Origin: Beijerinckiaceae bacterium
Lineage (GTDB): Bacteria; Pseudomonadota; Alphaproteobacteria; Rhizobiales; Beijerinckiaceae
Assembly: GCA_004564215.1 (NCBI GenBank)
Contig: CP024846.1
Span: forward strand, 2,170,001 to 2,234,000
Direction of reading: 5' to 3'
Length of the DNA stretch: 64,000 nt
A program made the position numbers and the translations under genes. Position 1 is the stretch's first letter. Each line of letters begins with the position of its first letter. The notes under the pieces are model-generated. The model saw only the letters and a list, made by a program, of their open reading frames with translations. It made no database searches and was not told where the DNA came from. Shown here in pieces: positions 1 to 64,000 of the stretch.

Positions 1-151
1 GAACGGTTATTGGCGAAAATGTAGCAGTCTCATGTCGAAAATTGTTATTGTTAGGCTTGGAATAAGCTTTCGAACTGCATAGTGGTATTTGCGGGCGGAG
101 CGATAGTCCTGGCTTTCGCCCTGCCACAACATAATCCCCCGAGTTTTTTCA

Positions 152-1039
152 GTGCTGCCATCTGTTTGGTCTGACGACAAGCGGCGAGAGGATCATGTCG
201 TCCTCGGCGGTCGAACGCTCTCTCTCGACAAGATTTTGAACGAGACGTTTTTCGTTCCCGAGAAGGTGAAGGAGCTCAACAAGATCTTCACGCGGAATGT
301 GCCCTTTCCGCATATCGAATTCGAAGGCCTGTTCTCTCCGCTCCTCCTGGAGCTGATGTATTCGGAATTCGACAGCGTCAAATGGAATGATTGGACGCGT
401 TACGACACCAAGAATGAACGTAAGCTCGCGTCACGGCCAAACGTGCGGTTCGGCCACGCAACGCAGTTATATTTCGACATCATCCATTCCAGTCTCTTCG
501 TCGATTTCATTCAGCGAATCACGGGCATTCCAGGCCTCGTTCCCGACCCTGCGCTTGCAAGCGGCGGGATGCATGAGATTCGGACTGGCGGGAAGTTCTC
601 GTTGCACCTCGATTTCAACCAGCATGAGGTCACGAAACTCGACACGCGCTTGGTCTTCATCACTTATCTCAACAAGGACTGGCTGCCTTCCTACGGCGGG
701 ACGTTGGAACTATGGAGCATGGAGAAAAAGAAATGCGTGACGGAAATTCTCCCGACCTTTGGGCGGTCGGCCCTCATCGCCCATTCCTCTAAAAGCCTCC
801 ACGGTCATCCGAACCCGGTCAAGGCGCCGGATGGACGTTCGCGGCGCTCCGCCGCCGCCTATTACTACAGCAATGGCCGGTCCGACGGGGAGAGCAGGAA
901 TTATCACAGTACGCTCTTTCCCACGCCCATCTCTTTGTCCCAACGGGAAAGACTCGCATCTGCCGTCAAATATGTAACGCCGCCGGTCATAGTCGACGCA
1001 TTTCGTAAATTGAGCGCGTTTGTGCGCCGTAAACTTTAA
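152..1039 (+). CDS. 2-oxoglutarate/Fe(II)-dependent oxygenase-like protein (copy 1 of a tandem pair)
   Basis: A 295-residue protein with the signature of the prolyl-4-hydroxylase-like 2OG-Fe(II) oxygenase fold: an HxD metal pair (H152, D154 in LHLDFNQHE), a distal metal histidine in SLHGHP (about residue 217), and a following RRSAAAYYY segment whose Arg would bind 2-oxoglutarate. It has no signal peptide, so it is probably cytosolic. The start is GTG. It is supported because the N-terminus aligns residue for residue with the ATG start of the downstream paralogue at 1250, to which it is roughly 60 percent identical by eye. No clear ribosome binding site is visible. The substrate (protein residue, peptide or small molecule) cannot be told from the sequence. 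Confidence 0.8.
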   Translation: MLPSVWSDDKRREDHVVLGGRTLSLDKILNETFFVPEKVKELNKIFTRNVPFPHIEFEGLFSPLLLELMYSEFDSVKWNDWTRYDTKNERKLASRPNVRFGHATQLYFDIIHSSLFVDFIQRITGIPGLVPDPALASGGMHEIRTGGKFSLHLDFNQHEVTKLDTRLVFITYLNKDWLPSYGGTLELWSMEKKKCVTEILPTFGRSALIAHSSKSLHGHPNPVKAPDGRSRRSAAAYYYSNGRSDGESRNYHSTLFPTPISLSQRERLASAVKYVTPPVIVDAFRKLSAFVRRKL

Positions 1040-1249
1040 GCGCGAATCTCGCGGGTACTCCGTTTGTCGTCGGCTCAGTGCCTGACAATAATCGTCAGTT
1101 GATCGCGCGAGAGTTTCGTGTTCGGCTGAATGTCACAAATCCGGTGATTTAGTGGCCGGGGTGTGAAGTTTAGCACCGACTGCGATTTGCGGATATGTGA
1201 CTGAGAAGGCTCCCATAGTCCTCATTTGGTCAATCACAGAGATCATTTT

Positions 1250-2149
1250 ATGTTGCAAACTCGTTCGATCGACGACGGGCGGCAGTTGCAAGACTACTTT
1301 TCCATAGGCGGCCGGACGCTGGGATTCAGTGAAATTTTGAACGAGGCCTTTTTCACGTCGAATAGAATCGACGAATTGAGAGACATTTTTCGGCACAATA
1401 AACCGTTCCCGCATATCGTCTTCGACGGATTATTTTCGCCGGTTCTCCTGGAGATCATGGCCGCCGAATTTGACGATCTGCGACCTGAACAGCTTCGTCG
1501 CTATAATAATATCAATGAAAAAAAAATCGCGACCAAGGCCAATTGCCGGCTGGGCACCGCGGCACAGCTCTATTTCAATACAATCTACTCTGGGGCCTTC
1601 TTCGACTTCCTGCAGCGGATCACCGGCATCGAGGGTCTGATTCCAGACCCTGGGCTCACCAGTGGAGGCCTGCACGAAATACCAAGCGGTGGCCGGTTTG
1701 AGCTCCACACCGACTTCAATCAGCATTCGGTCACCAAGCTCGAAAATCGCCTAGTGTTCATCACCTATCTCAACAAGGACTGGCTGCCTTGCTATGGCGG
1801 GGCGCTGGAATTGTGGAGCATGGACGAGCAAAAATGCATGGCCGAGATCCAGCCGATTTTTGGCCGCTCCATCTTGTTCGCCCAATCGTCAAAAAGCTTG
1901 CACGGTCATCCAAATCCGGTCGATGCGCCGAACGGAAGGACCAGGCGGTCGGCGGCAGCATATTTTTATACCAATGGATGCGCGGCCGGAGAGACGACGC
2001 TTTTTCATACAACGCAGTTCTTCAAACCGCTCACTCGAACCCAATACGACAAAATTTCAAACACCATCAAATACTTGGCCCCCCCGGTCTTGATCGAGGC
2101 GATTCGGGCCGTGAAGGCGCGATTGAGAAATCAACCGAAGGCGCCCTAA
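1250..2149 (+). CDS. 2-oxoglutarate/Fe(II)-dependent oxygenase-like protein (copy 2 of a tandem pair)
   Basis: A 299-residue paralogue of the preceding gene, separated from it by 210 bp. It keeps the same metal-binding pattern: HTDFNQH (H153, D155), SLHGHPNP (about H218), then RRSAAAYFY for cosubstrate binding. The invariant stretch RLVFITYLNKDWLP is shared by both copies. An in-frame TTG lies at 1226, but the ATG at 1250 gives an N-terminus that matches copy 1, so I chose it. The pair looks like an old tandem duplication because the two proteins have clearly diverged. Hydroxylase activity is inferred from fold motifs only; no pathway partner is adjacent, since the next gene is ruvB. Confidence 0.8.
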   Translation: MLQTRSIDDGRQLQDYFSIGGRTLGFSEILNEAFFTSNRIDELRDIFRHNKPFPHIVFDGLFSPVLLEIMAAEFDDLRPEQLRRYNNINEKKIATKANCRLGTAAQLYFNTIYSGAFFDFLQRITGIEGLIPDPGLTSGGLHEIPSGGRFELHTDFNQHSVTKLENRLVFITYLNKDWLPCYGGALELWSMDEQKCMAEIQPIFGRSILFAQSSKSLHGHPNPVDAPNGRTRRSAAAYFYTNGCAAGETTLFHTTQFFKPLTRTQYDKISNTIKYLAPPVLIEAIRAVKARLRNQPKAP

Positions 2150-2303
2150 GCGCGCCGTCGGGCGATTTTCCTTTACGCGTCCGGTTGGCCGTCTCAATAT
2201 CGGGCGATTCGGGCTTTTGCCCGATCGACGCCGTTTGCGCCGCGTCAGACAGCGGCCGAACGATCCTTTTCGCTCCTATGCTCTAGCGTAAGGCCGCAGC
2301 TCC

Positions 2304-3353
2304 GTGCCAAGCCCCCGCCTCGTCACTCCGGAAAAGCGCGACGACGACAAGGATTTGTCGCTGCGTCCCCTGGCGCTTTCGGATTTCACCGGGCAGGAAG
2401 CGGTTCGGAAAAACCTGAAGGTTTTTATCGAGGCGGCCCGATCTCGGCGCGAGGCGCTTGATCACGTGCTGTTCGTGGGTCCGCCGGGGCTTGGCAAGAC
2501 CACCTTGGCGCAGATCGTCGCGCGCGAACTCGAAGTGAATTTCCACTCGACCTCGGGTCCGGTCATTGCCAAGGCGGGCGATCTTGCGGCGCAGCTCACC
2601 GGGCTTGAAGAACGCGATGTGCTGTTCATCGATGAAATTCATCGGCTCAATCCCGCGATCGAGGAAATTCTCTATCCGGCGATGGAAGATTTCCAACTCG
2701 ATCTCATGATTGGCGAGGGGCCGGGTGCCCGCTCGGTCAAACTCCCCCTCAAGCCGTTCACGCTCGTCGGGGCGACGACCCGCGCCGGTCTTTTGACCAC
2801 ACCGCTGCGTGACAGGTTCGGCATTCCGCTCAGATTGGAATTCTACACCGTCGAGGAGCTGGAAAGCATCGTGCGGCGCGGCGCGCGGGTGCTCGCCATT
2901 GCGATTTCCGACGACGGCGCCAATGAAATCGCCAAACGCGCGCGCGGCACACCGCGGATTGCCGGCCGTCTTTTGCGCCGAGTCCGCGATTTCGCGATTG
3001 TCGATAAGGAGCTCGAAATCACCCGAGGCGTCGCCGACAGGGCGCTGCGCCTCCTCGACGTCGATGCGATCGGGCTCGATTCGATGGATAGGCGTTATCT
3101 CAATACGATCGCCGTGTCCTTCGGCGGCGGTCCGGCCGGGATCGAGACCATTGCTGCCGCATTGTCGGAACCGCGCGACGCGATCGAGGACATTATCGAA
3201 CCGTTTCTGATACAGCGGGGCTTCGTGCAACGCACACCGCGCGGACGCTTGCTGACGCCGCATGCGTTCCGCCATCTCGGCCTCCCGGAGCCGGCACGGG
3301 ACACGCCGCAATTCCGGCTGTTTGCCGAGGACGGCCGCGACTCCGAGAGCTAA
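2304..3353 (+). CDS. ruvB: Holliday junction branch migration ATPase RuvB
   Basis: RuvB is the hexameric AAA+ motor that, with RuvA, drives branch migration of Holliday junctions in recombinational repair. The 349-residue product has the normal family length. It shows Walker A GPPGLGKT (residues 59-66), Walker B FIDEIHR (about 108-114), sensor-1 GATTRAG, and the C-terminal winged-helix end [12 protein letters not shown]. Translation starts at GTG. The usual partners ruvC and ruvA are not immediately upstream; two oxygenase-like genes occupy that position instead. The stop codon overlaps the stop of the convergent gene at 3350 by 4 bp. Confidence 0.97.
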
Positions 3354-4129
3354 TCTGCCCGACTTCCGTTTTCGGTATGGGGGAAAAACGAGAGGTCATC
3401 GGTAGCAGTAGTTTCCGCCCCGAGATCAATCATTTGCCCGTAAGCGCGCCTTTCCAAATCGAAAATTCGGACTGTCCGATGTGTAATAGGGTCACCAACG
3501 AATTTGTAAGTGGCGCAGGCAATAATGACAAAGCCGGGGATAAATCCAGGCCCGATAGGATTGCTATGGGGTTTCCAGCGCCGATTTTGCGGAACGCTTG
3601 GGAACATAATTTCTCCTAACCCCACCACTCTTCCCTGTTCGAAGTCTCTGCAAGTAGTTTCAACTGCGGTCTCGACGGCTTTGGTGGGCATGGCATGAGA
3701 GAAACCCCATGGCTCTGGGGGAGTAGGTTGAGGATCGCCTATTGGGATCATTGTAGCGAGAAAATTTACATTGAAAGCGGGCGACTTTCCTACATTGTTG
3801 ATCGTGTATTTAACGATGAAATTCCAGCCGTTGGAATCGCGGGTGAGCGGACCTTCAGGCTGCATGTCGAGCGAAATCCACGGCCGCTGTTCGGCTTCCA
3901 CCATAGTAAGTTGTCTGGCCGAGATTTTGGTTTGCTCATCCATAATACTAGCTTGTCTTTTGTAGACAGTGAATTGAGCAATGCCGACAAAGAGGAGGGC
4001 AATAGTCAGTGCCATTTCGACCCAGTGCGAGAGCTTCAGATCATAGAAGGACTCTGTGGCCTTCCAATAGCACTTGGGTAGCTTATTATTTCCTTGGTCG
4101 CTTGGTTCTGGACTTTTTGGCGTGCTCAT
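3350..4129 (-). CDS. Membrane-anchored hypothetical protein with one N-terminal transmembrane segment
   Basis: I do not recognise a characterised family. The 259-residue product has a short cytosolic head, one hydrophobic segment (about residues 35-55, [17 protein letters not shown]), then a Gln-rich juxtamembrane stretch and [12 protein letters not shown] beta-rich domain ([19 protein letters not shown]) follows and is probably extracytoplasmic. The ATG at 4129 was preferred to an upstream TTG at 4138. The gene is visibly less GC-rich than ruvB and truB on either side, and it interrupts an otherwise conserved neighbourhood, which suggests later acquisition. It is convergent with ruvB and overlaps it by 4 bp. 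Confidence 0.65.
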
Positions 4130-4283
4130 GGATGTCAATCTATTGCACTTTTCTGAGAACGCCGTCGTTTCCTCCGGGATCGGTGCCGCAGCACCGGCCT
4201 AAGCGGCATCAAAGATGTCCCGGTTGTTCCGATTGTCGTAGCGCCAGGGGAACTCGGCAATATAGAGCGGAAGTATTTACCCC

Positions 4284-5186
4284 CTAAAAGGGAAGGTTGA
4301 ACACGCGGCCCGGTATCAATTCGCCCTTTTCCACCGCGCCGACGGCGATGACGACGCCGCCACACGCAGCATAGGCGGACCCGTCAAATGGAGCGTCTTG
4401 GCCGCGTAGCAAAACCGATTGACCACGCCTGAGCTTTGCTGCGACGTCGCGATCAACTACGACCCGCGGCATTTCCATCAGGCCCGCCTCGACGCGGCGA
4501 AGCGCGCCGGCGTCCTGGACGCCGTCTTCCAATTCCGCCAGCGGAATTGCGTCGGCCTCGTTGAACGGCCCGACGCGAGTCCGGCGCAATGCGCTGACAT
4601 GGCCATAGCAGCCAAGACTCCGGCCGAGATCGCGGGCGATCGCACGCACATAGGTTCCCTTGCCGCAGCGCGCTTCGAAAACGGCTTCGTCGGGCTGGGC
4701 CGCGATGAGATCGAGGGCGTGGATCGTCACCGGGCGCTCGGCAAGAACCGGCTCTTCGCCATGCCGCGCTAGATCATAAGCGCGCTCGCCATTGATCTTG
4801 ATGGCCGAATAGGCAGGCGGCTGCTGCTGGATCGTCCCGATGAAGCGCGGCAGCAGGGCGAGAATGTCGGCGGTGAGGGGACGCACATCGGAGTGCGCGC
4901 GGACCGTGCCGTCGGAATCGTCGGTGTCGGTTTCCTCGCCCCAACGCACCGTAAAGCGATAGGTTTTTTCGCCGTCCTGCACGAAGGGGACGGTTTTCGT
5001 CGCCTCGCCGAACGCGACCGGCAAGATGCCCGAGGCGAGCGGATCGAGCGTGCCGGCATGGCCCGCCTTCTTGGCGTTGAAAATGCGCTTCAGCCGCGAA
5101 ACGGCGTGGGTCGACGTCATCCCGATCGGCTTATCAAGGACGACCCAGCCGTCGACATCCTTCCGCGTTGAGGTCCGCGGGCTCAT
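4284..5186 (-). CDS. truB: tRNA pseudouridine(55) synthase TruB
   Basis: TruB isomerises U55 of the tRNA T-loop to pseudouridine. The 300-residue protein starts its catalytic domain with GWVVLDKPIGMTS and carries the signature GHAGTLDPLASG, in which D48 is the catalytic aspartate. The YRFTVRWGEETDTDD and RCGKGTYVRAIARDLG segments are also typical. Its ATG overlaps the rbfA stop codon by 4 bp (ATGA), so the two are translationally coupled at the end of the rimP-nusA-infB operon. Confidence 0.97.
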   Translation of the reverse strand: MSPRTSTRKDVDGWVVLDKPIGMTSTHAVSRLKRIFNAKKAGHAGTLDPLASGILPVAFGEATKTVPFVQDGEKTYRFTVRWGEETDTDDSDGTVRAHSDVRPLTADILALLPRFIGTIQQQPPAYSAIKINGERAYDLARHGEEPVLAERPVTIHALDLIAAQPDEAVFEARCGKGTYVRAIARDLGRSLGCYGHVSALRRTRVGPFNEADAIPLAELEDGVQDAGALRRVEAGLMEMPRVVVDRDVAAKLRRGQSVLLRGQDAPFDGSAYAACGGVVIAVGAVEKGELIPGRVFNLPF

Positions 5187-5596
5187 TCTTGTTCTTTCGG
5201 CTTGGGTTCCAAATCGCGTTTGACCTCGGGCAATTCAAAAATTGCATCGATCTTCGAACCATAGTCGAAGCTCGGATCTGCTTTGAAACGAAGTTCGGGA
5301 GCCATCCGCAGATTGATCCGATGCGCGAGTTCGCCGCGCAGGAACTTCTTGTGGCGTTCGAGAGCAGAGAGGACCGCATTTATATTCTTGCCGCCGAGCG
5401 GCATCACATAGATCGTGGCGAGCTTTAGATCGGGACTCATCCGCACATCGGGGATCGTCACAACCTGGCCTTCGAGGACCGGGTCGCTGATTGCCGAACG
5501 GATCAAAAGATCGGACATGGTGTGGCGGATGAGTTCGCCGACGCGCAGCATCCGCTGCGAAGGCTCGGCGCCCTGCTGATGATGAAGTCTGGACAT
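5183..5596 (-). CDS. rbfA: Ribosome-binding factor A
   Basis: RbfA is a KH-fold maturation factor of the 30S subunit, acting on the 5' end of 16S rRNA. The 137-residue product matches the family: basic N-terminus ending QRMLRVGELIRHTMSDLL, the central ITIPDVRMSPDLKLATIYV-like strand (here VTIPDVRMSPDLKLATIYVM), and RINLRMAPELRFKAD before the C-terminal helix. It lies between infB and truB, and ends in an ATGA overlap with truB. Confidence 0.96.
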   Translation of the reverse strand: MSRLHHQQGAEPSQRMLRVGELIRHTMSDLLIRSAISDPVLEGQVVTIPDVRMSPDLKLATIYVMPLGGKNINAVLSALERHKKFLRGELAHRINLRMAPELRFKADPSFDYGSKIDAIFELPEVKRDLEPKPKEQE

Positions 5597-5754
5597 CGGG
5601 AACTCCAGCGCGTTAGCGCAAAATCCTTAGTTGGTTCAAGCCGAAACGCCACCCGCGTTCGATGGTCCGGATCGCTGCTTCTCTCTGGATCTGATTGCGA
5701 ACTGTGTCGGATAAAAGTCAGCTGAAGGCTAAACTGATCTGTTCAAACGCCCGC

Positions 5755-8394
5755 TCAGAGCGAGCGTTTGATTTCTGTTACGGTGTAGCACTCGATGACA
5801 TCGCCTGCGCGCATATCCTGGTAATTTTCGAAAGCCATGCCGCATTCCTGGCCAGCCTGCACTTCCTTGACCTCGTCTTTAAATCGCTTGAGCGTCGAGA
5901 GCTTGCCCTCATGCACCACGACATTGTCGCGGATGAGCCGGACATTGGCGCCCCGCTGAACGGTTCCGTCGGTGACGCGGCAACCGGCGACCTTGCCGAC
6001 CTTGGAAATTGTGAAGACTTCCAAAATCTCGGCATTGCCAAGCATCTCTTCGCGTAATGTCGGCGCGAGGAGGCCGGACATCGCCGCCTTCACATCATCC
6101 ACGAGATTATAGATGATGTTGTAGTAGCGGATCTCAATGCCGGATTGATCGGCGAGCGTGCGGGCTTCCTTGTGCGCGCGCACGTTAAAGCCGATGACCG
6201 CCGCACCCGAGGCTTCAGCCAGGGTAATATCCGACTCGGTGATGCCACCCACGCCGGCGTGGATAACGCGTGCAGCCACTTCTTCGGTGTTGAGCTTTTC
6301 GAGAGTAGCGACGATTGCTTCAACCGAGCCCTGAACGTCGCCTTTGATGACGAGTGGGAATTCCTTGCGGCCCGCCGTCTTCAATTGGCTCATCATGTCC
6401 GACAGGGAACCGCGAGCCAAATTGCCTCGCGCGGCGGCTTTTTCACGCCGCTGGCGTTCACGATATTCGGTGATTTCGCGCGCTCTCGCCTCGGTTTCAA
6501 CCACCGCGACGCGATCGCCGGCTTCCGGCGAACCGGAAAATCCGAGCACCTCGACGGGAGTCGATGGGCCGGCGTCTCCGCGAACCTCGCCCTTGTCTCC
6601 AAGCAGCGCGCGCACGCGGCCCCACTGTGAGCCGCCGACAATGATATCGCCGACCCTGAGCGTGCCGCGCTGTACAAGCACGGTTGCGACCGGCCCCCGT
6701 CCCTTGTCGAGACGCGCTTCGATGACGGTGCCTTCGGCGGGCCTTGTGGGGTCGGCTTGGAGGTCGAGCAGTTCAGCCTGCAAGGCGATGAGATCGAGCA
6801 GCTTGTCGAGATTGAGTTTCTTGGTGGCCGAAACTTCGACCTCGAGGGTATCGCCGCCGAGCGATTCGACCTGCACCTCATGCTGCAGCAATTCGCTGCG
6901 CACGCGCTCGGGCTTGGCGTCGGGCTTGTCGATCTTGTTGATCGCCACGATCATCGGAACCTTGGCAGCACGCGCATGCGCGATCGCTTCGGCCGTCTGC
7001 GGCATGACGCCATCGTCGGCGGCAACGACCAGCACGACAATGTCGGTCACCTTGGCGCCGCGCGCGCGCATGGCGGTGAAGGCCGCGTGGCCGGGCGTAT
7101 CGATGAAAGTCACCGGTGCGCCGTTCGGAGCGACGATCTGATAGGCGCCGATGTGCTGGGTGATGCCGCCGGCTTCGCCGGAGACGACATTGGCGTGACG
7201 GATCGCATCGAGCAGCGAGGTCTTGCCATGATCGACATGGCCCATGATCGTCACCACTGCCGGTCGAGGCACGAGATGTTCGTCGGTGTCCGGCCTATCG
7301 AAGAGCCCTTCCTCGACATCGGCTTCGGCGACCCGTTTCACGGTATGACCAAGTTCTTCGGCGACGAGCTGCGCTGTATCGGCGTCGATCACATCGGTGA
7401 TTTTCGCCATCTGGCCTTGCTTCATCAAAAGCTTGATCACATCGACGCCGCGCTCCGACATGCGGTTGGCGAGTTCCTGGATCGTGATGGTTTCGGGCAG
7501 GATCACTTCGCGGGTGAGTTTTTCCTTGACCTCGCTGACATGACCCTTCAGCCGTTGCGTACGGCGGCGGAAGGCGGCAACGGATCTTGTGCGCTCGTCC
7601 TCTTCCCCGGTGACATTGGCAACGGTGAGACGGCCCCGGCTTTTTTGTTCGGCCCCCTTGACCGGGCGGGGGACGACGACCTTGGTCGGCATGCCGGGAC
7701 GGCGAACGACGTGCGGGGCTTCCTCTTCCTCCGCAGCAGCGGGCCGTGCCACGGGCGTCAGGCCGGTCGGCGCGAGGGAGGAAACAGCAGCAGGCGTCTT
7801 GCGGACGGTCGAGGGCGGGGGCGCTGGAGCTGGCTCACCACCGGCAAGCCGCCGCTTCGCTTCGCTCTCCGAGCGGCGCTTGGCCTCCGCCTCATGCGCG
7901 CGGCGCGCCTCTTCCTCGAGCTTACGGGCTTCGGCCGCGGCTCGTTCCTCGCGTTCGCGCGCCTCACGCTCCTCACGGGCTTTGGCGTCGATCTCGGCAC
8001 GCTTGCGGTCTTCCACTTCACGTTCGCGCGCGCCGGAAAGGGCGCGGGAGCGGGCTTCCCGCTCCTCCTCCGTGAGCGAGCGCAAAATGACGCCGGACGG
8101 CGATCTTTGCGGCGCCGAGGGGCGGGCTGGAGCTGCGGGCTGGCGTGGCCGGGGTGGTGCGGCAACGGGAGCCGCGGCGGGTGGCGGCGGTGGCGGCAAA
8201 GTGGCTTCCCGGGGGGCATGTGACTCGCCCGGCGCCATGGCGCGACGCTTCACCTTTTCCACCACGACCGCTTTGGAGCGGCCATGCGAAAAGCTCTGGC
8301 GTACAATACCGGCTTCGACCGGACGCTTCAAAGTCAGCGTCTTCGTCGGAGCGACGCTCAGCGTGGAATCACCAGGGTTCTTGGTGTCATTCAT
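5755..8394 (-). CDS. infB: Translation initiation factor IF-2
   Basis: IF-2 is the GTPase that places initiator fMet-tRNA on the 30S subunit and promotes subunit joining. The 879-residue protein has a long, charged, low-complexity N-terminus (about residues 60-280, rich in Glu/Arg/Ala and Pro runs). The IF2-N motif and G domain follow, with [23 protein letters not shown] and [13 protein letters not shown], and then the domain III and C-terminal fMet-tRNA-binding regions. It is the fourth gene of the rimP operon; 90 bp separate it from the YlxR-type gene. Confidence 0.98.
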
Positions 8395-8484
8395 TAGTCT
8401 TGCGTTCCCGGGCCCTTGCCCATTCTGTTACATTGTGCCGGGCATGCGAAGCCCGGCTCGCCAGTCCATGTCAATTCGAATTTT

Positions 8485-9141
8485 CTAACCGGACGACTGT
8501 TTCGGGGACGCCGCCTGAGACGATCCAGATCCATAAAGTGCCAGCTTCCGGCAGCGTTCCAAAAAACCCGCGCTCGCCGTTCCTTCGATCAGAGCTGCAT
8601 GTATCACATTTGCCCGCCCCAATGCCAAATCCAATTGGCCGGATGGGAACAGATCAATGCGCGGAACGGCAGGCTCATCACCGAAACGCCGGCGTAGGCT
8701 TTGCCCCAGCTTGCGGACGCCATCGGCGCCGCAGTCGGCGGCATGAACAAGACCCGCAATGGCTCCTGTCGCAATCACTTCTTCGACCTTGGAAAAGCCC
8801 GTGACCACCTGGCCGGCCTTGTTGGCGAGCGAAAGGGCCTGCAGGCAATCCTTGGTTAACAACGCTTCGATCTCCGCCGCCAAAGCCTCGGAGGCCACGA
8901 CTTTGGTCTTGAAACCACGCGCAAAGGCCTGTCGCTTGACCGCCTCCGCGACGCGATCGGCCCGGGCCGTCACCCAGACGCCCCGGCCGGGCAATTTGCG
9001 GCGAATATCGGGGACCACGGTCGCGTCCGGCCCGATCACGAAACGAATCATGTCCTCCGGCGTCCCCTTCGCCCGCGTGACGATACAGGTTCGCTCAGGC
9101 GACGCTTCGCTCTTCGGGGCTGCGGCCTTGGCCAAATCCAA
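8485..9141 (-). CDS. YlxR (DUF448) RNA-binding domain fused to an L7Ae-like domain
   Basis: A 218-residue fusion common in alphaproteobacteria. The first half is a YlxR/DUF448 domain with its diagnostic RTCIVTRAKGTPEDMIRFV (about 18-36) and PGRGVWVTA. The second half resembles the YlxQ/L7Ae kink-turn-binding fold (LANKAGQVVTGFSKVEEVI, about 126-144). YlxR proteins bind RNA and in Firmicutes modulate RNase P; whether that applies here is inference. Translation probably starts at TTG (9141), which is preceded at a proper distance by AGGGAGAG. It lies between nusA (10-bp gap) and infB, the usual position for this family. Confidence 0.88.
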   Translation of the reverse strand: MDLAKAAAPKSEASPERTCIVTRAKGTPEDMIRFVIGPDATVVPDIRRKLPGRGVWVTARADRVAEAVKRQAFARGFKTKVVASEALAAEIEALLTKDCLQALSLANKAGQVVTGFSKVEEVIATGAIAGLVHAADCGADGVRKLGQSLRRRFGDEPAVPRIDLFPSGQLDLALGRANVIHAALIEGTASAGFLERCRKLALYGSGSSQAASPKQSSG

Positions 9142-9151
9142 AGGACTCTCC

Positions 9152-10747
9152 CTATTCGCCGTTCTCGTGGACGAAGGCTTCTTCCGGCGTCGGCTCCGGT
9201 TGGGCTTCGATCCATCCCGCCTTGACCCGCGCGGTCATGATCAGCGTTTCCGCCTCTTCGCGAGAAATCTCGAAACCGTCCAGAATCCCGGGGTGCTTGG
9301 TCGTCTCGCCTTCCTTGCGTTCGGTCCAGCCGGCAAGATCGTCGGTTGCGCAGCCGGCGAGGTCCTCGATGGTCTTGATATCGTTTTCTCCGAATTTGAC
9401 GAGCATTGCAGTCGTGACGCCGGCGACCTCTTTAAGTTCGTCGGAGACGCCAAGTTCCAATCGCCGCGCGTCCTGCTCCGCCTCGATTTTGGCGAGATAG
9501 TCATGCGCGCGCGCCTGAATTTCAGCGGCGGTATCCTGATCGAAGCCCTCGATCGCGGCCACCTCGGTCGGTTCCACGAAGGCCAATTCCTCGACCGACC
9601 GGAACCCTTCCGATGCCAGCAGCTGGCCGACGACTTCGTCGACGTTCAGCGCATTCATGAAAATATTGGTCCGCTCGATGAATTCCTTCTGCCGGCGCTC
9701 GGATTCCTCCGCCTCCGTCAAAATATCGATGTCCCAGCCGGTGAGCTGCGAGGCCAGCCGGACGTTCTGGCCGCGGCGTCCGATCGCCAAAGACAATTGG
9801 TCGTCGGGCACGACGACTTCAATCCGGGCGGAATCCTCGTCGAGCACCACCTTGACGACCTCGGCCGGCTGCAATGCGTTGACGATGAAGGTCGCGGCGT
9901 CGGGCGACCAGGGGATGATGTCGATCTTCTCGCCCTGCAATTCATTGACGACCGCCTGGACGCGGGAGCCGCGCATGCCGACGCAGGCGCCCACTGGGTC
10001 GATCGACGTATCGCGGGAGATCACCGCGATCTTGGCGCGCGAGCCTGGATCCCGCGCGACCGATTTCACCTCGATGACGCCGTCATAGATTTCAGGAACT
10101 TCCTGACGGAACAGCTTGGCCATGAACTGCGGGTGGGTGCGCGAGAGAAAAATCTGCGGGCCGCGCTGTTCGCGCCTGACGTCGTAAACATAGGCACGGG
10201 CCCGGTCTCCGGGCCGGAAAACTTCGCGCGGGATCATTTCGTCGCGCCGGATGGTCGCTTCGCCGCGACCCAGATCAATGATCACATTGCCATATTCGAC
10301 CCGCTTGACGATGCCGTTGACGATATCCCCGATGCGGTCCTTGTATTCTTGGTATTGCCGGTCCCGTTCGGCTTCGCGGACCTTCTGGACGATGACCTGC
10401 TTGGCCGATTGCGCCGCGATCCGCCCGAAATCGAACGGGGGCAGGGTTTCGGCAATCCAGTCGCCGACTTGAGCAGCGGGGTTTTTCTTGCGCGCTTCGG
10501 TGACCGTGATCTGCGTGGCGTCATTATCGATCTGATCGACCACGAGAAGCAGCCGGGAAAACCGGATTTCTCCCGTTTTCGGGTTGATCTCGGCGCGGAC
10601 TTCCGTCTCTTGGCCGTAGCGGGAGCGCGCGGCCTTCTGGATTGCGTCTTCCATCGAGGCGAGCACGATCTGCCGATCGATCGATTTTTCCCGCGCGACG
10701 GCATCCGCGATCTGCAAGAGCTCGAGCCTATTGGCGCTGACTGCCAT
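9152..10747 (-). CDS. nusA: Transcription termination/antitermination factor NusA
   Basis: NusA binds RNA polymerase and nascent RNA, and controls pausing, Rho-dependent and intrinsic termination, and rRNA antitermination. The 531-residue product has the N-terminal polymerase-binding domain (residues 1-130), the S1 domain, then KH1 and KH2 ([18 protein letters not shown] and [16 protein letters not shown]). Two helix-hairpin-helix acidic repeats close the protein, as in long proteobacterial NusA. Its ATG overlaps the end of rimP by 20 bp, a strong sign of operonic coupling. Confidence 0.98.
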
Positions 10748-11642
10748 CTCTGTCTCCTGTTTCGGGCACGGCCGGGTCTGACCCGTGCGGTGCCGTATTT
10801 TGCGGCCGCTCCAGCGGCCTGGTTTGTTTTTGGTTCGTTGGCTTGGCGTTCGGCTGCTTCGTTTTGGTTGGCTTGAACGCGGACCTTACCCCTGCCGGAA
10901 GCACAGGTTTGGCCTTGAGGGCGCGGCGAGATGCGAAGCGGCCGGGTCCCCGACGCGGTCCGGTGGACGCGTCTTCATTCGCCTCCGTTCCGCTTGGCTC
11001 GGCAGTGTTTTCTTCGGCCTCGGCATCCGGGTCGAGCGAGGCTTTCGCGCTCCGCAAGGATTGGCGGATGAGGGCATCGGTCAAAATCAACCTCGCTTCG
11101 CCAATATCATAAAGAGGGAGCACGGCTTCGGCCGTCTCGCCGGGTTTGGCGTCGCTGCGTTCGAATCTCACGACGGCGTTTTGTCCTTCGCCTTCCACGT
11201 TGCCGATCAGGCCACGGAAGCGTTTGCGTCCCTCGACGCCGGTCTTCATCTCGATCCGCGCCTCATGAGCCAGCGCGCGGCAGAAATCCGAAACACGGAC
11301 CAGCGGACGGTCGATACCCGGCGACGAAATCTCCAGGCGATAGGCAATTTTCACCGGATCCTCGACGTCAAGAACCGGCGAGAGAGCGGCGCTCACGATC
11401 TCGCAGTCGTTGACATTCATCGACCCGTCCGGCCGTTCCACCATAATCTGCACCACTGTTCCCGCTTGCGTCCAAAGCTTGACCCGAACAAGCCGGTAAC
11501 CGAGGCCGGCGAGCACCGGCTGCGCAATATGCGCCACCCGCGCAGCGACCCCCGTTTCGTCCATCAAACGAGGCTCGTCGAGGAGGCTTTGCGCCTCCGT
11601 ATTGATCGCGGTGTGGTCGTGATCCAAATTGAGCCGGTCCAT
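10728..11642 (-). CDS. rimP: Ribosome maturation factor RimP with long basic C-terminal tail
   Basis: RimP helps assemble the 30S subunit. The core lies at about residues 27-195, with [40 protein letters not shown] and [16 protein letters not shown], all characteristic. The product is 304 residues, much longer than the usual 150-200. The excess is a C-terminal tail of about 105 residues, first acidic and then Arg/Lys/Pro-rich. The reading frame stays open upstream to 12854, but the homologous region begins only at the ATG chosen here, so the upstream part is not coding. Promoter and attenuator-like elements precede it at 11711-11826. Confidence 0.93.
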
Positions 11643-11710
11643 CGCCGGTTCACTCCGGCATACAATAACTGGGAACCACGCTTCGACCCTGACAGCGCCC
11701 AATTGGCAAT

Positions 11711-11741
11711 AAAAAAGAGCGGGTCCGGGAGGGCCCACTCT
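11711..11741 (-). terminator. Terminator-like hairpin in the rimP leader (possible attenuator)
   Basis: Read on the minus strand this is a hairpin of 11 positions (AGAGTGGGCCC / GGACCCGCTCT, one mismatch and one G-U pair) with a 4-nt loop. Its right arm runs directly into six T residues. It sits about 70 nt before the rimP start and roughly 50 nt after the predicted transcription start. Full operon expression would therefore need read-through. In Escherichia coli the nusA operon leader is terminated and autoregulated by NusA; the same logic is plausible here but is inferred. Confidence 0.65.
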
Positions 11742-11797
11742 CAATAAAGCGATCGCTTCTATCGAACAACCGTCATGAGAAGTATGAACAACCCCAC

Positions 11798-11826
11798 ATA
11801 TAAGGCAAGGGGCACCGTTGCGCAAG
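11798..11826 (-). promoter_or_regulatory. Probable sigma-70-type promoter of the rimP-nusA-infB operon
   Basis: On the minus strand a -35 hexamer CTTGCG (11821-11826) is followed after exactly 17 bp by a -10 hexamer TTATAT (11798-11803). The expected start near 11791 gives a leader of about 150 nt before rimP. The match is good for an alphaproteobacterial housekeeping promoter. It is assigned by eye only. Confidence 0.55.
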
Positions 11827-11972
11827 CGCCCGCCCAGCCTTCTGCCGGCCTGTCCCCTCGGCAGGCCGATCCCGTGCGACGCGACAATAATGGACAGTTG
11901 CGGTTTCGCGGTTGAAGACGCATTTTGGCAGGAGATTCGCACGCGCAAAAAATAGCGCAGGAGAGCTTGAAC

Positions 11973-12932
11973 ATGGCGGGGATTTTCGGGCTGGGGCGCG
12001 GCCAAGGGAAAGATCAAGGCGCCGGCCAAGCGGGCCAAACCGCCAAGCCGCCCGGCGCGGAGGCCGCTGACGCCCTCGTGAAGGACGGCTCGACCGCGAG
12101 CTTCGGAGCCGATGTGATTGCCGAATCCGCCCGCCAGCCGGTGATCGTCGATTTTTGGGCGCCATGGTGCGAGCCCTGTAAGCAGCTCGCCCCGGTTCTT
12201 GAAAAAATAGTCAGGGCCGCGGGCGGCAAAGTAAAGCTCGTCAAGATGAATATTGACGAGCATCCGGAAATCCCCGGACAGCTTGGGGTTCGGTCGATCC
12301 CCGCCGTGATCGCCTTCCAGCGCTCGGCGCCGGTCGATGGTTTCATGGGCGCCTTGCCGGAAGCCCAGGTCAAAGGCTTCATCGAGCGGCTGGTTGGGCC
12401 CCTCGACGACGGCGCCGATCGCCTCGCGGAAGCGGCGGAGTTGATGGGGGCGGGCGAGCTTGAGGCGGCGGCCGAGATTTATGCAGGCATTCTTGCCAAA
12501 GACCCGGATGAACTTGCCGCCATAGCCGGGTTGGCGAAAATCCTCGTCGCATCGGGCGATATTGACAGCGCCAAGCGATTGTTGGCCTCGGTCCCCGCCG
12601 GGGGCGAAAGCGACACCGCGATCCTTGCTGCCAAAACCGCGATCGATCTGGCCGAACAGGCGGCTTCCCTCGGTGATTCCGCCGATCTCCTCGGAAAGCT
12701 CGCGGCCAACCCGGCCGATCATCAGGCGCGGTTCGATCTGGCTCTTCTTCTCAATGCCCAGAACCGGCGCGAGGAAGCAGCCGAAGCGCTGACCGAAATC
12801 ATCCGGCGCGATCGGACCTGGCAGGACGACGGCGCCCGCAAGCAATTGCTGCAATTCTTCGACGCCTGGGGGCCGATCGATCCAGCGACAATCGGTGCCC
12901 GGCGAAAACTTTCGGCCCTGCTGTTTTCCTGA
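11973..12932 (+). CDS. cnoX: Thioredoxin-TPR chaperedoxin (CnoX/YbbN family)
   Basis: The 319-residue protein has an N-terminal thioredoxin domain with active site WCEPC (C66, C69) and the cis-proline loop [13 protein letters not shown]-terminal tetratricopeptide region with Ala/Leu-rich helical repeats follows, which is the CnoX/YbbN architecture. In E. coli CnoX is a redox-regulated holdase working with GroEL and DnaK. The ATG at 11973 is preferred because AGGAG lies about 9 bp upstream and the domain begins soon after; the open frame to 11925 adds only junk. It is divergent from rimP, across a 330-bp spacer that holds the rimP promoter. Confidence 0.9.
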
Positions 12933-13213
12933 GGCAAACCGGTGCCGCTCGGCAAACGTCCCGTCGGCTGAGACAGATCACCGATTGAGCATGGCGTAGC
13001 TAAAGCTCAACGTGACGTCGGAAAAGCGTAGCTCGGACCGCAGCTTGATCAAAAATAGCTGATTGCTTAATTAATAGGCAATCGCCCAAAAGCTTGGCGG
13101 AAGGCAAATTTTTCGATGGAATGGCGCGAGGTCGCCATCGGGGTTATATTAAGTGTCCTCAGCGAAATCCTTGGTCCCAAGGAGCGGAGCCCGGCGAAAG
13201 GTGAGGACCAGAT

Positions 13214-13882
13214 ATGAGCATGAACCGCGCCTATCGCGATCCGGGGGAGCTGCCAGCCGTATTCCCCATTTTCCCCCTTGCGGGCGCTCTTTTGCTCCCG
13301 CGTGGTGAACTGCCGCTCAATATTTTCGAGCGGCGCTATATCGCCATGGTCGACGACGCCATGAAAGCCGCGCGACTTGTGGGGATGATCCAACCCGACC
13401 CCGAGGCCGGGGCGGCCAGTGCGACGCCGGCGCTTTTTTCGGTCGGATGCGCGGGGCGTATCACCCAATTGGCCGAAACCGGCGACGGACGTTACCTCGT
13501 TACCCTGACCGGGATCGCCCGGTTCAGGATTGTCGAGGAAATCGCGACCGTTACCCCCTATCGGCAATGCCGGGCCGACTTTGGGCCGTTTGCGGTCGAT
13601 TTCAGTCCCCGCGCCGGCGAGGAAGAGGTCGATCGCGAAGGGGTCTTGCGCACGCTGCGTGATTTTGCCGAGACGAACAACCTCCAGATCGACTGGAACA
13701 GCATCAACGAGGCGCCCAACGAAGCGCTGGTCAATGCGCTGTCCATGATGAGCCCGTGCAGCCCGAAGGAAAAACAGGCGCTTCTGGAAGCGCGCGACCT
13801 GAAAGGCCGGGCCGACGTCCTCGTCGCGATCACCGAGATCGAATTGGCCCGCGGGAAAAGCGCGTCGACGCCTTTGCACTAG
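13214..13882 (+). CDS. LON substrate-binding-domain protein (stand-alone Lon N-domain)
   Basis: A 222-residue protein consisting essentially of the Lon protease N-terminal (LON_substr_bdg) domain: [27 protein letters not shown] near the start (residues 14-40), then [21 protein letters not shown]. There is no AAA+ ATPase or protease domain. Stand-alone Lon-N proteins are widespread in proteobacteria next to a Trm112/UPF0434 gene, as here. Their molecular role is not established; recognition of unfolded or target proteins is an inference from Lon. Confidence 0.88.
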
Positions 13883-13992
13883 ACGCAGGCCACCCTAGCG
13901 GCTATCCGCTTAGAAGGTGCAGTCGCGCCGCCATGCTAAACGCGTGGTGCGGGCCCCAAGGCTCGCGAGTGAAAAAGCTGGAGGAAAACGGG

Positions 13993-14211
13993 ATGTCCGA
14001 CAAGGATCATGGTTCAAGCGGCAAGACGGCTCCGGAGGCTTCACGCATCGATCCGAGGCTGCTGGAAATCCTGGTCTGCCCGCGGACCAAAACCACCCTT
14101 GAATACGACGCCCTCAATCAGGAACTGATTTCGCGCGCCGCGAAGCTTGCCTATCCGATTCGCGACGGCATTCCGATCATGCTTCCGGACGAGGCGCGCC
14201 CGCTCGATTAA
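13993..14211 (+). CDS. Trm112/UPF0434 family protein
   Basis: A 72-residue protein with the family motif [17 protein letters not shown] followed by [21 protein letters not shown]. Eukaryotic and archaeal Trm112 activates partner methyltransferases. The bacterial proteins are small and of uncertain role. Only one of the usual zinc-ligand cysteines is obvious here (CP), as in many bacterial members. The ATG at 13993 follows a good GGAGG site; the reading frame is open further upstream without homology. It is probably co-transcribed with the Lon-N gene 110 bp upstream. Confidence 0.87.
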
Positions 14212-14331
14212 GGCTTGCCCCCGAAGGGGTAGCCGACCAGAGATTTATCGCATCGGTCGCCGAGCCGCGTCGTCAAGCTGCCGGGTGGCGATCGATGATG
14301 ACTTACGGCTCATTCCATTTCCGGGGACATC

Positions 14332-15414
14332 ATGGCCCGCAGATTTATAAGTGCTGTTTTCGCTGCGCTTTTTCTCACTCAACCGGCGCAGGCCTGTACC
14401 GGACTGCGTCTCACCGCCGAGGATGGCGCGGTGGTCCCCGGCCGCACTTTGGAATTCGGCTTCGACCTCCATTCGAATGTCGTGGTCATTCCGAAAGGCA
14501 CCAAATTCACGGGGTCGACGCCGGGAGGCGGAACGGGACTGAGCTATACGACCAAATACGGCATGCTGGGCGCCAATGCGGTGGGCCTGCCGGACATTGT
14601 CGATGGCATTAACGACCAAGGCCTCTATGTGGGCCTTTTTTATTTCCCGGATTATGCAGCCTATGCCGATCCGAGCGCCGAAAATGCAGCCCGAGCCATG
14701 GCGCCGTATGAATATGGCAATTGGCTTCTCGGCAATTTCGCCAATGTGGACGAGGTCAAGGCCAATTTCGACAAGGTGGTTTTGGTCCCCACGGTTCTGG
14801 AGGCGATCAAGCAGGCGCCGCCGGTTCATTTCGTCGTTCATGATCGCAGCGGCAAATCCGTCGTCATCGAGCCGGTCCAACGGACGCTCAAGATTTATGA
14901 CAACCCGCTTGGCGTCCTGACCAACGCGCCGACCTTCGATTGGCACATGACCAATTTGCGCAATTACATCAATCTGTCCGCGACCAATGTGCCGCCGGTG
15001 GATCTCTCCAGCCTCAAGCTCGCTCAGCTCGGTCAGGGGAGCGGCATGCACGGGCTTCCGGGAGACTTCACGCCGCCCTCGCGGATGGTCCGGGCAGTCG
15101 CCTTTTCGCAGGCGGCGCTGCCTTCGCAAACGGCCCCCGAGACGGTGCTCCAAGTCTTCCATATTCTGAATGCCTTCGACATTCCGGTCGGCGCCGTGCG
15201 GGGAACCCAGGACGGCAAGGTCGATGCCGAGTACACATATTGGACGAGCGTCGCCGACCTCAAAAACTTGAAATATTATTTCAGGACCTACAAGGATCAA
15301 TCGATTCGCAGCGTCGATCTTCCGGCCGCGATCGCCGGCGCAAAGGGTAAAACCAAAATCATCACGATGGATTCGAAACAGCCCCTGCAGGATGTTTCGA
15401 CCGGGTTCGAATAG
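14332..15414 (+). CDS. Exported choloylglycine hydrolase-family (linear amide C-N) hydrolase
   Basis: The family includes bile salt hydrolases, penicillin V acylases and acyl-homoserine-lactone acylases, all Ntn hydrolases whose nucleophile is an N-terminal cysteine. The 360-residue precursor has a signal peptide (residues 1-21, ending AQA) directly followed by C22 in CTGLRLTAEDG. Export and exposure of the catalytic cysteine therefore happen in one cleavage. GRTLEFGF, LTNAPTFDWHMTNL and the late PPSRMVR (Arg) match the other active-site positions. It is probably periplasmic. The true substrate is unknown; penicillin or signal-molecule acylase activity is more likely than bile-salt hydrolysis in such an organism. 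Confidence 0.88.
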   Translation: MARRFISAVFAALFLTQPAQACTGLRLTAEDGAVVPGRTLEFGFDLHSNVVVIPKGTKFTGSTPGGGTGLSYTTKYGMLGANAVGLPDIVDGINDQGLYVGLFYFPDYAAYADPSAENAARAMAPYEYGNWLLGNFANVDEVKANFDKVVLVPTVLEAIKQAPPVHFVVHDRSGKSVVIEPVQRTLKIYDNPLGVLTNAPTFDWHMTNLRNYINLSATNVPPVDLSSLKLAQLGQGSGMHGLPGDFTPPSRMVRAVAFSQAALPSQTAPETVLQVFHILNAFDIPVGAVRGTQDGKVDAEYTYWTSVADLKNLKYYFRTYKDQSIRSVDLPAAIAGAKGKTKIITMDSKQPLQDVSTGFE

Positions 15415-15457
15415 GTGCTTCGGAACCGGCCGGTTCTATAATGAGGACTTTCCCGCG

Positions 15458-16132
15458 ATGGCCAGGATTTGCACCTTCATTGCGGGCGAGTTCTTGGTTT
15501 TCGTCGTTCTGTTGTTTGGCGCCGCCGGCACGTTTTTCTGGCCGGCCGCTTGGATCTTCCTCATCATGTTCTTCGGTTGGTCCGCAATGATCACGGGCTT
15601 CATTGCGCGCGATGACCCGGCCTTGCTTGCCGAGCGGATGAAACCCCTGTTCCAGCACGGCCAGCCGCTATGGGACAAAATAATCCTGGTGAGCGTCGTC
15701 TTGCTTTTCGCGGCGTGGCTGATCTTGATGGGATTGGACGCCGTCCGGTTTCGTTGGTTTGTCATGCCCCTCTGGCTGCAATGGCTTGGCGCCGCGGGCG
15801 TCATCGCCTCGATGTGGATCTACCAGCTGGCCTTCAGGGCCAATACGTTCCTGGCCAATGTCGTAAGAATCCAGGATGAGCGCGGCCACAAAGTCGTCAG
15901 CACGGGTCCTTACGGCATCGTCCGGCACCCTCTCTATGCCGGTGTCCTGCTCTTTTTGCCGATGACCGCGCTGATGCTCGGCTCCTGGGCGGGCCTCGCC
16001 TTCGCGCCCTTGATTGCCATCGCCGTAATTGTGCGGACGGCGCTTGAAGATCGCGAATTGCGGCGCTCGCTGGACGGCTATGCGGATTACGCGCGCCGGG
16101 TCCGGTATCGGCTGCTTCCGGGGGTATGGTGA
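15458..16132 (+). CDS. Isoprenylcysteine carboxyl methyltransferase-like membrane protein
   Basis: A 224-residue integral membrane protein with about five hydrophobic segments (for example residues 8-28 and 30-50). Its C-terminal signature, VVSTGPYGIVRHPLYAGVLL followed by EDRELRRSLDGYADYARRVRYRL, is that of the ICMT/PEMT-like methyltransferase superfamily. Bacterial members lack prenylated substrates; most are unassigned lipid or small-molecule methyltransferases. The ATG at 15458 was chosen because the first membrane helix starts immediately after it; the frame is open to 15392. Confidence 0.8.
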   Translation: MARICTFIAGEFLVFVVLLFGAAGTFFWPAAWIFLIMFFGWSAMITGFIARDDPALLAERMKPLFQHGQPLWDKIILVSVVLLFAAWLILMGLDAVRFRWFVMPLWLQWLGAAGVIASMWIYQLAFRANTFLANVVRIQDERGHKVVSTGPYGIVRHPLYAGVLLFLPMTALMLGSWAGLAFAPLIAIAVIVRTALEDRELRRSLDGYADYARRVRYRLLPGVW

Positions 16133-16205
16133 TCCGTCCCAAGTGAGCTTTTTCAGAATTGACGGGCGCAAACATCCCACTGCGGAAAAGGAAGTTGATC
16201 CTGCC

Positions 16206-17084
16206 ATGTCCAACGCCGTAGAAGAACTTTTGGCCATTCTAGATCTCGAAAAGATCGAGGAGAATATTTTTCGTGGCCGCAGTCCCCAAGTTGGCTGGCA
16301 ACGCGTTTTCGGTGGGCTGGTGATCGCGCAGGCCCTCGTGGCTTCGGCCCGCACCGTCGACGGACGCGCGCCGCACTCCTTGCATGGTTATTTTCTTTTG
16401 CCGGGCGATCCGGCGGTGCCCATCGTCTATGAAGTAGATCGGATTCGGGACGGCAAGAGCTTCACCACGCGCCGTTGCAATGCGATCCAACATGGGCGGG
16501 CCATTTTCTCTCTGTCGGCCTCATTTCATATCGAGGAACCGGGCCTTGAACATGCGTTTTCGATGCCCGACGTGCCTTTGCCGGAAAGCCTGCCGAGCGA
16601 AGCTGAAATGCTCGAGCGTTTCGGGGCGGCAATGCCCGAGGCGATCCGCCGATGGTTCATGCGGGACCGCCCGATCGAACTGCGGCCGGTCGATCTCTCC
16701 CGCCACTTTCGGCACCAGCCTGGCGCGCCGCAACAAAACATCTGGCTCCGGGCGAGCGGGCCGCTGCCCGACGATCCCGCCATCCATCGCGCTGTCCTCG
16801 CATATCTTTCGGACATGACGCTCATCGACGTCGCGCTCAGCGCACATGGTCATTCGGTTTTCGATAGCGATCTGCAGATCGCGAGCCTTGATCATGCCTT
16901 ATGGTTCCACCGGCCCTTTCGTGCCGATGAATGGCTGCTCTATGCGCAGGACAGTCCGAGCTCCGGCGGCGCGCGCGGTTTTACCCGGGGGCTTCTTTTC
17001 TCCCATGACGGCCAGCTCGTCGCCTCCGTCGTCCAGGAAGGCTTGATCCGTCCAAAACCAGAGAGCTTAAAAACTTTGCGCTGA
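16206..17084 (+). CDS. tesB: Acyl-CoA thioesterase II (TesB family)
   Basis: TesB hydrolyses medium- and long-chain acyl-CoA to free fatty acid and CoA, using a double hotdog fold. The 292-residue product has the N-terminal hallmark IFRGRSPQVGWQRVFGG and LHGYFLLPGDP, the middle GKSFTTRRCNAIQHGRAIF, and the C-terminal hotdog with SLDHALWFHRPFRADEWLLY and GARGFTRGLLF. The ATG at 16206 follows an AAGGAAG site; the open frame upstream overlaps the methyltransferase gene and is not homologous. Confidence 0.95.
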   Translation: MSNAVEELLAILDLEKIEENIFRGRSPQVGWQRVFGGLVIAQALVASARTVDGRAPHSLHGYFLLPGDPAVPIVYEVDRIRDGKSFTTRRCNAIQHGRAIFSLSASFHIEEPGLEHAFSMPDVPLPESLPSEAEMLERFGAAMPEAIRRWFMRDRPIELRPVDLSRHFRHQPGAPQQNIWLRASGPLPDDPAIHRAVLAYLSDMTLIDVALSAHGHSVFDSDLQIASLDHALWFHRPFRADEWLLYAQDSPSSGGARGFTRGLLFSHDGQLVASVVQEGLIRPKPESLKTLR

Positions 17085-17258
17085 GCGGGTCTGCGGCCGC
17101 GGATTTCCAAAGATGTGCTCTAGGCCGAGCCGAAGTTTTGAGACATGATGGGGAACCTCAGGATCACATCGATCGGGGATCCCGATGTCGATCTCGAGGG
17201 GGGCTGGTTCGCCATCTTGGGGCGATGCGTTAACCGCCTGATTATTCGACCGGAATAG

Positions 17259-17792
<534 letters not shown>

Positions 17793-17828
17793 CCTTCCTC
17801 CCCATTTGAAGTTTCTCAGGAGTTGAAT

Positions 17829-19367
17829 ATGAATCTTTGTTTGCTTCCGAGGATCGCTCCCCGAGCGGTCGGAGCAGGGCTTTTGATAGCCATGAGCACG
17901 GCAGGGCTGGCGTTCGCAGATGCGCCAGTGCCCAACAAAGGCGATACCGCCTGGATGCTGATCTCGACGGCACTGGTCCTGATGATGTCGATCCCAGGCC
18001 TCGCGCTTTTCTATGGCGGCTTGGTCCGTACCAAGAACATGGCGTCCGTACTTTCGCAGGTCTTCGCGATTGTGGCGCTGGTTTCGATCCTGTGGGTTTT
18101 TTACGGCTATTCGCTCGCCTTTTCCGAGGGCAGCCATACGTTGGTGCCCTTCGCCGAGAGCGAGCACGCTTGGCTCGGATTTCTGCAAGGGTTCGAATGG
18201 AACAACCTGATCGGAGGGTTCGACAAGGCCTTTCTTAAGGGCGTGACCCCGGATTCGACGGTCGCGACCTTCTCCAACGGCGTGGTCATTCCTGAATATG
18301 TCTATATGGCGTTTCAGATGACCTTCGCCTGCATTACCCCGGCCTTGATCATCGGCTCTTTCGCGGAGCGCGTTAAGTTCTCGGCCGTTTTCGTGTTTAT
18401 CCTGCTTTGGGTAACGTTCATCTATTTCCCGATCGCCCACAGTGTTTGGTACTGGGCGGGCCCGGACGCGATTGGCGATGCCGCCAAAGCGCTTGCGGAC
18501 GCTCCCGACGAGGCCGCCAAGGCCGCCGCGCAGGCAAACCTTGATTCTGTTCTCGCCAACGCCGGAAACTTCTTCAAAATAGGCGCGCTCGATTTTGCCG
18601 GCGGCACGGTCGTCCACATCAACGCGGGTATCGCTGGTTTGGTTGGCGCTCTGATACTGGGCAAGCGGATCGGCTATCCCCGCGATATCGATCCGCCGCA
18701 CTCGGTCACCATGTCGATGATCGGCGCCTCGCTGTTGTGGGTCGGCTGGTTCGGCTTCAACGCCGGTTCGAATCTGGAATCGAACGGTGTGACGTCGCTG
18801 GCTTTCGTGAACACCTTTGTAGCGACCTCGGCGGCAACTCTTAGCTGGATGTTCGTGGAATGGGCGACCAAGGGCAAGCCTTCGCTGCTCGGCATGATCT
18901 CGGGAGCGGTTGCCGGCCTCGTCGCAGTGACGCCGGCGTCAGGCTATGCCGGCCCGATGGGGGCAATCGTTCTTGGTTTAGTCGCAGGTGCCGTCTGCTT
19001 CTTCTTTGTCTCGGTCGTGAAGGGCAAACTAGGCTATGACGATTCCCTCGATGTTTTCGGCGTCCACTGCATCGGCGGCATCATCGGGGCGATCGGAACC
19101 GGCATTTTGGTTGCGCCCTATCTCGGCGGCATAGGCCTCACCGACTATATGGCCAAGCCCGGCTTTGCCTCGCCGGGCGAATACGACATGAAAACGCAGG
19201 TTCTGATCCAGGTAAAAACTGTGCTGTTCACCCTTCTCTGGTCCGGTATAGGCTCGGCCATCATCTATAAGTTCGTCGACCTGACCATTGGCCTCAGGGT
19301 GACGAAACAGGCCGAACTCGAAGGCCTCGACATCACCGAGCATGGCGAGCGCGCTTACAATCCGTAA
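17829..19367 (+). CDS. amtB: Ammonium transporter AmtB
   Basis: AmtB is a trimeric inner-membrane channel for ammonium. The 512-residue product has a cleavable signal-like N-terminus (residues 1-31, ending AFA), then about eleven transmembrane helices. They include GLALFYGGLVRTKNM, the first pore histidine in GGTVVHINAG, and the second in DVFGVHCIGGIIGA. A poorly hydrophobic Ala-rich insertion (about residues 220-240, ADAPDEAAKAAAQ) lengthens one loop. The ATG at 17829 has AGGAG about 8 bp upstream and is preferred over the in-frame TTG at 17823. It is co-transcribed with glnK. Confidence 0.96.
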   Translation: MNLCLLPRIAPRAVGAGLLIAMSTAGLAFADAPVPNKGDTAWMLISTALVLMMSIPGLALFYGGLVRTKNMASVLSQVFAIVALVSILWVFYGYSLAFSEGSHTLVPFAESEHAWLGFLQGFEWNNLIGGFDKAFLKGVTPDSTVATFSNGVVIPEYVYMAFQMTFACITPALIIGSFAERVKFSAVFVFILLWVTFIYFPIAHSVWYWAGPDAIGDAAKALADAPDEAAKAAAQANLDSVLANAGNFFKIGALDFAGGTVVHINAGIAGLVGALILGKRIGYPRDIDPPHSVTMSMIGASLLWVGWFGFNAGSNLESNGVTSLAFVNTFVATSAATLSWMFVEWATKGKPSLLGMISGAVAGLVAVTPASGYAGPMGAIVLGLVAGAVCFFFVSVVKGKLGYDDSLDVFGVHCIGGIIGAIGTGILVAPYLGGIGLTDYMAKPGFASPGEYDMKTQVLIQVKTVLFTLLWSGIGSAIIYKFVDLTIGLRVTKQAELEGLDITEHGERAYNP

Positions 19368-19373
19368 AGCGAT

Positions 19374-19405
19374 GTCCTGACGCTTGGCGATCCGAGCGTC
19401 AGGAC
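19374..19405 (+). terminator. Inverted repeat just after amtB
   Basis: A perfect 11-bp stem (GTCCTGACGCT / AGCGTCAGGAC) with a 10-nt loop starts 7 bp after the amtB stop codon. It lacks a T tract, so on its own it may protect the 3' end or pause polymerase rather than terminate. It is followed 22 bp later by a classical terminator. Confidence 0.5.
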
Positions 19406-19426
19406 CAAAGTTCAACAGGAAACGAG

Positions 19427-19463
19427 AAAACCATGGGCCGTGAACAACGGTCCATGGTTTTTT
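19427..19463 (+). terminator. Intrinsic terminator of the glnK-amtB operon
   Basis: A 15-bp stem (AAAACCATGGGCCGT / ACGGTCCATGGTTTT, one G-U pair) with a 5-nt loop runs straight into further T residues. This is a strong Rho-independent terminator for the plus strand. The A-rich left arm would also give a T-tract on the other strand, so it may work in both directions. Confidence 0.85.
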
Positions 19464-19596
19464 AGATTGCCCCTCCGATCAGAGCCGGAAAACTTGGAGC
19501 GACTTTTTTTCGACAAGGACCTGCCCCAGCCTTACATTGTTGAGCGGTCGATCTCGGTCGGCTTGTCCCTGATCGGAACGGCTTTAGAGGTGGCGC

Positions 19597-21243
19597 ATGG
19601 CGGATGGCGAAGTTGCACAGGCTCTGGCTGCGCTCAAGGCCCATAGGGCCGCGATAGGCGCGCGAACGATCGTCGATCTGTTTGCCGACGATCCGCAACG
19701 ATTTGAACGCTTCCACATCAAACATGGCGATCTTCTGTTCGATTTCTCGAAGCATCGGGCCGACGAGGAAACGCTCCGGCTGCTCGGCAATCTCGCACGC
19801 GCCGCCGGTGTCGAGGCACGGCGGGCGGCCCTGTTTGCCGGCGAGCCGGTCAACGCGACGGAGCATCGGCCTGCGCTGCACATGGCTTTGCGCAATCTTT
19901 CGGGAAAGCCGATGTTCTCCGAAGGCCGGGATGTCATGCCGGAGGTCCTGGCCGAGCGGGCCAAGATGGAAGCCTTCGCCGAGGCGGTGCGCAACGGCGA
20001 CGTCAAGGCCGCGAATGGCGCGCGATTTACCGACATTGTGAACATCGGCATTGGCGGCTCGGATCTTGGTCCCGCGATGGCCGCGCGCGTGCTGTTGCCC
20101 TTCGTCGCGGGGCATCTGACCTTGCACACCGTGTCCAATGTCGACGGCGCCGATCTCGGCGACACACTCAAGCGGGTGCCGCTCGAAACCACGCTTTTCA
20201 TCGTTTGCTCGAAAACCTTCACCACGATCGAGACGATGACCAACGCTGCCTCGGCGCGCAAAGCCGTCGCGGCGAAGCTCGGTGAGGCGGCGGTTGCCGA
20301 TCATTTCTGCGCGGTTTCCACCCATCTCGATAAAATCGCCGCCTTCGGCATCCGCAGCGATCGGGTCTTCGGGTTTTGGGATTGGGTCGGCGGGCGCTAT
20401 TCGCTCTGGTCGTCGATCGGGCTTTTACTGGCGATCGGTATCGGCAAGGAAAAATTCAATGAATTCCTGCGCGGCGGCCAGGATATCGATGCCCACTTCG
20501 TGGAGGCTCCGCTCGACCGCAATGTTCCAGTCCTGATGGCGCTTCTCGGCATCTGGTACCGTAACATCTGGGGTTTTGCGACCCATGCCGTCATTCCCTA
20601 TGACGAACGCATGGCCAGATTTCCGGCCTATCTGCAGCAGCTCGAAATGGAATCGAACGGGAAATCGGTGGGCCTCGACGGGGCGCGCGCCAAGCTGGAG
20701 ACCGCGCCGATCATTTTTGGAGAGCCAGGGACGAATGGCCAGCACGCCTTCTTCCAGCTCTTGCATCAGGGCACCGAAATCGTGCCGATCGATTTTCTCG
20801 TGGCGGCGCAGCCTTTGGACGCGGACACCGCGCATCACCAGATGTTGTTTGCCAATTGCCTGGCCCAGAGCCAAGCTCTAATGCAGGGATTACCGCTGCA
20901 GGAAGTCGAGACCCGGTTGCGCGCCCAAGGGCTCGGCCAGGCGGCCATCGAGGCGCTCGCGCCACATAAGGTCTTCGAAGGCAACCGCCCCTCGAGCACT
21001 TTTCTCTATAAGCAGATGTCGCCACGCGTCCTCGGCCAGTTGATCGCCCTCTATGAACACAAGGTCTTCGTCCAGGGCGTGATCTGGAATATCAATTCCT
21101 TCGATCAATGGGGCGTCGAACTCGGCAAGGAACTCGCCAATAAGCTGTTGCCGATCGTCGCCGATCGGAGCCGCTCGACGGCCGGCCTGGACGCGTCGAC
21201 CGCCGGCCTCATCCAAGAGGCGCGCGAATATGGCGAAGGCTGA
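19597..21243 (+). CDS. pgi: Glucose-6-phosphate isomerase
   Basis: Pgi interconverts glucose-6-phosphate and fructose-6-phosphate in glycolysis and gluconeogenesis. The 548-residue product is of typical length. It carries the sugar-phosphate site INIGIGGSDLGPAMA, SKTFTTIETMTNA, the catalytic-glutamate region QQLEMESNGKSV (PGI signature) and EPGTNGQHAFFQLLHQG, and the C-terminal active-site lysine segment FDQWGVELGKELA. It follows the glnK-amtB terminators and presumably has its own promoter. It is convergent with the HPr gene, 17 bp away. Confidence 0.97.
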   Translation: MADGEVAQALAALKAHRAAIGARTIVDLFADDPQRFERFHIKHGDLLFDFSKHRADEETLRLLGNLARAAGVEARRAALFAGEPVNATEHRPALHMALRNLSGKPMFSEGRDVMPEVLAERAKMEAFAEAVRNGDVKAANGARFTDIVNIGIGGSDLGPAMAARVLLPFVAGHLTLHTVSNVDGADLGDTLKRVPLETTLFIVCSKTFTTIETMTNAASARKAVAAKLGEAAVADHFCAVSTHLDKIAAFGIRSDRVFGFWDWVGGRYSLWSSIGLLLAIGIGKEKFNEFLRGGQDIDAHFVEAPLDRNVPVLMALLGIWYRNIWGFATHAVIPYDERMARFPAYLQQLEMESNGKSVGLDGARAKLETAPIIFGEPGTNGQHAFFQLLHQGTEIVPIDFLVAAQPLDADTAHHQMLFANCLAQSQALMQGLPLQEVETRLRAQGLGQAAIEALAPHKVFEGNRPSSTFLYKQMSPRVLGQLIALYEHKVFVQGVIWNINSFDQWGVELGKELANKLLPIVADRSRSTAGLDASTAGLIQEAREYGEG

Positions 21244-21260
21244 GGGCGGCGTTTTGCCGG

Positions 21261-21596
21261 TCACTCATCCTCGCCGAAGCGATCGGCAACCAGCGCTGCG
21301 ATCGCCTCGAGAGCCTGCGTTGCCTGAGCCCCGGTGGCGGTGAAGGTCACCGTCATTCCCGGACCTGCGCCGAGCGTCAATATGCCCATGATCGAAGTTC
21401 CGCCGACGGTCTCACCGCAGCGGCTGACCGTGATTTGGACATCGAACCCGTCGATGCATTGCACGAGTTTTGCGGTCGCGCGCGCATGCAGCCCCTTGCG
21501 GTTGACGATTTCGACCGTGCGCACCAGCACGCCTTCAGGGGCCTCGAATTCGGGGCAATCGCTGGCGTCGGCGGATTTGACGTTTTCCGAGCTCAT
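21261..21596 (-). CDS. ptsH: HPr-type phosphocarrier protein
   Basis: HPr/NPr passes phosphate from enzyme I to EIIA in the phosphotransferase chain. The 111-residue product has the active-site histidine H38 in NRKGLHARATAKLV. It also keeps the regulatory serine (S68 in GGTSIMGILTLG) that HprK phosphorylates in other bacteria. A 22-residue N-terminal extension precedes the fold. Together with EIIA (4-bp ATGA overlap) and hprK it forms the reduced regulatory PTS of alphaproteobacteria, with no sugar permease nearby. Confidence 0.93.
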   Translation of the reverse strand: MSSENVKSADASDCPEFEAPEGVLVRTVEIVNRKGLHARATAKLVQCIDGFDVQITVSRCGETVGGTSIMGILTLGAGPGMTVTFTATGAQATQALEAIAALVADRFGEDE

Positions 21597-21994
21597 TTTC
21601 CGCTCAATACCCGGCTCGCGACATAAATATATTTCCGCCCTGCTTCCTGGGCCTGGATCACGGCCTGTTCCAGGTTGGTGCTGTCCCGCAAGGAGGCCAG
21701 CTTAATCAGCATCGGCAAATTGACGCCGGCGATGACCTCTATATGGGAATCGTACATAACCGAGATCGCGAGGTTCGAAGGCGTCCCGCCGAACATATCG
21801 GTAAGTACCACCACGCCGTCGCCGCTGTCGACCTTGGCCACGGCGGCAACGATATCCTTGCGCCGCTGCTCAATATCGTCGTCCGGACCGATCGCAATCG
21901 ATTCGATCTGTTTTTGCGGACCGACCACATGTTCCAACGCGGCACGAAATTCCGATGCCAGGTGGCCGTGGGTCACGAGGACGATTCCAATCAT
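21593..21994 (-). CDS. PTS EIIA component, mannose-type fold
   Basis: A 133-residue EIIA-Man-type protein, with phosphoacceptor H9 in IGIVLVTHGHLA and the family motif VVLTDMFGGTPSNLA. In this cluster it is the terminal phosphate acceptor rather than part of a sugar transporter, because no EIIB/C/D genes are present. Start is ATG at 21994; an in-frame TTG precedes it. It is translationally coupled to the downstream HPr gene. A 413-bp gap separates it from hprK upstream, so it probably has its own promoter. Confidence 0.9.
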   Translation of the reverse strand: MIGIVLVTHGHLASEFRAALEHVVGPQKQIESIAIGPDDDIEQRRKDIVAAVAKVDSGDGVVVLTDMFGGTPSNLAISVMYDSHIEVIAGVNLPMLIKLASLRDSTNLEQAVIQAQEAGRKYIYVASRVLSGK

Positions 21995-22407
21995 CAAACG
22001 TACCTGTTCGTTCAGGAACCTCGTGCCTGAGCGGCACGGACGTGAGTGGTGTTCGTCAAGGCAGGGACCATGCGTAGACCAAAGGTGAGAGGCGCCGTGA
22101 CAGAGCCCGGCAGCTCACGTGGGTTAACCGTTTAATACCAAGGATAGAAGATAGCTACTCGCCCCACATTCGCGAAGGTTGTTCCAAAAATGATAAAAAT
22201 CTAACCCCACAAACGCACCTTCACGCATGACCTGATCGGAACGATCGCCGATCAAGACAAGTTCGCGGCGCCATCTTGTGCGGCGCAATGGAATTGGCAA
22301 GCGAAATGACATGCCATTGGTTCCGATGGGACAGATTTATGTCAGTTTGATTTGGACGGATGCCGATCCCGAAATGCCTATCCATAAGCGGAAAGTCCTG
22401 TTTGTAT
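21995..22407 (-). other. Gap between hprK and the EIIA gene, no gene recognised
   Basis: About 410 bp. Short open frames exist on both strands but none has a ribosome binding site plus plausible protein composition. The stretch is somewhat AT-richer near 22125-22230, which would suit a promoter for the EIIA-HPr pair on the minus strand. I could not point to a convincing -35/-10 pair. Confidence 0.4.
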
Positions 22408-22917
22408 TCAACGGAACCTTGAAAGCGACGGCAGCTGGTGGCGCTGGCGTAGATTTGCCAGCACAGCCCGCGCGAGGTCCGAAGCTGCGGCGTCTTGCCG
22501 CAGGGTCAGACAAGGCAAGTTTGCACCGGCGACGGTGACCTGGTCCTGGTCTGGTTCGGGATACCTTGGGATCGGGGCGCCCGCATCGGCAAGATCGACC
22601 ACAAGCCGAAGCACAGCGGCAGGCAGAAACGGCACCTCGAGGATACCTTGGCCGCGGGACTCGATTTTTCCAAGGATCAACGGGTGCCCGCGGGCGATGA
22701 GGCGACCGGCTTTCAGTTCAACGCCAATCCTGTCATCGCCGATGAGGCGGGCGAACAGGCCGGCGTGCTCGGCGGCTTCGATCAGTGCGAAAGCCAGCCG
22801 GCTCTTGCCTGAACCCGAGCTGCCCCGAATCAACACGCCGGCCTCTCCCAGGACAACCGCCGTTGCATGGACTGACTGCCGCGGGGTATCGGTCGACTCG
22901 ACAATTAAATCGGACAA
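22408..22917 (-). CDS. hprK: HPr kinase/phosphorylase, short alphaproteobacterial form
   Basis: HprK phosphorylates and dephosphorylates HPr on a serine. The 169-residue product is only the C-terminal catalytic half of the Gram-positive enzyme, as is usual in alphaproteobacteria. It shows P-loop GSSGSGKS (residues 32-39), LIGDDRIGVEL and the family signature IESRGQGILEVPF. The start is probably TTG at 22917, only 4 nt after the chvG stop, so it is coupled to chvG. The cluster order chvI-chvG-hprK-EIIA-HPr is conserved in Rhizobiales. Confidence 0.93.
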   Translation of the reverse strand: MSDLIVESTDTPRQSVHATAVVLGEAGVLIRGSSGSGKSRLAFALIEAAEHAGLFARLIGDDRIGVELKAGRLIARGHPLILGKIESRGQGILEVPFLPAAVLRLVVDLADAGAPIPRYPEPDQDQVTVAGANLPCLTLRQDAAASDLARAVLANLRQRHQLPSLSRFR

Positions 22918-22921
22918 GATA

Positions 22922-24757
22922 TTATTGTGCTCTAGGTAAGAACACCAGGAAGCGGGCGCCGAGCACCGGGGTCACCCCATCCTTATCGGGGGGGCCAACT
23001 CGGTTGAGCGCCGAGATGTAGCCGCCATGGGCCTCGATGATCTGCCGGGAAATGGAAAGACCAAGTCCGGAGTTCTGACCAAAACCTTGTTCGGGGCGGT
23101 CGGTATAAAACCGCTCGAAAATGCGCTCATAGGCGTCGGCCGGAATGCCCGGACCGTCATCGTCGATGACAACTTCAAAACCGTCGGTGATATGGCCCTG
23201 GGCCGAATGGGCTCTGGCGAGCCGCAGAAGCAGGCGGACGCTTCCGCCAGGCTCCGAAAACGAGCGGGCATTGTCGATCAGATTATTGAAAACTTGGCCG
23301 AGGCGGGAATCATGGCCGAGAACCATATAGCTCAACCTGCGGGGGTCGTTGAAGGCTTCCCGGGCGATGGTCAGGCTGACGCGCACGGCGCCGGTGTCGG
23401 TGACCAAATTGGCCACGGCGACGACCGCTTCAAGCAGCCGGGTAAGATCCACAAGGTCAACGTCGGCGCGCGCCAATTCGGCATCGAGTCGCGACGCGTC
23501 GGAAATATCGCTGATCAACCGATCAAGCCGGCGCACGTCATGCTCAATGATCGCCAGCAGCGCGCGCCGCGATTCCGGCGCGCGGGCGATCGGCAGGGTT
23601 TCAACCGCGCTGCGCAAAGAGGTCAGCGGGTTTTTCAGTTCATGCGCCACATCGGCAGCGAAGCTTTCGATCGCCTCGATGCGGTCGTAGAGAGCCTTGG
23701 TCATATCCCGCAAGGCCCCGGAAAGATGCCCGATTTCATCCGAACGCCCCGTGAAATCGGGAATTTCCCGGCGTGACTTCGTCCCCTTCCGGACTCTTTC
23801 CGCTGCTTCCGCCAAGCGCCGGATCGGCTCCGCTATGGTTCCGGCGATAAACATGGACAGAAGGAACATGATCGCCGAGGAGACCAGAAAGATTCGGACG
23901 ATCGCCCCTCGCTCGGACCCGATAATCTTGTCGATGTCGTCGCCTTGGGTCGATAGGAGCAGGGCGCCACGCACGGCCCGGAAACGTTGGATGGGCACGG
24001 CGACGGACACAATCGTCTCGCCTTTGGCGTTGACCCGAACCACCGAGCGTGCGCCGCCGCTCAGGGCGCGCGCCACTTCCGGATAATTCTTGCCGTTGCT
24101 GACACCAATGTCCTCATAAAGCGGAAGGTCGGAGCGGCCAAACAGCCGTTTGAACCAATTGCCGATGCCCTCCAACGGGTTCTTGGAATCTTCCCGTGCC
24201 GGCGGCGGCAGGTCGAACCGCATGATGTTCGCGCGGCTGGTCAAGGAGCGCGAATCAAGCAGCAGGTAGCCGTCGCGATCATAGATGCGCGCCCGCGTCC
24301 GAGTCGGCGAGGCAAGACGATGCAGAACCGGACCGACGCGCTCAGGATTGATGGAAAACTCCAGGGACGGAACCGTCTCCTCGGCGAGCGCGTAGCTTTC
24401 TCCCGGGGAGAGCTGCAGCAGCTTTTCCGGATCGATGGCGATCGAATCGGTTTCCACCGTGGCGGAAGCGGCGACCGCCGCGGCAATGATTTCCCCCTGG
24501 ATCTGAAGGCTTTGAACCCGCGCGTCGATCAGCCCTTCGCGAAACTGGTTCAAATACAGAAAGCCGATCAGCAGAGCGACGAGGCCGCCGAGGTTCAAGA
24601 CAACGATGCGGCGTGTCAGCGGAGAGGCAAATCGCGCACCGGCGGCGCGGGCGAAAGCCCGCAGGCGTACCGCAAGACCCCGCCGGATACGCTTAACCCG
24701 CCGCGCGGCCTCAAACGCTCGTTCGAAGCCCAGCCCCTCCCGCGCTTCAAAGCTCAT
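22922..24757 (-). CDS. chvG: Sensor histidine kinase ChvG (ExoS)
   Basis: ChvG/ExoS is the inner-membrane kinase that, with ChvI and the periplasmic inhibitor ExoR, controls acid response, exopolysaccharide, motility and envelope genes in rhizobia and Agrobacterium. The 611-residue protein has a first transmembrane helix (IVVLNLGGLVALLIGFLYL), a periplasmic domain of about 250 residues, and a second helix (IFLVSSAIMFLLSMFIAG). HAMP and HisKA follow, with the phospho-histidine in FAADVAHELKNPLTSL, and then HATPase motifs NNLIDNARSFS, DDDGPGIPADA and GLGLSISRQI. MSFEAREG at 24757 is the likely start; the frame is open to 24871. Confidence 0.94.
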   Translation of the reverse strand: MSFEAREGLGFERAFEAARRVKRIRRGLAVRLRAFARAAGARFASPLTRRIVVLNLGGLVALLIGFLYLNQFREGLIDARVQSLQIQGEIIAAAVAASATVETDSIAIDPEKLLQLSPGESYALAEETVPSLEFSINPERVGPVLHRLASPTRTRARIYDRDGYLLLDSRSLTSRANIMRFDLPPPAREDSKNPLEGIGNWFKRLFGRSDLPLYEDIGVSNGKNYPEVARALSGGARSVVRVNAKGETIVSVAVPIQRFRAVRGALLLSTQGDDIDKIIGSERGAIVRIFLVSSAIMFLLSMFIAGTIAEPIRRLAEAAERVRKGTKSRREIPDFTGRSDEIGHLSGALRDMTKALYDRIEAIESFAADVAHELKNPLTSLRSAVETLPIARAPESRRALLAIIEHDVRRLDRLISDISDASRLDAELARADVDLVDLTRLLEAVVAVANLVTDTGAVRVSLTIAREAFNDPRRLSYMVLGHDSRLGQVFNNLIDNARSFSEPGGSVRLLLRLARAHSAQGHITDGFEVVIDDDGPGIPADAYERIFERFYTDRPEQGFGQNSGLGLSISRQIIEAHGGYISALNRVGPPDKDGVTPVLGARFLVFLPRAQ

Positions 24758-24991
24758 TGACCGGTTATTCCAACCCGCAAAGCAGAAAGTCCCATGGGCA
24801 AGTCCCGAAAAGGTGACCGGACTCTTTCCCGGCATGAATCGGCCGTAGGCTGCGCCGATGAATATAGCCAATCCACAGCTGCCGGCGCGGATTGCTCAGG
24901 CCGCTGTCTTAGCAGCAGCGCAAAAAAAACTCAAAAAAATCCGCTTTTGGGCACAAGCGATGGCTTAGCCGGATGGCTCAGTTTGACCCAA

Positions 24992-25687
24992 TCATTCCTT
25001 GAAACGATAGCCCACGCCATAGAGCGTTTCGATCATTTCGAATTCGTCGTCCACCACCTTAAATTTCTTCCGCAGCCGCTTGATGTGGCTGTCTATGGTG
25101 CGGTCGTCGACATAGACCTGATCGTCGTAGGCCGCGTCCATCAAGGCATTGCGGCTTTTGACGACGCCAGGTCTCGTGGCCAGCGCCTGAAGAATGAGAA
25201 ATTCGGTGACCGTCAGAGTGACCGTATCATTCTTCCAGGTGCAGGCATGGCGCTCGGGGTCCATCTTCAGCTGGCCGCGCTCGAGAATCTTCGCTTCGGT
25301 TTCCTTCTGGGACCCTGGTTCCTTGGGATTGGCGCGGCGCAAAATAGCCTTGACGCGCTCGACGAGAAGCCGCTGCGAGAACGGCTTCCGGATGAAATCG
25401 TCGGCCCCCATCTTGAGGCCGAACAATTCATCGATTTCCTCGTCTTTCGAGGTCAGGAATATCACCGGCACATCGGATTTTTGGCGCAGGCGGCGCAGCA
25501 ATTCCATCCCGTCCATGCGGGGCATCTTGATGTCAATAATGGCAAGATCCGGCGGATTGGTTTTCATGTCGTCGAGCGCGGTCGACCCGTCGGTATAGGT
25601 TTGGACGCGGTAGCCTTCTCCCTCAAGGGCAATCGCCACGGAGGTGAGGATATTGCGGTCGTCGTCAACCAAGGCAATCGTCGGCAT
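24992..25687 (-). CDS. chvI: Response regulator ChvI (OmpR family)
   Basis: The 231-residue product has a receiver domain with acidic pocket DDD (residues 8-10), phospho-acceptor D52 ([12 protein letters not shown]) and the conserved lysine in [11 protein letters not shown] winged-helix DNA-binding domain follows, ending [16 protein letters not shown] and YGVGYRF. It is the cognate regulator of ChvG, encoded 234 bp downstream. A perfect 20-bp palindrome lies 16 bp before its start codon. In many relatives pckA is the divergent neighbour; here that place is taken by a methyltransferase gene. Confidence 0.95.
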
Positions 25688-26093
25688 GAATCGTCCTAAT
25701 TGCGAATTCGAGCGCTCGAATTCTTTTCCACGGGGTGGTTAGACCTTTAGCGACGCATTAGCGAAAGGTTTTCGCCCCGAATTGGCCGTTTTGTTGCGGC
25801 GCGGTCTATTAGAATCCGTGGCCGCAACGGCAAAAGGGTGCATTCAGCAGGCTTCAAGGGCAAAATTAACTACTATCCCTGGCTTCTCTATACACGCAGG
25901 GAACCTAAACCGCACCCGTTACCTGAACAATTGCTGTGTCTATCGCTCTCCGTTCGCGTTTGGTTTCGCCCGTGGCGTGACCGCTCTGCTTTGGCTCGGT
26001 CGAAATAACCTGGAGTTCGCCACATCAAATAACCTTAAGCTCCGTATAACAGGAAAAATGCGCGGCTGAAATAAGGCGGAGTTTGGGCGTCAC
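25688..26093. promoter_or_regulatory. Divergent spacer upstream of chvI with a perfect 20-bp palindrome
   Basis: The 406-bp spacer between chvI (minus) and the methyltransferase gene (plus) contains the perfect palindrome GAATTCGAGCGCTCGAATTC at 25704-25723, just upstream of the chvI start codon. In RNA it would hide or flank the chvI ribosome binding site; in DNA it could be an operator. Nothing else recognisable is present, and the short frame at 25782-26069 does not look coding. Confidence 0.55.
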
Positions 26094-26798
26094 ATGCCAA
26101 ATTTGAGAGCAGAGGGAGAAAACGCCGCGATTGCCGCCTTCACAAAGGATGCCGCCGTCTATGATCCGGTGCGGCGCGCTCTGATCCCGTGTTTTGATTC
26201 GTTTTACGGAAACATTGGCGAGTTGATCGCGGAAAAGGGAGTTACGGGTAAGACCCGCATCCTCGACCTCGGAGCGGGAACCGGTCTGGTCTCGGCGATG
26301 ATTCGGCAGAAATGGCAGAGCGTTTCATTGCAACTTCTCGATGGCTCGCAGGCGATGCTGGACCAGGCGCGCGGCCGTTTTGCCGGCGATGACTTGGTCT
26401 CTTTCGTCGAGGCGGATATGACGCAAGCCGAGCTCGGCGGGCCCTGGGACGTGGTCGTTTCCGCGCTCGCCATTCATCATTTGGAAGATGCGGTAAAACG
26501 CGAATTGTTCGGCCGAGTTTACGCTGCCTTGCAGTCAGATGGCTGGTTCATCAATGCCGATCAGGTTCGCGCCCCTGCACAAACGCGCCAGAACCGCGAC
26601 CATAGGATGTGGCGCGAACAGGCCCTGAAGCTTGGCGCGCGTGAGAGCGATCTCGTCGCCGCGGAAGAGAGGATGCGCCACGATCGATGCGCCACCCTTG
26701 AGGATCAATTGGCCTGGTTGCGGGACGCGGGCTTTGCTGACGTCGATTGCACCTTCAAGGCGTGGCACTTTGCGGTCTTCTGCGCCGTCAAAAGCTGA
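26094..26798 (+). CDS. Class I SAM-dependent methyltransferase
   Basis: A 234-residue protein with the class I methyltransferase fold: motif I ILDLGAGTGLVSAMI (about residues 60-74), the acidic residue at the end of strand 2 (LLDGSQAMLDQAR), motif III-like SFVEADMT, and motif IV VVVSALAIHHLEDA. The substrate is not evident. It is monocistronic and convergent with the DNA ligase gene, 4 bp away. Confidence 0.88.
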   Translation: MPNLRAEGENAAIAAFTKDAAVYDPVRRALIPCFDSFYGNIGELIAEKGVTGKTRILDLGAGTGLVSAMIRQKWQSVSLQLLDGSQAMLDQARGRFAGDDLVSFVEADMTQAELGGPWDVVVSALAIHHLEDAVKRELFGRVYAALQSDGWFINADQVRAPAQTRQNRDHRMWREQALKLGARESDLVAAEERMRHDRCATLEDQLAWLRDAGFADVDCTFKAWHFAVFCAVKS

Positions 26799-26802
26799 CG
26801 CG

Positions 26803-28458
26803 TCACGTCGAGGATAACAAAGCTTCGAGCGTTTCAATCCGGTCGGCTTCCGCCGCCGGCTTGTCCCAACGGATACGGGCGATCCGCGGGAACCGCATGG
26901 CGACGCCGGATTTGTGGCGGCTTGAGCGGTTCAGCCCCTCGAAAGCGATTTCCAGGACGAGACCCTGGGCCTCGCCATGGACGACTTCACGCACCGGCCC
27001 AAAACGATTGATCGTGTTTTCCCTTATATAGCGGTCGAGCAGTCGCAGTTCGGCGTCGGTAAAGCCAAAATAGGCCTTTCCTACGGGGACCAGGGCGCGG
27101 CCTTCATTGTCACCCCGCCAGACTCCGAATGTGTAATCCGAATAGAGAGACGAGCGCTTGCCATGGCCGCGTTGCGCATACATGAGCACGGCATCGACGG
27201 TGAACGGATCCCGTTTCCATTTGTACCAAAGTCCTTTGGGGCGTCCGGGCACATAGATCGAATCGGCGCGCTTCAGCATCACCCCTTCGATCGCTTCGGA
27301 ATCGCGCGTGGCGCCGAAAGCGAGGGGATCGTGCCTCGCACGTCCTAGGTCGGCCCAGGACGAAAACGGAACGAGGGTCGACAAATCGAGGCGCGGGCAG
27401 GCCGCTGCCGCGACAAAGGCTTCGAGTTTGTGCCGCCGCTCCACAAAGGGCAGGGGGCGCAAATCTCCGGCCTCGCTCCGCAGCAGATCATAGGCGCGGA
27501 TGTGAGCCGGATAATCGGCGCGAAGCTTTGCCGAGACCGTCTTTCGATTGAGCCTTTGCTGGAGAACCCCAAATGTCTCCACCCGCCCGCCACGCAGGAT
27601 CAGCAATTCGCCGTCCAGCGCGAAAGAGGGAGAGGGAATTTGCTCCAACGCCTCCATAAGATCGGGAAAAGCGGCCGAAATCTCTTCGCCGGTTCGCGAA
27701 AAAAGCCGAGTTATCCGTTGGCCACTAGGGGCCAGTCCGCCGACCGCCTCCACCCGAATGCCGTCCCATTTCCATTCGGCGCAAAATTCGTCGGCGACGA
27801 GTTCGTCAAAATCCTTGGCCTCGACCGGATGGGCGAGCATGGGCGGACAAAAGGGCGCCGGGTTGGTCGTGCTGGGCTTGGCTTCGCGTCCCTCGATCCA
27901 GGCAAAAAGGTCGAGATAGGGCGGCGCCACCCCATGCCAGATCTCTTCGATTTCTTTGGTGGTGACGCCCCCTTGATCGGCGAGGGCCGTTTTTGCAAGC
28001 CGCGCGGAAACGCCGATCCGGAGCGAACCCGTCACAAGTTTAAGCAGGGCCCAGCGGCCTGTCTCATCCAGCGCGTCGAGCCATCCGGCAAGCTTTCGGG
28101 GCAGATCGAGCTTGCCGGTCGAAGTGAGCCCTTCGATCACGTCGGACAAAAGAAGCGGCGCGCGATTTCCCGTTGTGGTGCTGGCCGGCGCTGGCCACAG
28201 CAGCGCAACCGTTTCAGATAAATCGCCGACAAAATCATAAGAAAGTTCGAAGAGGAAAGGGTCGAAGCGCTCGGCGATCAAAGCCCGGATAAGGCCTGGC
28301 TTCGCGTGCGGAAAAGATAGCGCGCCGGTCAATGCGGCCAGCGCGTAGCCGCGTTCGGGATCGGGAATGGTTCGGAAGAAATCCGTCATGAGACGCAATT
28401 TATTATTGCGCGAGGGCTCGAACCCGAGCCGGTCGATGAGTTCAGCGAAGCGGTTCAA
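26803..28458 (-). CDS. ATP-dependent DNA ligase of the exonuclease-associated (PP_1105-type) family
   Basis: A 551-residue ATP-dependent ligase with N-terminal DNA-binding domain, the nucleotidyltransferase motif EWKWDGIRVEA (Lys adenylated), motif III SFALDGELLI, motif IV EGVMLKR, motif V GLWYKWKRDP and a C-terminal OB domain. In Pseudomonas and many proteobacteria it is encoded with a metallo-beta-lactamase exonuclease, an Lhr-type helicase and a phosphoesterase as a proposed DNA repair set. Here only the exonuclease is adjacent. The start is best placed at TTG 28458, which overlaps the exonuclease stop codon (TTGA). The upstream open frame lies inside the exonuclease gene. Confidence 0.9.
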   Translation of the reverse strand: MNRFAELIDRLGFEPSRNNKLRLMTDFFRTIPDPERGYALAALTGALSFPHAKPGLIRALIAERFDPFLFELSYDFVGDLSETVALLWPAPASTTTGNRAPLLLSDVIEGLTSTGKLDLPRKLAGWLDALDETGRWALLKLVTGSLRIGVSARLAKTALADQGGVTTKEIEEIWHGVAPPYLDLFAWIEGREAKPSTTNPAPFCPPMLAHPVEAKDFDELVADEFCAEWKWDGIRVEAVGGLAPSGQRITRLFSRTGEEISAAFPDLMEALEQIPSPSFALDGELLILRGGRVETFGVLQQRLNRKTVSAKLRADYPAHIRAYDLLRSEAGDLRPLPFVERRHKLEAFVAAAACPRLDLSTLVPFSSWADLGRARHDPLAFGATRDSEAIEGVMLKRADSIYVPGRPKGLWYKWKRDPFTVDAVLMYAQRGHGKRSSLYSDYTFGVWRGDNEGRALVPVGKAYFGFTDAELRLLDRYIRENTINRFGPVREVVHGEAQGLVLEIAFEGLNRSSRHKSGVAMRFPRIARIRWDKPAAEADRIETLEALLSST

Positions 28459-29486
28459 GGCGCGGCCGTCTCTTCCCCGGCGCTCTCTTCCTCGTCGCCA
28501 TAGCCCAATAAATGCAACGGCTTGGCTGAAATTCCCTGGGTTGTGGCCCAATGGACCAAGGCATCGGCCTCGCCGTGGGTCACGAGCACTTCGCCGCAGC
28601 CCGTTTGCCGGATTGTCGCGGTGAGACCGTCCCAATCGGCGTGGTCGGAAATCACAAGCGGAAGTTCGACCCCCCGTTGTCTCGCCCTTGCGCGCACCCG
28701 CATCCAGCCTGAGGCAAAGGCTGCGACGGGGTCGGGAAATCTCGCCGACCAGGGATCATGCAGGGCGCCCGGCGGACAGATGACGATTTCGCCGCCGAGA
28801 CTGGCCCGGTCCACCGCCGCAACCTTGCGGATGTCGCCGAAATCCATGCCTTCGCCAGCGTAAAATTCGGTCAGCTTCTCGATCGCGCCATGAAGATAGA
28901 TCGGCCGGTCGTAGCCGGCCGCGCGGATGAGCGCCATGACGCGCTGGGCCTTGCCGAGCGCATAGGCGCCGACAAGATGGGTCCTTCCGGGAAACAGCGC
29001 CCGAGACGCGAGCAGCTTATCGATTTGGGTGCTTGCGGAGGAATGCCGAAAAACCGGCAAGCCGAATGTGGCCTCCGTGACGAAGACATCACAAGCGAGA
29101 GGCTCGAAGCCGGCGCAGGTCGGGTCGGGCTCCCGCTTATAATCTCCGGAGACGACGACCGTGCGGCCCCGATACTGAATGCGGATTTGCGCCGATCCGA
29201 GGACATGACCGGCCGGATGAAAGCTTACCTCGGCAGGACCAAGTTGCAGCTTTTCGCCGAGTCCGATCGCTTGAGTCGAACCCGCGAAGTCTCGACCGCA
29301 CCGGATCGCCATGATGGCCAGGGTTTCGCGCGTCGCCAAAACTCGGCCGTGGCCGGGCCGGGCGTGGTCGGAATGGGCATGGGTGATGAGCGCTCGGGGG
29401 ACCGGCTGCAGCGGATCGATATGAAAATCGCCCGGGGAGCAATAAAGTCCCGCGGGCGTCAAACTTAAAACGTCGGAAACATCCAT
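28455..29486 (-). CDS. Ligase-associated DNA exonuclease (metallo-beta-lactamase fold)
   Basis: The 343-residue protein has the metallo-beta-lactamase metal site ITHAHSDHARPG (residues 34-45), a downstream FHPAGHVLGSAQI and SGDYKREPDPTCAGFEPL, and a beta-CASP-like C-terminal part with VISDHADWDGL. This matches the exonuclease of the ligase-linked repair cluster. It overlaps the ligase start by 4 bp, so the two are co-translated. A nucleolytic end-processing role is known for the family; the exact pathway here is inferred. Confidence 0.88.
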   Translation of the reverse strand: MDVSDVLSLTPAGLYCSPGDFHIDPLQPVPRALITHAHSDHARPGHGRVLATRETLAIMAIRCGRDFAGSTQAIGLGEKLQLGPAEVSFHPAGHVLGSAQIRIQYRGRTVVVSGDYKREPDPTCAGFEPLACDVFVTEATFGLPVFRHSSASTQIDKLLASRALFPGRTHLVGAYALGKAQRVMALIRAAGYDRPIYLHGAIEKLTEFYAGEGMDFGDIRKVAAVDRASLGGEIVICPPGALHDPWSARFPDPVAAFASGWMRVRARARQRGVELPLVISDHADWDGLTATIRQTGCGEVLVTHGEADALVHWATTQGISAKPLHLLGYGDEEESAGEETAAP

Positions 29487-29547
29487 GCCTCAGCGATATA
29501 GGCGCGAGGCTGGTGTTATAAAGCCCCTGCGCCTCTTCTCCCGGCAC

Positions 29548-29844
29548 CTATTCCTGGCAGATCAGGCCGCGGGTGACATAGACCCGGCCATCCGGCCCCA
29601 CCATGCGGGTGACCCGGACGCAATCTTCGTCTTCGCCAGCGGCGGCGCGACCAAGCTGAAAGGCCGGTCCCTTGCCGAGAGGCTCAAAAGCCGTCTTGGC
29701 TTCCTGCGACTGCGAGAAAACTTTGGTTTTGGGGGTGATGGTCATCGGCGCGGCGAACACGGCTGCACCAAGACAGGACACGGCAATCCCAGCCATGGCA
29801 TATTTGAAAGCCTGTCTTCCGAGAGCTTGGTGCGAACTGATCAT
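29548..29844 (-). CDS. Small secreted hypothetical protein
   Basis: A 98-residue protein with a signal peptide (FKYAMAGIAVSCLGAAVFA, ending about residue 32) and a short mature part containing two cysteines that could form a disulfide (EDCVRV near 73 and GLICQE at the end). The ATG at 29844 is preceded by GAGGGAG. It lies 61 bp upstream of the exonuclease gene and in the same direction, so they may be co-transcribed, though a functional link is not expected. No family recognised. Confidence 0.65.
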   Translation of the reverse strand: MISSHQALGRQAFKYAMAGIAVSCLGAAVFAAPMTITPKTKVFSQSQEAKTAFEPLGKGPAFQLGRAAAGEDEDCVRVTRMVGPDGRVYVTRGLICQE

Positions 29845-30068
29845 GATTTCAACTCCCTCTCGCTGCCGCGTCCGGCGCCAGCAAGAGCAACCTCTTAAAA
29901 AATGCCGACCGTTGCTGTGCGGCAATACACAAGCTTAAACGCCGGCTCACCGAAAAGGTTTCGCTGGGAGGGGAAAAAATTGAAAAAAAATTAAGCCCCG
30001 CCCCAAGGCGGGACTTTTCAATTGGAAGGGTTAATGGAAGAATCCGTTAACCAAGGCGATGCGGCGGC

Positions 30069-30185
30069 CTAGAGCCTGTTCCGAAAAAGTTGACCGACTT
30101 TTTCGATCAGAACATGCTCCAACTCGTTGAACTTGAGCGATTCCTTTTCGATCAGATGACTCCATCTGATCGGGAAGCGCTCTAG
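30069..30185. repeat. CTAG-bounded double-hairpin intergenic repeat (variant type)
   Basis: A 117-bp unit that begins CTAGAGC and ends GCTCTAG. It contains two internal hairpins: AAAAAGT/ACTTTTT near 30083-30102, and GATCAGATG/CATCTGATC near 30150-30172. Size and ends match the repeats at 36328 and 41757, but the interior differs. Its right end supplies the TAG stop codon of the glycine-rich protein gene. Low-complexity palindromic intergenic units like this are common in Rhizobiales. It explains most of the otherwise empty stretch 29845-30181. Confidence 0.7.
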
Positions 30186-30553
30186 TTGCAGATTTGAACC
30201 GGCTGATAACCGACGAAATTGCCCCAGCCATCATAGATGGGCCGATTCTGCATGTAACACCCGCCATAATAGCCAGGACCGTAGGAATAGGCCGAACCGG
30301 CCAGCGCGCCGAGAGCCAAGCCACCGAGAACTCCGGCCGCAACCGGTGCGCCCCAGCCACCGCCGTACCCGCGGCCGCCCCGCCAATAGCCGCCGTGCCA
30401 GCCACCGTAGCCGCCTCGACCGTGCCAGCCGTGACCGCCGCCCCGGCCGTGCCAGCCCTGGGCCACCGAGGGTGTCGCGAGCGTTGTCATGCCGAGTCCC
30501 AAACTCAGGGCGGCGACGGCGCCGATGGCGGCTTTCCTCAACATTTTGGTCAT
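30182..30553 (-). CDS. Small secreted glycine-rich protein
   Basis: A 123-residue protein with a signal peptide (residues 1-31, ending SVAQ) followed by a Gly/His/Trp/Tyr-rich stretch with repeated GWHGRGG units (residues 33-65). A short hydrophobic Ala/Gly segment (AAGVLGGLALGALAGSAYS) and a Cys-containing tail complete it. Such proteins are frequent in Rhizobiales and usually annotated hypothetical; an envelope location is likely. The ATG has GGAG 7 bp upstream. Its TAG stop lies within the end of the adjacent palindromic repeat. Confidence 0.7.
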   Translation of the reverse strand: MTKMLRKAAIGAVAALSLGLGMTTLATPSVAQGWHGRGGGHGWHGRGGYGGWHGGYWRGGRGYGGGWGAPVAAGVLGGLALGALAGSAYSYGPGYYGGCYMQNRPIYDGWGNFVGYQPVQICN

Positions 30554-30964
30554 TTCATTTCTCCATGCCGTGGCAGCGCCGAGCTGTCTTCCCAGCTTGG
30601 GACTTGGCGCTAGTCAAGCTTACATGGCTCCGGCCGCCTGAACTTGCCATGAACGGCAACGCTGAAATTTGCCGCTCGGGTCCTTCGCGGCAATAAGGTG
30701 CGGATTTGTGCGATTACGCGCTCGAAAGACGCATGGCTGAGCTTTTCGTTTGACTTTCGGGCGCAAAGCCACGATGTAGGGGACATCCGCTTCATTGTGG
30801 ATATTGGCGCTTCCGGCCGCGTGAAGAACATTTGTTCTCCTTCCGAGCGCGCTAGTCTGACTCCGCTCGACAGCCCAGGCCACGCAGGGCGTCACATTTA
30901 TATTCTCTTTGGCCGCCGTGCCGGTTCTTCCGGCCAAAAATGCGGCTTACCGAAAGACTCAAAA
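30554..30964. other. Divergent spacer upstream of rhlE, no gene recognised
   Basis: About 410 bp between the glycine-rich protein gene (minus) and rhlE (plus). Short frames on both strands have no coding character. A GCCGG/CCGGC hairpin lies near 30918-30943, just before the rhlE start. The length would fit a long rhlE leader, as seen for some cold-induced helicase mRNAs, but nothing diagnostic is visible. Confidence 0.4.
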
Positions 30965-32368
30965 TTGAACGATTTTTCCCGACTCGGCCTTGCCGCGCCG
31001 CTTTTGCATGCCTTGACTAAACAAGGTTACTCTCAACCGACCCCCATTCAGGCCCAAGCCATCCCGCCGATCATGGCGGGTCGCGATCTCATCGGCATAG
31101 CCCAGACCGGCACCGGCAAGACCGCTGCCTTCGCTCTTCCGATTCTTCATCATCTTGCGACGCATCCGGCGCCGGCGCCGCGGCATGGCTGCCGTGTCCT
31201 CGTCCTCAGCCCCACGCGGGAACTGGCGAGCCAAATCGCCGACAGCTTCCGCAGCCTGGGCGCGGGCCTCTCGCTCACGGTCGGCGTTGTCTTCGGCGGC
31301 GTGCCGCATGGCGCGCAGATCAAGGCGCTCGCGCGCGGCCTCGACATTCTGGTTGCAACCCCCGGCCGGCTTGAGGATCACCTCGACTCCCGCGCGGCGC
31401 GTCTTTCTCAGACGGAATTCTTCGTCCTCGACGAAGCCGACCGCATGCTCGACCTCGGGTTCGTCAAAGCGATCCGCCGGATCATCGGCACGCTGCCCAA
31501 AAATCGTCAGAACCTGTTCTTCTCGGCGACGATGCCGAACGAGATCGCCGCGCTCGCGGGGGACCTTCTGGTCGATCCGATCGAGGTGTCAGTCACGCCG
31601 GTTGCGAAAACCGCGGACCGCATCAACCATCAGGTTCTGCTTATCGACACCAACCGCAAGCGCGATCTGCTTGTCGAACTTTTCGCCGATGCGCAAATGT
31701 CGCGCACGATCGTCTTCACCCGGACGAAACGCGGCGCCGACAAGGTCACCCAGCATCTCGATTCCAGCGGAATTGCAGCTTGTGCCATCCATGGAAACAA
31801 GAGCCAAAGCCAGCGGGAACGTTCGCTCGAAGCCTTTCGGAGCGGGCGGGTCCGGGCCTTGGTGGCAACCGATATTGCAGCCCGCGGCATCGACATCGAC
31901 GGAGTGACGCATGTCGTGAACTTCGAGCTTCCGGAGGTGGCGGAGGCTTATGTGCATCGGATCGGCCGCACCGCGCGGGCCGGAGCCGATGGCATTGCAA
32001 TCTCGCTTTGCGATGGCGCCGAACGTCAGCTTTTGCGCAATATTGAAAAGCTGACCCGCCTGCAATTGCCGACCATCGACCGGCGTGGCGCCGTGCCGAC
32101 GGAATTCGTGCGCACCGAGGAGACGAATTTGCCTCGGCGCGCCAAGTCCGCGCCTCCGGCGGGTGCAAAACGGCGGTGGGAAAACCGCAGGGCAGCGCCC
32201 GGTTCCAACGGTGCGAGCCCCGACGGAGCAGGTTTGCCGCAATTCTTGTCGCGGCAAGCTCCGCGCGGGCCGGCGGCGAAGTCGAAAGGGCCGTCCCGTT
32301 TTGTTGCAGCGGGCGCAAGGCCGGCATCCAAGCGGCGTCCCGAAGGCAATGCCGTTCGTCCGCAATAG
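30965..32368 (+). CDS. rhlE: DEAD-box RNA helicase RhlE
   Basis: The 467-residue protein has all DEAD-box motifs: Q motif GYSQPTPIQAQAIP, motif I AQTGTGKT, Ia PTRELASQ, II DEAD, III SAT, V ATDIAARGIDI and VI HRIGRTARAG. A basic, Pro/Ala-rich tail of about 85 residues follows, as in RhlE proteins acting on ribosome assembly and mRNA decay. Homologues begin exactly at the residue encoded by TTG 30965 (LNDFSRLGL), so I chose that start, although no strong ribosome site precedes it. The frame is open to 30698 without homology. Confidence 0.92.
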   Translation: MNDFSRLGLAAPLLHALTKQGYSQPTPIQAQAIPPIMAGRDLIGIAQTGTGKTAAFALPILHHLATHPAPAPRHGCRVLVLSPTRELASQIADSFRSLGAGLSLTVGVVFGGVPHGAQIKALARGLDILVATPGRLEDHLDSRAARLSQTEFFVLDEADRMLDLGFVKAIRRIIGTLPKNRQNLFFSATMPNEIAALAGDLLVDPIEVSVTPVAKTADRINHQVLLIDTNRKRDLLVELFADAQMSRTIVFTRTKRGADKVTQHLDSSGIAACAIHGNKSQSQRERSLEAFRSGRVRALVATDIAARGIDIDGVTHVVNFELPEVAEAYVHRIGRTARAGADGIAISLCDGAERQLLRNIEKLTRLQLPTIDRRGAVPTEFVRTEETNLPRRAKSAPPAGAKRRWENRRAAPGSNGASPDGAGLPQFLSRQAPRGPAAKSKGPSRFVAAGARPASKRRPEGNAVRPQ

Positions 32369-32375
32369 ATCGATT

Positions 32376-32407
32376 GGGCCCGAAAAGTTTCCTGACTTTT
32401 CGGGTCC
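32376..32407. terminator. Bidirectional terminator between rhlE and the DJ-1/PfpI gene
   Basis: A 13-bp stem (GGGCCCGAAAAGT / ACTTTTCGGGTCC, one G-U pair) with a 6-nt loop sits between two convergent genes. The stem contains A4/T4 tracts but no long terminal T run. Confidence 0.65.
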
Positions 32408-32431
32408 GTTCCGCTCTATAGCGAGCTGGCG

Positions 32432-33112
32432 TCAGGTCTTTTGCAAGGCCGCCGCGACGCGGCGCGCCACAATTACGCGTTGCTCTTGAAATTCAGCATT
32501 CTCTGCCCGCACCGTTTTTACGGTCTCGGGCTCGGCCGTTACGGCGGAGCCGCTGGCAAACGGCGGCTTCGGGTCGTATTCCATCGCGAGCTGCACACAT
32601 TTGGCGCGATCCTCGCCAAACAGTTTGGCGGCCAGGACCAGGGCGAAATCAATTCCGGATGAAACGCCCGCGCCGGTGATCCGATTGCGGTCGATCACGA
32701 CGCGCTCGGCGACCGGCACGGCGCCGAAATAGGCCAGCTGGTCCAGCGACAGCCAGTGGCAGGCCGCCCGATAGCCGGTGAGCAGGCCGGCCGCGGCCAG
32801 CACAAGTGAGCCGGTGCAAACCGACGTCACATAGCTTGCTTGCCGGGCCTGCTGCCGTAGAAAGTCCAGAACCTCCCCGTCTTCCATGAGCGAGATTTGG
32901 CCGGGCCCGCCGGGGACGAACAGAAGGTCAGCCTGCGGGCAGTCTGAAAAGCTTGTCGTCGGCAGGAGCCGCAGGCCGCCCGAATCGACGATCGGATCGG
33001 TATTTTTCCACACGAGATGCAGGGTCAATTCCTTGAAGCGCGTCAGCACTTCGAAAGGCCCGGTGAGGTCGAGCTGGGTCATGCGCGGATAAAGCAACAT
33101 CACAACATGCAT
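32432..33112 (-). CDS. DJ-1/PfpI family protein (isonitrile hydratase-like)
   Basis: A 226-residue class I glutamine amidotransferase-like protein with the nucleophile elbow VTSVCTGSLVLAAAGLL (Cys near residue 98) and FVPGGPGQISLMED before it. It lacks the C-terminal AraC helix-turn-helix found in GlxA-type regulators. It most resembles isonitrile hydratase and related enzymes, but the substrate is unproven. It lies 15 bp downstream of aspS with GGAGG before its ATG, so it is probably co-transcribed. Confidence 0.85.
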   Translation of the reverse strand: MHVVMLLYPRMTQLDLTGPFEVLTRFKELTLHLVWKNTDPIVDSGGLRLLPTTSFSDCPQADLLFVPGGPGQISLMEDGEVLDFLRQQARQASYVTSVCTGSLVLAAAGLLTGYRAACHWLSLDQLAYFGAVPVAERVVIDRNRITGAGVSSGIDFALVLAAKLFGEDRAKCVQLAMEYDPKPPFASGSAVTAEPETVKTVRAENAEFQEQRVIVARRVAAALQKT

Positions 33113-33127
33113 CGAGGCCTCCGGTCT

Positions 33128-34942
33128 TCAGGTCTTGGCATCCGGCAGATTGAGCCTGATGTGCAACTCCCGCAATTGCTTCGGCGTGACCGTGGACGGC
33201 GCGCCCATGAGGAGATCCTCGGCGCGCTGGTTCATCGGGAACAACACGATTTCGCGCAAGTTTTCTTCCCCAGCCAGCAGCATGACGATCCGGTCGATGC
33301 CGGGCGCGATGCCACCGTGGGGCGGCGCCCCATATTGGAAAGCGCGGTACATCCCGCCGAATTTTTCCAAGAGAACATCCTCGCCGTAACCCGCGAGGGC
33401 GAACGCCTTCTTCATGATGTCCGGGCGATGGTTTCTGATGGCGCCGGAGGATAATTCGATTCCATTGCAGACGATGTCATATTGGAAGGCCTTCATGCCG
33501 AGAATGGCCTTCTCGTCGGCTGCGTCGAGCGCGACAAAGGCCTCGGGATCGAAGTTCGGCATCGAAAAAGGGTTATGCGAGAAGTCGATTTTCTTTTCGT
33601 CCTCGTTCCATTCATACATTGGGAAATCGACGATCCAGCAGAACTCGAAGACGTCCGTTTTGGACAGTCCGAGTTCATGCCCGATCCTGAGCCGCGCGGC
33701 GCCGGCCAGTTTGGCCGCTTTTTCCGCCTGGTCGCAGGCAAAAAAGACCGCATCGCCGGATTTCAGCCCGGCCTTCCCCGCGATCCGCGTCTGAACGTCC
33801 GAAAGCAGGAATTTGGCAATCGGTCCCTTGCCGGTTAGTCCGCCCTCTGCACCCTCGAAGATCACATAGCCGAGCCCAGCCGCGCCCTCGCCCTTGGCCC
33901 AATCGTTGAGCTTGTCGAAGAAGGAACGGGGTTGGGCGCTCGCTCCTGGCGCTGGAATTGCGCGGACGACGCCGCCCGTCTTGATGACATTCTTGAAGGC
34001 GTTGAAGTTCACCTCATCGCGGGCAAACTCCTCCGTTACATCGACGATCTGCAGGGGATTGCGTAGGTCCGGCTTGTCGGAACCATATTTCAGCATGGCC
34101 TCCGCATAGGGAATCATCGGGAATTCTTGCGTCACGGGGCGGCCATTGCCGAAGTCCTCGAAGACGCCGCGCAACACCGGCTCGACCGCCGCGAAGACAT
34201 CCTCCTGGGTGACAAAACTCATCTCGATGTCGAGCTGATAGAATTCCCCCGGGCTGCGGTCAGCGCGCGCGTCCTCGTCGCGGAAACAGGGTGCAATCTG
34301 GAAATAGCGGTCGAAGCCCGCTACCATGATCAGCTGCTTGAATTGCTGCGGCGCCTGCGGCAGGGCGTAGAATTTGCCGGGATGCAGCCTGGACGGCACC
34401 AGAAAATCGCGGGCTCCCTCGGGGCTCGACGCGGTGAGGATTGGGGTCTGAAACTCGAAGAACCCTTCCGACTTCATGCGCGCGCGCAGAGAATCGATGA
34501 TCTGACCCCGCAGCATGATATTCTTATGGAGCTTCTCCCGCCGCAAATCGAGGAACCGGTAGCGAAGCCGCATGTCTTCCGGATAGGGATGCTCGCCGAA
34601 AACCGGCAGAGGCAGTTCAGCGGCGGCTCCCAAAACTTCAATTTCGGTCACATAGATTTCGATAAGGCCCGTCGGCATTTCGGGATTTTCCGTGCCGGCC
34701 GGGCGCCGGCGCACCTCGCCGTCGATGCGGACGACCCATTCCGAGCGAAGCTTCTCGGCTTGAGCGAATGCCGGTGAATCCGGGTCGGCCACGCATTGGG
34801 TGATGCCGTAATGATCGCGCAGATCGATGAAAAGCACGCCGCCATGATCGCGAATGCGGTGGCACCAGCCGGAAAGACGGATCGTTTCGCCGGCCTGCGC
34901 TTCGCGCAGATCGCCGCAGCTATGAGAACGGTAGCGGTGCAT
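33128..34942 (-). CDS. aspS: Aspartyl-tRNA synthetase (probably Asp/Asn non-discriminating)
   Basis: Class II synthetase of 604 residues. It has the N-terminal OB anticodon-binding domain ([19 protein letters not shown]), motif 2 [20 protein letters not shown], and motif 3 [18 protein letters not shown], with the bacterial GAD insertion between. Because gatA and gatB lie in the same window and bacteria with GatCAB commonly charge tRNA-Asn through mischarged Asp, the enzyme is likely non-discriminating. That cannot be proved from sequence by eye. It is the first gene of a pair with the DJ-1/PfpI gene. Confidence 0.96.
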
Positions 34943-35108
34943 TTTCTCGTCGTGTGTAAGAGGAAAGGCTTGGGCAAGACCTTGCGGTTTGCGCCAAGCG
35001 GGCGGAGAACGGCATGGGTGGGCGCATCTGTCAAGGCTCGGTCGGTTTCGGCGCGCCGCTTGAATGCAGACTATAGCCGTCGGTCTGTCTTTGGATTATT
35101 GAGCAAAT

Positions 35109-36287
35109 ATGACCCTGATCGCTACGACACAAGAATTAGCCGCCGTTTGCCGCCGCCTTGCAACGCATCCCTTTGTCACGGTTGATACCGAGTTTTTGCG
35201 GGAAACCACCTTCTGGCCCAGGCTTTGTGTCGTGCAGATTGCCTCCGCTGAAGAAGCCGTGGCGGTCGATGCGATGGCGGAAGGGCTCGATCTTTCGCCT
35301 TTCTTCGAACTCATGGCCGATCAGCGGCTCACCAAGGTTTTTCATGCGGCGCGCCAAGATCTCGAAATCATCTGGAATCTCGCGCGGCTGATCCCGGCGC
35401 CTTTGTTCGACACCCAGGTCGCCGCAATGGTCTGCGGCTTTGGCGATCAGGTCTCCTATGGCGATCTCGTCCAGACCATCACGAAAGTGACGCTCGACAA
35501 ATCATCGCGGTTCACCGATTGGTCCCGGCGTCCGCTTTTGCCGGCCCAGGCCGAATATGCCATCGCTGACGTCACCTATCTCCGCGACATCTATAGCTAT
35601 CTCCGGGTCAAGCTGGAAGAAAGCGGGCGGCTGAACTGGCTGGACGACGAGATGACGCTTTTGACCTCGCCATCGACCTATGAACAGCATCCCGAGAATG
35701 CCTGGGAGCGGTTTCGGAATCGGGTTCGAAAGCCACGCGATCTCGCCGTCCTCATGGAGGTCGCCGGATGGCGCGAGGCCGAGGCGCAGACCCGGGACGT
35801 GCCCCGCTCACGGGTACTCAAGGATGATGTGTTGATCGAACTTGTCCTTGCCGCGCCGAAAACGGCCGAGAGCTTGGGCAATCTTCGGGCCTTTCCGCGC
35901 GGGATGGAACGCTCCCGCGCGGGCCTCGATATTCTGGCCGCGGTCGAACGGGGCTTGGCGCGCGATCCCAAAACCCTGCCGAAGCTCGAACGCGATCGCC
36001 GGAATGGTGGCCATGCGGCGACGGTCGAACTCTTGCGTGTACTCCTGCGCCACGTCAGCGAAAGTCATGGGGTCGCCGCGAAGATGATCGCCACGGTCGA
36101 CGATCTCGAAGCGATCGCCGCCGACGACCGTGCCAAGGTCCCGGCGTTGACGGGCTGGCGCCGCGAACTCTTCGGGGCCAAGGCGCTCGAACTGAAGCAT
36201 GGGCGCTTGGCGCTCACCGTCGAGGAGGGCCGGGTGGTACCTCTCGAATGGCGGGAAGCCGACGCGCCGCAAGACGGCGAAGCGTGA
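35109..36287 (+). CDS. rnd: Ribonuclease D
   Basis: RNase D is a DEDD 3'-5' exoribonuclease that trims tRNA precursors. The 392-residue product has motif Exo [16 protein letters not shown] (Asp and Glu ligands), Exo [15 protein letters not shown], and Exo [20 protein letters not shown]-type helical domains follow ([18 protein letters not shown]). Length and domain order match the family. It is monocistronic, and a palindromic repeat separates it from the convergent ppx. Confidence 0.95.
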
Positions 36288-36327
36288 GCATGGGCCGCTT
36301 CGGGTCGCCTTTTCGGAGGTCAGGCCT

Positions 36328-36444
36328 TTAGATCACGATGATTTTGGATCGACTCAACCCAAAATCATGAACGTGATCGATTCCAAAAGTTTAGAGCGGG
36401 ATGCGGGCGGAAAACCCTGTTCCACTTTCCTCATCCCGCTCTAG
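36328..36444. repeat. Double-hairpin dispersed repeat, copy A
   Basis: A 117-bp unit nearly identical to the one at 41757-41874 (differences at about eight positions, one a single-base indel). Hairpin 1 is built on ATGATTTTGG/CCAAAATCAT; hairpin 2 on AGAGCGGGATG/CATCCCGCTCT. The right end, CTAG, contains the ppx stop codon on the minus strand. Located between the 3' ends of rnd and ppx, it could serve as a bidirectional terminator or mRNA end. Confidence 0.88.
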
Positions 36445-37958
36445 CCGACCGCTGTGATGACCGGCTCGCGGCCGATCAACCGCCCCAACTGTTTCAAACG
36501 ATTCTGCAGTCGGTCGCTGGCGAGATCGGAGAATTTCTGTGGCAAGCTCAAGATCAATTTGTTTTTGACGCAGACCAGGGGCGTTGACGGCAGCACACCC
36601 GGCATTGCTCCGGAGATGACATAGGCCGCGCGAGTTGCCGCAGCGAGAATCCGCGCCTTGTCGAGCATCCGCGACGAGACCAGCGCGCGAATCTGCGGAC
36701 TGACGTCGGCATCGAGGCCGAGGTAACGATAGGAAGCCGCCAGCGCGAGAAACGAACGGCCCGGATGATCGACGCCGACAAAGGCGGCGTTTTCAACGAT
36801 GTTCACGCTTTCCTGATGCCGGTGGTCCGGATGGGCGCGCCAGTTCACATCGGTCAACAAGCAGGCGGCGTGGCGCAGCCTGCGTTCTTCCGGCGTTTCC
36901 TCAAGATGGGTCGACTTCATGAACTTGTCGGTCCAATCGCAAAGATCCTGGGCATGACCCGGCGCCCGGGACAGCAATTGGTTGAGCTCGGCCGCCGCGA
37001 AGAGAAGCGGATCTTGACGGCGTTGCTCGATGTTGAGCATTTCGTAGAGGAATCCCTCCCGCACGCCGGTCGTGGAAATCACGATCTCGATCGGCTGCGC
37101 GCGGCGGATGATCTCGTCAAGCACAACCGCGCCATAGGCCAGAAGCGGGCGCCGCGCCTCGCTGACCGCGTCGATCGAAATCAGCGTTTCGGTATTCACC
37201 CGTTCGACGAGGCCGGCAAAATCGGCGGCGTCCTGGGACGGGATAACATAGTTGTGGATCACGTTCAGCGGATAATTGCGCTGGCTCATATGCAGCTTGG
37301 CCAAGGCTCGCCAGGTACCACCGACCGCATAAAAAACGCGTCCGGCGAGCCGGTCGGCAATTCGTGAATTTGCCAGGCTTTCGCGAACGATTTTGACGGC
37401 CCCTCGCGGCGACCGGCCCGAGGCATCCATCAAAGTGAGGCCGCCCAGCGGCAGGGTCACGCCCTTGCCGGCATGCGAGCCTTTGACGTCGATCAATTCG
37501 AGCGAGCCGCCGCCGAGATCCCCGACGACGCCATCCGGCCTGTTGATGCCGGAAATAACGCCATAGGCGGAAAGCTGCGCTTCGCGGTCACCGGACAGAA
37601 GCGAGACCGGCGCCCCGATCGCCTGCGCGGCCGCAGCCACAAACTCAGGCCCGTTCAAGGCATCCCGCGCCGCTGCCGTTGCCAGCACATGCAGCTCGCC
37701 AACGCCCATGATGTTGGCAAGGGTTCGGAAGCGGCGCAGCGCGCCGAGGGCCTTTTCCATGCCGGATTTTGGGAGGTAGCCGGTCGTCGCCACGCCGTGG
37801 CCTAGGGCGCAAAACGATTTCTCGTTGAAAATCGGCCGTGGGGACCGGCTCAAGGATTCGTAGACGACGAGGCGCACCGAGTTCGAGCCGACGTCGACAA
37901 TTGCAATCGGCTGCTTGGCCTGCAAGGCGGCAGCACCCTCGTGGTAGGTGTCGAACAT
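36441..37958 (-). CDS. ppx: Exopolyphosphatase / Ppx-GppA phosphatase family
   Basis: Ppx removes terminal phosphates from polyphosphate; some members hydrolyse pppGpp. The 505-residue product has the ASKHA phosphate motifs IAIVDVGSNSVRLVVYE and GDLGGGSLELIDV, and a C-terminal helical HD-like domain with CLLTDVNWRAHPDHRHQESVN. It begins at ATG 37958, 7 bp after the ppk stop, forming a ppk-ppx operon for polyphosphate turnover. The frame is open to 38027 but runs into ppk. Its TAG stop lies in the adjoining repeat. Confidence 0.93.
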   Translation of the reverse strand: MFDTYHEGAAALQAKQPIAIVDVGSNSVRLVVYESLSRSPRPIFNEKSFCALGHGVATTGYLPKSGMEKALGALRRFRTLANIMGVGELHVLATAAARDALNGPEFVAAAAQAIGAPVSLLSGDREAQLSAYGVISGINRPDGVVGDLGGGSLELIDVKGSHAGKGVTLPLGGLTLMDASGRSPRGAVKIVRESLANSRIADRLAGRVFYAVGGTWRALAKLHMSQRNYPLNVIHNYVIPSQDAADFAGLVERVNTETLISIDAVSEARRPLLAYGAVVLDEIIRRAQPIEIVISTTGVREGFLYEMLNIEQRRQDPLLFAAAELNQLLSRAPGHAQDLCDWTDKFMKSTHLEETPEERRLRHAACLLTDVNWRAHPDHRHQESVNIVENAAFVGVDHPGRSFLALAASYRYLGLDADVSPQIRALVSSRMLDKARILAAATRAAYVISGAMPGVLPSTPLVCVKNKLILSLPQKFSDLASDRLQNRLKQLGRLIGREPVITAVG

Positions 37959-37965
37959 GGAGGCC

Positions 37966-40350
37966 TTAACGACTTTCCAGTCGCTTGAGGAGTGTTTTGG
38001 GGCTCGAGTTCTTGAGGGATTTGCCACGGCCAGACAGACTAGGGTTCGTCATGAAATAGGAATGCGCGTTAAAGGGCTCTTCATTTTGGGGTGCCTTTAT
38101 GCGCGCGCTCGAACCATCCGGCAAGACCATGTAGCTCTGCTGATTGTCGATCAGATTGGCGACCATGATCTGATCGAGAATCTGTTCATGCACGGTCGGA
38201 TTGAGGATCGGCAGCAAAGCTTCGACGCGCCGGTCCAGATTGCGCGGCATCAGATCGGCTGAGGAAATATAGACATGCGCCTTCGGATGCGGCAACTCAT
38301 GGCCGCCGCCGAAGCAATAGACCCGCGCATGTTCGAGAAAACGACCGATGATGGATTTGACGCGAATGTTTTCGGACAGGCCTTCGACGCCGGGTCTCAG
38401 ACAGCAAATCCCGCGCACGATCAGCTCGATGCCCACCCCGGCCTGGCTCGCCTCATAGAGCGCATCGATGATCTCAGGATCGACAAGGGCGTTGCACTTC
38501 CCCCAGATCGAACCGGGCTTTCCGGCTTTCACAAAGGCGATTTCCTGCGCGATATGCTCAAGGAGACGCTTTTTGAGCGAAATCGGCGAGACCGACATGC
38601 GTTCAAGACCGGCCGGTTCGGCATAGCCGGTGATGTAATTGAAGATACGCGAGATATCCCGTCCGATCACTGGATCGGCCGTGAAGAAGGAGATGTCGGT
38701 GTAAATCTTTGCCGTCACCGGATGGTAGTTGCCAGTGCCGATATGGCAATAGGTGATCAAGGAACCGCTTTCGCGCCGGACCACCATCGAGAGTTTGGCA
38801 TGGGTCTTCAATTCGATGAAGCCGAACACGACCTGTGCGCCGGCGCGTTCGAGATCGCGCGCCCAGCGGATGTTGGCGGCCTCGTCAAACCGCGCTTTGA
38901 GTTCGACGAGAGCCGTGACCGATTTGCCGGCTTCCGCCGCCTCGATGAGGGCGCGCACGATCGGGCTATCCGAGGAGGTGCGATAAAGCGTTTGCTTGAT
39001 GGCGACCACATTGGGGTCGGCCGCCGCTTGATTGAGGAACTGGACCACCACGTCGAAGGATTCATAAGGGTGATGGACGACGAGGTCCTTTTGTCGGATC
39101 GCCAAAAAACAATCCCCGCCATTGTCGCGGACGCGTTCAGGATAGCGCGGATTATAGGGTTTGAACTTGAGGTCCGGACGGTCGAGACTGACCAATTCGG
39201 AAAGTTCGTTCAGAGCCAGCATTCCGTCCAGGACAAAAACTTCCTCTCCCACGACATCGAGTTCTTCGGCCACGAAGGCGCGAAGCTCTTCCGGCATCAG
39301 GCTATCGAATTCGAGTCTGATGACTGAGCCCCGACGGCGGCGCTTCAATGCGCTTTCAAACAGGCGAACGAGGTCCTCGGCCTCTTCCTCAACTTCGAGG
39401 TCGCTGTCACGGATGACTCGGAACAGACCGTGGCCGCGCACTTGATAGCCGGGGAACAAGGTTTGGGTGAACATCCCGATCGCGGTCTCGAGCGCAACAA
39501 AGCGCTGGCCCTTTTCAGCTAGCTCGTCGGGCAGACGGATGAAGCGCTCAATCTTCGCGGGCAGGCGAATCAAGGCCTTGAGATTTTTTTGATCGCTGGG
39601 TCCGAGGAGTTCGAGGGCGATCGTGAAGCCAAAATTGGGAATGAACGGGAACGGATGCGCCGGATCCACCGCAAGCGGGGTCAGCACCGGAAATACATGA
39701 GTCATGAAATGCTGCCGCAGCCAGTCAACCTCAGGTTTGGTGAGATCGGGCGGGTCAACGATCATGATTCCGGCGCTCTCGAGTTCCCTGCGCAACTCGC
39801 GCCAGCGGCGCTGTTGTTCCGCGGCAAGGAGGCTCACGCGCTCGCGAATCTTGATAAGTTGTTCCGGCGGAGACATCCCATCCTCGGATGGAGTCGCGAT
39901 ATCGGCGCGCAATTGGCCGCGAAGGCCCGCGACGCGCACCATAAAGAACTCATCGAGATTATTGGCCGAAATCGAAAGGAATCTGAGTTGCTCGAGCAAG
40001 GGGTGGTTGCGGTTCGAAGCTTCCTGCAACACCCTCCGGTTGAATTCGAGCCAGGACAATTCGCGATTGATGAAGCGATGCGGCGATTGCATGAGTTCAA
40101 TCGAGCGCGTGAGCCCCTTTTCCTGATTGTCGAAATTCTCGATCGCAATCTCGGGCGTGGTTTCCACCGGCGCCGAGCCAGCCTGATCGGCCAGATCGAC
40201 AATCTCGGCGCGCGGCTCGCTCGCTTGCTCCAGCGCAGCGGCCGGCCGCGGAGCCTTGTTCACGGCGGCCGAATTGGTCTTCATCCCGCTTCTTGACATC
40301 GTCGGGCGCTTTACCGCAGCCAGCTTTTGTCCCTTTACCTGCGACGTCAA
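37966..40350 (-). CDS. ppk: Polyphosphate kinase 1
   Basis: Ppk1 makes polyphosphate from ATP through a phosphohistidine. The 794-residue product has [20 protein letters not shown] at the start of the conserved N-domain (about residue 92), and the catalytic histidine regions [13 protein letters not shown] and HIGTGNYHP in the two phospholipase-D-like domains. The first 90 residues are low-complexity and not conserved. Start is TTG at 40350, supported by a perfect AGGAGG 6 bp upstream. The gene is followed by ppx. Confidence 0.95.
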
Positions 40351-40618
40351 TATGACCTCCTAAAGCCAAAGATCGTTGGACCTTCGTCACAATAAATGAC
40401 GGGAGCGTGACTATTACGAATACGCTCGCCAGCGCTGCATGTTTTTTGACATCCGGCTGCGCAAATGACGGCGTTGCCCTTTGTTGCCAGCCGCCACGGC
40501 GATCGACCGCGCCTCTTGTGTCGACGTGGCTGTTCAAATCGCCGGATTGTTTTCCAGAATCAACCTACCACATTTAAGCTGATCGGGCAGGCCCGGCACT
40601 TAGGTTGGAGGTCGGTGA

Positions 40619-41737
40619 ATGCGGATCGGAGTTCCCAAAGAGATCAAGGATCATGAATATCGTGTCGGATTGATCCCCGACGCGGTCCGCGAATTCGTCG
40701 CGGCGGGGCACGAAGTGAGCGTTGAAACAGAGGCGGGCGCCGGGATCGATGCCTCGGACCAAGCCTATTTGGCGGTCGGCGCCCGAATCGTCGCTACGGC
40801 CGATGAAATCTATGCGAACTCCGAAATGATTGTGAAGGTTAAGGAACCGCAGCCGAGTGAATGGTCGAAGCTGCACGAAAATCAAATCCTATTCGCATTT
40901 CTGCATCTTGCGCCGGATTTGGTGCTGACCCGTGGATTGCTGGCGTCCGGCTGCACCGCTGTCGCCTATGAAACCGTGACCGGGCCGGACGGGCTGGGGC
41001 TCCCCTTGCTGGCGCCGATGAGCGCGGTCGCCGGCCGGCTCGCCATCGAGGCGGCGACCATGGCCCTTCGCCGTCAGAACGGCGGACGCGGCATTCTGCT
41101 CGGTGGGGTTCCCGGCGTCGAACCCGCCCGGGTTGTGGTCTTGGGCGGTGGCGTCGTCGGAACCCAGGCGGCACGGATGGCCGCAGGTCTCGGCGCGGAT
41201 GTGACGATCCTCGATCGTTCGCTGGCGCGCTTGCGCGAACTCGATGAATTATTTCAAGGACGGGCGAAGACACGGTTCGCCTCGGCGGCGGCGATCGACG
41301 ATGCGGTTTTTTCCGCCGATGCGGTGATCGGCGCGGCTCTAATCCCGGGGGCCACGGCGCCGAAGCTCGTGACGGAGCCGATGCTGAAAAGCATGAAGCG
41401 CGGCGCCGTGCTCGTCGATGTGGCGATCGATCAGGGCGGCTGTTTCGAAAGCTCGCGCGCAACGACCCATACCGATCCGACTTTCATTAAGAATGGTGTG
41501 GTCCATTATTGCGTCGCGAACATGCCCGGCGCGGTGCCATACACGTCGAGCCACGCGCTTAACAATGCCACCTTGCCCTATGGGCTTGCCCTTGCGGCCG
41601 GAGGGCTCGCCGCAATCGCCGCCGATCCGGGGCTTCGCCATGGACTCAACCTGCATCGCGGTCAGATCACCCATCCAGCTATTGCCGCGAGCCTCGGGCT
41701 TGCCGCCAAGACTCCCGAAGCAGCGCTTGCGGCGTGA
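40619..41737 (+). CDS. ald: Alanine dehydrogenase
   Basis: Ald catalyses reversible NAD-dependent oxidative deamination of alanine to pyruvate and ammonia. The 372-residue product shows the N-terminal signature [20 protein letters not shown], substrate residues [10 protein letters not shown] and FAFLHLAPD, and the NAD-binding site [40 protein letters not shown] comes after it. GGAGG precedes the ATG. It is a single gene, ended by the repeat at 41757. Confidence 0.96.
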
Positions 41738-41756
41738 AGCCGCGCGCGCCATTCCC

Positions 41757-41874
41757 TTAGATCACGATGATTTTGGATTGACTCAATCCAAAATCATGAA
41801 CGTGATCGATTCCAAAAGCTTAGAGCGGGATGCGGGCGGAAAACCGGTTTCCACTTTTCCTCATCCCGCTCTAG
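41757..41874. repeat. Double-hairpin dispersed repeat, copy B
   Basis: A 118-bp copy of the repeat at 36328-36444. Here hairpin 1 is a perfect 15-bp palindrome arm pair (ATGATTTTGGATTGA / TCAATCCAAAATCAT) and hairpin 2 is AGAGCGGGATG / CATCCCGCTCT. It lies between convergent ald and mltG, and its CTAG end contributes the mltG stop codon, just as copy A does for ppx. Confidence 0.88.
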
Positions 41875-43691
41875 CGTATCGCCGGGACCGTCTTGGGGTA
41901 ATTCAAATCATAGGTCTTGTTGCGCAGCGGATCGAGAGGGGTGCCTTCGGATGCGTCGAAGGCGCGGGCACGATGCACGGCGGCTTCGGCATTTTGCGGC
42001 TGTGGCGCCGGGCTTGTTCCAGCCTCGTCGGATCGGTCCGCTAAATCATCGCTGTTTTGCGAGAGGCCGGCCGCGCGGCTCTTTTGCTCGGCAAGGCGGT
42101 CGGTCGATACCGGGAAGGTCATGTCCCGGCCGGCGGGACCGTCCTCCGCATCCGACTGGCCGACCGGACCGTCGAGCACCGCCGCGGCGGAGGTGGGCTT
42201 GGGCGCCTGAACTGTGATCCCGAGTTCATCGAGTCCCGGTCCCCAGGTGAAGGCGCTGACCTTTTGGGCGGTTTTGCCCCGAGCCTTATTGGCTTGCGCA
42301 TTCTTGGTTGTCGGCATCACTTCGTTGATCGCCGTCACTGCGGAGGCATAGGGCAGCATCGACGGGGGTAGGTTGGCGGTCGTGGTCCCGAACGAGGAGG
42401 GGAGCGACCCATAGATGGACGAGCCGGTTCCAAGTTCGCTCTTTCGCTCACCGCTTGGTGGAGGGGCCGGCGGCACCCCTTGCGGAATTGTCGTGTCGAC
42501 CTCCGGCGCGGCCTGCTCCTGCTCCTGTTTCTCTTTGGTATCTTTTTCGATCTGGCGCCAGCGCTGAACATTGCGGCTATGCTGATCGAGCGTTTCGGAG
42601 AAGATATGCCCGCCCGTGCCGTCGGCGACAAAATAAAGATCCTGGGTGCGGGAGGGGTTGGCAACCGCCTCGAGCGCCGCGCGGCCGGGATTGGCGATGG
42701 GTCCAGGCGGCAAGCCCTCGTTCGTATACGTATTGTAAGGCGTGGCTTTGTCGACTTCCGCGCGGGAAAGCCCCCTGCCGAGGCTGCCTTTGCCGCCAAC
42801 CAATCCATAGACGATCGTTGGATCCGACTGCAGGCGCATTCTTTTCTGCAAACGGTTCAGGAACACGCTGGCGACCCGCGGCCGCTCGTCCGCCTTGCCG
42901 GTTTCCTTTTCGACGATCGAGGCCAGAGTCACCAGATCATAAGGGGAGCGCAGGGGCAGGCCATTGGTTCGGCGCGACCAAATCTGGTCGACAACCCGCT
43001 TTTGATCGTCCTGCATCTTCTTCACAAGGTCGGCGCGCAAGGTCCCGCGCGCGACCTTATAAGTTTCCGGCAGCAGGCTGCCTTCCTTCGGCAGGTCCGC
43101 AAGATCGCCCTGTAGGACATCGCTCTCACGGAGCCGCTCGACGATCTGTTCGCTCGTTAGCCCTTCGGGAATGGTGATCGCGTGCAGAACCTGCTTGCCA
43201 TTGACCAGCGTATCGATCACGTCGCGCAAACTGGCATTCTGTTTGAACATATATTCGCCGGCCTTGACCTTGGACCGGTTGCCTTCGAGCAGCAGCGCGA
43301 GATTGAGCGCAAAAGCATTGTCGATGACACCTTCGCGATCAAGTTCGGCGATAATATCGGGAACCTCGGTGCCCGGCGCGATATACAGAACTTTGTTGGT
43401 AGTGAGCGGGCCCGGCGCTCGCATGCGCTGCTGGCTCCAGACGATGCCGAAGACCCCGGCAACCGCCAAGATCAGCAGGAACGAGAGAAATCCGCTGAGG
43501 GCTGAGAGCGTCGGGCGTCTGCGGCTCGGCGGAATGGGCGGCGGTGGCGGCGCCGCGTCGGGCTGCAACGCCTCTTTCGGACTTTGCGGAGTCACTCTTT
43601 GGCCGGCAAACCGGCCGCCCCGACGGGTCGGCGCGGCGCGGTTTTGATCCAGGCCCTCGGCCGCATCGTCTTCATTCGGTTTTGAAGGCAT
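41871..43691 (-). CDS. mltG: Endolytic murein transglycosylase MltG with long C-terminal extension
   Basis: MltG cleaves nascent peptidoglycan strands and limits glycan length. The 606-residue product has a cytosolic Pro/Ala-rich head, one transmembrane helix (ALSGFLSFLLILAVAGVFGIVW), and the LysM-like and YceG domain. The catalytic Glu lies in LASIVEKETGKADERPRVA, followed by NRLQKRMRLQSDPTIVYG. The family normally ends near FVADGTGGHIFSETLDQHSRNV; here some 210 Pro/Ala/Ser-rich residues follow. In relatives mltG directly follows fabF; here a 3.9-kb transposon separates them. Start could also be ATG 43700. Confidence 0.92.
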   Translation of the reverse strand: MPSKPNEDDAAEGLDQNRAAPTRRGGRFAGQRVTPQSPKEALQPDAAPPPPPIPPSRRRPTLSALSGFLSFLLILAVAGVFGIVWSQQRMRAPGPLTTNKVLYIAPGTEVPDIIAELDREGVIDNAFALNLALLLEGNRSKVKAGEYMFKQNASLRDVIDTLVNGKQVLHAITIPEGLTSEQIVERLRESDVLQGDLADLPKEGSLLPETYKVARGTLRADLVKKMQDDQKRVVDQIWSRRTNGLPLRSPYDLVTLASIVEKETGKADERPRVASVFLNRLQKRMRLQSDPTIVYGLVGGKGSLGRGLSRAEVDKATPYNTYTNEGLPPGPIANPGRAALEAVANPSRTQDLYFVADGTGGHIFSETLDQHSRNVQRWRQIEKDTKEKQEQEQAAPEVDTTIPQGVPPAPPPSGERKSELGTGSSIYGSLPSSFGTTTANLPPSMLPYASAVTAINEVMPTTKNAQANKARGKTAQKVSAFTWGPGLDELGITVQAPKPTSAAAVLDGPVGQSDAEDGPAGRDMTFPVSTDRLAEQKSRAAGLSQNSDDLADRSDEAGTSPAPQPQNAEAAVHRARAFDASEGTPLDPLRNKTYDLNYPKTVPAIR

Positions 43692-43865
43692 GTCGCCCAT
43701 CAAGCCAGCTCGCAAGTTTCACGTTGAGAGCAGTTTCCAGAACGAAAGCGCTCTAAGCTTCGAATATAGCGTATTTTTCCGGGCAAAGGAGAGTTCGCTC
43801 ACCCCTCAAGGCCAAGTCCATCTATCCGGCCTGAAAAATATGGCGAATTCGGGTTCGAGGCCGGT

Positions 43866-43873
43866 CCCCCGCG
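43866..43873 (+). repeat. Left copy of the 8-bp target site duplication (CCCCCGCG)
   Basis: CCCCCGCG directly abuts the left inverted terminal repeat and is repeated exactly at 47759-47766 beyond the right one. Joining the flanks at one copy restores a continuous mltG-fabF spacer. Confidence 0.85.
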
Positions 43874-43896
43874 GGTAGTGTCTCAGTTTGAAATTT
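43874..43896 (+). repeat. Left inverted terminal repeat of the transposon
   Basis: 23 bp beginning GGTAGTGTCTCAG and ending AAATTT, the exact reverse complement of 47736-47758. Confidence 0.92.
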
Positions 43897-44623
43897 AAAC
43901 CGTCGGCCAGATCGCCGCGATCATGGAGCAAGCAGTCTGAATGTTGGCGACCCTTCTGGTAATATTGGCGGGGCCACGAACAACCGTTTCACGAGGTACG
44001 TCAATAACCATAGAAGTTGGAGAATGCGAAACGCCAAGATGGCCTAGAAATTGGGCGGCGTGCATGTGGGCAATAGTCGCCAAATGCCCGTTCGCTTCCG
44101 ACCTACGATTTTCCGCGCCATCGCCAGCCGTTCCAATTGTGCAGCGAATAAAGACTTCACCGACCCGAGTCTCCCCACCGCGCGTTGCAACGCTGGCGAC
44201 TGCGTCCGGCCAGACCGAAACCTCAACGCCAGAGATTATTAATGGGTCGCTCGGATTCGGGCCAGGCTGATAATTGGCCCCTCCGATATCAAGAGCGTTA
44301 ATTGTCCGTTGGAATGTTTCGATCACTCCTATAGACCGAATCGCGTCATCTCGAACCAATGGTGAACTGGCTGGGTCGTCTCTTCGTTGTTCAAGCGCAA
44401 CAATTGCACTGGCGACAATTCGGTTTAATCCAGATGGCGATTGCAGACATGCCGAAATGCAACGGCGCGCGTGCTGGTACTGGATGATGAGCGGTTTGTT
44501 CTGGCCAGGATTCTTGGCTTGGCGTAGGATTCCTATTTGGCCGATTGGTGTCGGCGCAACAAGATAGTCAGCTAATTGCGAAGCAGACAGCTTCGGAGTG
44601 AGGCGAACGGGAGATAATGGCAT
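43895..44623 (-). CDS. Transposon cargo: protein of unknown function, possibly nuclease-like
   Basis: A 242-residue soluble protein without recognised family. It opens with LTPKLSASQLADYLV, resembling the first helix of some RecB-like proteins. Mid-protein there is ISGVEVSVWPD, followed by RVGEVFIRCTIG, and it closes ACSMIAAIWPTV. The order beta-strand, V.PD, E.hxR is faintly like PD-(D/E)XK nucleases, but a full catalytic set is not visible, so this is speculation. Its ATG (44621-44623) overlaps the ATG of the divergent 77-aa gene within the bases CATG. A TAGGAA lies about 9 bp upstream. Its stop codon reaches into the left terminal repeat. Confidence 0.6.
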   Translation of the reverse strand: MPLSPVRLTPKLSASQLADYLVAPTPIGQIGILRQAKNPGQNKPLIIQYQHARRCISACLQSPSGLNRIVASAIVALEQRRDDPASSPLVRDDAIRSIGVIETFQRTINALDIGGANYQPGPNPSDPLIISGVEVSVWPDAVASVATRGGETRVGEVFIRCTIGTAGDGAENRRSEANGHLATIAHMHAAQFLGHLGVSHSPTSMVIDVPRETVVRGPANITRRVANIQTACSMIAAIWPTV

Positions 44624-44855
44624 GGATGAGTTCCTAATCATCGGGACGACTCAAATTGATACACAAGTATATATGTCTGAGTTATCTTCGCAGACATTGA
44701 GAGATAATGGACTCGATGGGGACAGATCCGGACTATATCTTTATGAGGCGAGCGATGACCCATCCTCTGTTGGGATTCGCGTGCTAGCTACAGTTCCAAA
44801 CACTGATGCGGCATATCGCCTTTTAGACATCTTAGGAATCCGTGTGGCCGTCTAA
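44622..44855 (+). CDS. Transposon cargo: 77-residue protein of unknown function
   Basis: A short acidic protein (MDEFLIIGTTQIDTQVYM...) with balanced composition and no membrane segment or recognised motif. GGGAG lies about 10 bp before its ATG. The start overlaps that of the divergent gene at 44623 by 2 bp, and its stop codon overlaps the transposase stop by 3 bp, so it is wedged exactly between them. Codon choice is AT-richer than in host genes. Coding status is probable, not certain. Confidence 0.5.
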   Translation: MDEFLIIGTTQIDTQVYMSELSSQTLRDNGLDGDRSGLYLYEASDDPSSVGIRVLATVPNTDAAYRLLDILGIRVAV

Positions 44856-45742
44856 GCGGCGTCGGCGCTTTTCTTATAAGGACCGCGTTTCTTGGCCGGA
44901 GCGTCCGCATCCATAACCTCAACGATATCCGCCCAATCCATGACTGTCTCGCTCAGGCCAGCGGCCATTGCTGGGGTTACGCGAAGGCTCTTGTGAATGC
45001 GTATCCAATTGTACCAGACGGCATAGATTGCAACCATATGAGCATGGTTCTCGAATTTCTTTGAAAAAGCATTCGTCAGGCGCGTGAACCGCCGATTGTG
45101 CATCCTCATTGTGAGATTCGCCCGCTCGGCATAGGACGTGCTGACGTGCTTCATATCGGGTGAGCCTTCGATCCGCTCCTTGCGGCAACCCACACATTCC
45201 GCAGGGCTGTAGCGACCCTTGGCACTCTCTGGTGACGCGCCATAAATCTTGTTCAGCATGGCGTAATCAACATCCGCGCCGAACGCACCTTCAACAGCCT
45301 CCAAATAGGCTTTGTGGCCGTCCGAAGTCAGTTGGATACGATTGGCGATCCGCGACGCCATATCGTCAATAAACCACTTGGCGCATTCGCCATCGCGGCT
45401 GCCAACAAAGTGCGAAATAAGCAATTTCGTATCGGCTTCGATCGCAGTCCATGTCCAAGTGTCGCCTGCGCCATCAACCGGATTTTTCATCGCCGCTACG
45501 TTCTTTTGTTTAGCGCCGGTGAAAGACCAGATTTCATCGACCTGGACGCGGTGCGCCTTCACGCCGCGAACTTTCGCGTCATGGAAGCCCGCACAAAAGC
45601 GCCCAGCGTCTTCCAAGAGCTTTGAAACCGTGTTGATGCTCGTATCTGTGAGACGCGAAACGGAACGCATCGAAGCGCCTTCGCAGAGCATCGAAAGGAT
45701 TTGGGTGCGCGTGGCGACAGGAAGCTTGTTCATGCCAAGCAT
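44852..45742 (-). CDS. IS1-type DDE transposase
   Basis: A 296-residue transposase encoded in one frame. An N-terminal helix-turn-helix (LCEGASMRSVSRLTDTSINTVSKLL, residues 19-43) precedes the DDE catalytic domain: D69 in VQVDEIWSF, D141 in LTSDGHKAYL and E206 in TSYAERANLTM. The sequence agrees with proteins commonly labelled IS1 family transposases in Rhizobiales. A Lys/Arg-rich tail ends it. No frameshift or internal stop, so it is probably active. Alternative start ATG at 45733. No inner terminal repeats flank it, so it appears to mobilise the whole 3.9-kb unit. Confidence 0.85.
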   Translation of the reverse strand: MLGMNKLPVATRTQILSMLCEGASMRSVSRLTDTSINTVSKLLEDAGRFCAGFHDAKVRGVKAHRVQVDEIWSFTGAKQKNVAAMKNPVDGAGDTWTWTAIEADTKLLISHFVGSRDGECAKWFIDDMASRIANRIQLTSDGHKAYLEAVEGAFGADVDYAMLNKIYGASPESAKGRYSPAECVGCRKERIEGSPDMKHVSTSYAERANLTMRMHNRRFTRLTNAFSKKFENHAHMVAIYAVWYNWIRIHKSLRVTPAMAAGLSETVMDWADIVEVMDADAPAKKRGPYKKSADAA

Positions 45743-45779
45743 AATATGAACTTTCTTGCTTAGCGTCAAGCAATTAAAT

Positions 45780-46298
45780 TCAGAATGGAATATCGTCTGG
45801 ATCCGGTGGTTCCGGTGGTTCCGATGGCGGTTCCGGCTCGCTTCGAATCGAACCAAACCCAGGAGGTGGTTGGTCATCCTCATCTTCCACAACCGTCTTA
45901 TGGCCAAGCTCTATAAGCCCAAAGGTATTAGGAGCCGGGCGGGTAAAAATCTCGCTCCGTCTCACATACGCCGCGAGAGAGCTGGCAAGAGAAGCACGAC
46001 TCTCACGGCTTGAATCCCTTCCAAGTGCTGCCAAAAGCGCCACTATATGGACCGGCTTTCCTTGTTTAAGGATCACATGCCTCGCTCGAGCGACCGCGCT
46101 TCCAGAGCGAAGAATCGATTCGGTGCTTCCTGGTGTGGCTGGTGAGGGCGGTGGGGGAGAAGCATCTATTTCCAGCAGCTTAAGAATATCGTGAAGCGCT
46201 TGAACATACACGCGCGCCGTTCTTAGACGGTCCTCTAGCGTTTGGATTTCCTGCTCCTTTTTCCGAAGACGCTCTGCGATTTTCTCCCTATCATCCAT
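45780..46298 (-). CDS. Transposon cargo: coiled-coil protein with HARE-HTH-like winged helix
   Basis: A 172-residue protein. Residues 1-43 form a charged heptad-like coiled coil (EKIAERLRKKEQEIQTLEDR). A Pro-rich linker (48-58) follows, then a winged-helix segment (about 64-131: ARARHVILKQGKPVHIVALL, then SLASSLAAYVRRSEIFTR) with the pattern of HARE-HTH domains, which occur in restriction and chromatin-linked proteins. An acidic Pro-rich tail ends it. It is divergent from dinD across 74 bp. GAGGG precedes the ATG at 46298. Function unknown; DNA binding is a reasonable inference. Confidence 0.65.
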   Translation of the reverse strand: MDDREKIAERLRKKEQEIQTLEDRLRTARVYVQALHDILKLLEIDASPPPPSPATPGSTESILRSGSAVARARHVILKQGKPVHIVALLAALGRDSSRESRASLASSLAAYVRRSEIFTRPAPNTFGLIELGHKTVVEDEDDQPPPGFGSIRSEPEPPSEPPEPPDPDDIPF

Positions 46299-46333
46299 TT
46301 TACCACACCCTCGACTCTGTATGTGACAGATGA

Positions 46334-46373
46334 TATGTGATGTGACTCCCAGCGACAAGTCAGGAATCACATA
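46334..46373. promoter_or_regulatory. Dyad overlapping the dinD start codon
   Basis: TATGTGAT (46334-46341) and its exact complement ATCACATA (46366-46373) flank inner arms GACT (46344-46347) and AGTC (46358-46361). The right arm touches the dinD ATG. An extra TATGTGA-like copy lies at 46319-46326. Such a dyad in the 74-bp divergent spacer is a candidate operator. I saw no alphaproteobacterial LexA box (GAAC-N7-GAAC or GTTC-N7-GTTC) here. Confidence 0.45.
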
Positions 46374-47227
46374 TGGCGCAAGAAATGACGAATTTGCCAG
46401 AGTATCGGGTTACCATGGCTCGGTTGGAGCAGGTGAAGCGAGAAAGCTCGACCGGAGTAGAATATTGGCACGCCAGGGAAATCAACGAGATTCTCGGCTA
46501 TCCGAATTGGCGAGAGTTCGAGAATGTGCTCAGCCGCGCAAGGGATGCTTTTAGAAAAAACGGCGTTGACCCCTCCCATCAGATTGTGTTGACGCACAAA
46601 CTGATGGGAGTTGGAAAGGGTGCCAAGCTCCGAGGTGACGACTATTTTCTAAGCCGCTCGGCCTGTTATCTCATCACTATGAACGGCGACCCCTCGAAAC
46701 CGGAGATCGCGGCAGCGCAGGCATATTTCGCTGTTCAGACGCGACGAATGGAAGAGCAAGATGCTCAATCGAGTGACGAAAAACGCCTTGAACTACGCGA
46801 TAAAGTTGCGCAGTCACACAAGTTAGTCAGCGGAGTTGCCCAAGAAGCCGGTGTCAGGAGCGCCATGCAGGGTGTGTTTCACGATGCGCGCTATCAAGGG
46901 CTTTACGGCATGAACCTAAAAGACGTGAAAAGGAAAAAAGGAATCCCCGAAAAGCTTCCTCTTTATGATGTTGCTGGTCCGCTTGAACTTTCTGCCAATG
47001 ACTTTCAGATGAATCTAGCAGCCGAGGTGCTCAAGCAGGAAAATGTTAAAGGCGAGCAAAGCGCGATACGAACGAACAAAAGCGTCGCGGATCGGGTGCG
47101 AAAGGCGATGAAGGATAGCGGCGCCACGCTACCCGAAAATCTGCCAATTGAGTCGCCCATTAAGGAGCTGAAGAAGCGATTCGGTGAGCAAAAAAAATTG
47201 GCGCGTCCTATCGATCCTTCCATCTAG
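46373..47227 (+). CDS. dinD: Transposon cargo: DNA damage-inducible protein D (DinD) homologue
   Basis: A 284-residue protein with the DinD hallmarks: GVEYWHAREINEILGYPNWREF near the N-terminus (BRO-N/AntA-like), DDYFLSRSACYLITMNGDPSKPEIAAAQ with AYFAVQTRR (about 103-139), GLYGMNLKDVKRKKGI, and the C-terminal TLPENLPIESPIKELKKR. E. coli DinD is an SOS protein that inhibits RecA filaments in vitro. The ATG is preceded by AGGA at about 8 bp. It is the only plus-strand gene in the right half of the transposon, and its 3' end overlaps the convergent small gene by 20 bp. Confidence 0.85.
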   Translation: MAQEMTNLPEYRVTMARLEQVKRESSTGVEYWHAREINEILGYPNWREFENVLSRARDAFRKNGVDPSHQIVLTHKLMGVGKGAKLRGDDYFLSRSACYLITMNGDPSKPEIAAAQAYFAVQTRRMEEQDAQSSDEKRLELRDKVAQSHKLVSGVAQEAGVRSAMQGVFHDARYQGLYGMNLKDVKRKKGIPEKLPLYDVAGPLELSANDFQMNLAAEVLKQENVKGEQSAIRTNKSVADRVRKAMKDSGATLPENLPIESPIKELKKRFGEQKKLARPIDPSI

Positions 47228-47444
47228 ATTTCGCAGCTTTCTTCGCGATCTCAACCTTCCGCTCTGAGGTGAGTCTCTTAGCTCGCGCCGCGCCGCCCTT
47301 TCGGCCAAGCTCAGCGGCGGCTTTGTCCTTCCCTGTCTCGGCGCCGTAATCTTCTGGCTCTTCGCCCGTGGCAATACGCATGACTTTGACGGCTGCGCCG
47401 ATAACGTCGGCGGGGCGCCTCTCGCCTTTAGGACCGCGAGGCAT
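47208..47444 (-). CDS. Transposon cargo: small basic protein with KGG-like motif
   Basis: A 78-residue protein with MPRGPKGERRPADVIGAAVK at the start and a Lys/Arg/Ala-rich C-terminus, GRKGGAARAKRLTSERK followed by EIAKKAAKSRW. Similar small proteins are common on alphaproteobacterial chromosomes and plasmids, function unknown; nucleic-acid binding is plausible from the charge. GGGAG lies 8 bp before the ATG, and its start overlaps the upstream stop codon (TAATG), so it is the second gene of a two-gene unit. Confidence 0.7.
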   Translation of the reverse strand: MPRGPKGERRPADVIGAAVKVMRIATGEEPEDYGAETGKDKAAAELGRKGGAARAKRLTSERKVEIAKKAAKSRWKDR

Positions 47445-47662
47445 TACTTGTCTCCCGCATGCTTGCGGATAAAGGCGGCGATCTGTTCCCTTAACTGAAC
47501 GGTTTTATATTTATCGTCGATGAATACCGCCTGTTCCGCGATATGCGCCTTAAGCTTATCCGGTAAGCTAGCCCATTGTCGAATAACAGCCCAACCCAGA
47601 CGCCGTATGATGTGTTCGTCGTCGCTTACGTTCGGGGGATTAAATGCCTTGATGTCGTCCAT
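47444..47662 (-). CDS. Transposon cargo: 72-residue hypothetical protein
   Basis: A small protein (MDDIKAFNPPNVSDDEHIIR...) predicted helical and charged, with no family recognised. The ATG at 47662 is chosen because a perfect AGGAGG lies 8 bp upstream; a longer version starting at ATG 47692 is possible. It is coupled to the KGG-like gene by a 1-nt stop/start overlap. The pair's layout resembles small two-gene modules such as toxin-antitoxin loci, but no toxin fold is evident. Confidence 0.6.
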   Translation of the reverse strand: MDDIKAFNPPNVSDDEHIIRRLGWAVIRQWASLPDKLKAHIAEQAVFIDDKYKTVQLREQIAAFIRKHAGDK

Positions 47663-47735
47663 GAGCGCGGCCTCCTGCTTTGCGCTAAGCATATCATGGG
47701 AGATCAGGGACGCGCGAGGGAAAGTCAACCGCCTC

Positions 47736-47758
47736 AAATTTCAAACTGAGACACTACC
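47736..47758 (-). repeat. Right inverted terminal repeat of the transposon
   Basis: 23 bp, AAATTT...CACTACC, the exact reverse complement of 43874-43896. Confidence 0.92.
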
Positions 47759-47766
47759 CCCCCGCG
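47759..47766 (+). repeat. Right copy of the 8-bp target site duplication (CCCCCGCG)
   Basis: Identical to 43866-43873 and immediately outside the right terminal repeat. Confidence 0.85.
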
Positions 47767-47796
47767 CCTTCCCTTGCTGAGCGCTCGATCCGGCGG

Positions 47797-49059
47797 TCAG
47801 CCCGGATGTTTGAAGATCAAGCAGGCGTTGGTGCCACCGAAACCGAAGGAGTTCGATAGGACGAATTCGACCTCGCGTTTGCGCGGCGTATGCGGCACGA
47901 GATCTAGGGTGGTTTCCACGGATACGTGATCCAGATTGAGCGTCGGCGGTACGGTCTGGTCGCGGATCGCCATGATCGAAAAAATCGCTTCCACGGCGCC
48001 GGCCGCGCCGAGAAGATGTCCGATGGCCGATTTCGTCGACGACATGGAAAGCGAATGTTCGCGATTGCCGATCACCCGCTCAACCGCTCGAATCTCGATT
48101 TCATCGCCAAGCGGCGTCGAGGTTCCATGCGCATTGATATAATCGATGTCGCTCGGGCCGATTCCGGCGCGCTTGATGGCGGCTGTCATGGCCCGATAAG
48201 CCCCGTCGCCGCTCTCTTCCGGCGCGGTAATGTGGTAGGCGTCGCCCGACATGCCGTAGCCGACGATCTCGGCGTAAATCTTGGCGCCCCGCGCCTTGGC
48301 GTGTTCGTATTCTTCGAGAACGACGCAGCCGGCGCCTTCGCCCATGACAAACCCGTCGCGGTCCCGGTCGTAAGGCCGCGAAGCTCGCGTCGGCTCGTCG
48401 TTGAAATTGGTCGACAAAGCCCGACAGGCTGCAAATCCGGCGATGCCGATGCGGTTGATTGCCGATTCGGCGCCGCCCGCCACCATGACGTCGGCGTCTT
48501 CCAAGGCGACCAGCCGGGCCGCATCGCCGATTGCATGGGTGCCCGTCGCGCAGGCGGTTACGACCGAATGATTGGGGCCCCTCAGCCCATGCTGAATCGA
48601 GACATAGCCGCCCGCGAGGTTGATCAGGCGACCGGGAATAAAAAACGGCGAAACGCGCCGGGGGCCTTTTTCCTTCAGGACGATCGCGGTTTCCGCAATG
48701 CCGCCCAGGCCTCCGATTCCCGCTCCTATGAGAACGCCGGTCTTGACTTGCTCTTCATAGGTTTTGGGAGCCCAGCCGGCATCCTCGAGCGCCTGCGTTG
48801 CGGCGGCGACGGCATAAAGGATGAAATCGTCGACCTTGCGTTGTTCCTTAGGCTCCATCCATTGATCGGGATTGAAGCTCGCGTCGCTGCCGTCGCCACG
48901 GGGAATCGGCATCGCTATTTTGCAGGCCAGATCCGAGACGTCGAATTCTTCGATGCGGCGGGCACCGCTTTTCCCGTCCAACAGGCGACTCCAGCTTGGC
49001 TCGACCCCGCAAGCAAGCGGCGAGATCATGCCAAGTCCCGTAACAACCACCCTCCGCAT
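47797..49059 (-). CDS. fabF: Beta-ketoacyl-ACP synthase II (FabF)
   Basis: FabF condenses malonyl-ACP with growing acyl-ACP in fatty-acid elongation. The 420-residue product has the Cys-His-His triad: C170 in SVVTACATGTHAIG, His in INAHGTSTPLGD and His in TKSAIGHLLGAAGAVE. The C-terminal SNSFGFGGTNACLIF is also present. It lies downstream of acpP. The transposon inserted just beyond its 3' end (about 30 bp), cutting it off from mltG. Confidence 0.97.
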   Translation of the reverse strand: MRRVVVTGLGMISPLACGVEPSWSRLLDGKSGARRIEEFDVSDLACKIAMPIPRGDGSDASFNPDQWMEPKEQRKVDDFILYAVAAATQALEDAGWAPKTYEEQVKTGVLIGAGIGGLGGIAETAIVLKEKGPRRVSPFFIPGRLINLAGGYVSIQHGLRGPNHSVVTACATGTHAIGDAARLVALEDADVMVAGGAESAINRIGIAGFAACRALSTNFNDEPTRASRPYDRDRDGFVMGEGAGCVVLEEYEHAKARGAKIYAEIVGYGMSGDAYHITAPEESGDGAYRAMTAAIKRAGIGPSDIDYINAHGTSTPLGDEIEIRAVERVIGNREHSLSMSSTKSAIGHLLGAAGAVEAIFSIMAIRDQTVPPTLNLDHVSVETTLDLVPHTPRKREVEFVLSNSFGFGGTNACLIFKHPG

Positions 49060-49201
49060 CTCTACGACCTTGCCACCATATCCTCGGGTTAAACGGTCCC
49101 CCGTCCCTTTCTACAATCGCCGCAGCCCCTAAAGGCAGCGTCTTCCTTCGATGGAGACTCCATCCGAATACGCTGCCTTCGGTCGGACCAACGTCAAAAA
49201 T

Positions 49202-49441
49202 TCAAGCGGCGGACGCCTTTTCAAGGAACTTTATGGCGTCGCCCACGGTCACGATCGTTTCCGCGGCATCGTCTGGAATCTCGACGCTGAATTCCTCTTC
49301 GAAAGCCATGACGAGTTCGACCGTATCGAGAGAATCGGCGCCAAGGTCTTCCATGAAATTTGCGTTGTCGACCACTTTGTCGGCATCGACACCGAGGTGC
49401 TCAATTACAATCTTTTTTACGCGCTCGGCGACATCGCTCAT
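49202..49441 (-). CDS. acpP: Acyl carrier protein
   Basis: The 79-residue acidic protein carries growing acyl chains on a 4'-phosphopantetheine attached to S37 in the motif [15 protein letters not shown]. Length and sequence are standard. It lies 142 bp upstream of fabF. The 250-bp gap on its upstream side probably includes its own promoter, as acpP is normally transcribed strongly. Confidence 0.98.
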
Positions 49442-49691
49442 GGTTTTCTGATCCTCGTCCTAACGATTTGGCGCCACGGGCCAGCGTTAACGCGGTGCAG
49501 GTCGGATATGGGAAAAGATTGGGCAAAGAAATTTGCCGCACCCTTGACCATGATCCCCCCGGGGCAAAGTTCGACTTTGCCTTAATCTTCCCCGCGAATT
49601 GCCGTCCCAGTCGCTTAAGCGTGGTTGGTAACATACTTCAATGCGGTTGGCGAGAGCCGGCGCGGCCCCCGCAATCAGGGCAGTACCACAT

Positions 49692-50429
49692 TCAAATCAT
49701 TGCCATTCCTCCATTTACATGGAGGGTCTGACCGGTGACATAGGAGGCTTCCGTGCTGGCCAGATAAACGACCGCCGCGGCGACGTCGGCGCCGCTTCCC
49801 AGCCGTCCCATCGGGATGGTCGCGAGAATTGCCTCTTTCTGTTTTTCATTCAGGGCATCGGTCATCGGGCTTTCGATGAAGCCGGGGGCAATACAATTGA
49901 CGGTCACGTTGCGGCTCGCCACTTCGGCGGCCAAGCTCTTGCACATGCCAATCATTCCCGCCTTCGCGGCTGCGTAATTGCCCTGTCCCGCATTGCCAGT
50001 GACGCCGACGACCGAGCTGATCCCGATAATGCGTCCGTGCCGCTTGCGCAACATGCCCTTGAGGCAGGCCCGGGAAAGCCGAAAAGCCGCGGTCAGATTG
50101 AGGTTGAGGACCGTGTCCCATTCCTCGTCCTTCATCCGCATGAAGAGATTATCCCTGGTCACTCCGGCATTGTTGACGAGAATATCGATGCTTCCCATTG
50201 CCGCTTCGGCGGCGGGCACAAGCGCTTCCGTCGCAGCCTTATGGGCAAGGTCGCACGGAAAAACATGGACGTCAGTTTCGATTTCGGCGGCGAGGGCATC
50301 GAGCGCGTCGCGTCGCGTCCCCGAAAGCCCGACGATGGCGCCGCGTTCGTGTAAGGCGCGGGCGATCGATTTGCCAAGACCGCCGCTCGCGCCCGTTACG
50401 AGGGCTGTTTTTCCGGTAAGATCGAACAT
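49692..50429 (-). CDS. fabG: 3-oxoacyl-ACP reductase FabG
   Basis: NADPH-dependent short-chain dehydrogenase of 245 residues that reduces 3-ketoacyl-ACP. It shows the cofactor motif TGASGGLGKSIA (residues 12-23), LVNNAGVTRDNL, the catalytic Ser in GISSVVGVTGN, and YxxxK in GNYAAAKAGM. The C-terminal VTGQTLHVNGGMAMI is typical. It lies between fabD (40 bp upstream) and acpP. Confidence 0.97.
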   Translation of the reverse strand: MFDLTGKTALVTGASGGLGKSIARALHERGAIVGLSGTRRDALDALAAEIETDVHVFPCDLAHKAATEALVPAAEAAMGSIDILVNNAGVTRDNLFMRMKDEEWDTVLNLNLTAAFRLSRACLKGMLRKRHGRIIGISSVVGVTGNAGQGNYAAAKAGMIGMCKSLAAEVASRNVTVNCIAPGFIESPMTDALNEKQKEAILATIPMGRLGSGADVAAAVVYLASTEASYVTGQTLHVNGGMAMI

Positions 50430-50469
50430 CTAAAAGCAGCTCCCGATGACGGCGTATAAAACGCAGGGC

Positions 50470-51423
50470 TCAAGCCTGAGCCTTATAGATATCGATATCG
50501 GCTGGGATTCCTACCGAAATCCCGCTCGCCGCCTCGGCTATTCGCTTGACGAGTCCCGAGAGGACCTTCCCGGCGCCGCACTCGACAAACAGCGTAATCC
50601 CCTGGTTTGCCATAAAAACCATGCTTTCCCGCCAGCGCACGCGGCCGGTGACTTGCGCCACGAGCAACCTGCGGATCTCGTCGGGATCGATGACTGGCGC
50701 GGCCATGACGTTCGAGACGAGGGGAACGCAAGGCGGCTTGATGACGGCCAAAGCCAACGCCTCGGCCATCGCCTCGGCTGCCGGTTGCATCAATGCGCAA
50801 TGAAAAGGGGCGGAGACGGGCAGAAGAATTGAACGCCGCGCGCCTTTTTGCTTGGCGAGCTCCATTGCCCGCTGCACGGCGGCATTGGATCCCGACACGA
50901 CCACTTGACCGCCGCCATTGTCGTTGGCGACGTCGCAGACGGCACCGTTGCCGGTTTCCTGAGCTGCTTGCTTGGCGATGGGTAAAACCGCATCATATTC
51001 GAGCCCAAGCACCGCTGCCATTGCGCCCTCGCCGGGCGGCACGGCATCCTGCATGGCAAGGCCGCGCACGCGCAGCAGTTTTGCCGCTTGCCCGACGCTC
51101 AAAGAGCCGGCCGCGGCGAGGGCCGAATATTCGCCGAGCGAATGACCTGCCACAAAGCTCGCATCCCGGGCGAGATCGAGGCCGGCCTCCGCTTCAAGAA
51201 CCCGGACGGCGGCCAGACTCGCGGCCAGCAAGGCAGGTTGAGCATTCGCGGTCAGGGTGAGCTCGTCTTGCGGACCCTCGAACATCAACGCGGAAAGCTT
51301 CTGCCCTAACACGTCGTCGACTTCGGCGAGAACCGCGCGGGCCTGCGGAAATGCTTCCGCGAGGGCTTTTCCCATGCCCACGACCTGAGACCCCTGTCCG
51401 GGAAAAACGAAAGCCTTGGACAT
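50470..51423 (-). CDS. fabD: Malonyl-CoA:ACP transacylase FabD
   Basis: FabD loads malonyl groups onto ACP. The 317-residue product begins MSKAFVFPGQGSQVVGMGK and has the nucleophile S95 in VAGHSLGEYSALAA and the catalytic His in SAPFHCALMQP. ATG at 51423 is preferred; the frame is open to 51495 without homology. It is the first gene of the fabD-fabG-acpP-fabF cluster. Confidence 0.97.
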   Translation of the reverse strand: MSKAFVFPGQGSQVVGMGKALAEAFPQARAVLAEVDDVLGQKLSALMFEGPQDELTLTANAQPALLAASLAAVRVLEAEAGLDLARDASFVAGHSLGEYSALAAAGSLSVGQAAKLLRVRGLAMQDAVPPGEGAMAAVLGLEYDAVLPIAKQAAQETGNGAVCDVANDNGGGQVVVSGSNAAVQRAMELAKQKGARRSILLPVSAPFHCALMQPAAEAMAEALALAVIKPPCVPLVSNVMAAPVIDPDEIRRLLVAQVTGRVRWRESMVFMANQGITLFVECGAGKVLSGLVKRIAEAASGISVGIPADIDIYKAQA

Positions 51424-51742
51424 CCCATCCCGTATTGATTTTTTGCCGCGTTCGTTGCGAGCGCAGCGACTCGCATTGCGACTGGCGCAAGTCAAGTGGC
51501 TCGGTCGAAAAACCCGTTCCTTGTCAGCGGCCTTGTTTGAGAGGCTGCAAACTACCGCTCAAAGCAAGAGAATCGGGCCGGAACTCCGATCCGCAACAAA
51601 AATGCAACACGCCGCGAAATTGCAGCGCGTTTGCGCGTTTCAGAGGCCGTTGTGGCGCTGGCACGCTTGTTAGGTTTTCTTCGAGTGGTAAGAGTCGTTG
51701 CTGACAATGACGACAAGTCAAATGAAAGAGGGGAGTGATTCC

Positions 51743-52486
51743 ATGAAGCGAGACTTCTTGCGGTGTCTGGCCGGCGGTGCAGCCGGTTTACTTTTGACCG
51801 GAGCATCGGCCTTTGCAGCGGATCTTCCCTTGGCTCCCATGCCTGCCCCGCCGCCGGTCTTTACCTGGACTGGTTTTGAGCTCGGCGCGCAAGTCGGCGG
51901 GGGATGGAATCAGACGAGGTTTAACCTTCCTCCCTTTTCCCAAAGCTACAATGGCGCGGGTGTTTTCGGGGGTCTGCACGTCGGCTTCAACTATCAGCTG
52001 ATGGGGCCGCTCGTTGTCGGCGTCCAGGGCGAATATAACTTCGCCGGCATCACGGCACACCGCAGTTCGTTCCCGCTTGATTATCTGACCACGTCGGTCC
52101 GCCAATTTGGATCAGCGGACGCCCGCGTCGGCATCGCCTTCGACCACATTCTCCTCTATGCAATCGGCGGCTTCGCTTATGGCGACATCCGCAACTCCGT
52201 CCAACTGGCCGGCTTCCCGATCTCCCGCTTCTTCGCCATGAACCGCTATGGCTACGATGTCGGCGGCGGTATCGAATACAACTTCGCTGGCAATTGGACC
52301 GCGCGGGTCGAGTATCGCTATTATGATTTTGGTCGCCGGGGCTTCAACGACGCTGGGTTCCCGACCCCTCTCTTGCCTTTCGCTATTCCTAACCACAGCA
52401 CAAGAGAGACCATGCAGACCGCGCGCGTCGGCCTGACCTACAAATTTGGCTGGGGAGCCGCCGCTCCGGTCGTCGCGAAATACTGA
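51743..52486 (+). CDS. Outer-membrane beta-barrel protein (Omp25/Omp31-like)
   Basis: A 247-residue protein with a signal peptide (residues 1-24, ending AFA). It continues DLPLAPMPAPPPVFTWTGFELGAQVGGGW, a start typical of the Rhizobiales Omp25/31 family of eight-stranded barrels. Alternating amphipathic strands follow (VGFNYQLMGPLVVGVQGEYN, ALLYAIGGFAYGDI-like, WTARVEYRYYDFG), ending in LTYKFGW. AGGGGAG precedes the ATG. It has its own terminator at 52547. Confidence 0.88.
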   Translation: MKRDFLRCLAGGAAGLLLTGASAFAADLPLAPMPAPPPVFTWTGFELGAQVGGGWNQTRFNLPPFSQSYNGAGVFGGLHVGFNYQLMGPLVVGVQGEYNFAGITAHRSSFPLDYLTTSVRQFGSADARVGIAFDHILLYAIGGFAYGDIRNSVQLAGFPISRFFAMNRYGYDVGGGIEYNFAGNWTARVEYRYYDFGRRGFNDAGFPTPLLPFAIPNHSTRETMQTARVGLTYKFGWGAAAPVVAKY

Positions 52487-52546
52487 GTAAAGCTGCCGGC
52501 CTGAGATTAGACCGCGAGGTTTGATCAAAAGCGCCTTGGTAGCCGT

Positions 52547-52590
52547 GGAACGCCGTCGCGGTTCTTGACCGTGGCGGCGTTTCCGCTTTT
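52547..52590 (+). terminator. Terminator after the outer-membrane protein gene
   Basis: A long hairpin: left arm 52547-52562 (GGAACGCCGTCGCGGT), right arm 52568-52584 (ACCGTGGCGGCGTTTCC). It has a few mismatches and a 5-nt loop, followed by GCTTTT. It lies 60 bp after the stop codon. Confidence 0.6.
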
Positions 52591-52709
52591 AGGCGCCTCT
52601 TTAGGCGCGCATAACACCTCGGCGGGCTGTGAATGCCCTTGCGCCCGCAGCCTGCCTGATCAAGATCTTCCAAGTCGAATCACGCGCAAAATGCGAAGGC
52701 AGATGTCCG

Positions 52710-53126
52710 ATGCCTGAAATTCCCGGTAAAGCTTGTGCCGAATGCAGTCTGTGTTGCAGGGTTCTCGAAATCGTCGAATTTGCAAAGCCGCCTGGCAAAT
52801 TATGCGAGCACTGCGGATCCTCGGGCGGTTGCGGCGTCTATGAGACAAGACCCAATGTGTGCCGCGATTACGAATGCCTCTGGAAGAGCGACCGCACTTT
52901 AAGCTCGCGTTTGCGGCCCGATCGGGTCGGAACGCTCCTGATGGAAGATCCTGATTCCGATGAATATCGGGCCGTCTGCGATCCCGAAAAGCCATTCGCA
53001 TGGCTGACGCCCTTGGTTTTCAAGCATCTCGTCTTCATGGCCAAGAACGGCCGGACTGTCGTGGCTAAGGCAGGATTGAAGTCCTGGCGCGTTCGCGCCA
53101 ACGGCCAATGGGCTCCTTATGTATGA
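52710..53126 (+). CDS. YkgJ-type Cys-cluster (zinc/iron-chelating) protein
   Basis: A 138-residue protein with the Cys cluster CAECSLCCRVLEI near residue 10, then CEHCGSSGGCGVYETRPNVC and YECLW. This spacing belongs to the YkgJ/CxxCxxCC family thought to bind a metal ion. The function is unknown. ATG 52710 gives the usual N-terminus; earlier in-frame starts exist from 52629. Confidence 0.8.
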   Translation: MPEIPGKACAECSLCCRVLEIVEFAKPPGKLCEHCGSSGGCGVYETRPNVCRDYECLWKSDRTLSSRLRPDRVGTLLMEDPDSDEYRAVCDPEKPFAWLTPLVFKHLVFMAKNGRTVVAKAGLKSWRVRANGQWAPYV

Positions 53127-53398
53127 TGTGGCCGGTCAGCCCGCCTGATAGGGCTGGCGCGTGGCGCCGGGACAAATGATCCGCCTCCCCCCTTGCGACG
53201 CGCCTTGCTTCCAAGGCAAATCCTTGTATAAAACGCCTTCGCGACTTCGGCCGGAGGCTGAATGGGAACCCGCTTTGGCGGGCAGGGTCCTTGGATCCGT
53301 TTCCCGGTGTCTCCGCCTTCGTTTGTCCAAATCGAGCCTTTCCTGGGCTCGAAGGGCTCCGCGCCGAGCGTCGCCATGTGAGTAGGAAAGGCAGCCCC

Positions 53399-53848
53399 AT
53401 GGCTCTTTATGAGCATATCTATATGGCGCGTCAGGACATTTCCGCCCAACAGGTGGAAGCGCTGACGGAACAATTCAAGACGATCGTCGAATCCTTCGGC
53501 GGCAAGATCGAAAAGGTCGAATATTGGGGCGTTAAATCGCTCGCCTACCGGATCAAGAAAAACCGGAAGGCGCATTTTTCGCTTCTGAATATCGATGCGC
53601 CTCCCGCTGCGCTCACCGAAATGGAGCGACAGATGGGCATCAACGAGGACATCGTTCGCTTCATGACCATCCGGGTCGAGGCCTTGGAACAAGGTCCGTC
53701 GGTGATGATGCGCAAACGTGACGACGATGATCGCGGCGACCGCTCAGACCGTGGGGATCGCTCCCGCGGCCCGCGCCCGGATCGGGGCGATCGAGGCCCG
53801 AGACGTCCGCGCGATGATGCAGCTGCTGGCGAGGAGGCAAGCTTCTGA
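53399..53848 (+). CDS. rpsF: 30S ribosomal protein S6
   Basis: The 149-residue product begins [20 protein letters not shown] and has the S6 core with [21 protein letters not shown]. An Arg/Asp/Gly-rich tail of about 50 residues ([15 protein letters not shown]) is an extension seen in alphaproteobacterial S6. AGGAAAG precedes the ATG. Its stop codon overlaps the rpsR start (TGATG). Confidence 0.97.
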
Positions 53849-54090
53849 TGACAACTGCAGCCGCACCCCGCAGACCCTTCTTCCGCCGCCGCAAGACCTG
53901 CCCGTTTTCCGGCCCGAACGCGCCCAAGATCGATTATAAGGACACGCGCCTTCTGTCCCGCTACATTTCCGAGCGGGGCAAGATCGTCCCTTCGCGGATC
54001 ACGGCTGTTTCGGCCAAGAAGCAGCGCGAACTCGCAAAGGCGGTCAAACGCGCGCGGTTCCTGGGGCTCTTGCCTTACGTAATCCGGTAA
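53848..54090 (+). CDS. rpsR: 30S ribosomal protein S18
   Basis: The 80-residue protein shows the S18 core: [37 protein letters not shown] and [16 protein letters not shown]18 binds S6 on the 30S platform. It is translationally coupled to rpsF. Confidence 0.98.
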
Positions 54091-54288
54091 ATGACAGACA
54101 GCAGTTCGCGCCGGCAGGGAGGTCTGCCTCGGGAGATTTCCTGCCGTGTCGAATTGCTCTAATATGAAGTCGCTAAGAACAAGATAGATCAACCGGCCGT
54201 TCGGCGAGACCGTGCGGTGTTGCTGGGACGAACGGAATTGAAGTTCCGCCGGCCCCTAACCGCCAATTCGGCGGGACAGCAGGTCCTA

Positions 54289-55350
54289 ATGAAAAAAAAA
54301 CGTTTGCTGAAACTTGGTCCACCCGCCGCCATTGCGATTGGCGCGGGAGTTGCTGCCGCCGTCTTATTTAGTTTAGCCGGTCAGGCGACTTTTTTCGCGT
54401 GGGTGCTCGCCACGCTAGCCCCGCTTCCCATTATGATCGCCATGCTTGGCTTTGGAGGGTTTGTCGGGGCCGGAGCGGCTGCGTCGGCTGCGCTGGTCGT
54501 CTCTGCGATCGCCTATGCGCACCAGCGCAGCGTGAATGTCGATGAGGCGGCGCTGCAAGGGCTGGTCTTCGCGTTCGATTTGGGCTTGCCCGCCTTGTGG
54601 CTCAGTTTTCTCGCGGTTTTGAGCCGAAGCAAGGGAGCGACCAATTGGGTCGTGACGACCCGGGTCGGCAGTTTTTTTGCGCGCGAATATTGCCCTCTCG
54701 AGCGAATCCTCTCTTACGCCGTCTCGATCTGCGCGACGATCGGGGTTGCCCTTGCAATTTATGTGTCCTCCCTCTATGGCGGGTTCGACATCGCGCTGGA
54801 GCGATTGGTCGGCAATGTGGCCCCCTTCGTCGAAGGCCTGGTGGGCCCGAACACACAATTACCAAAAGGCGTCAATGCGCAGGTGTTGGCGCGCTTCATG
54901 GTTTTGGCCGCAGCGCCGGCCGTGGCGGCTTCCAGCCTTCTCATGCTGATGTTGAATCTTTGGCTGGCGGGACGCGTGGTCCAGCTCTCGGGCTTGCTGC
55001 CGCGTCCGTGGCCCGACATTCCGCGCGAATTGGCCATGCCGCGAATCTATCTGCTGGTCTTCGGCGCCGCCGCCCTGGCCGGACCTTACCTCGGCAAGCT
55101 TCCCGGCCTCATCATTGGGGTTGTCGGGGTTACCGTCGGTGTGGCCTTCGCCTTGGAAGGGCTCGCTGTGGCGCACTACCTGACGCGTGGGCTCAGTTTC
55201 CGCATTCTGTTGCTGCTTGCAATCTATCTTGGCCTTGCAGTCCCCGTGACGTGGCTTGTCTTTGCATTCGGCTTGATCGCGCTCGGCATCCTCGAGGCAG
55301 CTTTCTCCTTGCGCGACCGCAAGGACAAGGCGGCGTCATTCAAAACCTAA
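54289..55350 (+). CDS. DUF2232 membrane protein
   Basis: A 353-residue polytopic membrane protein with about eight hydrophobic helices (for example AIAIGAGVAAAVLFSLAGQ and MIAMLGFGGFVGAGAA). DUF2232-type proteins are typically encoded between rpsR and rplI in alphaproteobacteria, as here. The function is unknown. ATG 54289, beginning MKKKRLLK, is preferred, with AGG just upstream; the frame is open to 54217. Confidence 0.85.
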   Translation: MKKKRLLKLGPPAAIAIGAGVAAAVLFSLAGQATFFAWVLATLAPLPIMIAMLGFGGFVGAGAAASAALVVSAIAYAHQRSVNVDEAALQGLVFAFDLGLPALWLSFLAVLSRSKGATNWVVTTRVGSFFAREYCPLERILSYAVSICATIGVALAIYVSSLYGGFDIALERLVGNVAPFVEGLVGPNTQLPKGVNAQVLARFMVLAAAPAVAASSLLMLMLNLWLAGRVVQLSGLLPRPWPDIPRELAMPRIYLLVFGAAALAGPYLGKLPGLIIGVVGVTVGVAFALEGLAVAHYLTRGLSFRILLLLAIYLGLAVPVTWLVFAFGLIALGILEAAFSLRDRKDKAASFKT

Positions 55351-55371
55351 TGCAACTTAAAGGACCATATT

Positions 55372-55941
55372 ATGGAAGTGATCTTGCTCGAACGCGTCGC
55401 CAAACTGGGTCAGATGGGCGACACCGTGCGCGTGAAGGACGGATACGCGCGCAATTTCCTGCTGCCCGGCGGCAAAGCCTTGCGTGCCACGGAGGCCAAT
55501 AAATTCCGCTTCGAAAGTCAGCGGGCGCAACTCGAAACCCGCAATCTCGAATCAAAGAATGAAGCTGCCGCCATCGCCGAAAAACTGAATGGCCAAGCCT
55601 TCATCATCATTCGCCAAGCCGGCGAGACGGGCCATCTTTACGGCTCGGTTTCCCCGCGCGACGTTGCCGACGCGATCACGGCGGGCGGCTTCAGCGTGAA
55701 CCGCACCCAAATCGTTTTGAAAACGCCGATCAAGTCGCTTGGATTGCATGAGGTCCCGGTGCATTTGCACCCCGAAGTCGAGGCGACGATCAGCGTCAAC
55801 GTCGCGCGCTCTGCCGCCGAAGCCGAACGCCAGGCCAAAGGCGAAGCGATCCATATGGAAGAAGAGACCACGATGGATGAGCTGGGACTGGAAGTCGGCG
55901 CCGCGCTGGCTGAAGCGGGCGGTAGTCTCGGCGAGCAATAA
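55372..55941 (+). CDS. rplI: 50S ribosomal protein L9
   Basis: The 189-residue product starts [19 protein letters not shown], with [20 protein letters not shown], the L9 signature. The long connecting helix and C-terminal domain ([16 protein letters not shown]) follow, and an acidic tail extends it somewhat. AAGGA precedes the ATG. It is the last gene of the S6-S18-DUF2232-L9 operon. Confidence 0.97.
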
Positions 55942-55948
55942 AGTCCGA

Positions 55949-56035
55949 CCCAAAGGCCGGCCGATCGGTTGCCGGGCCTTGGGCCATCTGAGCTCGCTGA
56001 TGATCGGTTGAGAACAGCCAGTTAAAACTGGTTGT
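55949..56035. terminator. Two hairpins between convergent rplI and porin genes
   Basis: A GC-rich bulged hairpin (55949-55983, arms CCCAAAGGCCGGC and GCCGGGCCTTGGG) follows rplI by 8 bp. A second, 10-bp stem (ACAGCCAGTT / AACTGGTTGT, 56014-56035, 2-nt centre) abuts the porin stop codon. Together they probably terminate both genes. Confidence 0.6.
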
Positions 56036-57798
56036 CAGAAAGCGCGCTGGACCCGGACGCGGCCTTCGTATTGGCTTTGGTTTGGCCTGAAGGCCGGCAA
56101 GCCCGTGGCAGTGAGCAGCGCATCCGGAGCGAGACCGACCGGCCGCGTCTGATTCAGATGCACATACATGAATTCAGCGCCGATATCGAAGCCCTTGAGC
56201 GGCGTCCAGATGAGATTGGTGCCGACCCGCGCTTCCTTGATGTTGGAGATGCCGACGCCGCCGCCGAAGCCGGAGAGGGCATTCGCCGGATAATGGACCT
56301 CCATATAGGAGCCATAGATTCCGGAGCTGAGGGTCGGGATCCAGTAATGCTTGTAGGCGCCGGTGATGTCCCAGCCCCATTGTTGTTCGCAGGAGCCGCT
56401 GCCGGTGAAGACGCAATCCGAATTGGGCTGGCTGTTCCAGCCGGTGCTGTAATCCGATGCCGTGAAGCCGGAGCCGGCATAGCGGTTCTGGTTGACCGCG
56501 CCATAGTTGTAGCCGAGGTTGTTGCCGGCGATATAGCCGAAGGCGCCTTTTTCATACGCCGCCTGGAGCCAGAGCTTGTCGCCCGGCGAGAGAAAATCGG
56601 CGTTCAGCTGGACGCCGCCCTGGATCGCGAAGCCATAGGAATTACTGACCAAAGCCGGGAAGGCATAGGCGGGGGTGAGCCCGGCGCCGGTGGCCGGCGG
56701 GGTGCCGAGCGCGGTGGAGCCGAACAGGCTGGCCCGGACCTGATGCGCCGCGGCCGACAATTGCACCGCGCCCCAAGGCTGGTCGAGGCGGAGGTTGCCG
56801 ACGATTTCGGGGACCCGGGCGCCGGCGGGCTGGCCTTGGAACGAGGTTCCGGTGATGCCCCCGACATTGATCGGGATGGGCGCGCCGGCGGCGGTCGCCG
56901 TGGCGCTGGCGATGGTGCTGCCGATCGCGGCGCGGCGGGACGGCTGGTCTTCGAAGGAGATCGTCGACGAAAACCCACTGCCGAAGGTCGCGGTATAGGA
57001 GAACAGGGCGACGGTGGCGTTGGAGCCGCGCACATTCACCCAGTTATAGGCATCGGCGTAGAAATCGAACATCGATTGGGCGCGGCCCGCGGTCAACCCG
57101 GCGAATTGGATGAAGGCCTTGTTGATGATCGTCGTCTCGCGCTGCGAACTGGTGCCGGCGGTGGTGTTCCAGGTGTTGCCGAGCGACGCAAGGCTGCCGG
57201 TGGCGGAGTTGGCGCCGGAGCCGTAATAGGCATCGACCCGCGCGAAGGCCCGCAAGGTGCCCCAGGGGGAGGCCGTCCGGGAATCGAGTTCGACCCGGCC
57301 CAAGGCGTTGAAGCTCGCCGCATCGCGCGAGCGATTGTTGGAATATTGGGCGACGCCCGGAAGGAAGCCGGGGCCCGCAGCGACTCCAACCCCGGCAAGG
57401 CCGCCATGGAAGGCCGGAATACCATTGCCGTAGAAACCGGTGCCGCTGATGCTGTAGCTCGGATCGAAGGTGCGTCCTTCGGCCAACACCAGGCCGCCGA
57501 CCCGCAAGCAGGTCTCGGTGCCCGGGATATAGAAGAAGCCGGCGCCGTAAGCATCGCAGATGCGAACATATTCGATTGGCGCCGCGGCGCGCGCGGGAAG
57601 ATCGGCGGCCTTCGCCCCCGACACCCCTGCCACGCCCGCGGCTGAACCAAGAAGAACGGCTGTGAAAAAATTTGCAAAGCCCATTCGAAGCTTGCGGCGG
57701 CCCCTAAAGGTTTTGGCGGCAAGACCGCCCGTCCCCCGCTCAAGCGGAAATTGCCTTGTACGAGCGTCCTGTCTCATCAAATTCTGAAAACGTTTCAC
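56035..57798 (-). CDS. Porin (Rhizobiales Porin_2-type)
   Basis: An outer-membrane channel whose C-terminus ends in Phe (VRVQRAF), needed for BAM recognition. The conserved region after the signal sequence reads AADLPARAAAPIEYVRICDAYG and YIPGTETCLRVGG, which is diagnostic of alphaproteobacterial porins. Many Gly/Tyr/Asn-rich amphipathic strands follow. Start is uncertain: GTG 57798 has GGAG 10 nt upstream and lies about 18 nt after the predicted transcription start, giving 587 residues with an unusually long basic N-region. ATG 57684 gives a normal signal peptide (549 residues) but has no good ribosome site. Confidence 0.9.
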   Translation of the reverse strand: MKRFQNLMRQDARTRQFPLERGTGGLAAKTFRGRRKLRMGFANFFTAVLLGSAAGVAGVSGAKAADLPARAAAPIEYVRICDAYGAGFFYIPGTETCLRVGGLVLAEGRTFDPSYSISGTGFYGNGIPAFHGGLAGVGVAAGPGFLPGVAQYSNNRSRDAASFNALGRVELDSRTASPWGTLRAFARVDAYYGSGANSATGSLASLGNTWNTTAGTSSQRETTIINKAFIQFAGLTAGRAQSMFDFYADAYNWVNVRGSNATVALFSYTATFGSGFSSTISFEDQPSRRAAIGSTIASATATAAGAPIPINVGGITGTSFQGQPAGARVPEIVGNLRLDQPWGAVQLSAAAHQVRASLFGSTALGTPPATGAGLTPAYAFPALVSNSYGFAIQGGVQLNADFLSPGDKLWLQAAYEKGAFGYIAGNNLGYNYGAVNQNRYAGSGFTASDYSTGWNSQPNSDCVFTGSGSCEQQWGWDITGAYKHYWIPTLSSGIYGSYMEVHYPANALSGFGGGVGISNIKEARVGTNLIWTPLKGFDIGAEFMYVHLNQTRPVGLAPDALLTATGLPAFRPNQSQYEGRVRVQRAF

Positions 57799-57823
57799 TT
57801 TGATAGAACTCCGGACTTTTCTC

Positions 57824-57853
57824 AGTATATATCAAGGCACTGGCCTCAGCCAA
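57824..57853 (-). promoter_or_regulatory. Probable porin promoter
   Basis: On the minus strand TTGGCT (57848-57853) and TATACT (57824-57829) are 18 bp apart, a good sigma-70-type pair. Transcription would start near 57817. Confidence 0.55.
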
Positions 57854-58410
57854 TGGGCGCCCGATTCGAGGCAGTTCCTTTGGCCGCAAGGGCAGCTTAG
57901 CTACAATGCTGCCCAAGTAAAACGAAGTTTAGTGGAACGCATGCTTTCGCGGACGGGTGTGGCTTTAGAGCAACATTTTTAAAGCTGTGGAACGCGAAGT
58001 CGGCGGAGATATCCGAGAGAGATGAGGGGTAGCATCAGTGGGCAAGCTGGTCGGGATGCCGGTTAACGAAAAGCCAGATCAAACCGGTCACAAAGCCGCA
58101 TTTTTGCCATGATTGGACGGCCAAAGAAATAAGGAAAATATTGCGGTCAATAATGTGGCGTATAGCTTGCGCCATCACTTTAGCTATCGCTGGTAGCTGC
58201 TGCTATAAAGCATTTTTTGTTGAAAACTATATTAAGATAAACATTGGAATGCTATCACTATGCTCTGCGAGGCTGAGGTGGGATGAAGCAGGAGGGCGAG
58301 GCTTGCCCTCCTGCGTGCCTGTCGTGAAGGCCTTGCCAGGATGATGGGCCTCGGGCATATGTGCACGAGCATCCGGAACAGCATCCAAATGCGCCGATTT
58401 CCGTGTGTAA
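57854..58410. other. Gap between the porin promoter and tRNA-Ser, no gene recognised
   Basis: About 560 bp. The part at 58190-58260 is clearly AT-rich. A 67-codon frame at 58141-58344 starts with a hydrophobic stretch, but it has no ribosome site and its second half runs into an unrelated GC-rich sequence, so I do not call it. The last 30 bp probably hold the tRNA promoter. Confidence 0.4.
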
Positions 58411-58504
58411 GGAGACGTGGCCGAGCGGCTGAAGGCGGCGGTTTGCTAAACCGTTATAGGGTTGTAAAGCCCTATCGAGGGTTCGAATCCCTCCGTCTCC
58501 GCCA
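58411..58504 (+). tRNA. tRNA-Ser (anticodon GCU)
   Basis: The acceptor arms GGAGACG (58411) and CGTCTCC (58494-58500) pair perfectly. They are followed by discriminator G and an encoded CCA. The anticodon loop TTGCTAA lies within GCGGT/ACCGT and gives anticodon GCT, reading AGC/AGU serine codons. A long variable arm (TAGGG...CCCTA) and GGGTTCGAATCCC T-arm are as expected for a class II serine tRNA. Confidence 0.97.
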
Positions 58505-58612
58505 GCCGACGTATTTACGATCACAATCTGGGCTGGCGAGGGGTTGGCGCGACCGCTCCCCGAACCCGCGCGCGAGAGTTTGAAACTGAAAATCAGGCTG
58601 GGAGTAGGTTCG

Positions 58613-59134
58613 ATGCAGCAGGCTCGTCATTGTTTCGTTTGGCCCCTTCGACTGTTTCTCCGACTTCGGTCGGCCGCATGCGCGCTCGGGCTCTTGCTCG
58701 TGCTTGCCGTCGGGCCTTTCGCCCCGGCGCGGGCCGCGCCCGCAGACCCCTCCGGCCTCTGGTGGACCAAAAACAATGGCTCGATTATCAAGATTGTGCC
58801 CTGCGCCAAGCTTTTTTGCGGCACTTTGGTTTGGCTGAAGGAACCCAATAAGCCCGACGGGACACCCAAAACCGATATTGCGAATGAGGATGAGAGCAAA
58901 CGCGCTCGCCCGGTGATCGGCATTCAAATATTGATTGATCTGAAATCGGACGGAGACCATTGGCAGGGTCAAGCCTATAATCCCGAGGACGGCAAAACAT
59001 ATGATGTCGATTTTAAAGTCATGACAGGTGGCGATACTGCGGAAATCAGAGGCTGCGTTTTAAAAATCCTTTGCAAGACCGACACTTTTACCAAGGCTCA
59101 GGCGGTTCCAAAGCCATTGGCGGTTCAGCCGTGA
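58613..59134 (+). CDS. Secreted DUF2147 domain protein
   Basis: A 173-residue protein with a signal peptide (residues 1-41, ending ARA) and a DUF2147 domain: DPSGLWWTKNNGSIIKI, CAKLFCGTLVWLKEP, and WQGQAYNPEDGKTYDVDF. Two cysteine pairs suggest disulfides. The family is periplasmic and of unknown function. GGAG lies 8 bp before ATG 58613. Confidence 0.85.
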   Translation: MQQARHCFVWPLRLFLRLRSAACALGLLLVLAVGPFAPARAAPADPSGLWWTKNNGSIIKIVPCAKLFCGTLVWLKEPNKPDGTPKTDIANEDESKRARPVIGIQILIDLKSDGDHWQGQAYNPEDGKTYDVDFKVMTGGDTAEIRGCVLKILCKTDTFTKAQAVPKPLAVQP

Positions 59135-59260
59135 CGCTTGTTCGCAACATGGGCCTGCTGCCGGGCGCCCGGATATCGTGTTGCTTCTTGCTGGCGCCGA
59201 CCGCGGGAGAACACCGCGACTGCTGCGCCAAGGCGGCAGCAAGATAATTTGAGTGGGTCT

Positions 59261-59668
59261 ATGATTCAGGAAAGGGGCGGTTCAACCAGATGCGGAGGGT
59301 GGATCCTGGCGATGACGGGCGCCCTCGCATGCTTCGCTTTGAGCCCCCTTCAATCGCCGTTGGGTTCGGCGCAGGCGGAAGTCCAGCCAGCCAAGTCGAA
59401 GCCGTCCCTCACGGTCCCACTACCACCGACGCGGCCCGTTCAGCCCGCCGCGGTAAGTCCGGTGTTGGCACCATCCCTGCTGGCGCCACCGGCCGTCGCT
59501 CCGCCTCAACCGACTCCAACGGAAGGATTGCTGCAGCCGCGAAAGCTTCCGCCCGCATCGCGGGCTCGGATGCATGCATGCGGCCTGGAATGGCAAAACA
59601 TGAAGCGCGCCGGAACCGCCGTCGATAAGACCTGGCTGGATTTCGCGCTAGCTTGCCTGACGAGATAA
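59261..59668 (+). CDS. Secreted proline-rich protein with conserved Rhizobiales C-terminal motif
   Basis: A 135-residue protein: signal peptide (MTGALACFALSPLQSPLGSAQA, about residues 18-39), a Pro/Ala-rich linker (PLPPTRPVQPAAVSPVLAPS), and a C-terminal segment HACGLEWQNMKRAG then TWLDFALACLTR. That C-terminal pattern (C..EW...K..G..W..F...C) recurs in small secreted proteins of Rhizobiales. The function is unknown. A possible GGCAGC site precedes the ATG; start moderately certain. Confidence 0.6.
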   Translation: MIQERGGSTRCGGWILAMTGALACFALSPLQSPLGSAQAEVQPAKSKPSLTVPLPPTRPVQPAAVSPVLAPSLLAPPAVAPPQPTPTEGLLQPRKLPPASRARMHACGLEWQNMKRAGTAVDKTWLDFALACLTR

Positions 59669-59935
59669 AGCCCGGTCCGGGTGGTATCGGTGCGGCAAAC
59701 CACGCCGCCGCAAAGATCCTTGTCTTCGCGCCCGGTCCATGCGTGCCGACACGCCCTCGGCCAAAGCTCGTGGGACGCCCAAATCCAATCGACTTGCCGT
59801 CGCGGAAGTCTGGCCCGCGCGAAAACCGACATCAAAGGTCAGAGGGAAACAACCGGCGACGCGGAAAAACTCTCTCGCCCCATGCATTGCGTGCGAGAGT
59901 CGCGGCCGGCTGTCTCCATTCCAACTGTGCAGTCG

Positions 59936-60244
59936 TTAAACCGTCTCCGGCGAGCCCGAAGGCGGCGGCGGGGGTTTGCGGACGACTGGCCGGCGTGCTT
60001 TCTTAGCAGCGGCTTTCTTGGCCGGAGCCTTTTTGGCCGGAGACTTCTTGGTGGCCTTTTTGGCGACTGACTTTTTGGCGGCGTATTTCTTGGTAGCCGT
60101 CTTCTTCGTCGCCTTCTTTACGGCCTTCTTCACGGCCTTGCGCGCGGTCTTCTTAACGCTGCCCTTTTTGACGGCGCCCTTTTTCGCGGCCGACTTTTTC
60201 GCCGCGGATTTCTTCATTGGCTTTTTGGTGGTTGCCTTCACCAT
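59936..60244 (-). CDS. Histone H1-like Lys/Ala-rich protein
   Basis: A 102-residue, extremely basic protein composed almost wholly of AAKK/KKAVKKAT-like repeats, ending in RRPVVRKPPPPPSGSPETV. This is the composition of bacterial H1/Hc1-type nucleoid proteins, which bind DNA without a fixed fold. Starts at ATG 60244 with GAGGGAA upstream. The frame is open to 60370, but the upstream part is compositionally different. Confidence 0.8.
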   Translation of the reverse strand: MVKATTKKPMKKSAAKKSAAKKGAVKKGSVKKTARKAVKKAVKKATKKTATKKYAAKKSVAKKATKKSPAKKAPAKKAAAKKARRPVVRKPPPPPSGSPETV

Positions 60245-60888
60245 GTTCAAAGTTCCCTCTGCTGTTTTAGTCGACTGATTCAAAATGCCGACTAGAGGCT
60301 TACACAGCGTAGCGTTGTTCATCAGTCGTGCAAGAGGTGTTGCTTGGCAAGCAACGCAAATGGCCGCCAATAGAGCATCGGCAACGCATCCGAAAATGCT
60401 TTCACCTGCGCTCTTTCAGAACACTTCAAGCCTCTATTAGTGAGGCTTGATGATTGAGCGTGAGAGGCCGCGCAAGATGCTTGCAACGATATTCGCAATC
60501 AGCGTCGATCGCCGTTGAAACGAAGCGCGCCGACTCTCGTCAATCGTTTTCTTAGATTTAAAAACCGTTGATATTTAAAGGCTCTATTCTATTCGTCACG
60601 TGTCGGCGCATGTCGCGCGTCGATGTGATGCGCAACAACCATTGCAATGTCAGGGCCTTCACTCGCAGGGTTTTTTATCTGTCGAAAACAGCGCTTCCGA
60701 AGCGCTGTTTTGAGTCGCCGTTCAAGTTCGAGAAAGGAATCGCACGACACCTTTCCAAAGCGTCGAAGGCCGCAAAAAAAAATTTCGTGGGATGAAAAAA
60801 AAAGTGCTTCGCAATGGCACTGCCGTCGCTTCAATCGACGCAGACTGCGCGAATCACCCGAATCACTTGAGTGATTCGCGCGGCATTT
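60245..60888. other. Gap between the histone-like gene and gatB with three inverted repeats
   Basis: About 640 bp, AT-richer than average, no credible gene. It contains hairpins at 60426-60450 (TCAAGCCTC / GAGGCTTGA), 60685-60711 (13-bp perfect arms AAAACAGCGCTTC / GAAGCGCTGTTTT), and 60847-60881 (GCGCGAATCAC / GTGATTCGCGC). The last lies directly after the gatB stop codon and is probably its terminator. Confidence 0.55.
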
Positions 60889-62376
60889 TTAGATGCCGAG
60901 CTTCGCTTTCAGCAGCTCATTGACGGTTTGCGGATTGGCCTTGCCGCCGGTTTCTTTCATGACCTGACCAACAAACCAGCCGAGCATCGAAGGCTTGGCC
61001 TGTGCTTGCGCGACCTTGTCGGGATTGGCTGCGATGATCGCATCGACGGCGGCAGCGATGGCTCCCTGGTCTGTGACCTGCGTCATGCCGCGTGCGGCGA
61101 CGATGGCGCGCGGATCGCCATCCTTTTCGTCGGTGATGATGATCGCCAGCAAATCCTTGGCGATCTTCCCGGAGATTGTACCGTCGCCGATAAGGTCGAC
61201 AATCGAAGCGATCTGGCTTGGCCGGATATGTGTCTGCGGAATCGACAGCCCCTGGGAATTGGCAAACGCAGCGACGTCACCATTGATCCAATTGGCGACA
61301 AGCTTGGCGTCGCGCTTCTTGCCGTCGTACTTGGCCGCGGCTTCAAAATAATCGGCGGTGTCCTTGTCGGCGACGAGGACACCGGCATCATAGGGGGACA
61401 GGCCGTAGTCTTCGACGAAACGCGCCTTCTTGGCGTCGGGAAGTTCCGGCAGATAGCCGGCCAAAGCATCAACGAAGGCCTGGTCGAACTCGAGCGGCAG
61501 AAGATCCGGGTCGGGGAAATAACGGTAGTCGTGCGCCTCCTCCTTGGAGCGCATGGAGCGTGTCTCGCCGCGACCGGGATCAAACAGCCGGGTTTCCTGC
61601 TCGATCGCTCCACCATCCTCGATGATGCCGATCTGACGGCGGGCCTCGACTTCGATCGCCTGCCCAATGAAGCGGATCGAATTGACGTTTTTGATTTCGC
61701 ACCGCGTACCGAGTGGCTCGCCGGGGCGTCGGACCGACACATTAACGTCCGCGCGCAGGGATCCCTGCTCCATATTGCCGTCGCAGGTCCCCAGATAGCG
61801 CAAAATCGTGCGCAGCTTGGTGACGTAAGCGCGGGCTTCCTCTGCCGAACGCATGTCCGGCTTGGAGACGATTTCCATCAGCGCGACCCCGGACCGGTTG
61901 AGATCGACGAAAGAATCCGTCGCCGACTGGTCGTGCAGAGATTTGCCGGCATCCTGTTCGAGATGCAGCCGCTCGATCCCGACCTCGATTTGCTCCGTCG
62001 GCGAGACATCGACCGTGACGATGCCCTCGCCGACGATCGGGCTCTTATATTGTGAGATCTGATAGCCCTGAGGCAGATCGGGGTAGAAATAATTCTTGCG
62101 GTCGAAGACCGAGCGGAGGTTGATTTTCGCCTTAAGACCCAGCCCCGTGCGCACCGCCTGCGCGACGCACTCTTCGTTGATGACCGGAAGCATGCCGGGC
62201 ATGGCGGCGTCGACAAGCGAGACATTGGTGTTCGGTTCCTGGCCGAACTCGGTCGAGGCGCCGGAGAAAAGTTTCGAATGCGAGGTCACCTGGGCGTGGA
62301 TCTCCATCCCGATCACGACTTCAAAGTCGCCGGTCGCGCCCTTGATGAGTTTGGAGGGTTTTGCATATGTGTTCAT
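60889..62376 (-). CDS. gatB: Asp/Glu-tRNA amidotransferase subunit B
   Basis: GatB recognises mischarged Asp-tRNA-Asn or Glu-tRNA-Gln and activates it for amidation within GatCAB. The 495-residue product has [20 protein letters not shown], the signature [27 protein letters not shown], and [17 protein letters not shown]. The C-terminal YqeY-like helical domain contributes tRNA binding. gatA lies upstream on the same strand, separated by a broken endonuclease gene. Confidence 0.97.
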
Positions 62377-62394
62377 GATCGTCCTTCCCCACCC

Positions 62395-62419
62395 GTCAGC
62401 GAAGCCGGGCTTCGCTGAC
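62395..62419. repeat. Perfect 12-bp-arm palindrome upstream of gatB
   Basis: GTCAGCGAAGCC, one central base, then GGCTTCGCTGAC. Followed by a poly-C run and an AGGGGAGGG sequence. The GGGGAGGG/GCGAAGCC words recur in the hairpin at 62813-62833 and just beyond it, so the two look like related boundary repeats around the DUF559 remnant. Confidence 0.65.
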
Positions 62420-62430
62420 CCCCCCCCCTT

Positions 62431-62798
62431 TCAGGGGAGGGATTGTTCGACCCCGCGCCGCGCCTGGGCCTCGTGATAGATCGTTTCAACGACACCATTC
62501 AGATTTTCATTCACTTCATTATTCCAGAACGCGGAGCACTTTGAAGCCGGCAGCTGCTAGTTTCGCATCCCGTTCCGTATCCCGATGAAGATGGCCGTCC
62601 TCGCCATGCTGAGCGCCATCTATTTCGATAACCAGCCACGACTTCAGACAGGCGAAGTCAACGATGAAGCCCTCGCGCGGCACTTGCCGACGAAAGTGCA
62701 GACCCTGATCCTAAAGCCCGCAGATGAACCCAAAGCTTTACCTCTTGCGGTGTCATCGTCTTGCGTAACCGCCGAGCAATCTCATTGGCCAGAACTCA
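62431..62798 (-). pseudogene. Frameshifted DUF559 (Vsr-like) endonuclease gene
   Basis: Translating the minus strand in three successive frames restores a DUF559-type protein. One frame gives ANEIARRLRKTMTPQEVKLW then VHLRAL. The next gives FRRQVPREGFIVDFACLKSW, VIEIDGAQHGEDGH and RDTERDAKLAAAGFKVLRVLE. The third gives FWNNEVNENLNGVVETI to a stop at 62431. Two frameshifts and no clear start make it a pseudogene, unless the shifts are sequencing errors. It lies between gatA and gatB, flanked by palindromic repeats. Confidence 0.75.
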
Positions 62799-62812
62799 TC
62801 CATATAGGCAAT

Positions 62813-62833
62813 CCCTCCCCGGTACGGGGAGGG
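62813..62833. repeat. Hairpin repeat between the DUF559 remnant and gatA
   Basis: A 9-bp stem CCCTCCCCG / CGGGGAGGG with a 3-nt loop, followed by GTGGCGGCGAAGCCGACGGG, which resembles the left repeat near 62395-62440. Confidence 0.55.
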
Positions 62834-62862
62834 TGGCGGCGAAGCCGACGGGTCGGGCGTGA

Positions 62863-64000
62863 TTACGCCCACCATTTCGGCGGCAGATCCAATTTGGGTG
62901 CCGAGTCCTCGATGGTTTGCGCGGCCGCAAACAATGTTTCTTCGTCAAAAGCGCGGCCGATCAGCTGAAGCCCCAAGGGCAGGCCCTCGGCCGACAGTCC
63001 CGCCGGAACCGCGATGGCAGGCAGCCCCGCCATGTTCACGGTGACGGTAAAAATATCATTCAGATACATCTCGACCGGATCGACGGACCCCTTCTCGCCA
63101 AGACCGAAGGCGGCGGAGGGGGTCGCGGGGGTCAAGATTGCGTCGATGCCATCGGCGAAGGCGGTCTCGAAATCGCGCTTGATCAAGGTTCTGATCTTCT
63201 GCGCCCTTACATAATAAGCATCGTAGTAACCGGCCGAGAGCACATAAGTGCCGATCATGATGCGCCGGCGGACTTCCTTGCCAAAACCCGCCGCCCGGGT
63301 CTTTTCATACATGTCGGCGATGTCCTTGCCCGGGACGCGCAGACCGTAGCGGACACCATCGTAGCGCGCGAGGTTCGAGGACGCCTCTGCCGGCGCCACT
63401 ATATAATATGCAGGCAAGGCAAAACGCGTATGGGGAAGCGAGATCTCGACAATCGAGGCGCCCGCCGCTTTCATCCATTCAATTCCCTGCGCCCAGAGCG
63501 CTTCGATTTCACCAGGCATGCCCTCGCGGCGATATTCCTTCGGAATGCCTATCGTCAGGCCTTTGACGCCGCGCCCAACGGCAGCTTCGAAATCCGGCAC
63601 TGGAATATCGACCGATGTCGTATCCTTGGGATCATGGCCCGCCATCGAGCCCAGCATAATTGCGGAATCGCGCACCGTCCGGGCGATCGGACCGGCCTGA
63701 TCGAGCGAGGAGGCAAAGGCCACAATGCCCCAACGCGAGCAGCGGCCATAGGTCGGTTTGATCCCCACCGTTCCGGTAAATGCCGCAGGCTGCCGGATCG
63801 ACCCGCCTGTATCGGTGGCCGTCGCGCCGAAACAGAGCCGCGCGGCGACGGCCGCCGCCGAGCCGCCGGATGAGCCGCCCGGAACCAGCGCGGTGTTCGA
63901 GGCCCCATTGGGTCCTTTTCGCTGCCAGGGCGAAATCACCGGGCCGTAATAAGATGTTTCGTTCGACGACCCCATGGCGAATTCGTCGAGATTAAGTTTT
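62863..64000 (-). CDS. gatA: Asp/Glu-tRNA amidotransferase subunit A (partial, 5' end beyond the window)
   Basis: GatA is the amidase subunit that releases ammonia from glutamine for GatB. About 379 of the usual ~490 residues are present; the N-terminus lies past the window edge. Visible are [17 protein letters not shown] and the catalytic-serine loop [18 protein letters not shown] of the amidase signature family. [17 protein letters not shown] and the C-terminal [18 protein letters not shown] follow. The catalytic Lys would lie just outside. gatC is not in the window and is probably upstream. Confidence 0.96.

Follow-up and report, generated by a model that had tools for sequence, protein, structure and literature searches.

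The window, a stretch of 64,000 nucleotides from a Beijerinckiaceae bacterium, contains a complete 3.9-kb (3885 bp) transposon of IS1 type at positions 43874-47758, flanked by fabF and mltG. Seven open reading frames lie inside the element, one for the transposase and six others, and its features are the following.

43866..43873, no strand: left target duplication CCCCCGCG, exact 8 bp
43874..43896, plus strand: terminal inverted repeat, right end in transposase orientation, perfect 23 bp
43895..44641, minus strand: 248-aa protein, second cargo bay, with a Cas4/RecB-like PD-(D/E)XK fold predicted by AlphaFold2
44622..44855, plus strand: 77-aa protein (ORF), divergent partner of the 248-aa gene
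44852-45742, minus strand: IS1-type DDE transposase, single ORF, 296 aa, Pfam DDE_Tnp_IS1, with D69, D141 and E206 conserved
45780..46298, minus strand: 172-aa protein, divergent partner of DinD, by eye a coiled coil with a C-terminal winged-helix-like part
46333..46374, no strand: putative operator-like region that separates the divergent genes for DinD and the 172-aa protein; it contains TGTGA repeats as well as an inverted repeat, ATATGTGAT / ATCACATAT
46373..47227, plus strand: DinD-like protein, 284 aa, main cargo bay, Bro-N and PADLOC PDC-S13
47208..47444, minus strand: small core gene, 78 aa, motif GGxxRA...EIAxxAAxxRW, with a relative in 71/71 full elements
47444..47692, minus strand: 82-aa protein (ORF), overlapping the start of the 78-aa gene
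47736..47758, minus strand: terminal inverted repeat, left end in transposase orientation, perfect 23 bp
47759..47766, no strand: right target duplication CCCCCGCG, exact 8 bp

An earlier note on this DNA had described an intact IS1-like unit with perfect 23-bp inverted ends, an exact 8-bp target duplication, a single DDE transposase of IS1 type, no inner terminal repeats and a position between mltG and fabF, and all of this was borne out. The inverted ends reach 24 bp if the adjoining G/C is included, and no third copy of the 23-bp end occurs in the window at up to 3 mismatches (chance expectation 0). In 27 of 29 other genomes mltG adjoins fabF without the element, the two unreadable cases being one cut by a contig end (L081) and one that gave no mltG match (L096). 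No single copy of CCCCCGCG is visible at the empty fabF-mltG junction of eight aligned relatives, because the intergenic DNA has diverged; on the mltG side of these relatives, homology restarts at most about 10 bp from the duplication. Together, the target duplication and the empty site suggest that the element moved as a whole unit.

The transposase matches Pfam DDE_Tnp_IS1 (PF03400) at 28.2 bits (cut-off 24.1), in a match that spans residues 201-240 only. The residues that we take to be the catalytic three are D69, D141 and E206, present in 71/71, 69/71 and 71/71 transposases, respectively. Elements of the IS1 family produce target duplications of 8-9 bp and have inverted ends of about 20 bp that begin with GGT; the end consensus across the elements studied here, GGTAGTG(T)(C)TCAGTTTGAA, is IS1-like. 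Seven Pfam families were matched at E values up to 0.1, and an IS1595-type transposase domain is not one of them; Pfam also found no Tn3 transposase or resolvase domains in the element's proteins. With IS ends, a transposase and non-transposition genes in what appears to be one mobile unit, the window element has the makeup of a transporter IS (tIS). It lacks the short, transposase-only form of simple IS1 elements, as do its relatives (3885 bp in the window, at least 2.3 kb in 66/66); that form is a trait of simple IS1 and not of tIS, and the element is therefore filed as an IS1-type tIS. Transporter forms have been described in the IS1595 and IS1 families (Siguier 2009, as cited in excerpts of PMC3129680 and PMC7986276).

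Full-length matches to the transposase numbered 91, of which 3 were duplicates; among the 88 distinct ones, 66 lie in elements that combine both ends with a target duplication, and 22 do not. The duplication is an exact 8 bp in 64 of the 66 and 7/8 in two, and the 66 elements measure 2320-4708 bp, except for one of them, a tandem dimer of 5.6 kb. These 66 distinct elements answer to the search that the earlier note had proposed, for ends in inverted orientation 1-6 kb apart with comparison of the cargo, and they do not support its view that cargo-bearing forms are uncommon: in this lineage 66/66 carry cargo and 0/66 are bare. Five more elements from the same genus bring the set to the 71 used below. 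The full-length transposases without both ends and duplication number 23, equal to 22 distinct, as L132 is the reverse complement of L025; a rescan without the end consensus covered 20 of these (all but L010, L055 and L063), and a convincing end pair was obtained only for L165 (transposase 39% identical, element 4351 bp, ends different). The counts exclude L036, L048, L055 and L063, with both ends and no full duplication (6/8 in L055), the near-full same-genus transposases L187 and L189, without ends and duplication, and two IMG/VR loci (in L194, ends are present and the duplication is exact). A phage origin of the family was considered and dropped, the records being just two IMG/VR contigs and one phage. 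Open RosmerTA-type ORFs occur without a transposase in the own genome (L004), in L193 and in L201, which has no recognisable end, and in L188 an ATPase ORF is open next to a fragment of the transposase; cargo thus outlives the transposase. The other same-genus stretches with an end or a core-gene piece (L190, L191, L192, L200, L202) hold no recognised cargo, L200 having only 37 residues of an ATPase. No paper on this element family was found in the open-access literature searched, which excludes subscription journals and ISfinder/TnPedia, so an earlier description is possible.

Six cargo genes had been counted in the earlier note, and six ORFs besides the transposase are indeed present, but the 78-aa gene belongs to the element core; its reading as cargo was dropped given its relatives in every full element. 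These relatives start within 600 bp of the left end in 66 of the 71, and the best match never lies inside a P63C gene (71 elements). The predicted 78-aa structure is helical but poor (pLDDT 71.8, pTM 0.30). Because pairs of elements that share cargo have slightly more similar small genes of this type, the left part of the element may travel with the cargo instead of being pure chassis.

In the main bay of the window element, the DinD protein matches Pfam Bro-N at 1.9e-8 and, over its full length (residues 14-275), the PADLOC model PDC-S13 at 1.1e-88, which by PADLOC's label is a candidate defence family only. The HARE-HTH label once given to its 172-aa partner is without Pfam support, since no HARE-HTH match appeared up to E 0.1 and the sole Pfam matches fell below cut-off. 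The pair recurs at 56-57% identity in L206, a second DinD element, of another family, which is cut by a contig end and excluded from the counts. A LexA-type box reads GTTC-N7-GTTC; by eye it is absent upstream of dinD, and LexA-type control was rejected. In the second bay, the 248-aa protein has 132 homologues and no Pfam match, and its predicted fold is of the Cas4/RecB-like PD-(D/E)XK nuclease type; in the alignment, read by eye, E140 and D146 are conserved and the expected (D/E)xK strand reads FIRC. The 248-aa and 77-aa genes are also paired at a locus of a different genome that lacks ends (L211), and the 82-aa protein has one relative among the clustered elements (L148). No family was assigned to the 172-aa, 77-aa and 82-aa proteins, and a sequence search of solved structures gave no match for the 172-aa, DinD or 248-aa proteins. 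The earlier idea of a set acting on DNA is partly supported, namely by the match of DinD to a candidate defence family and the predicted nuclease fold of the 248-aa protein. We think, and this is the least certain step, that DinD/172-aa and 248/77 may both be defence or toxin-antitoxin-like pairs acting on DNA.

Across the 71 elements, 34 main bays were labelled by the analyst as toxin-antitoxin or defence type (RosmerTA-like, PD-Lambda-2-like, Fic, HipA-like, HicB, Panacea), the main-bay labels being drawn from cluster membership and family searches and several by eye ('HARE', 'Int-like', 'Xre-trio', 'OLD-like'). About half of the bays come under the functional reading, because 37/71 hold families without an accepted role of this kind (P63C 13, STAND-like ATPase 8, SDH-type protease 5, and others). 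PADLOC matched 27/65 largest cargo proteins versus at most 6/62 flanking genes (Fisher p 4e-5), the flanking controls being longer than the cargo (median 488 vs 370 aa), and the commonest recognised defence cargo was RmrA (13/65). In Pfam terms, the 65 proteins include M78 peptidase (24), P63C (13), STAND-like/AAA ATPase (8) and SDH protease (5). A second-bay protein of L009 lies just below the Pfam cut-off for Abi_2 and matches PADLOC PD-T4-5 at 6e-19. Several systems were matched in part only: next to PD-Lambda-2_B-like proteins, the HigB-like and third proteins went unmatched by PADLOC, as did the RmrT position of L017. The tested proteins of the P63C, SDH and ClpP types likewise had no PADLOC match.

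The cargo is uncoupled from the transposase. Among pairs of elements whose transposases share 80% identity or more (n=64), cargo identity never exceeds 47%, and in sister elements DNA homology ends at the bay borders, with unrelated cargo families inside. On the transposase tree, cargo labels change 45 times; shuffled labels average 49.4 changes, 17 is the minimum possible, and so few changes arose in 3/200 shuffles. Some co-inheritance of cargo and transposase therefore exists, the changes being slightly fewer than in shuffles. Cargo exchange would be so free that closely related elements almost never have cargo in common.

We consider it probable, at roughly two in three, that the element is a transporter IS with a fixed chassis and one or two exchangeable bays, often occupied by toxin-antitoxin or phage-defence modules. 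What can be read directly from sequence is the unit structure, the duplication, the cargo in every complete sampled element, the toxin-antitoxin/defence enrichment over the flanks and the uncoupling. The chassis would consist of the two 23-bp ends, the basic 78-aa protein and the single-ORF DDE transposase, and the bays would often be filled by two- or three-gene modules. The transposase presumably recognises the ends by binding and mobilises everything between them. Where one cell harbours two elements, recombination in the conserved blocks flanking the bay (small gene, transposase) may replace the cargo. The module would repay its carrier because losing the element becomes costly (addiction), because phages are stopped, or both. 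It is possible, though doubtful, that the element is a dedicated cassette vehicle, somewhat integron-like, in which the 78-aa protein and the conserved bay-border blocks act in cargo exchange or end choice and modules circulate via a 3-kb chassis; P63C, STAND-like ATPase, SDH protease, DinD/172-aa, 248/77 and a 421-535-aa family would then be undescribed defence or toxin-antitoxin modules.

Other explanations account for parts of these data. It is unlikely that the cargo is transposition machinery or control without a separate defence role, as proposed for toxin-antitoxin pairs of the Tn3 family, which the excerpted text of PMC7157771 places in the transposition module. The universal 78-aa gene in the sample and the frequency of HTH proteins in cargo agree with such a role, but wholly different cargo families lie between chassis parts of the same kind, and an unrelated part should not be able to stand in for one that transposition requires; for the 78-aa gene alone it would remain a good reading. 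Quite unlikely is chance capture of passenger DNA, any insert of 1.5-2.5 kb being tolerated. The 37 bays without a toxin-antitoxin or defence label would fit it, as would some miscellaneous-looking right-bay genes such as a ParA-like ATPase (L156), yet a few families recur across unrelated hosts, and the cargo holds 39 Pfam families (n=65) versus 83, those listed being mostly metabolic, in the 62 flanking genes.

Extremely fast divergence in place, as in an arms race and without exchange, would explain three sister pairs (L147/L148, L038/L044, L035/L037) with same-family cargo 31-39% identical and transposases 86-94% identical. We regard it as very unlikely, since sister elements also carry unrelated families and cargo is sometimes more alike than the transposase (83% vs 70% in L021/L149, 75% vs 62% in L018/L037, 72% vs 63% in L009/L145). 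Highly improbable, finally, is the anti-defence or host-interference island hypothesised in the earlier note. Transposase relatives do occur in a Brevundimonas phage (one, distant) and in IMG/VR contigs (two, closer, both cargo-bearing), and phages, too, commonly encode Bro-N and P63C domains. However, Pfam and PADLOC, which contain few anti-defence families, gave no evidence for it, and the recognised cargo is of defence or toxin-antitoxin type instead, an argument that this database content makes weak.

Tn7-like elements are multi-gene and larger, whereas those described here have 2.3-4.7 kb, a single transposase and one or two small modules. They share a cargo rich in defence systems, as an excerpt of PMC8649781 describes it for Tn7-like transposons. 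The likeness to tIS, as excerpted above, lies in IS-type ends, a transposase and passenger genes that move as a unit; unlike tIS so described, cargo is here present in every complete sampled element, an extra core gene is universal, the exchangeable cargo is biased to toxin-antitoxin/defence, and the transposase matches DDE_Tnp_IS1. In the Tn3 family, 39/190 elements carry toxin-antitoxin pairs (Lima-Mendez 2020, PMC7157771, in excerpt), modules of several families having been repeatedly acquired there too, with a 'take me or die' idea; here, in contrast, there is no resolvase domain, the elements are much smaller, and each complete one has cargo, which is uncoupled from its transposase. RosmerTA (RmrTA), a phage-defence toxin-antitoxin system in the excerpted part of PMC10440598, is cargo of related elements and of the own-genome relic; its vehicle here is a transposon of IS1 type, and the window element holds other cargo.

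If the preferred reading of a transporter IS with exchangeable bays is true, one of the simplest transposon types would have a major part in carrying small modules of immunity and addiction, most of all in Alphaproteobacteria. The bay would act as a filter for new modules, such that an unknown gene pair found there becomes a candidate, and the family would offer a tractable system of 3 kb in which to study why transposons carry toxin-antitoxin genes.

The element at 43874-47758 is a real, complete and intact transposon, whose 23-bp inverted ends are perfect and whose 8-bp target duplication, CCCCCGCG, is exact. It holds one transposase and six other ORFs, no third copy of its end occurs within the window, and the transposase matches Pfam DDE_Tnp_IS1 with a score above the cut-off, which bears out the earlier reading of an intact IS1-type unit with six further ORFs. 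The parts needed here are:

47208-47444 (-): 78-aa small gene
small gene to transposase: main bay (DinD/172-aa pair)
44852-45742 (-): transposase, 296 aa
transposase to right end: second bay (248-aa/77-aa pair)

The proposed insertion into an mltG-fabF junction also stands. Of 29 other genomes examined, 27 have the two genes adjacent without the element (locus L081 is cut by a contig end and L096 has no mltG match), and the joined flanks can be aligned with eight relatives, but a single CCCCCGCG is not visible in these eight because the short fabF-side spacer has diverged.

Scans with the transposase yielded 54 loci from GTDB genomes, four taken in from 18 matching records of a plasmid collection, and 40 regions from the order, in which 46 of 397 genomes had matches. 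Together, and including the window, these loci hold 91 full-length transposase matches, or 88 distinct ones once three duplicates are removed. In 66 of the 88 cases the element has both its ends and a duplication that agrees in 7 or all 8 of its 8 bp; for the remaining 22, a contig end is reached, an end is missing or the duplication is missing. The duplications are exact in 64 of the 66 elements and all 66 differ from one another, and the elements measure 2320-4708 bp with a median of 3364, one tandem dimer excepted. The earlier note held cargo-bearing forms to be uncommon; among these relatives the opposite applies, as all 66 carry more than the transposase and no bare insertion sequence is among them. 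The window element belongs to a sizeable group of IS1-type transporter elements. The passages cited treat transporter IS as a recognised class (PMC3129680, PMC7986276, PMC9330008), and we found no description of this particular family in the open-access literature searched.

A second bay of at least 250 bp is present in 33 of 65 elements, and in 29 of the 65 the transposase extends nearly to the right end. At several right ends (L030, L143, L014 and others) outward-reading ORFs finish within the terminal repeat, which provides their final codons and stop (ISN*). In the Acidiphilium plasmid element L066, a RES/Xre toxin-antitoxin pair (6883-7721) abuts the right end, the 3' end of the RES gene overlapping the element end by 18 bp and the remainder lying outside. 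Two short derivatives, L057 and L058 (1504 and 936 bp), have ends and a duplication and retain just part of the transposase. The dimer, a 5598-bp stretch at L160, comprises two identical 2795-bp copies of the element in head-to-tail order, with TGTGGTTC as the duplication both on the outside and at the junction, and may reflect recent activity, recombination or an assembly effect. L165, a more distant IS1-type relative, has different ends (GGTGCTGTCCTAATT); its 8-bp duplication is exact, and the DNA on the transposase's far side measures about 3.2 kb.

The 78-aa gene was found by profile search in all 71 full elements, that is, the 66 and five from the window's genus (L180, L183-L186). Its best hit lies in transposase orientation in 69 and starts no more than 600 bp from the left end in 66; in none of the 71 does it fall inside a P63C gene with a similar motif. 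Across 15 genomes of the window's genus, each of the 16 small-gene matches is located in, or next to, an element, an end or cargo of element type. We take the gene to be part of the chassis, together with the two ends and the transposase. Its product gives nothing above the cut-off in Pfam, has at least 7947 homologues, a few of them named RNA-binding protein or YciG, and is predicted with low confidence to be helical. The main-bay P63C proteins of L009, L011, L016, L022 and L026 bear an N-terminal motif resembling that of the 78-aa protein (GGxxRA...EIA...RW) and look as if fused to it.

Transposase and cargo are largely uncoupled. On a transposase tree of 71 rows, sampled as one genome per species, 18 cargo labels require 45 changes (least possible 17; shuffled mean 49.4), and 3 of 200 shuffles needed as few. 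Transposases at least 80% identical form 64 pairs; 13 of these have a common label, and cargo identity never reaches 60% in any of the 64 (best 46.7%). Cargo 83%, 75% and 72% identical accompanies transposases 70%, 62% and 63% identical, respectively. Even the same-label sisters L147 and L148, with transposases 94% identical, have P63C proteins only 34% identical. Most sister pairs have DNA homology only at the two ends, in the small gene and in the transposase block. The transposases of L030 and L031 are 98% identical and their three common blocks 93% identical in DNA, with unrelated cargo, and L049 and L050, from one assembly, combine 96% identical transposases with different cargo; a few pairs sharing the PD-Lambda-2 label have extra short blocks in the cargo (68-84%). 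Within the genus of the window, L180 combines a transposase 93% identical to the window's with an ATPase as cargo, and L034, matched in pieces at 87-92%, has PD-Lambda-2-like cargo. These patterns are what cassette exchange predicts, and cargo would be swapped by recombination within the conserved blocks. The identities of transposase and small gene are correlated (0.42), and small genes are slightly more alike where two elements have the same cargo; the left part may therefore move in part with the cargo.

Some cargo appears to have outlasted its mobility genes. Two remnants lie in the window's own genome:

L004 2177-4476; 1383496-1383975: relic of this element type with one intact end, a broken small gene and no transposase
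L190, 2103961-2104380: fragment of a transposase from this family, ~66 kb away from the window

The RmrT-like and M78/HTH ORFs of L004 are open. L193, from the genus, repeats this pattern with two stops in its small gene; in L201, which has no recognisable end, a piece of the small gene lies next to an open M78/HTH gene and an RmrT-like match; and in L188 an ATPase ORF is open next to a fragment of the transposase. Other stretches have an end or a core piece and lack any recognised cargo, so the evidence for cargo retention is only suggestive.

Brevundimonas phage vB_BpoS-Gurke encodes a distant (32%), unannotated transposase relative (ON529850.1, 174791-175666), and two IMG/VR contigs filed as viral hold cargo-bearing relatives, L194 with ends and an exact duplication and L195 with RosmerTA-type cargo. 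L027, an element close to alphaproteobacterial ones, sits on a 4.1-kb contig in an archaeal (Nitrosopumilus) bin, probably through a binning error.

Recognised cargo of the main bays includes M78-peptidase/HTH proteins of the RosmerTA type, in some cases with an RmrT-like partner; PD-Lambda-2_B-like M78/HTH proteins, in some elements alongside HigB-like toxins; P63C proteins, STAND-like ATPases and SDH/ClpP-like proteases; and Fic, HipA-like kinase with DUF3037, HicB, Panacea and AbiEii/OLD-like ATPase. Second bays include a PD-T4-5-like protein (Abi_2 just under cut-off), a weak PD-T4-9_A match, an NYN/HEC-09-like protein and a Panacea protein. As a control, the same scans were run on the largest cargo protein from each of 65 elements and on the largest ORF flanking each of 62. 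At E 1e-10, PADLOC matches among the cargo were RmrA (13), PD-Lambda-2_B (11), SoFic (2), PDC-S24 (2) and PDC-S13 (1), giving 27 of 65 when SoFic and PDC-S24 are taken as the same two Fic proteins, and Pfam M78 matches in 24 cargo proteins fit disjoint RmrA and PD-Lambda-2_B groups (13 and 11). At most 6 of the 62 flanking proteins matched (Fisher p 4e-5), these being longer than the cargo proteins (median 488 vs 370 aa), and none gave a toxin-antitoxin type match.

In the passages cited, 39 of 190 Tn3-family transposons have toxin-antitoxin pairs, for which a 'take me or die' idea is proposed (PMC7157771), defence cargo is found on Tn7-like transposons (PMC8649781), and RosmerTA is a tested phage-defence toxin-antitoxin system (PMC10440598). 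By our own labels, 34 of 71 main bays are of toxin-antitoxin or defence type and 37 are assigned to neither. Resting on family resemblance, a functional reading in terms of addiction and defence would cover about half of the cargo seen.
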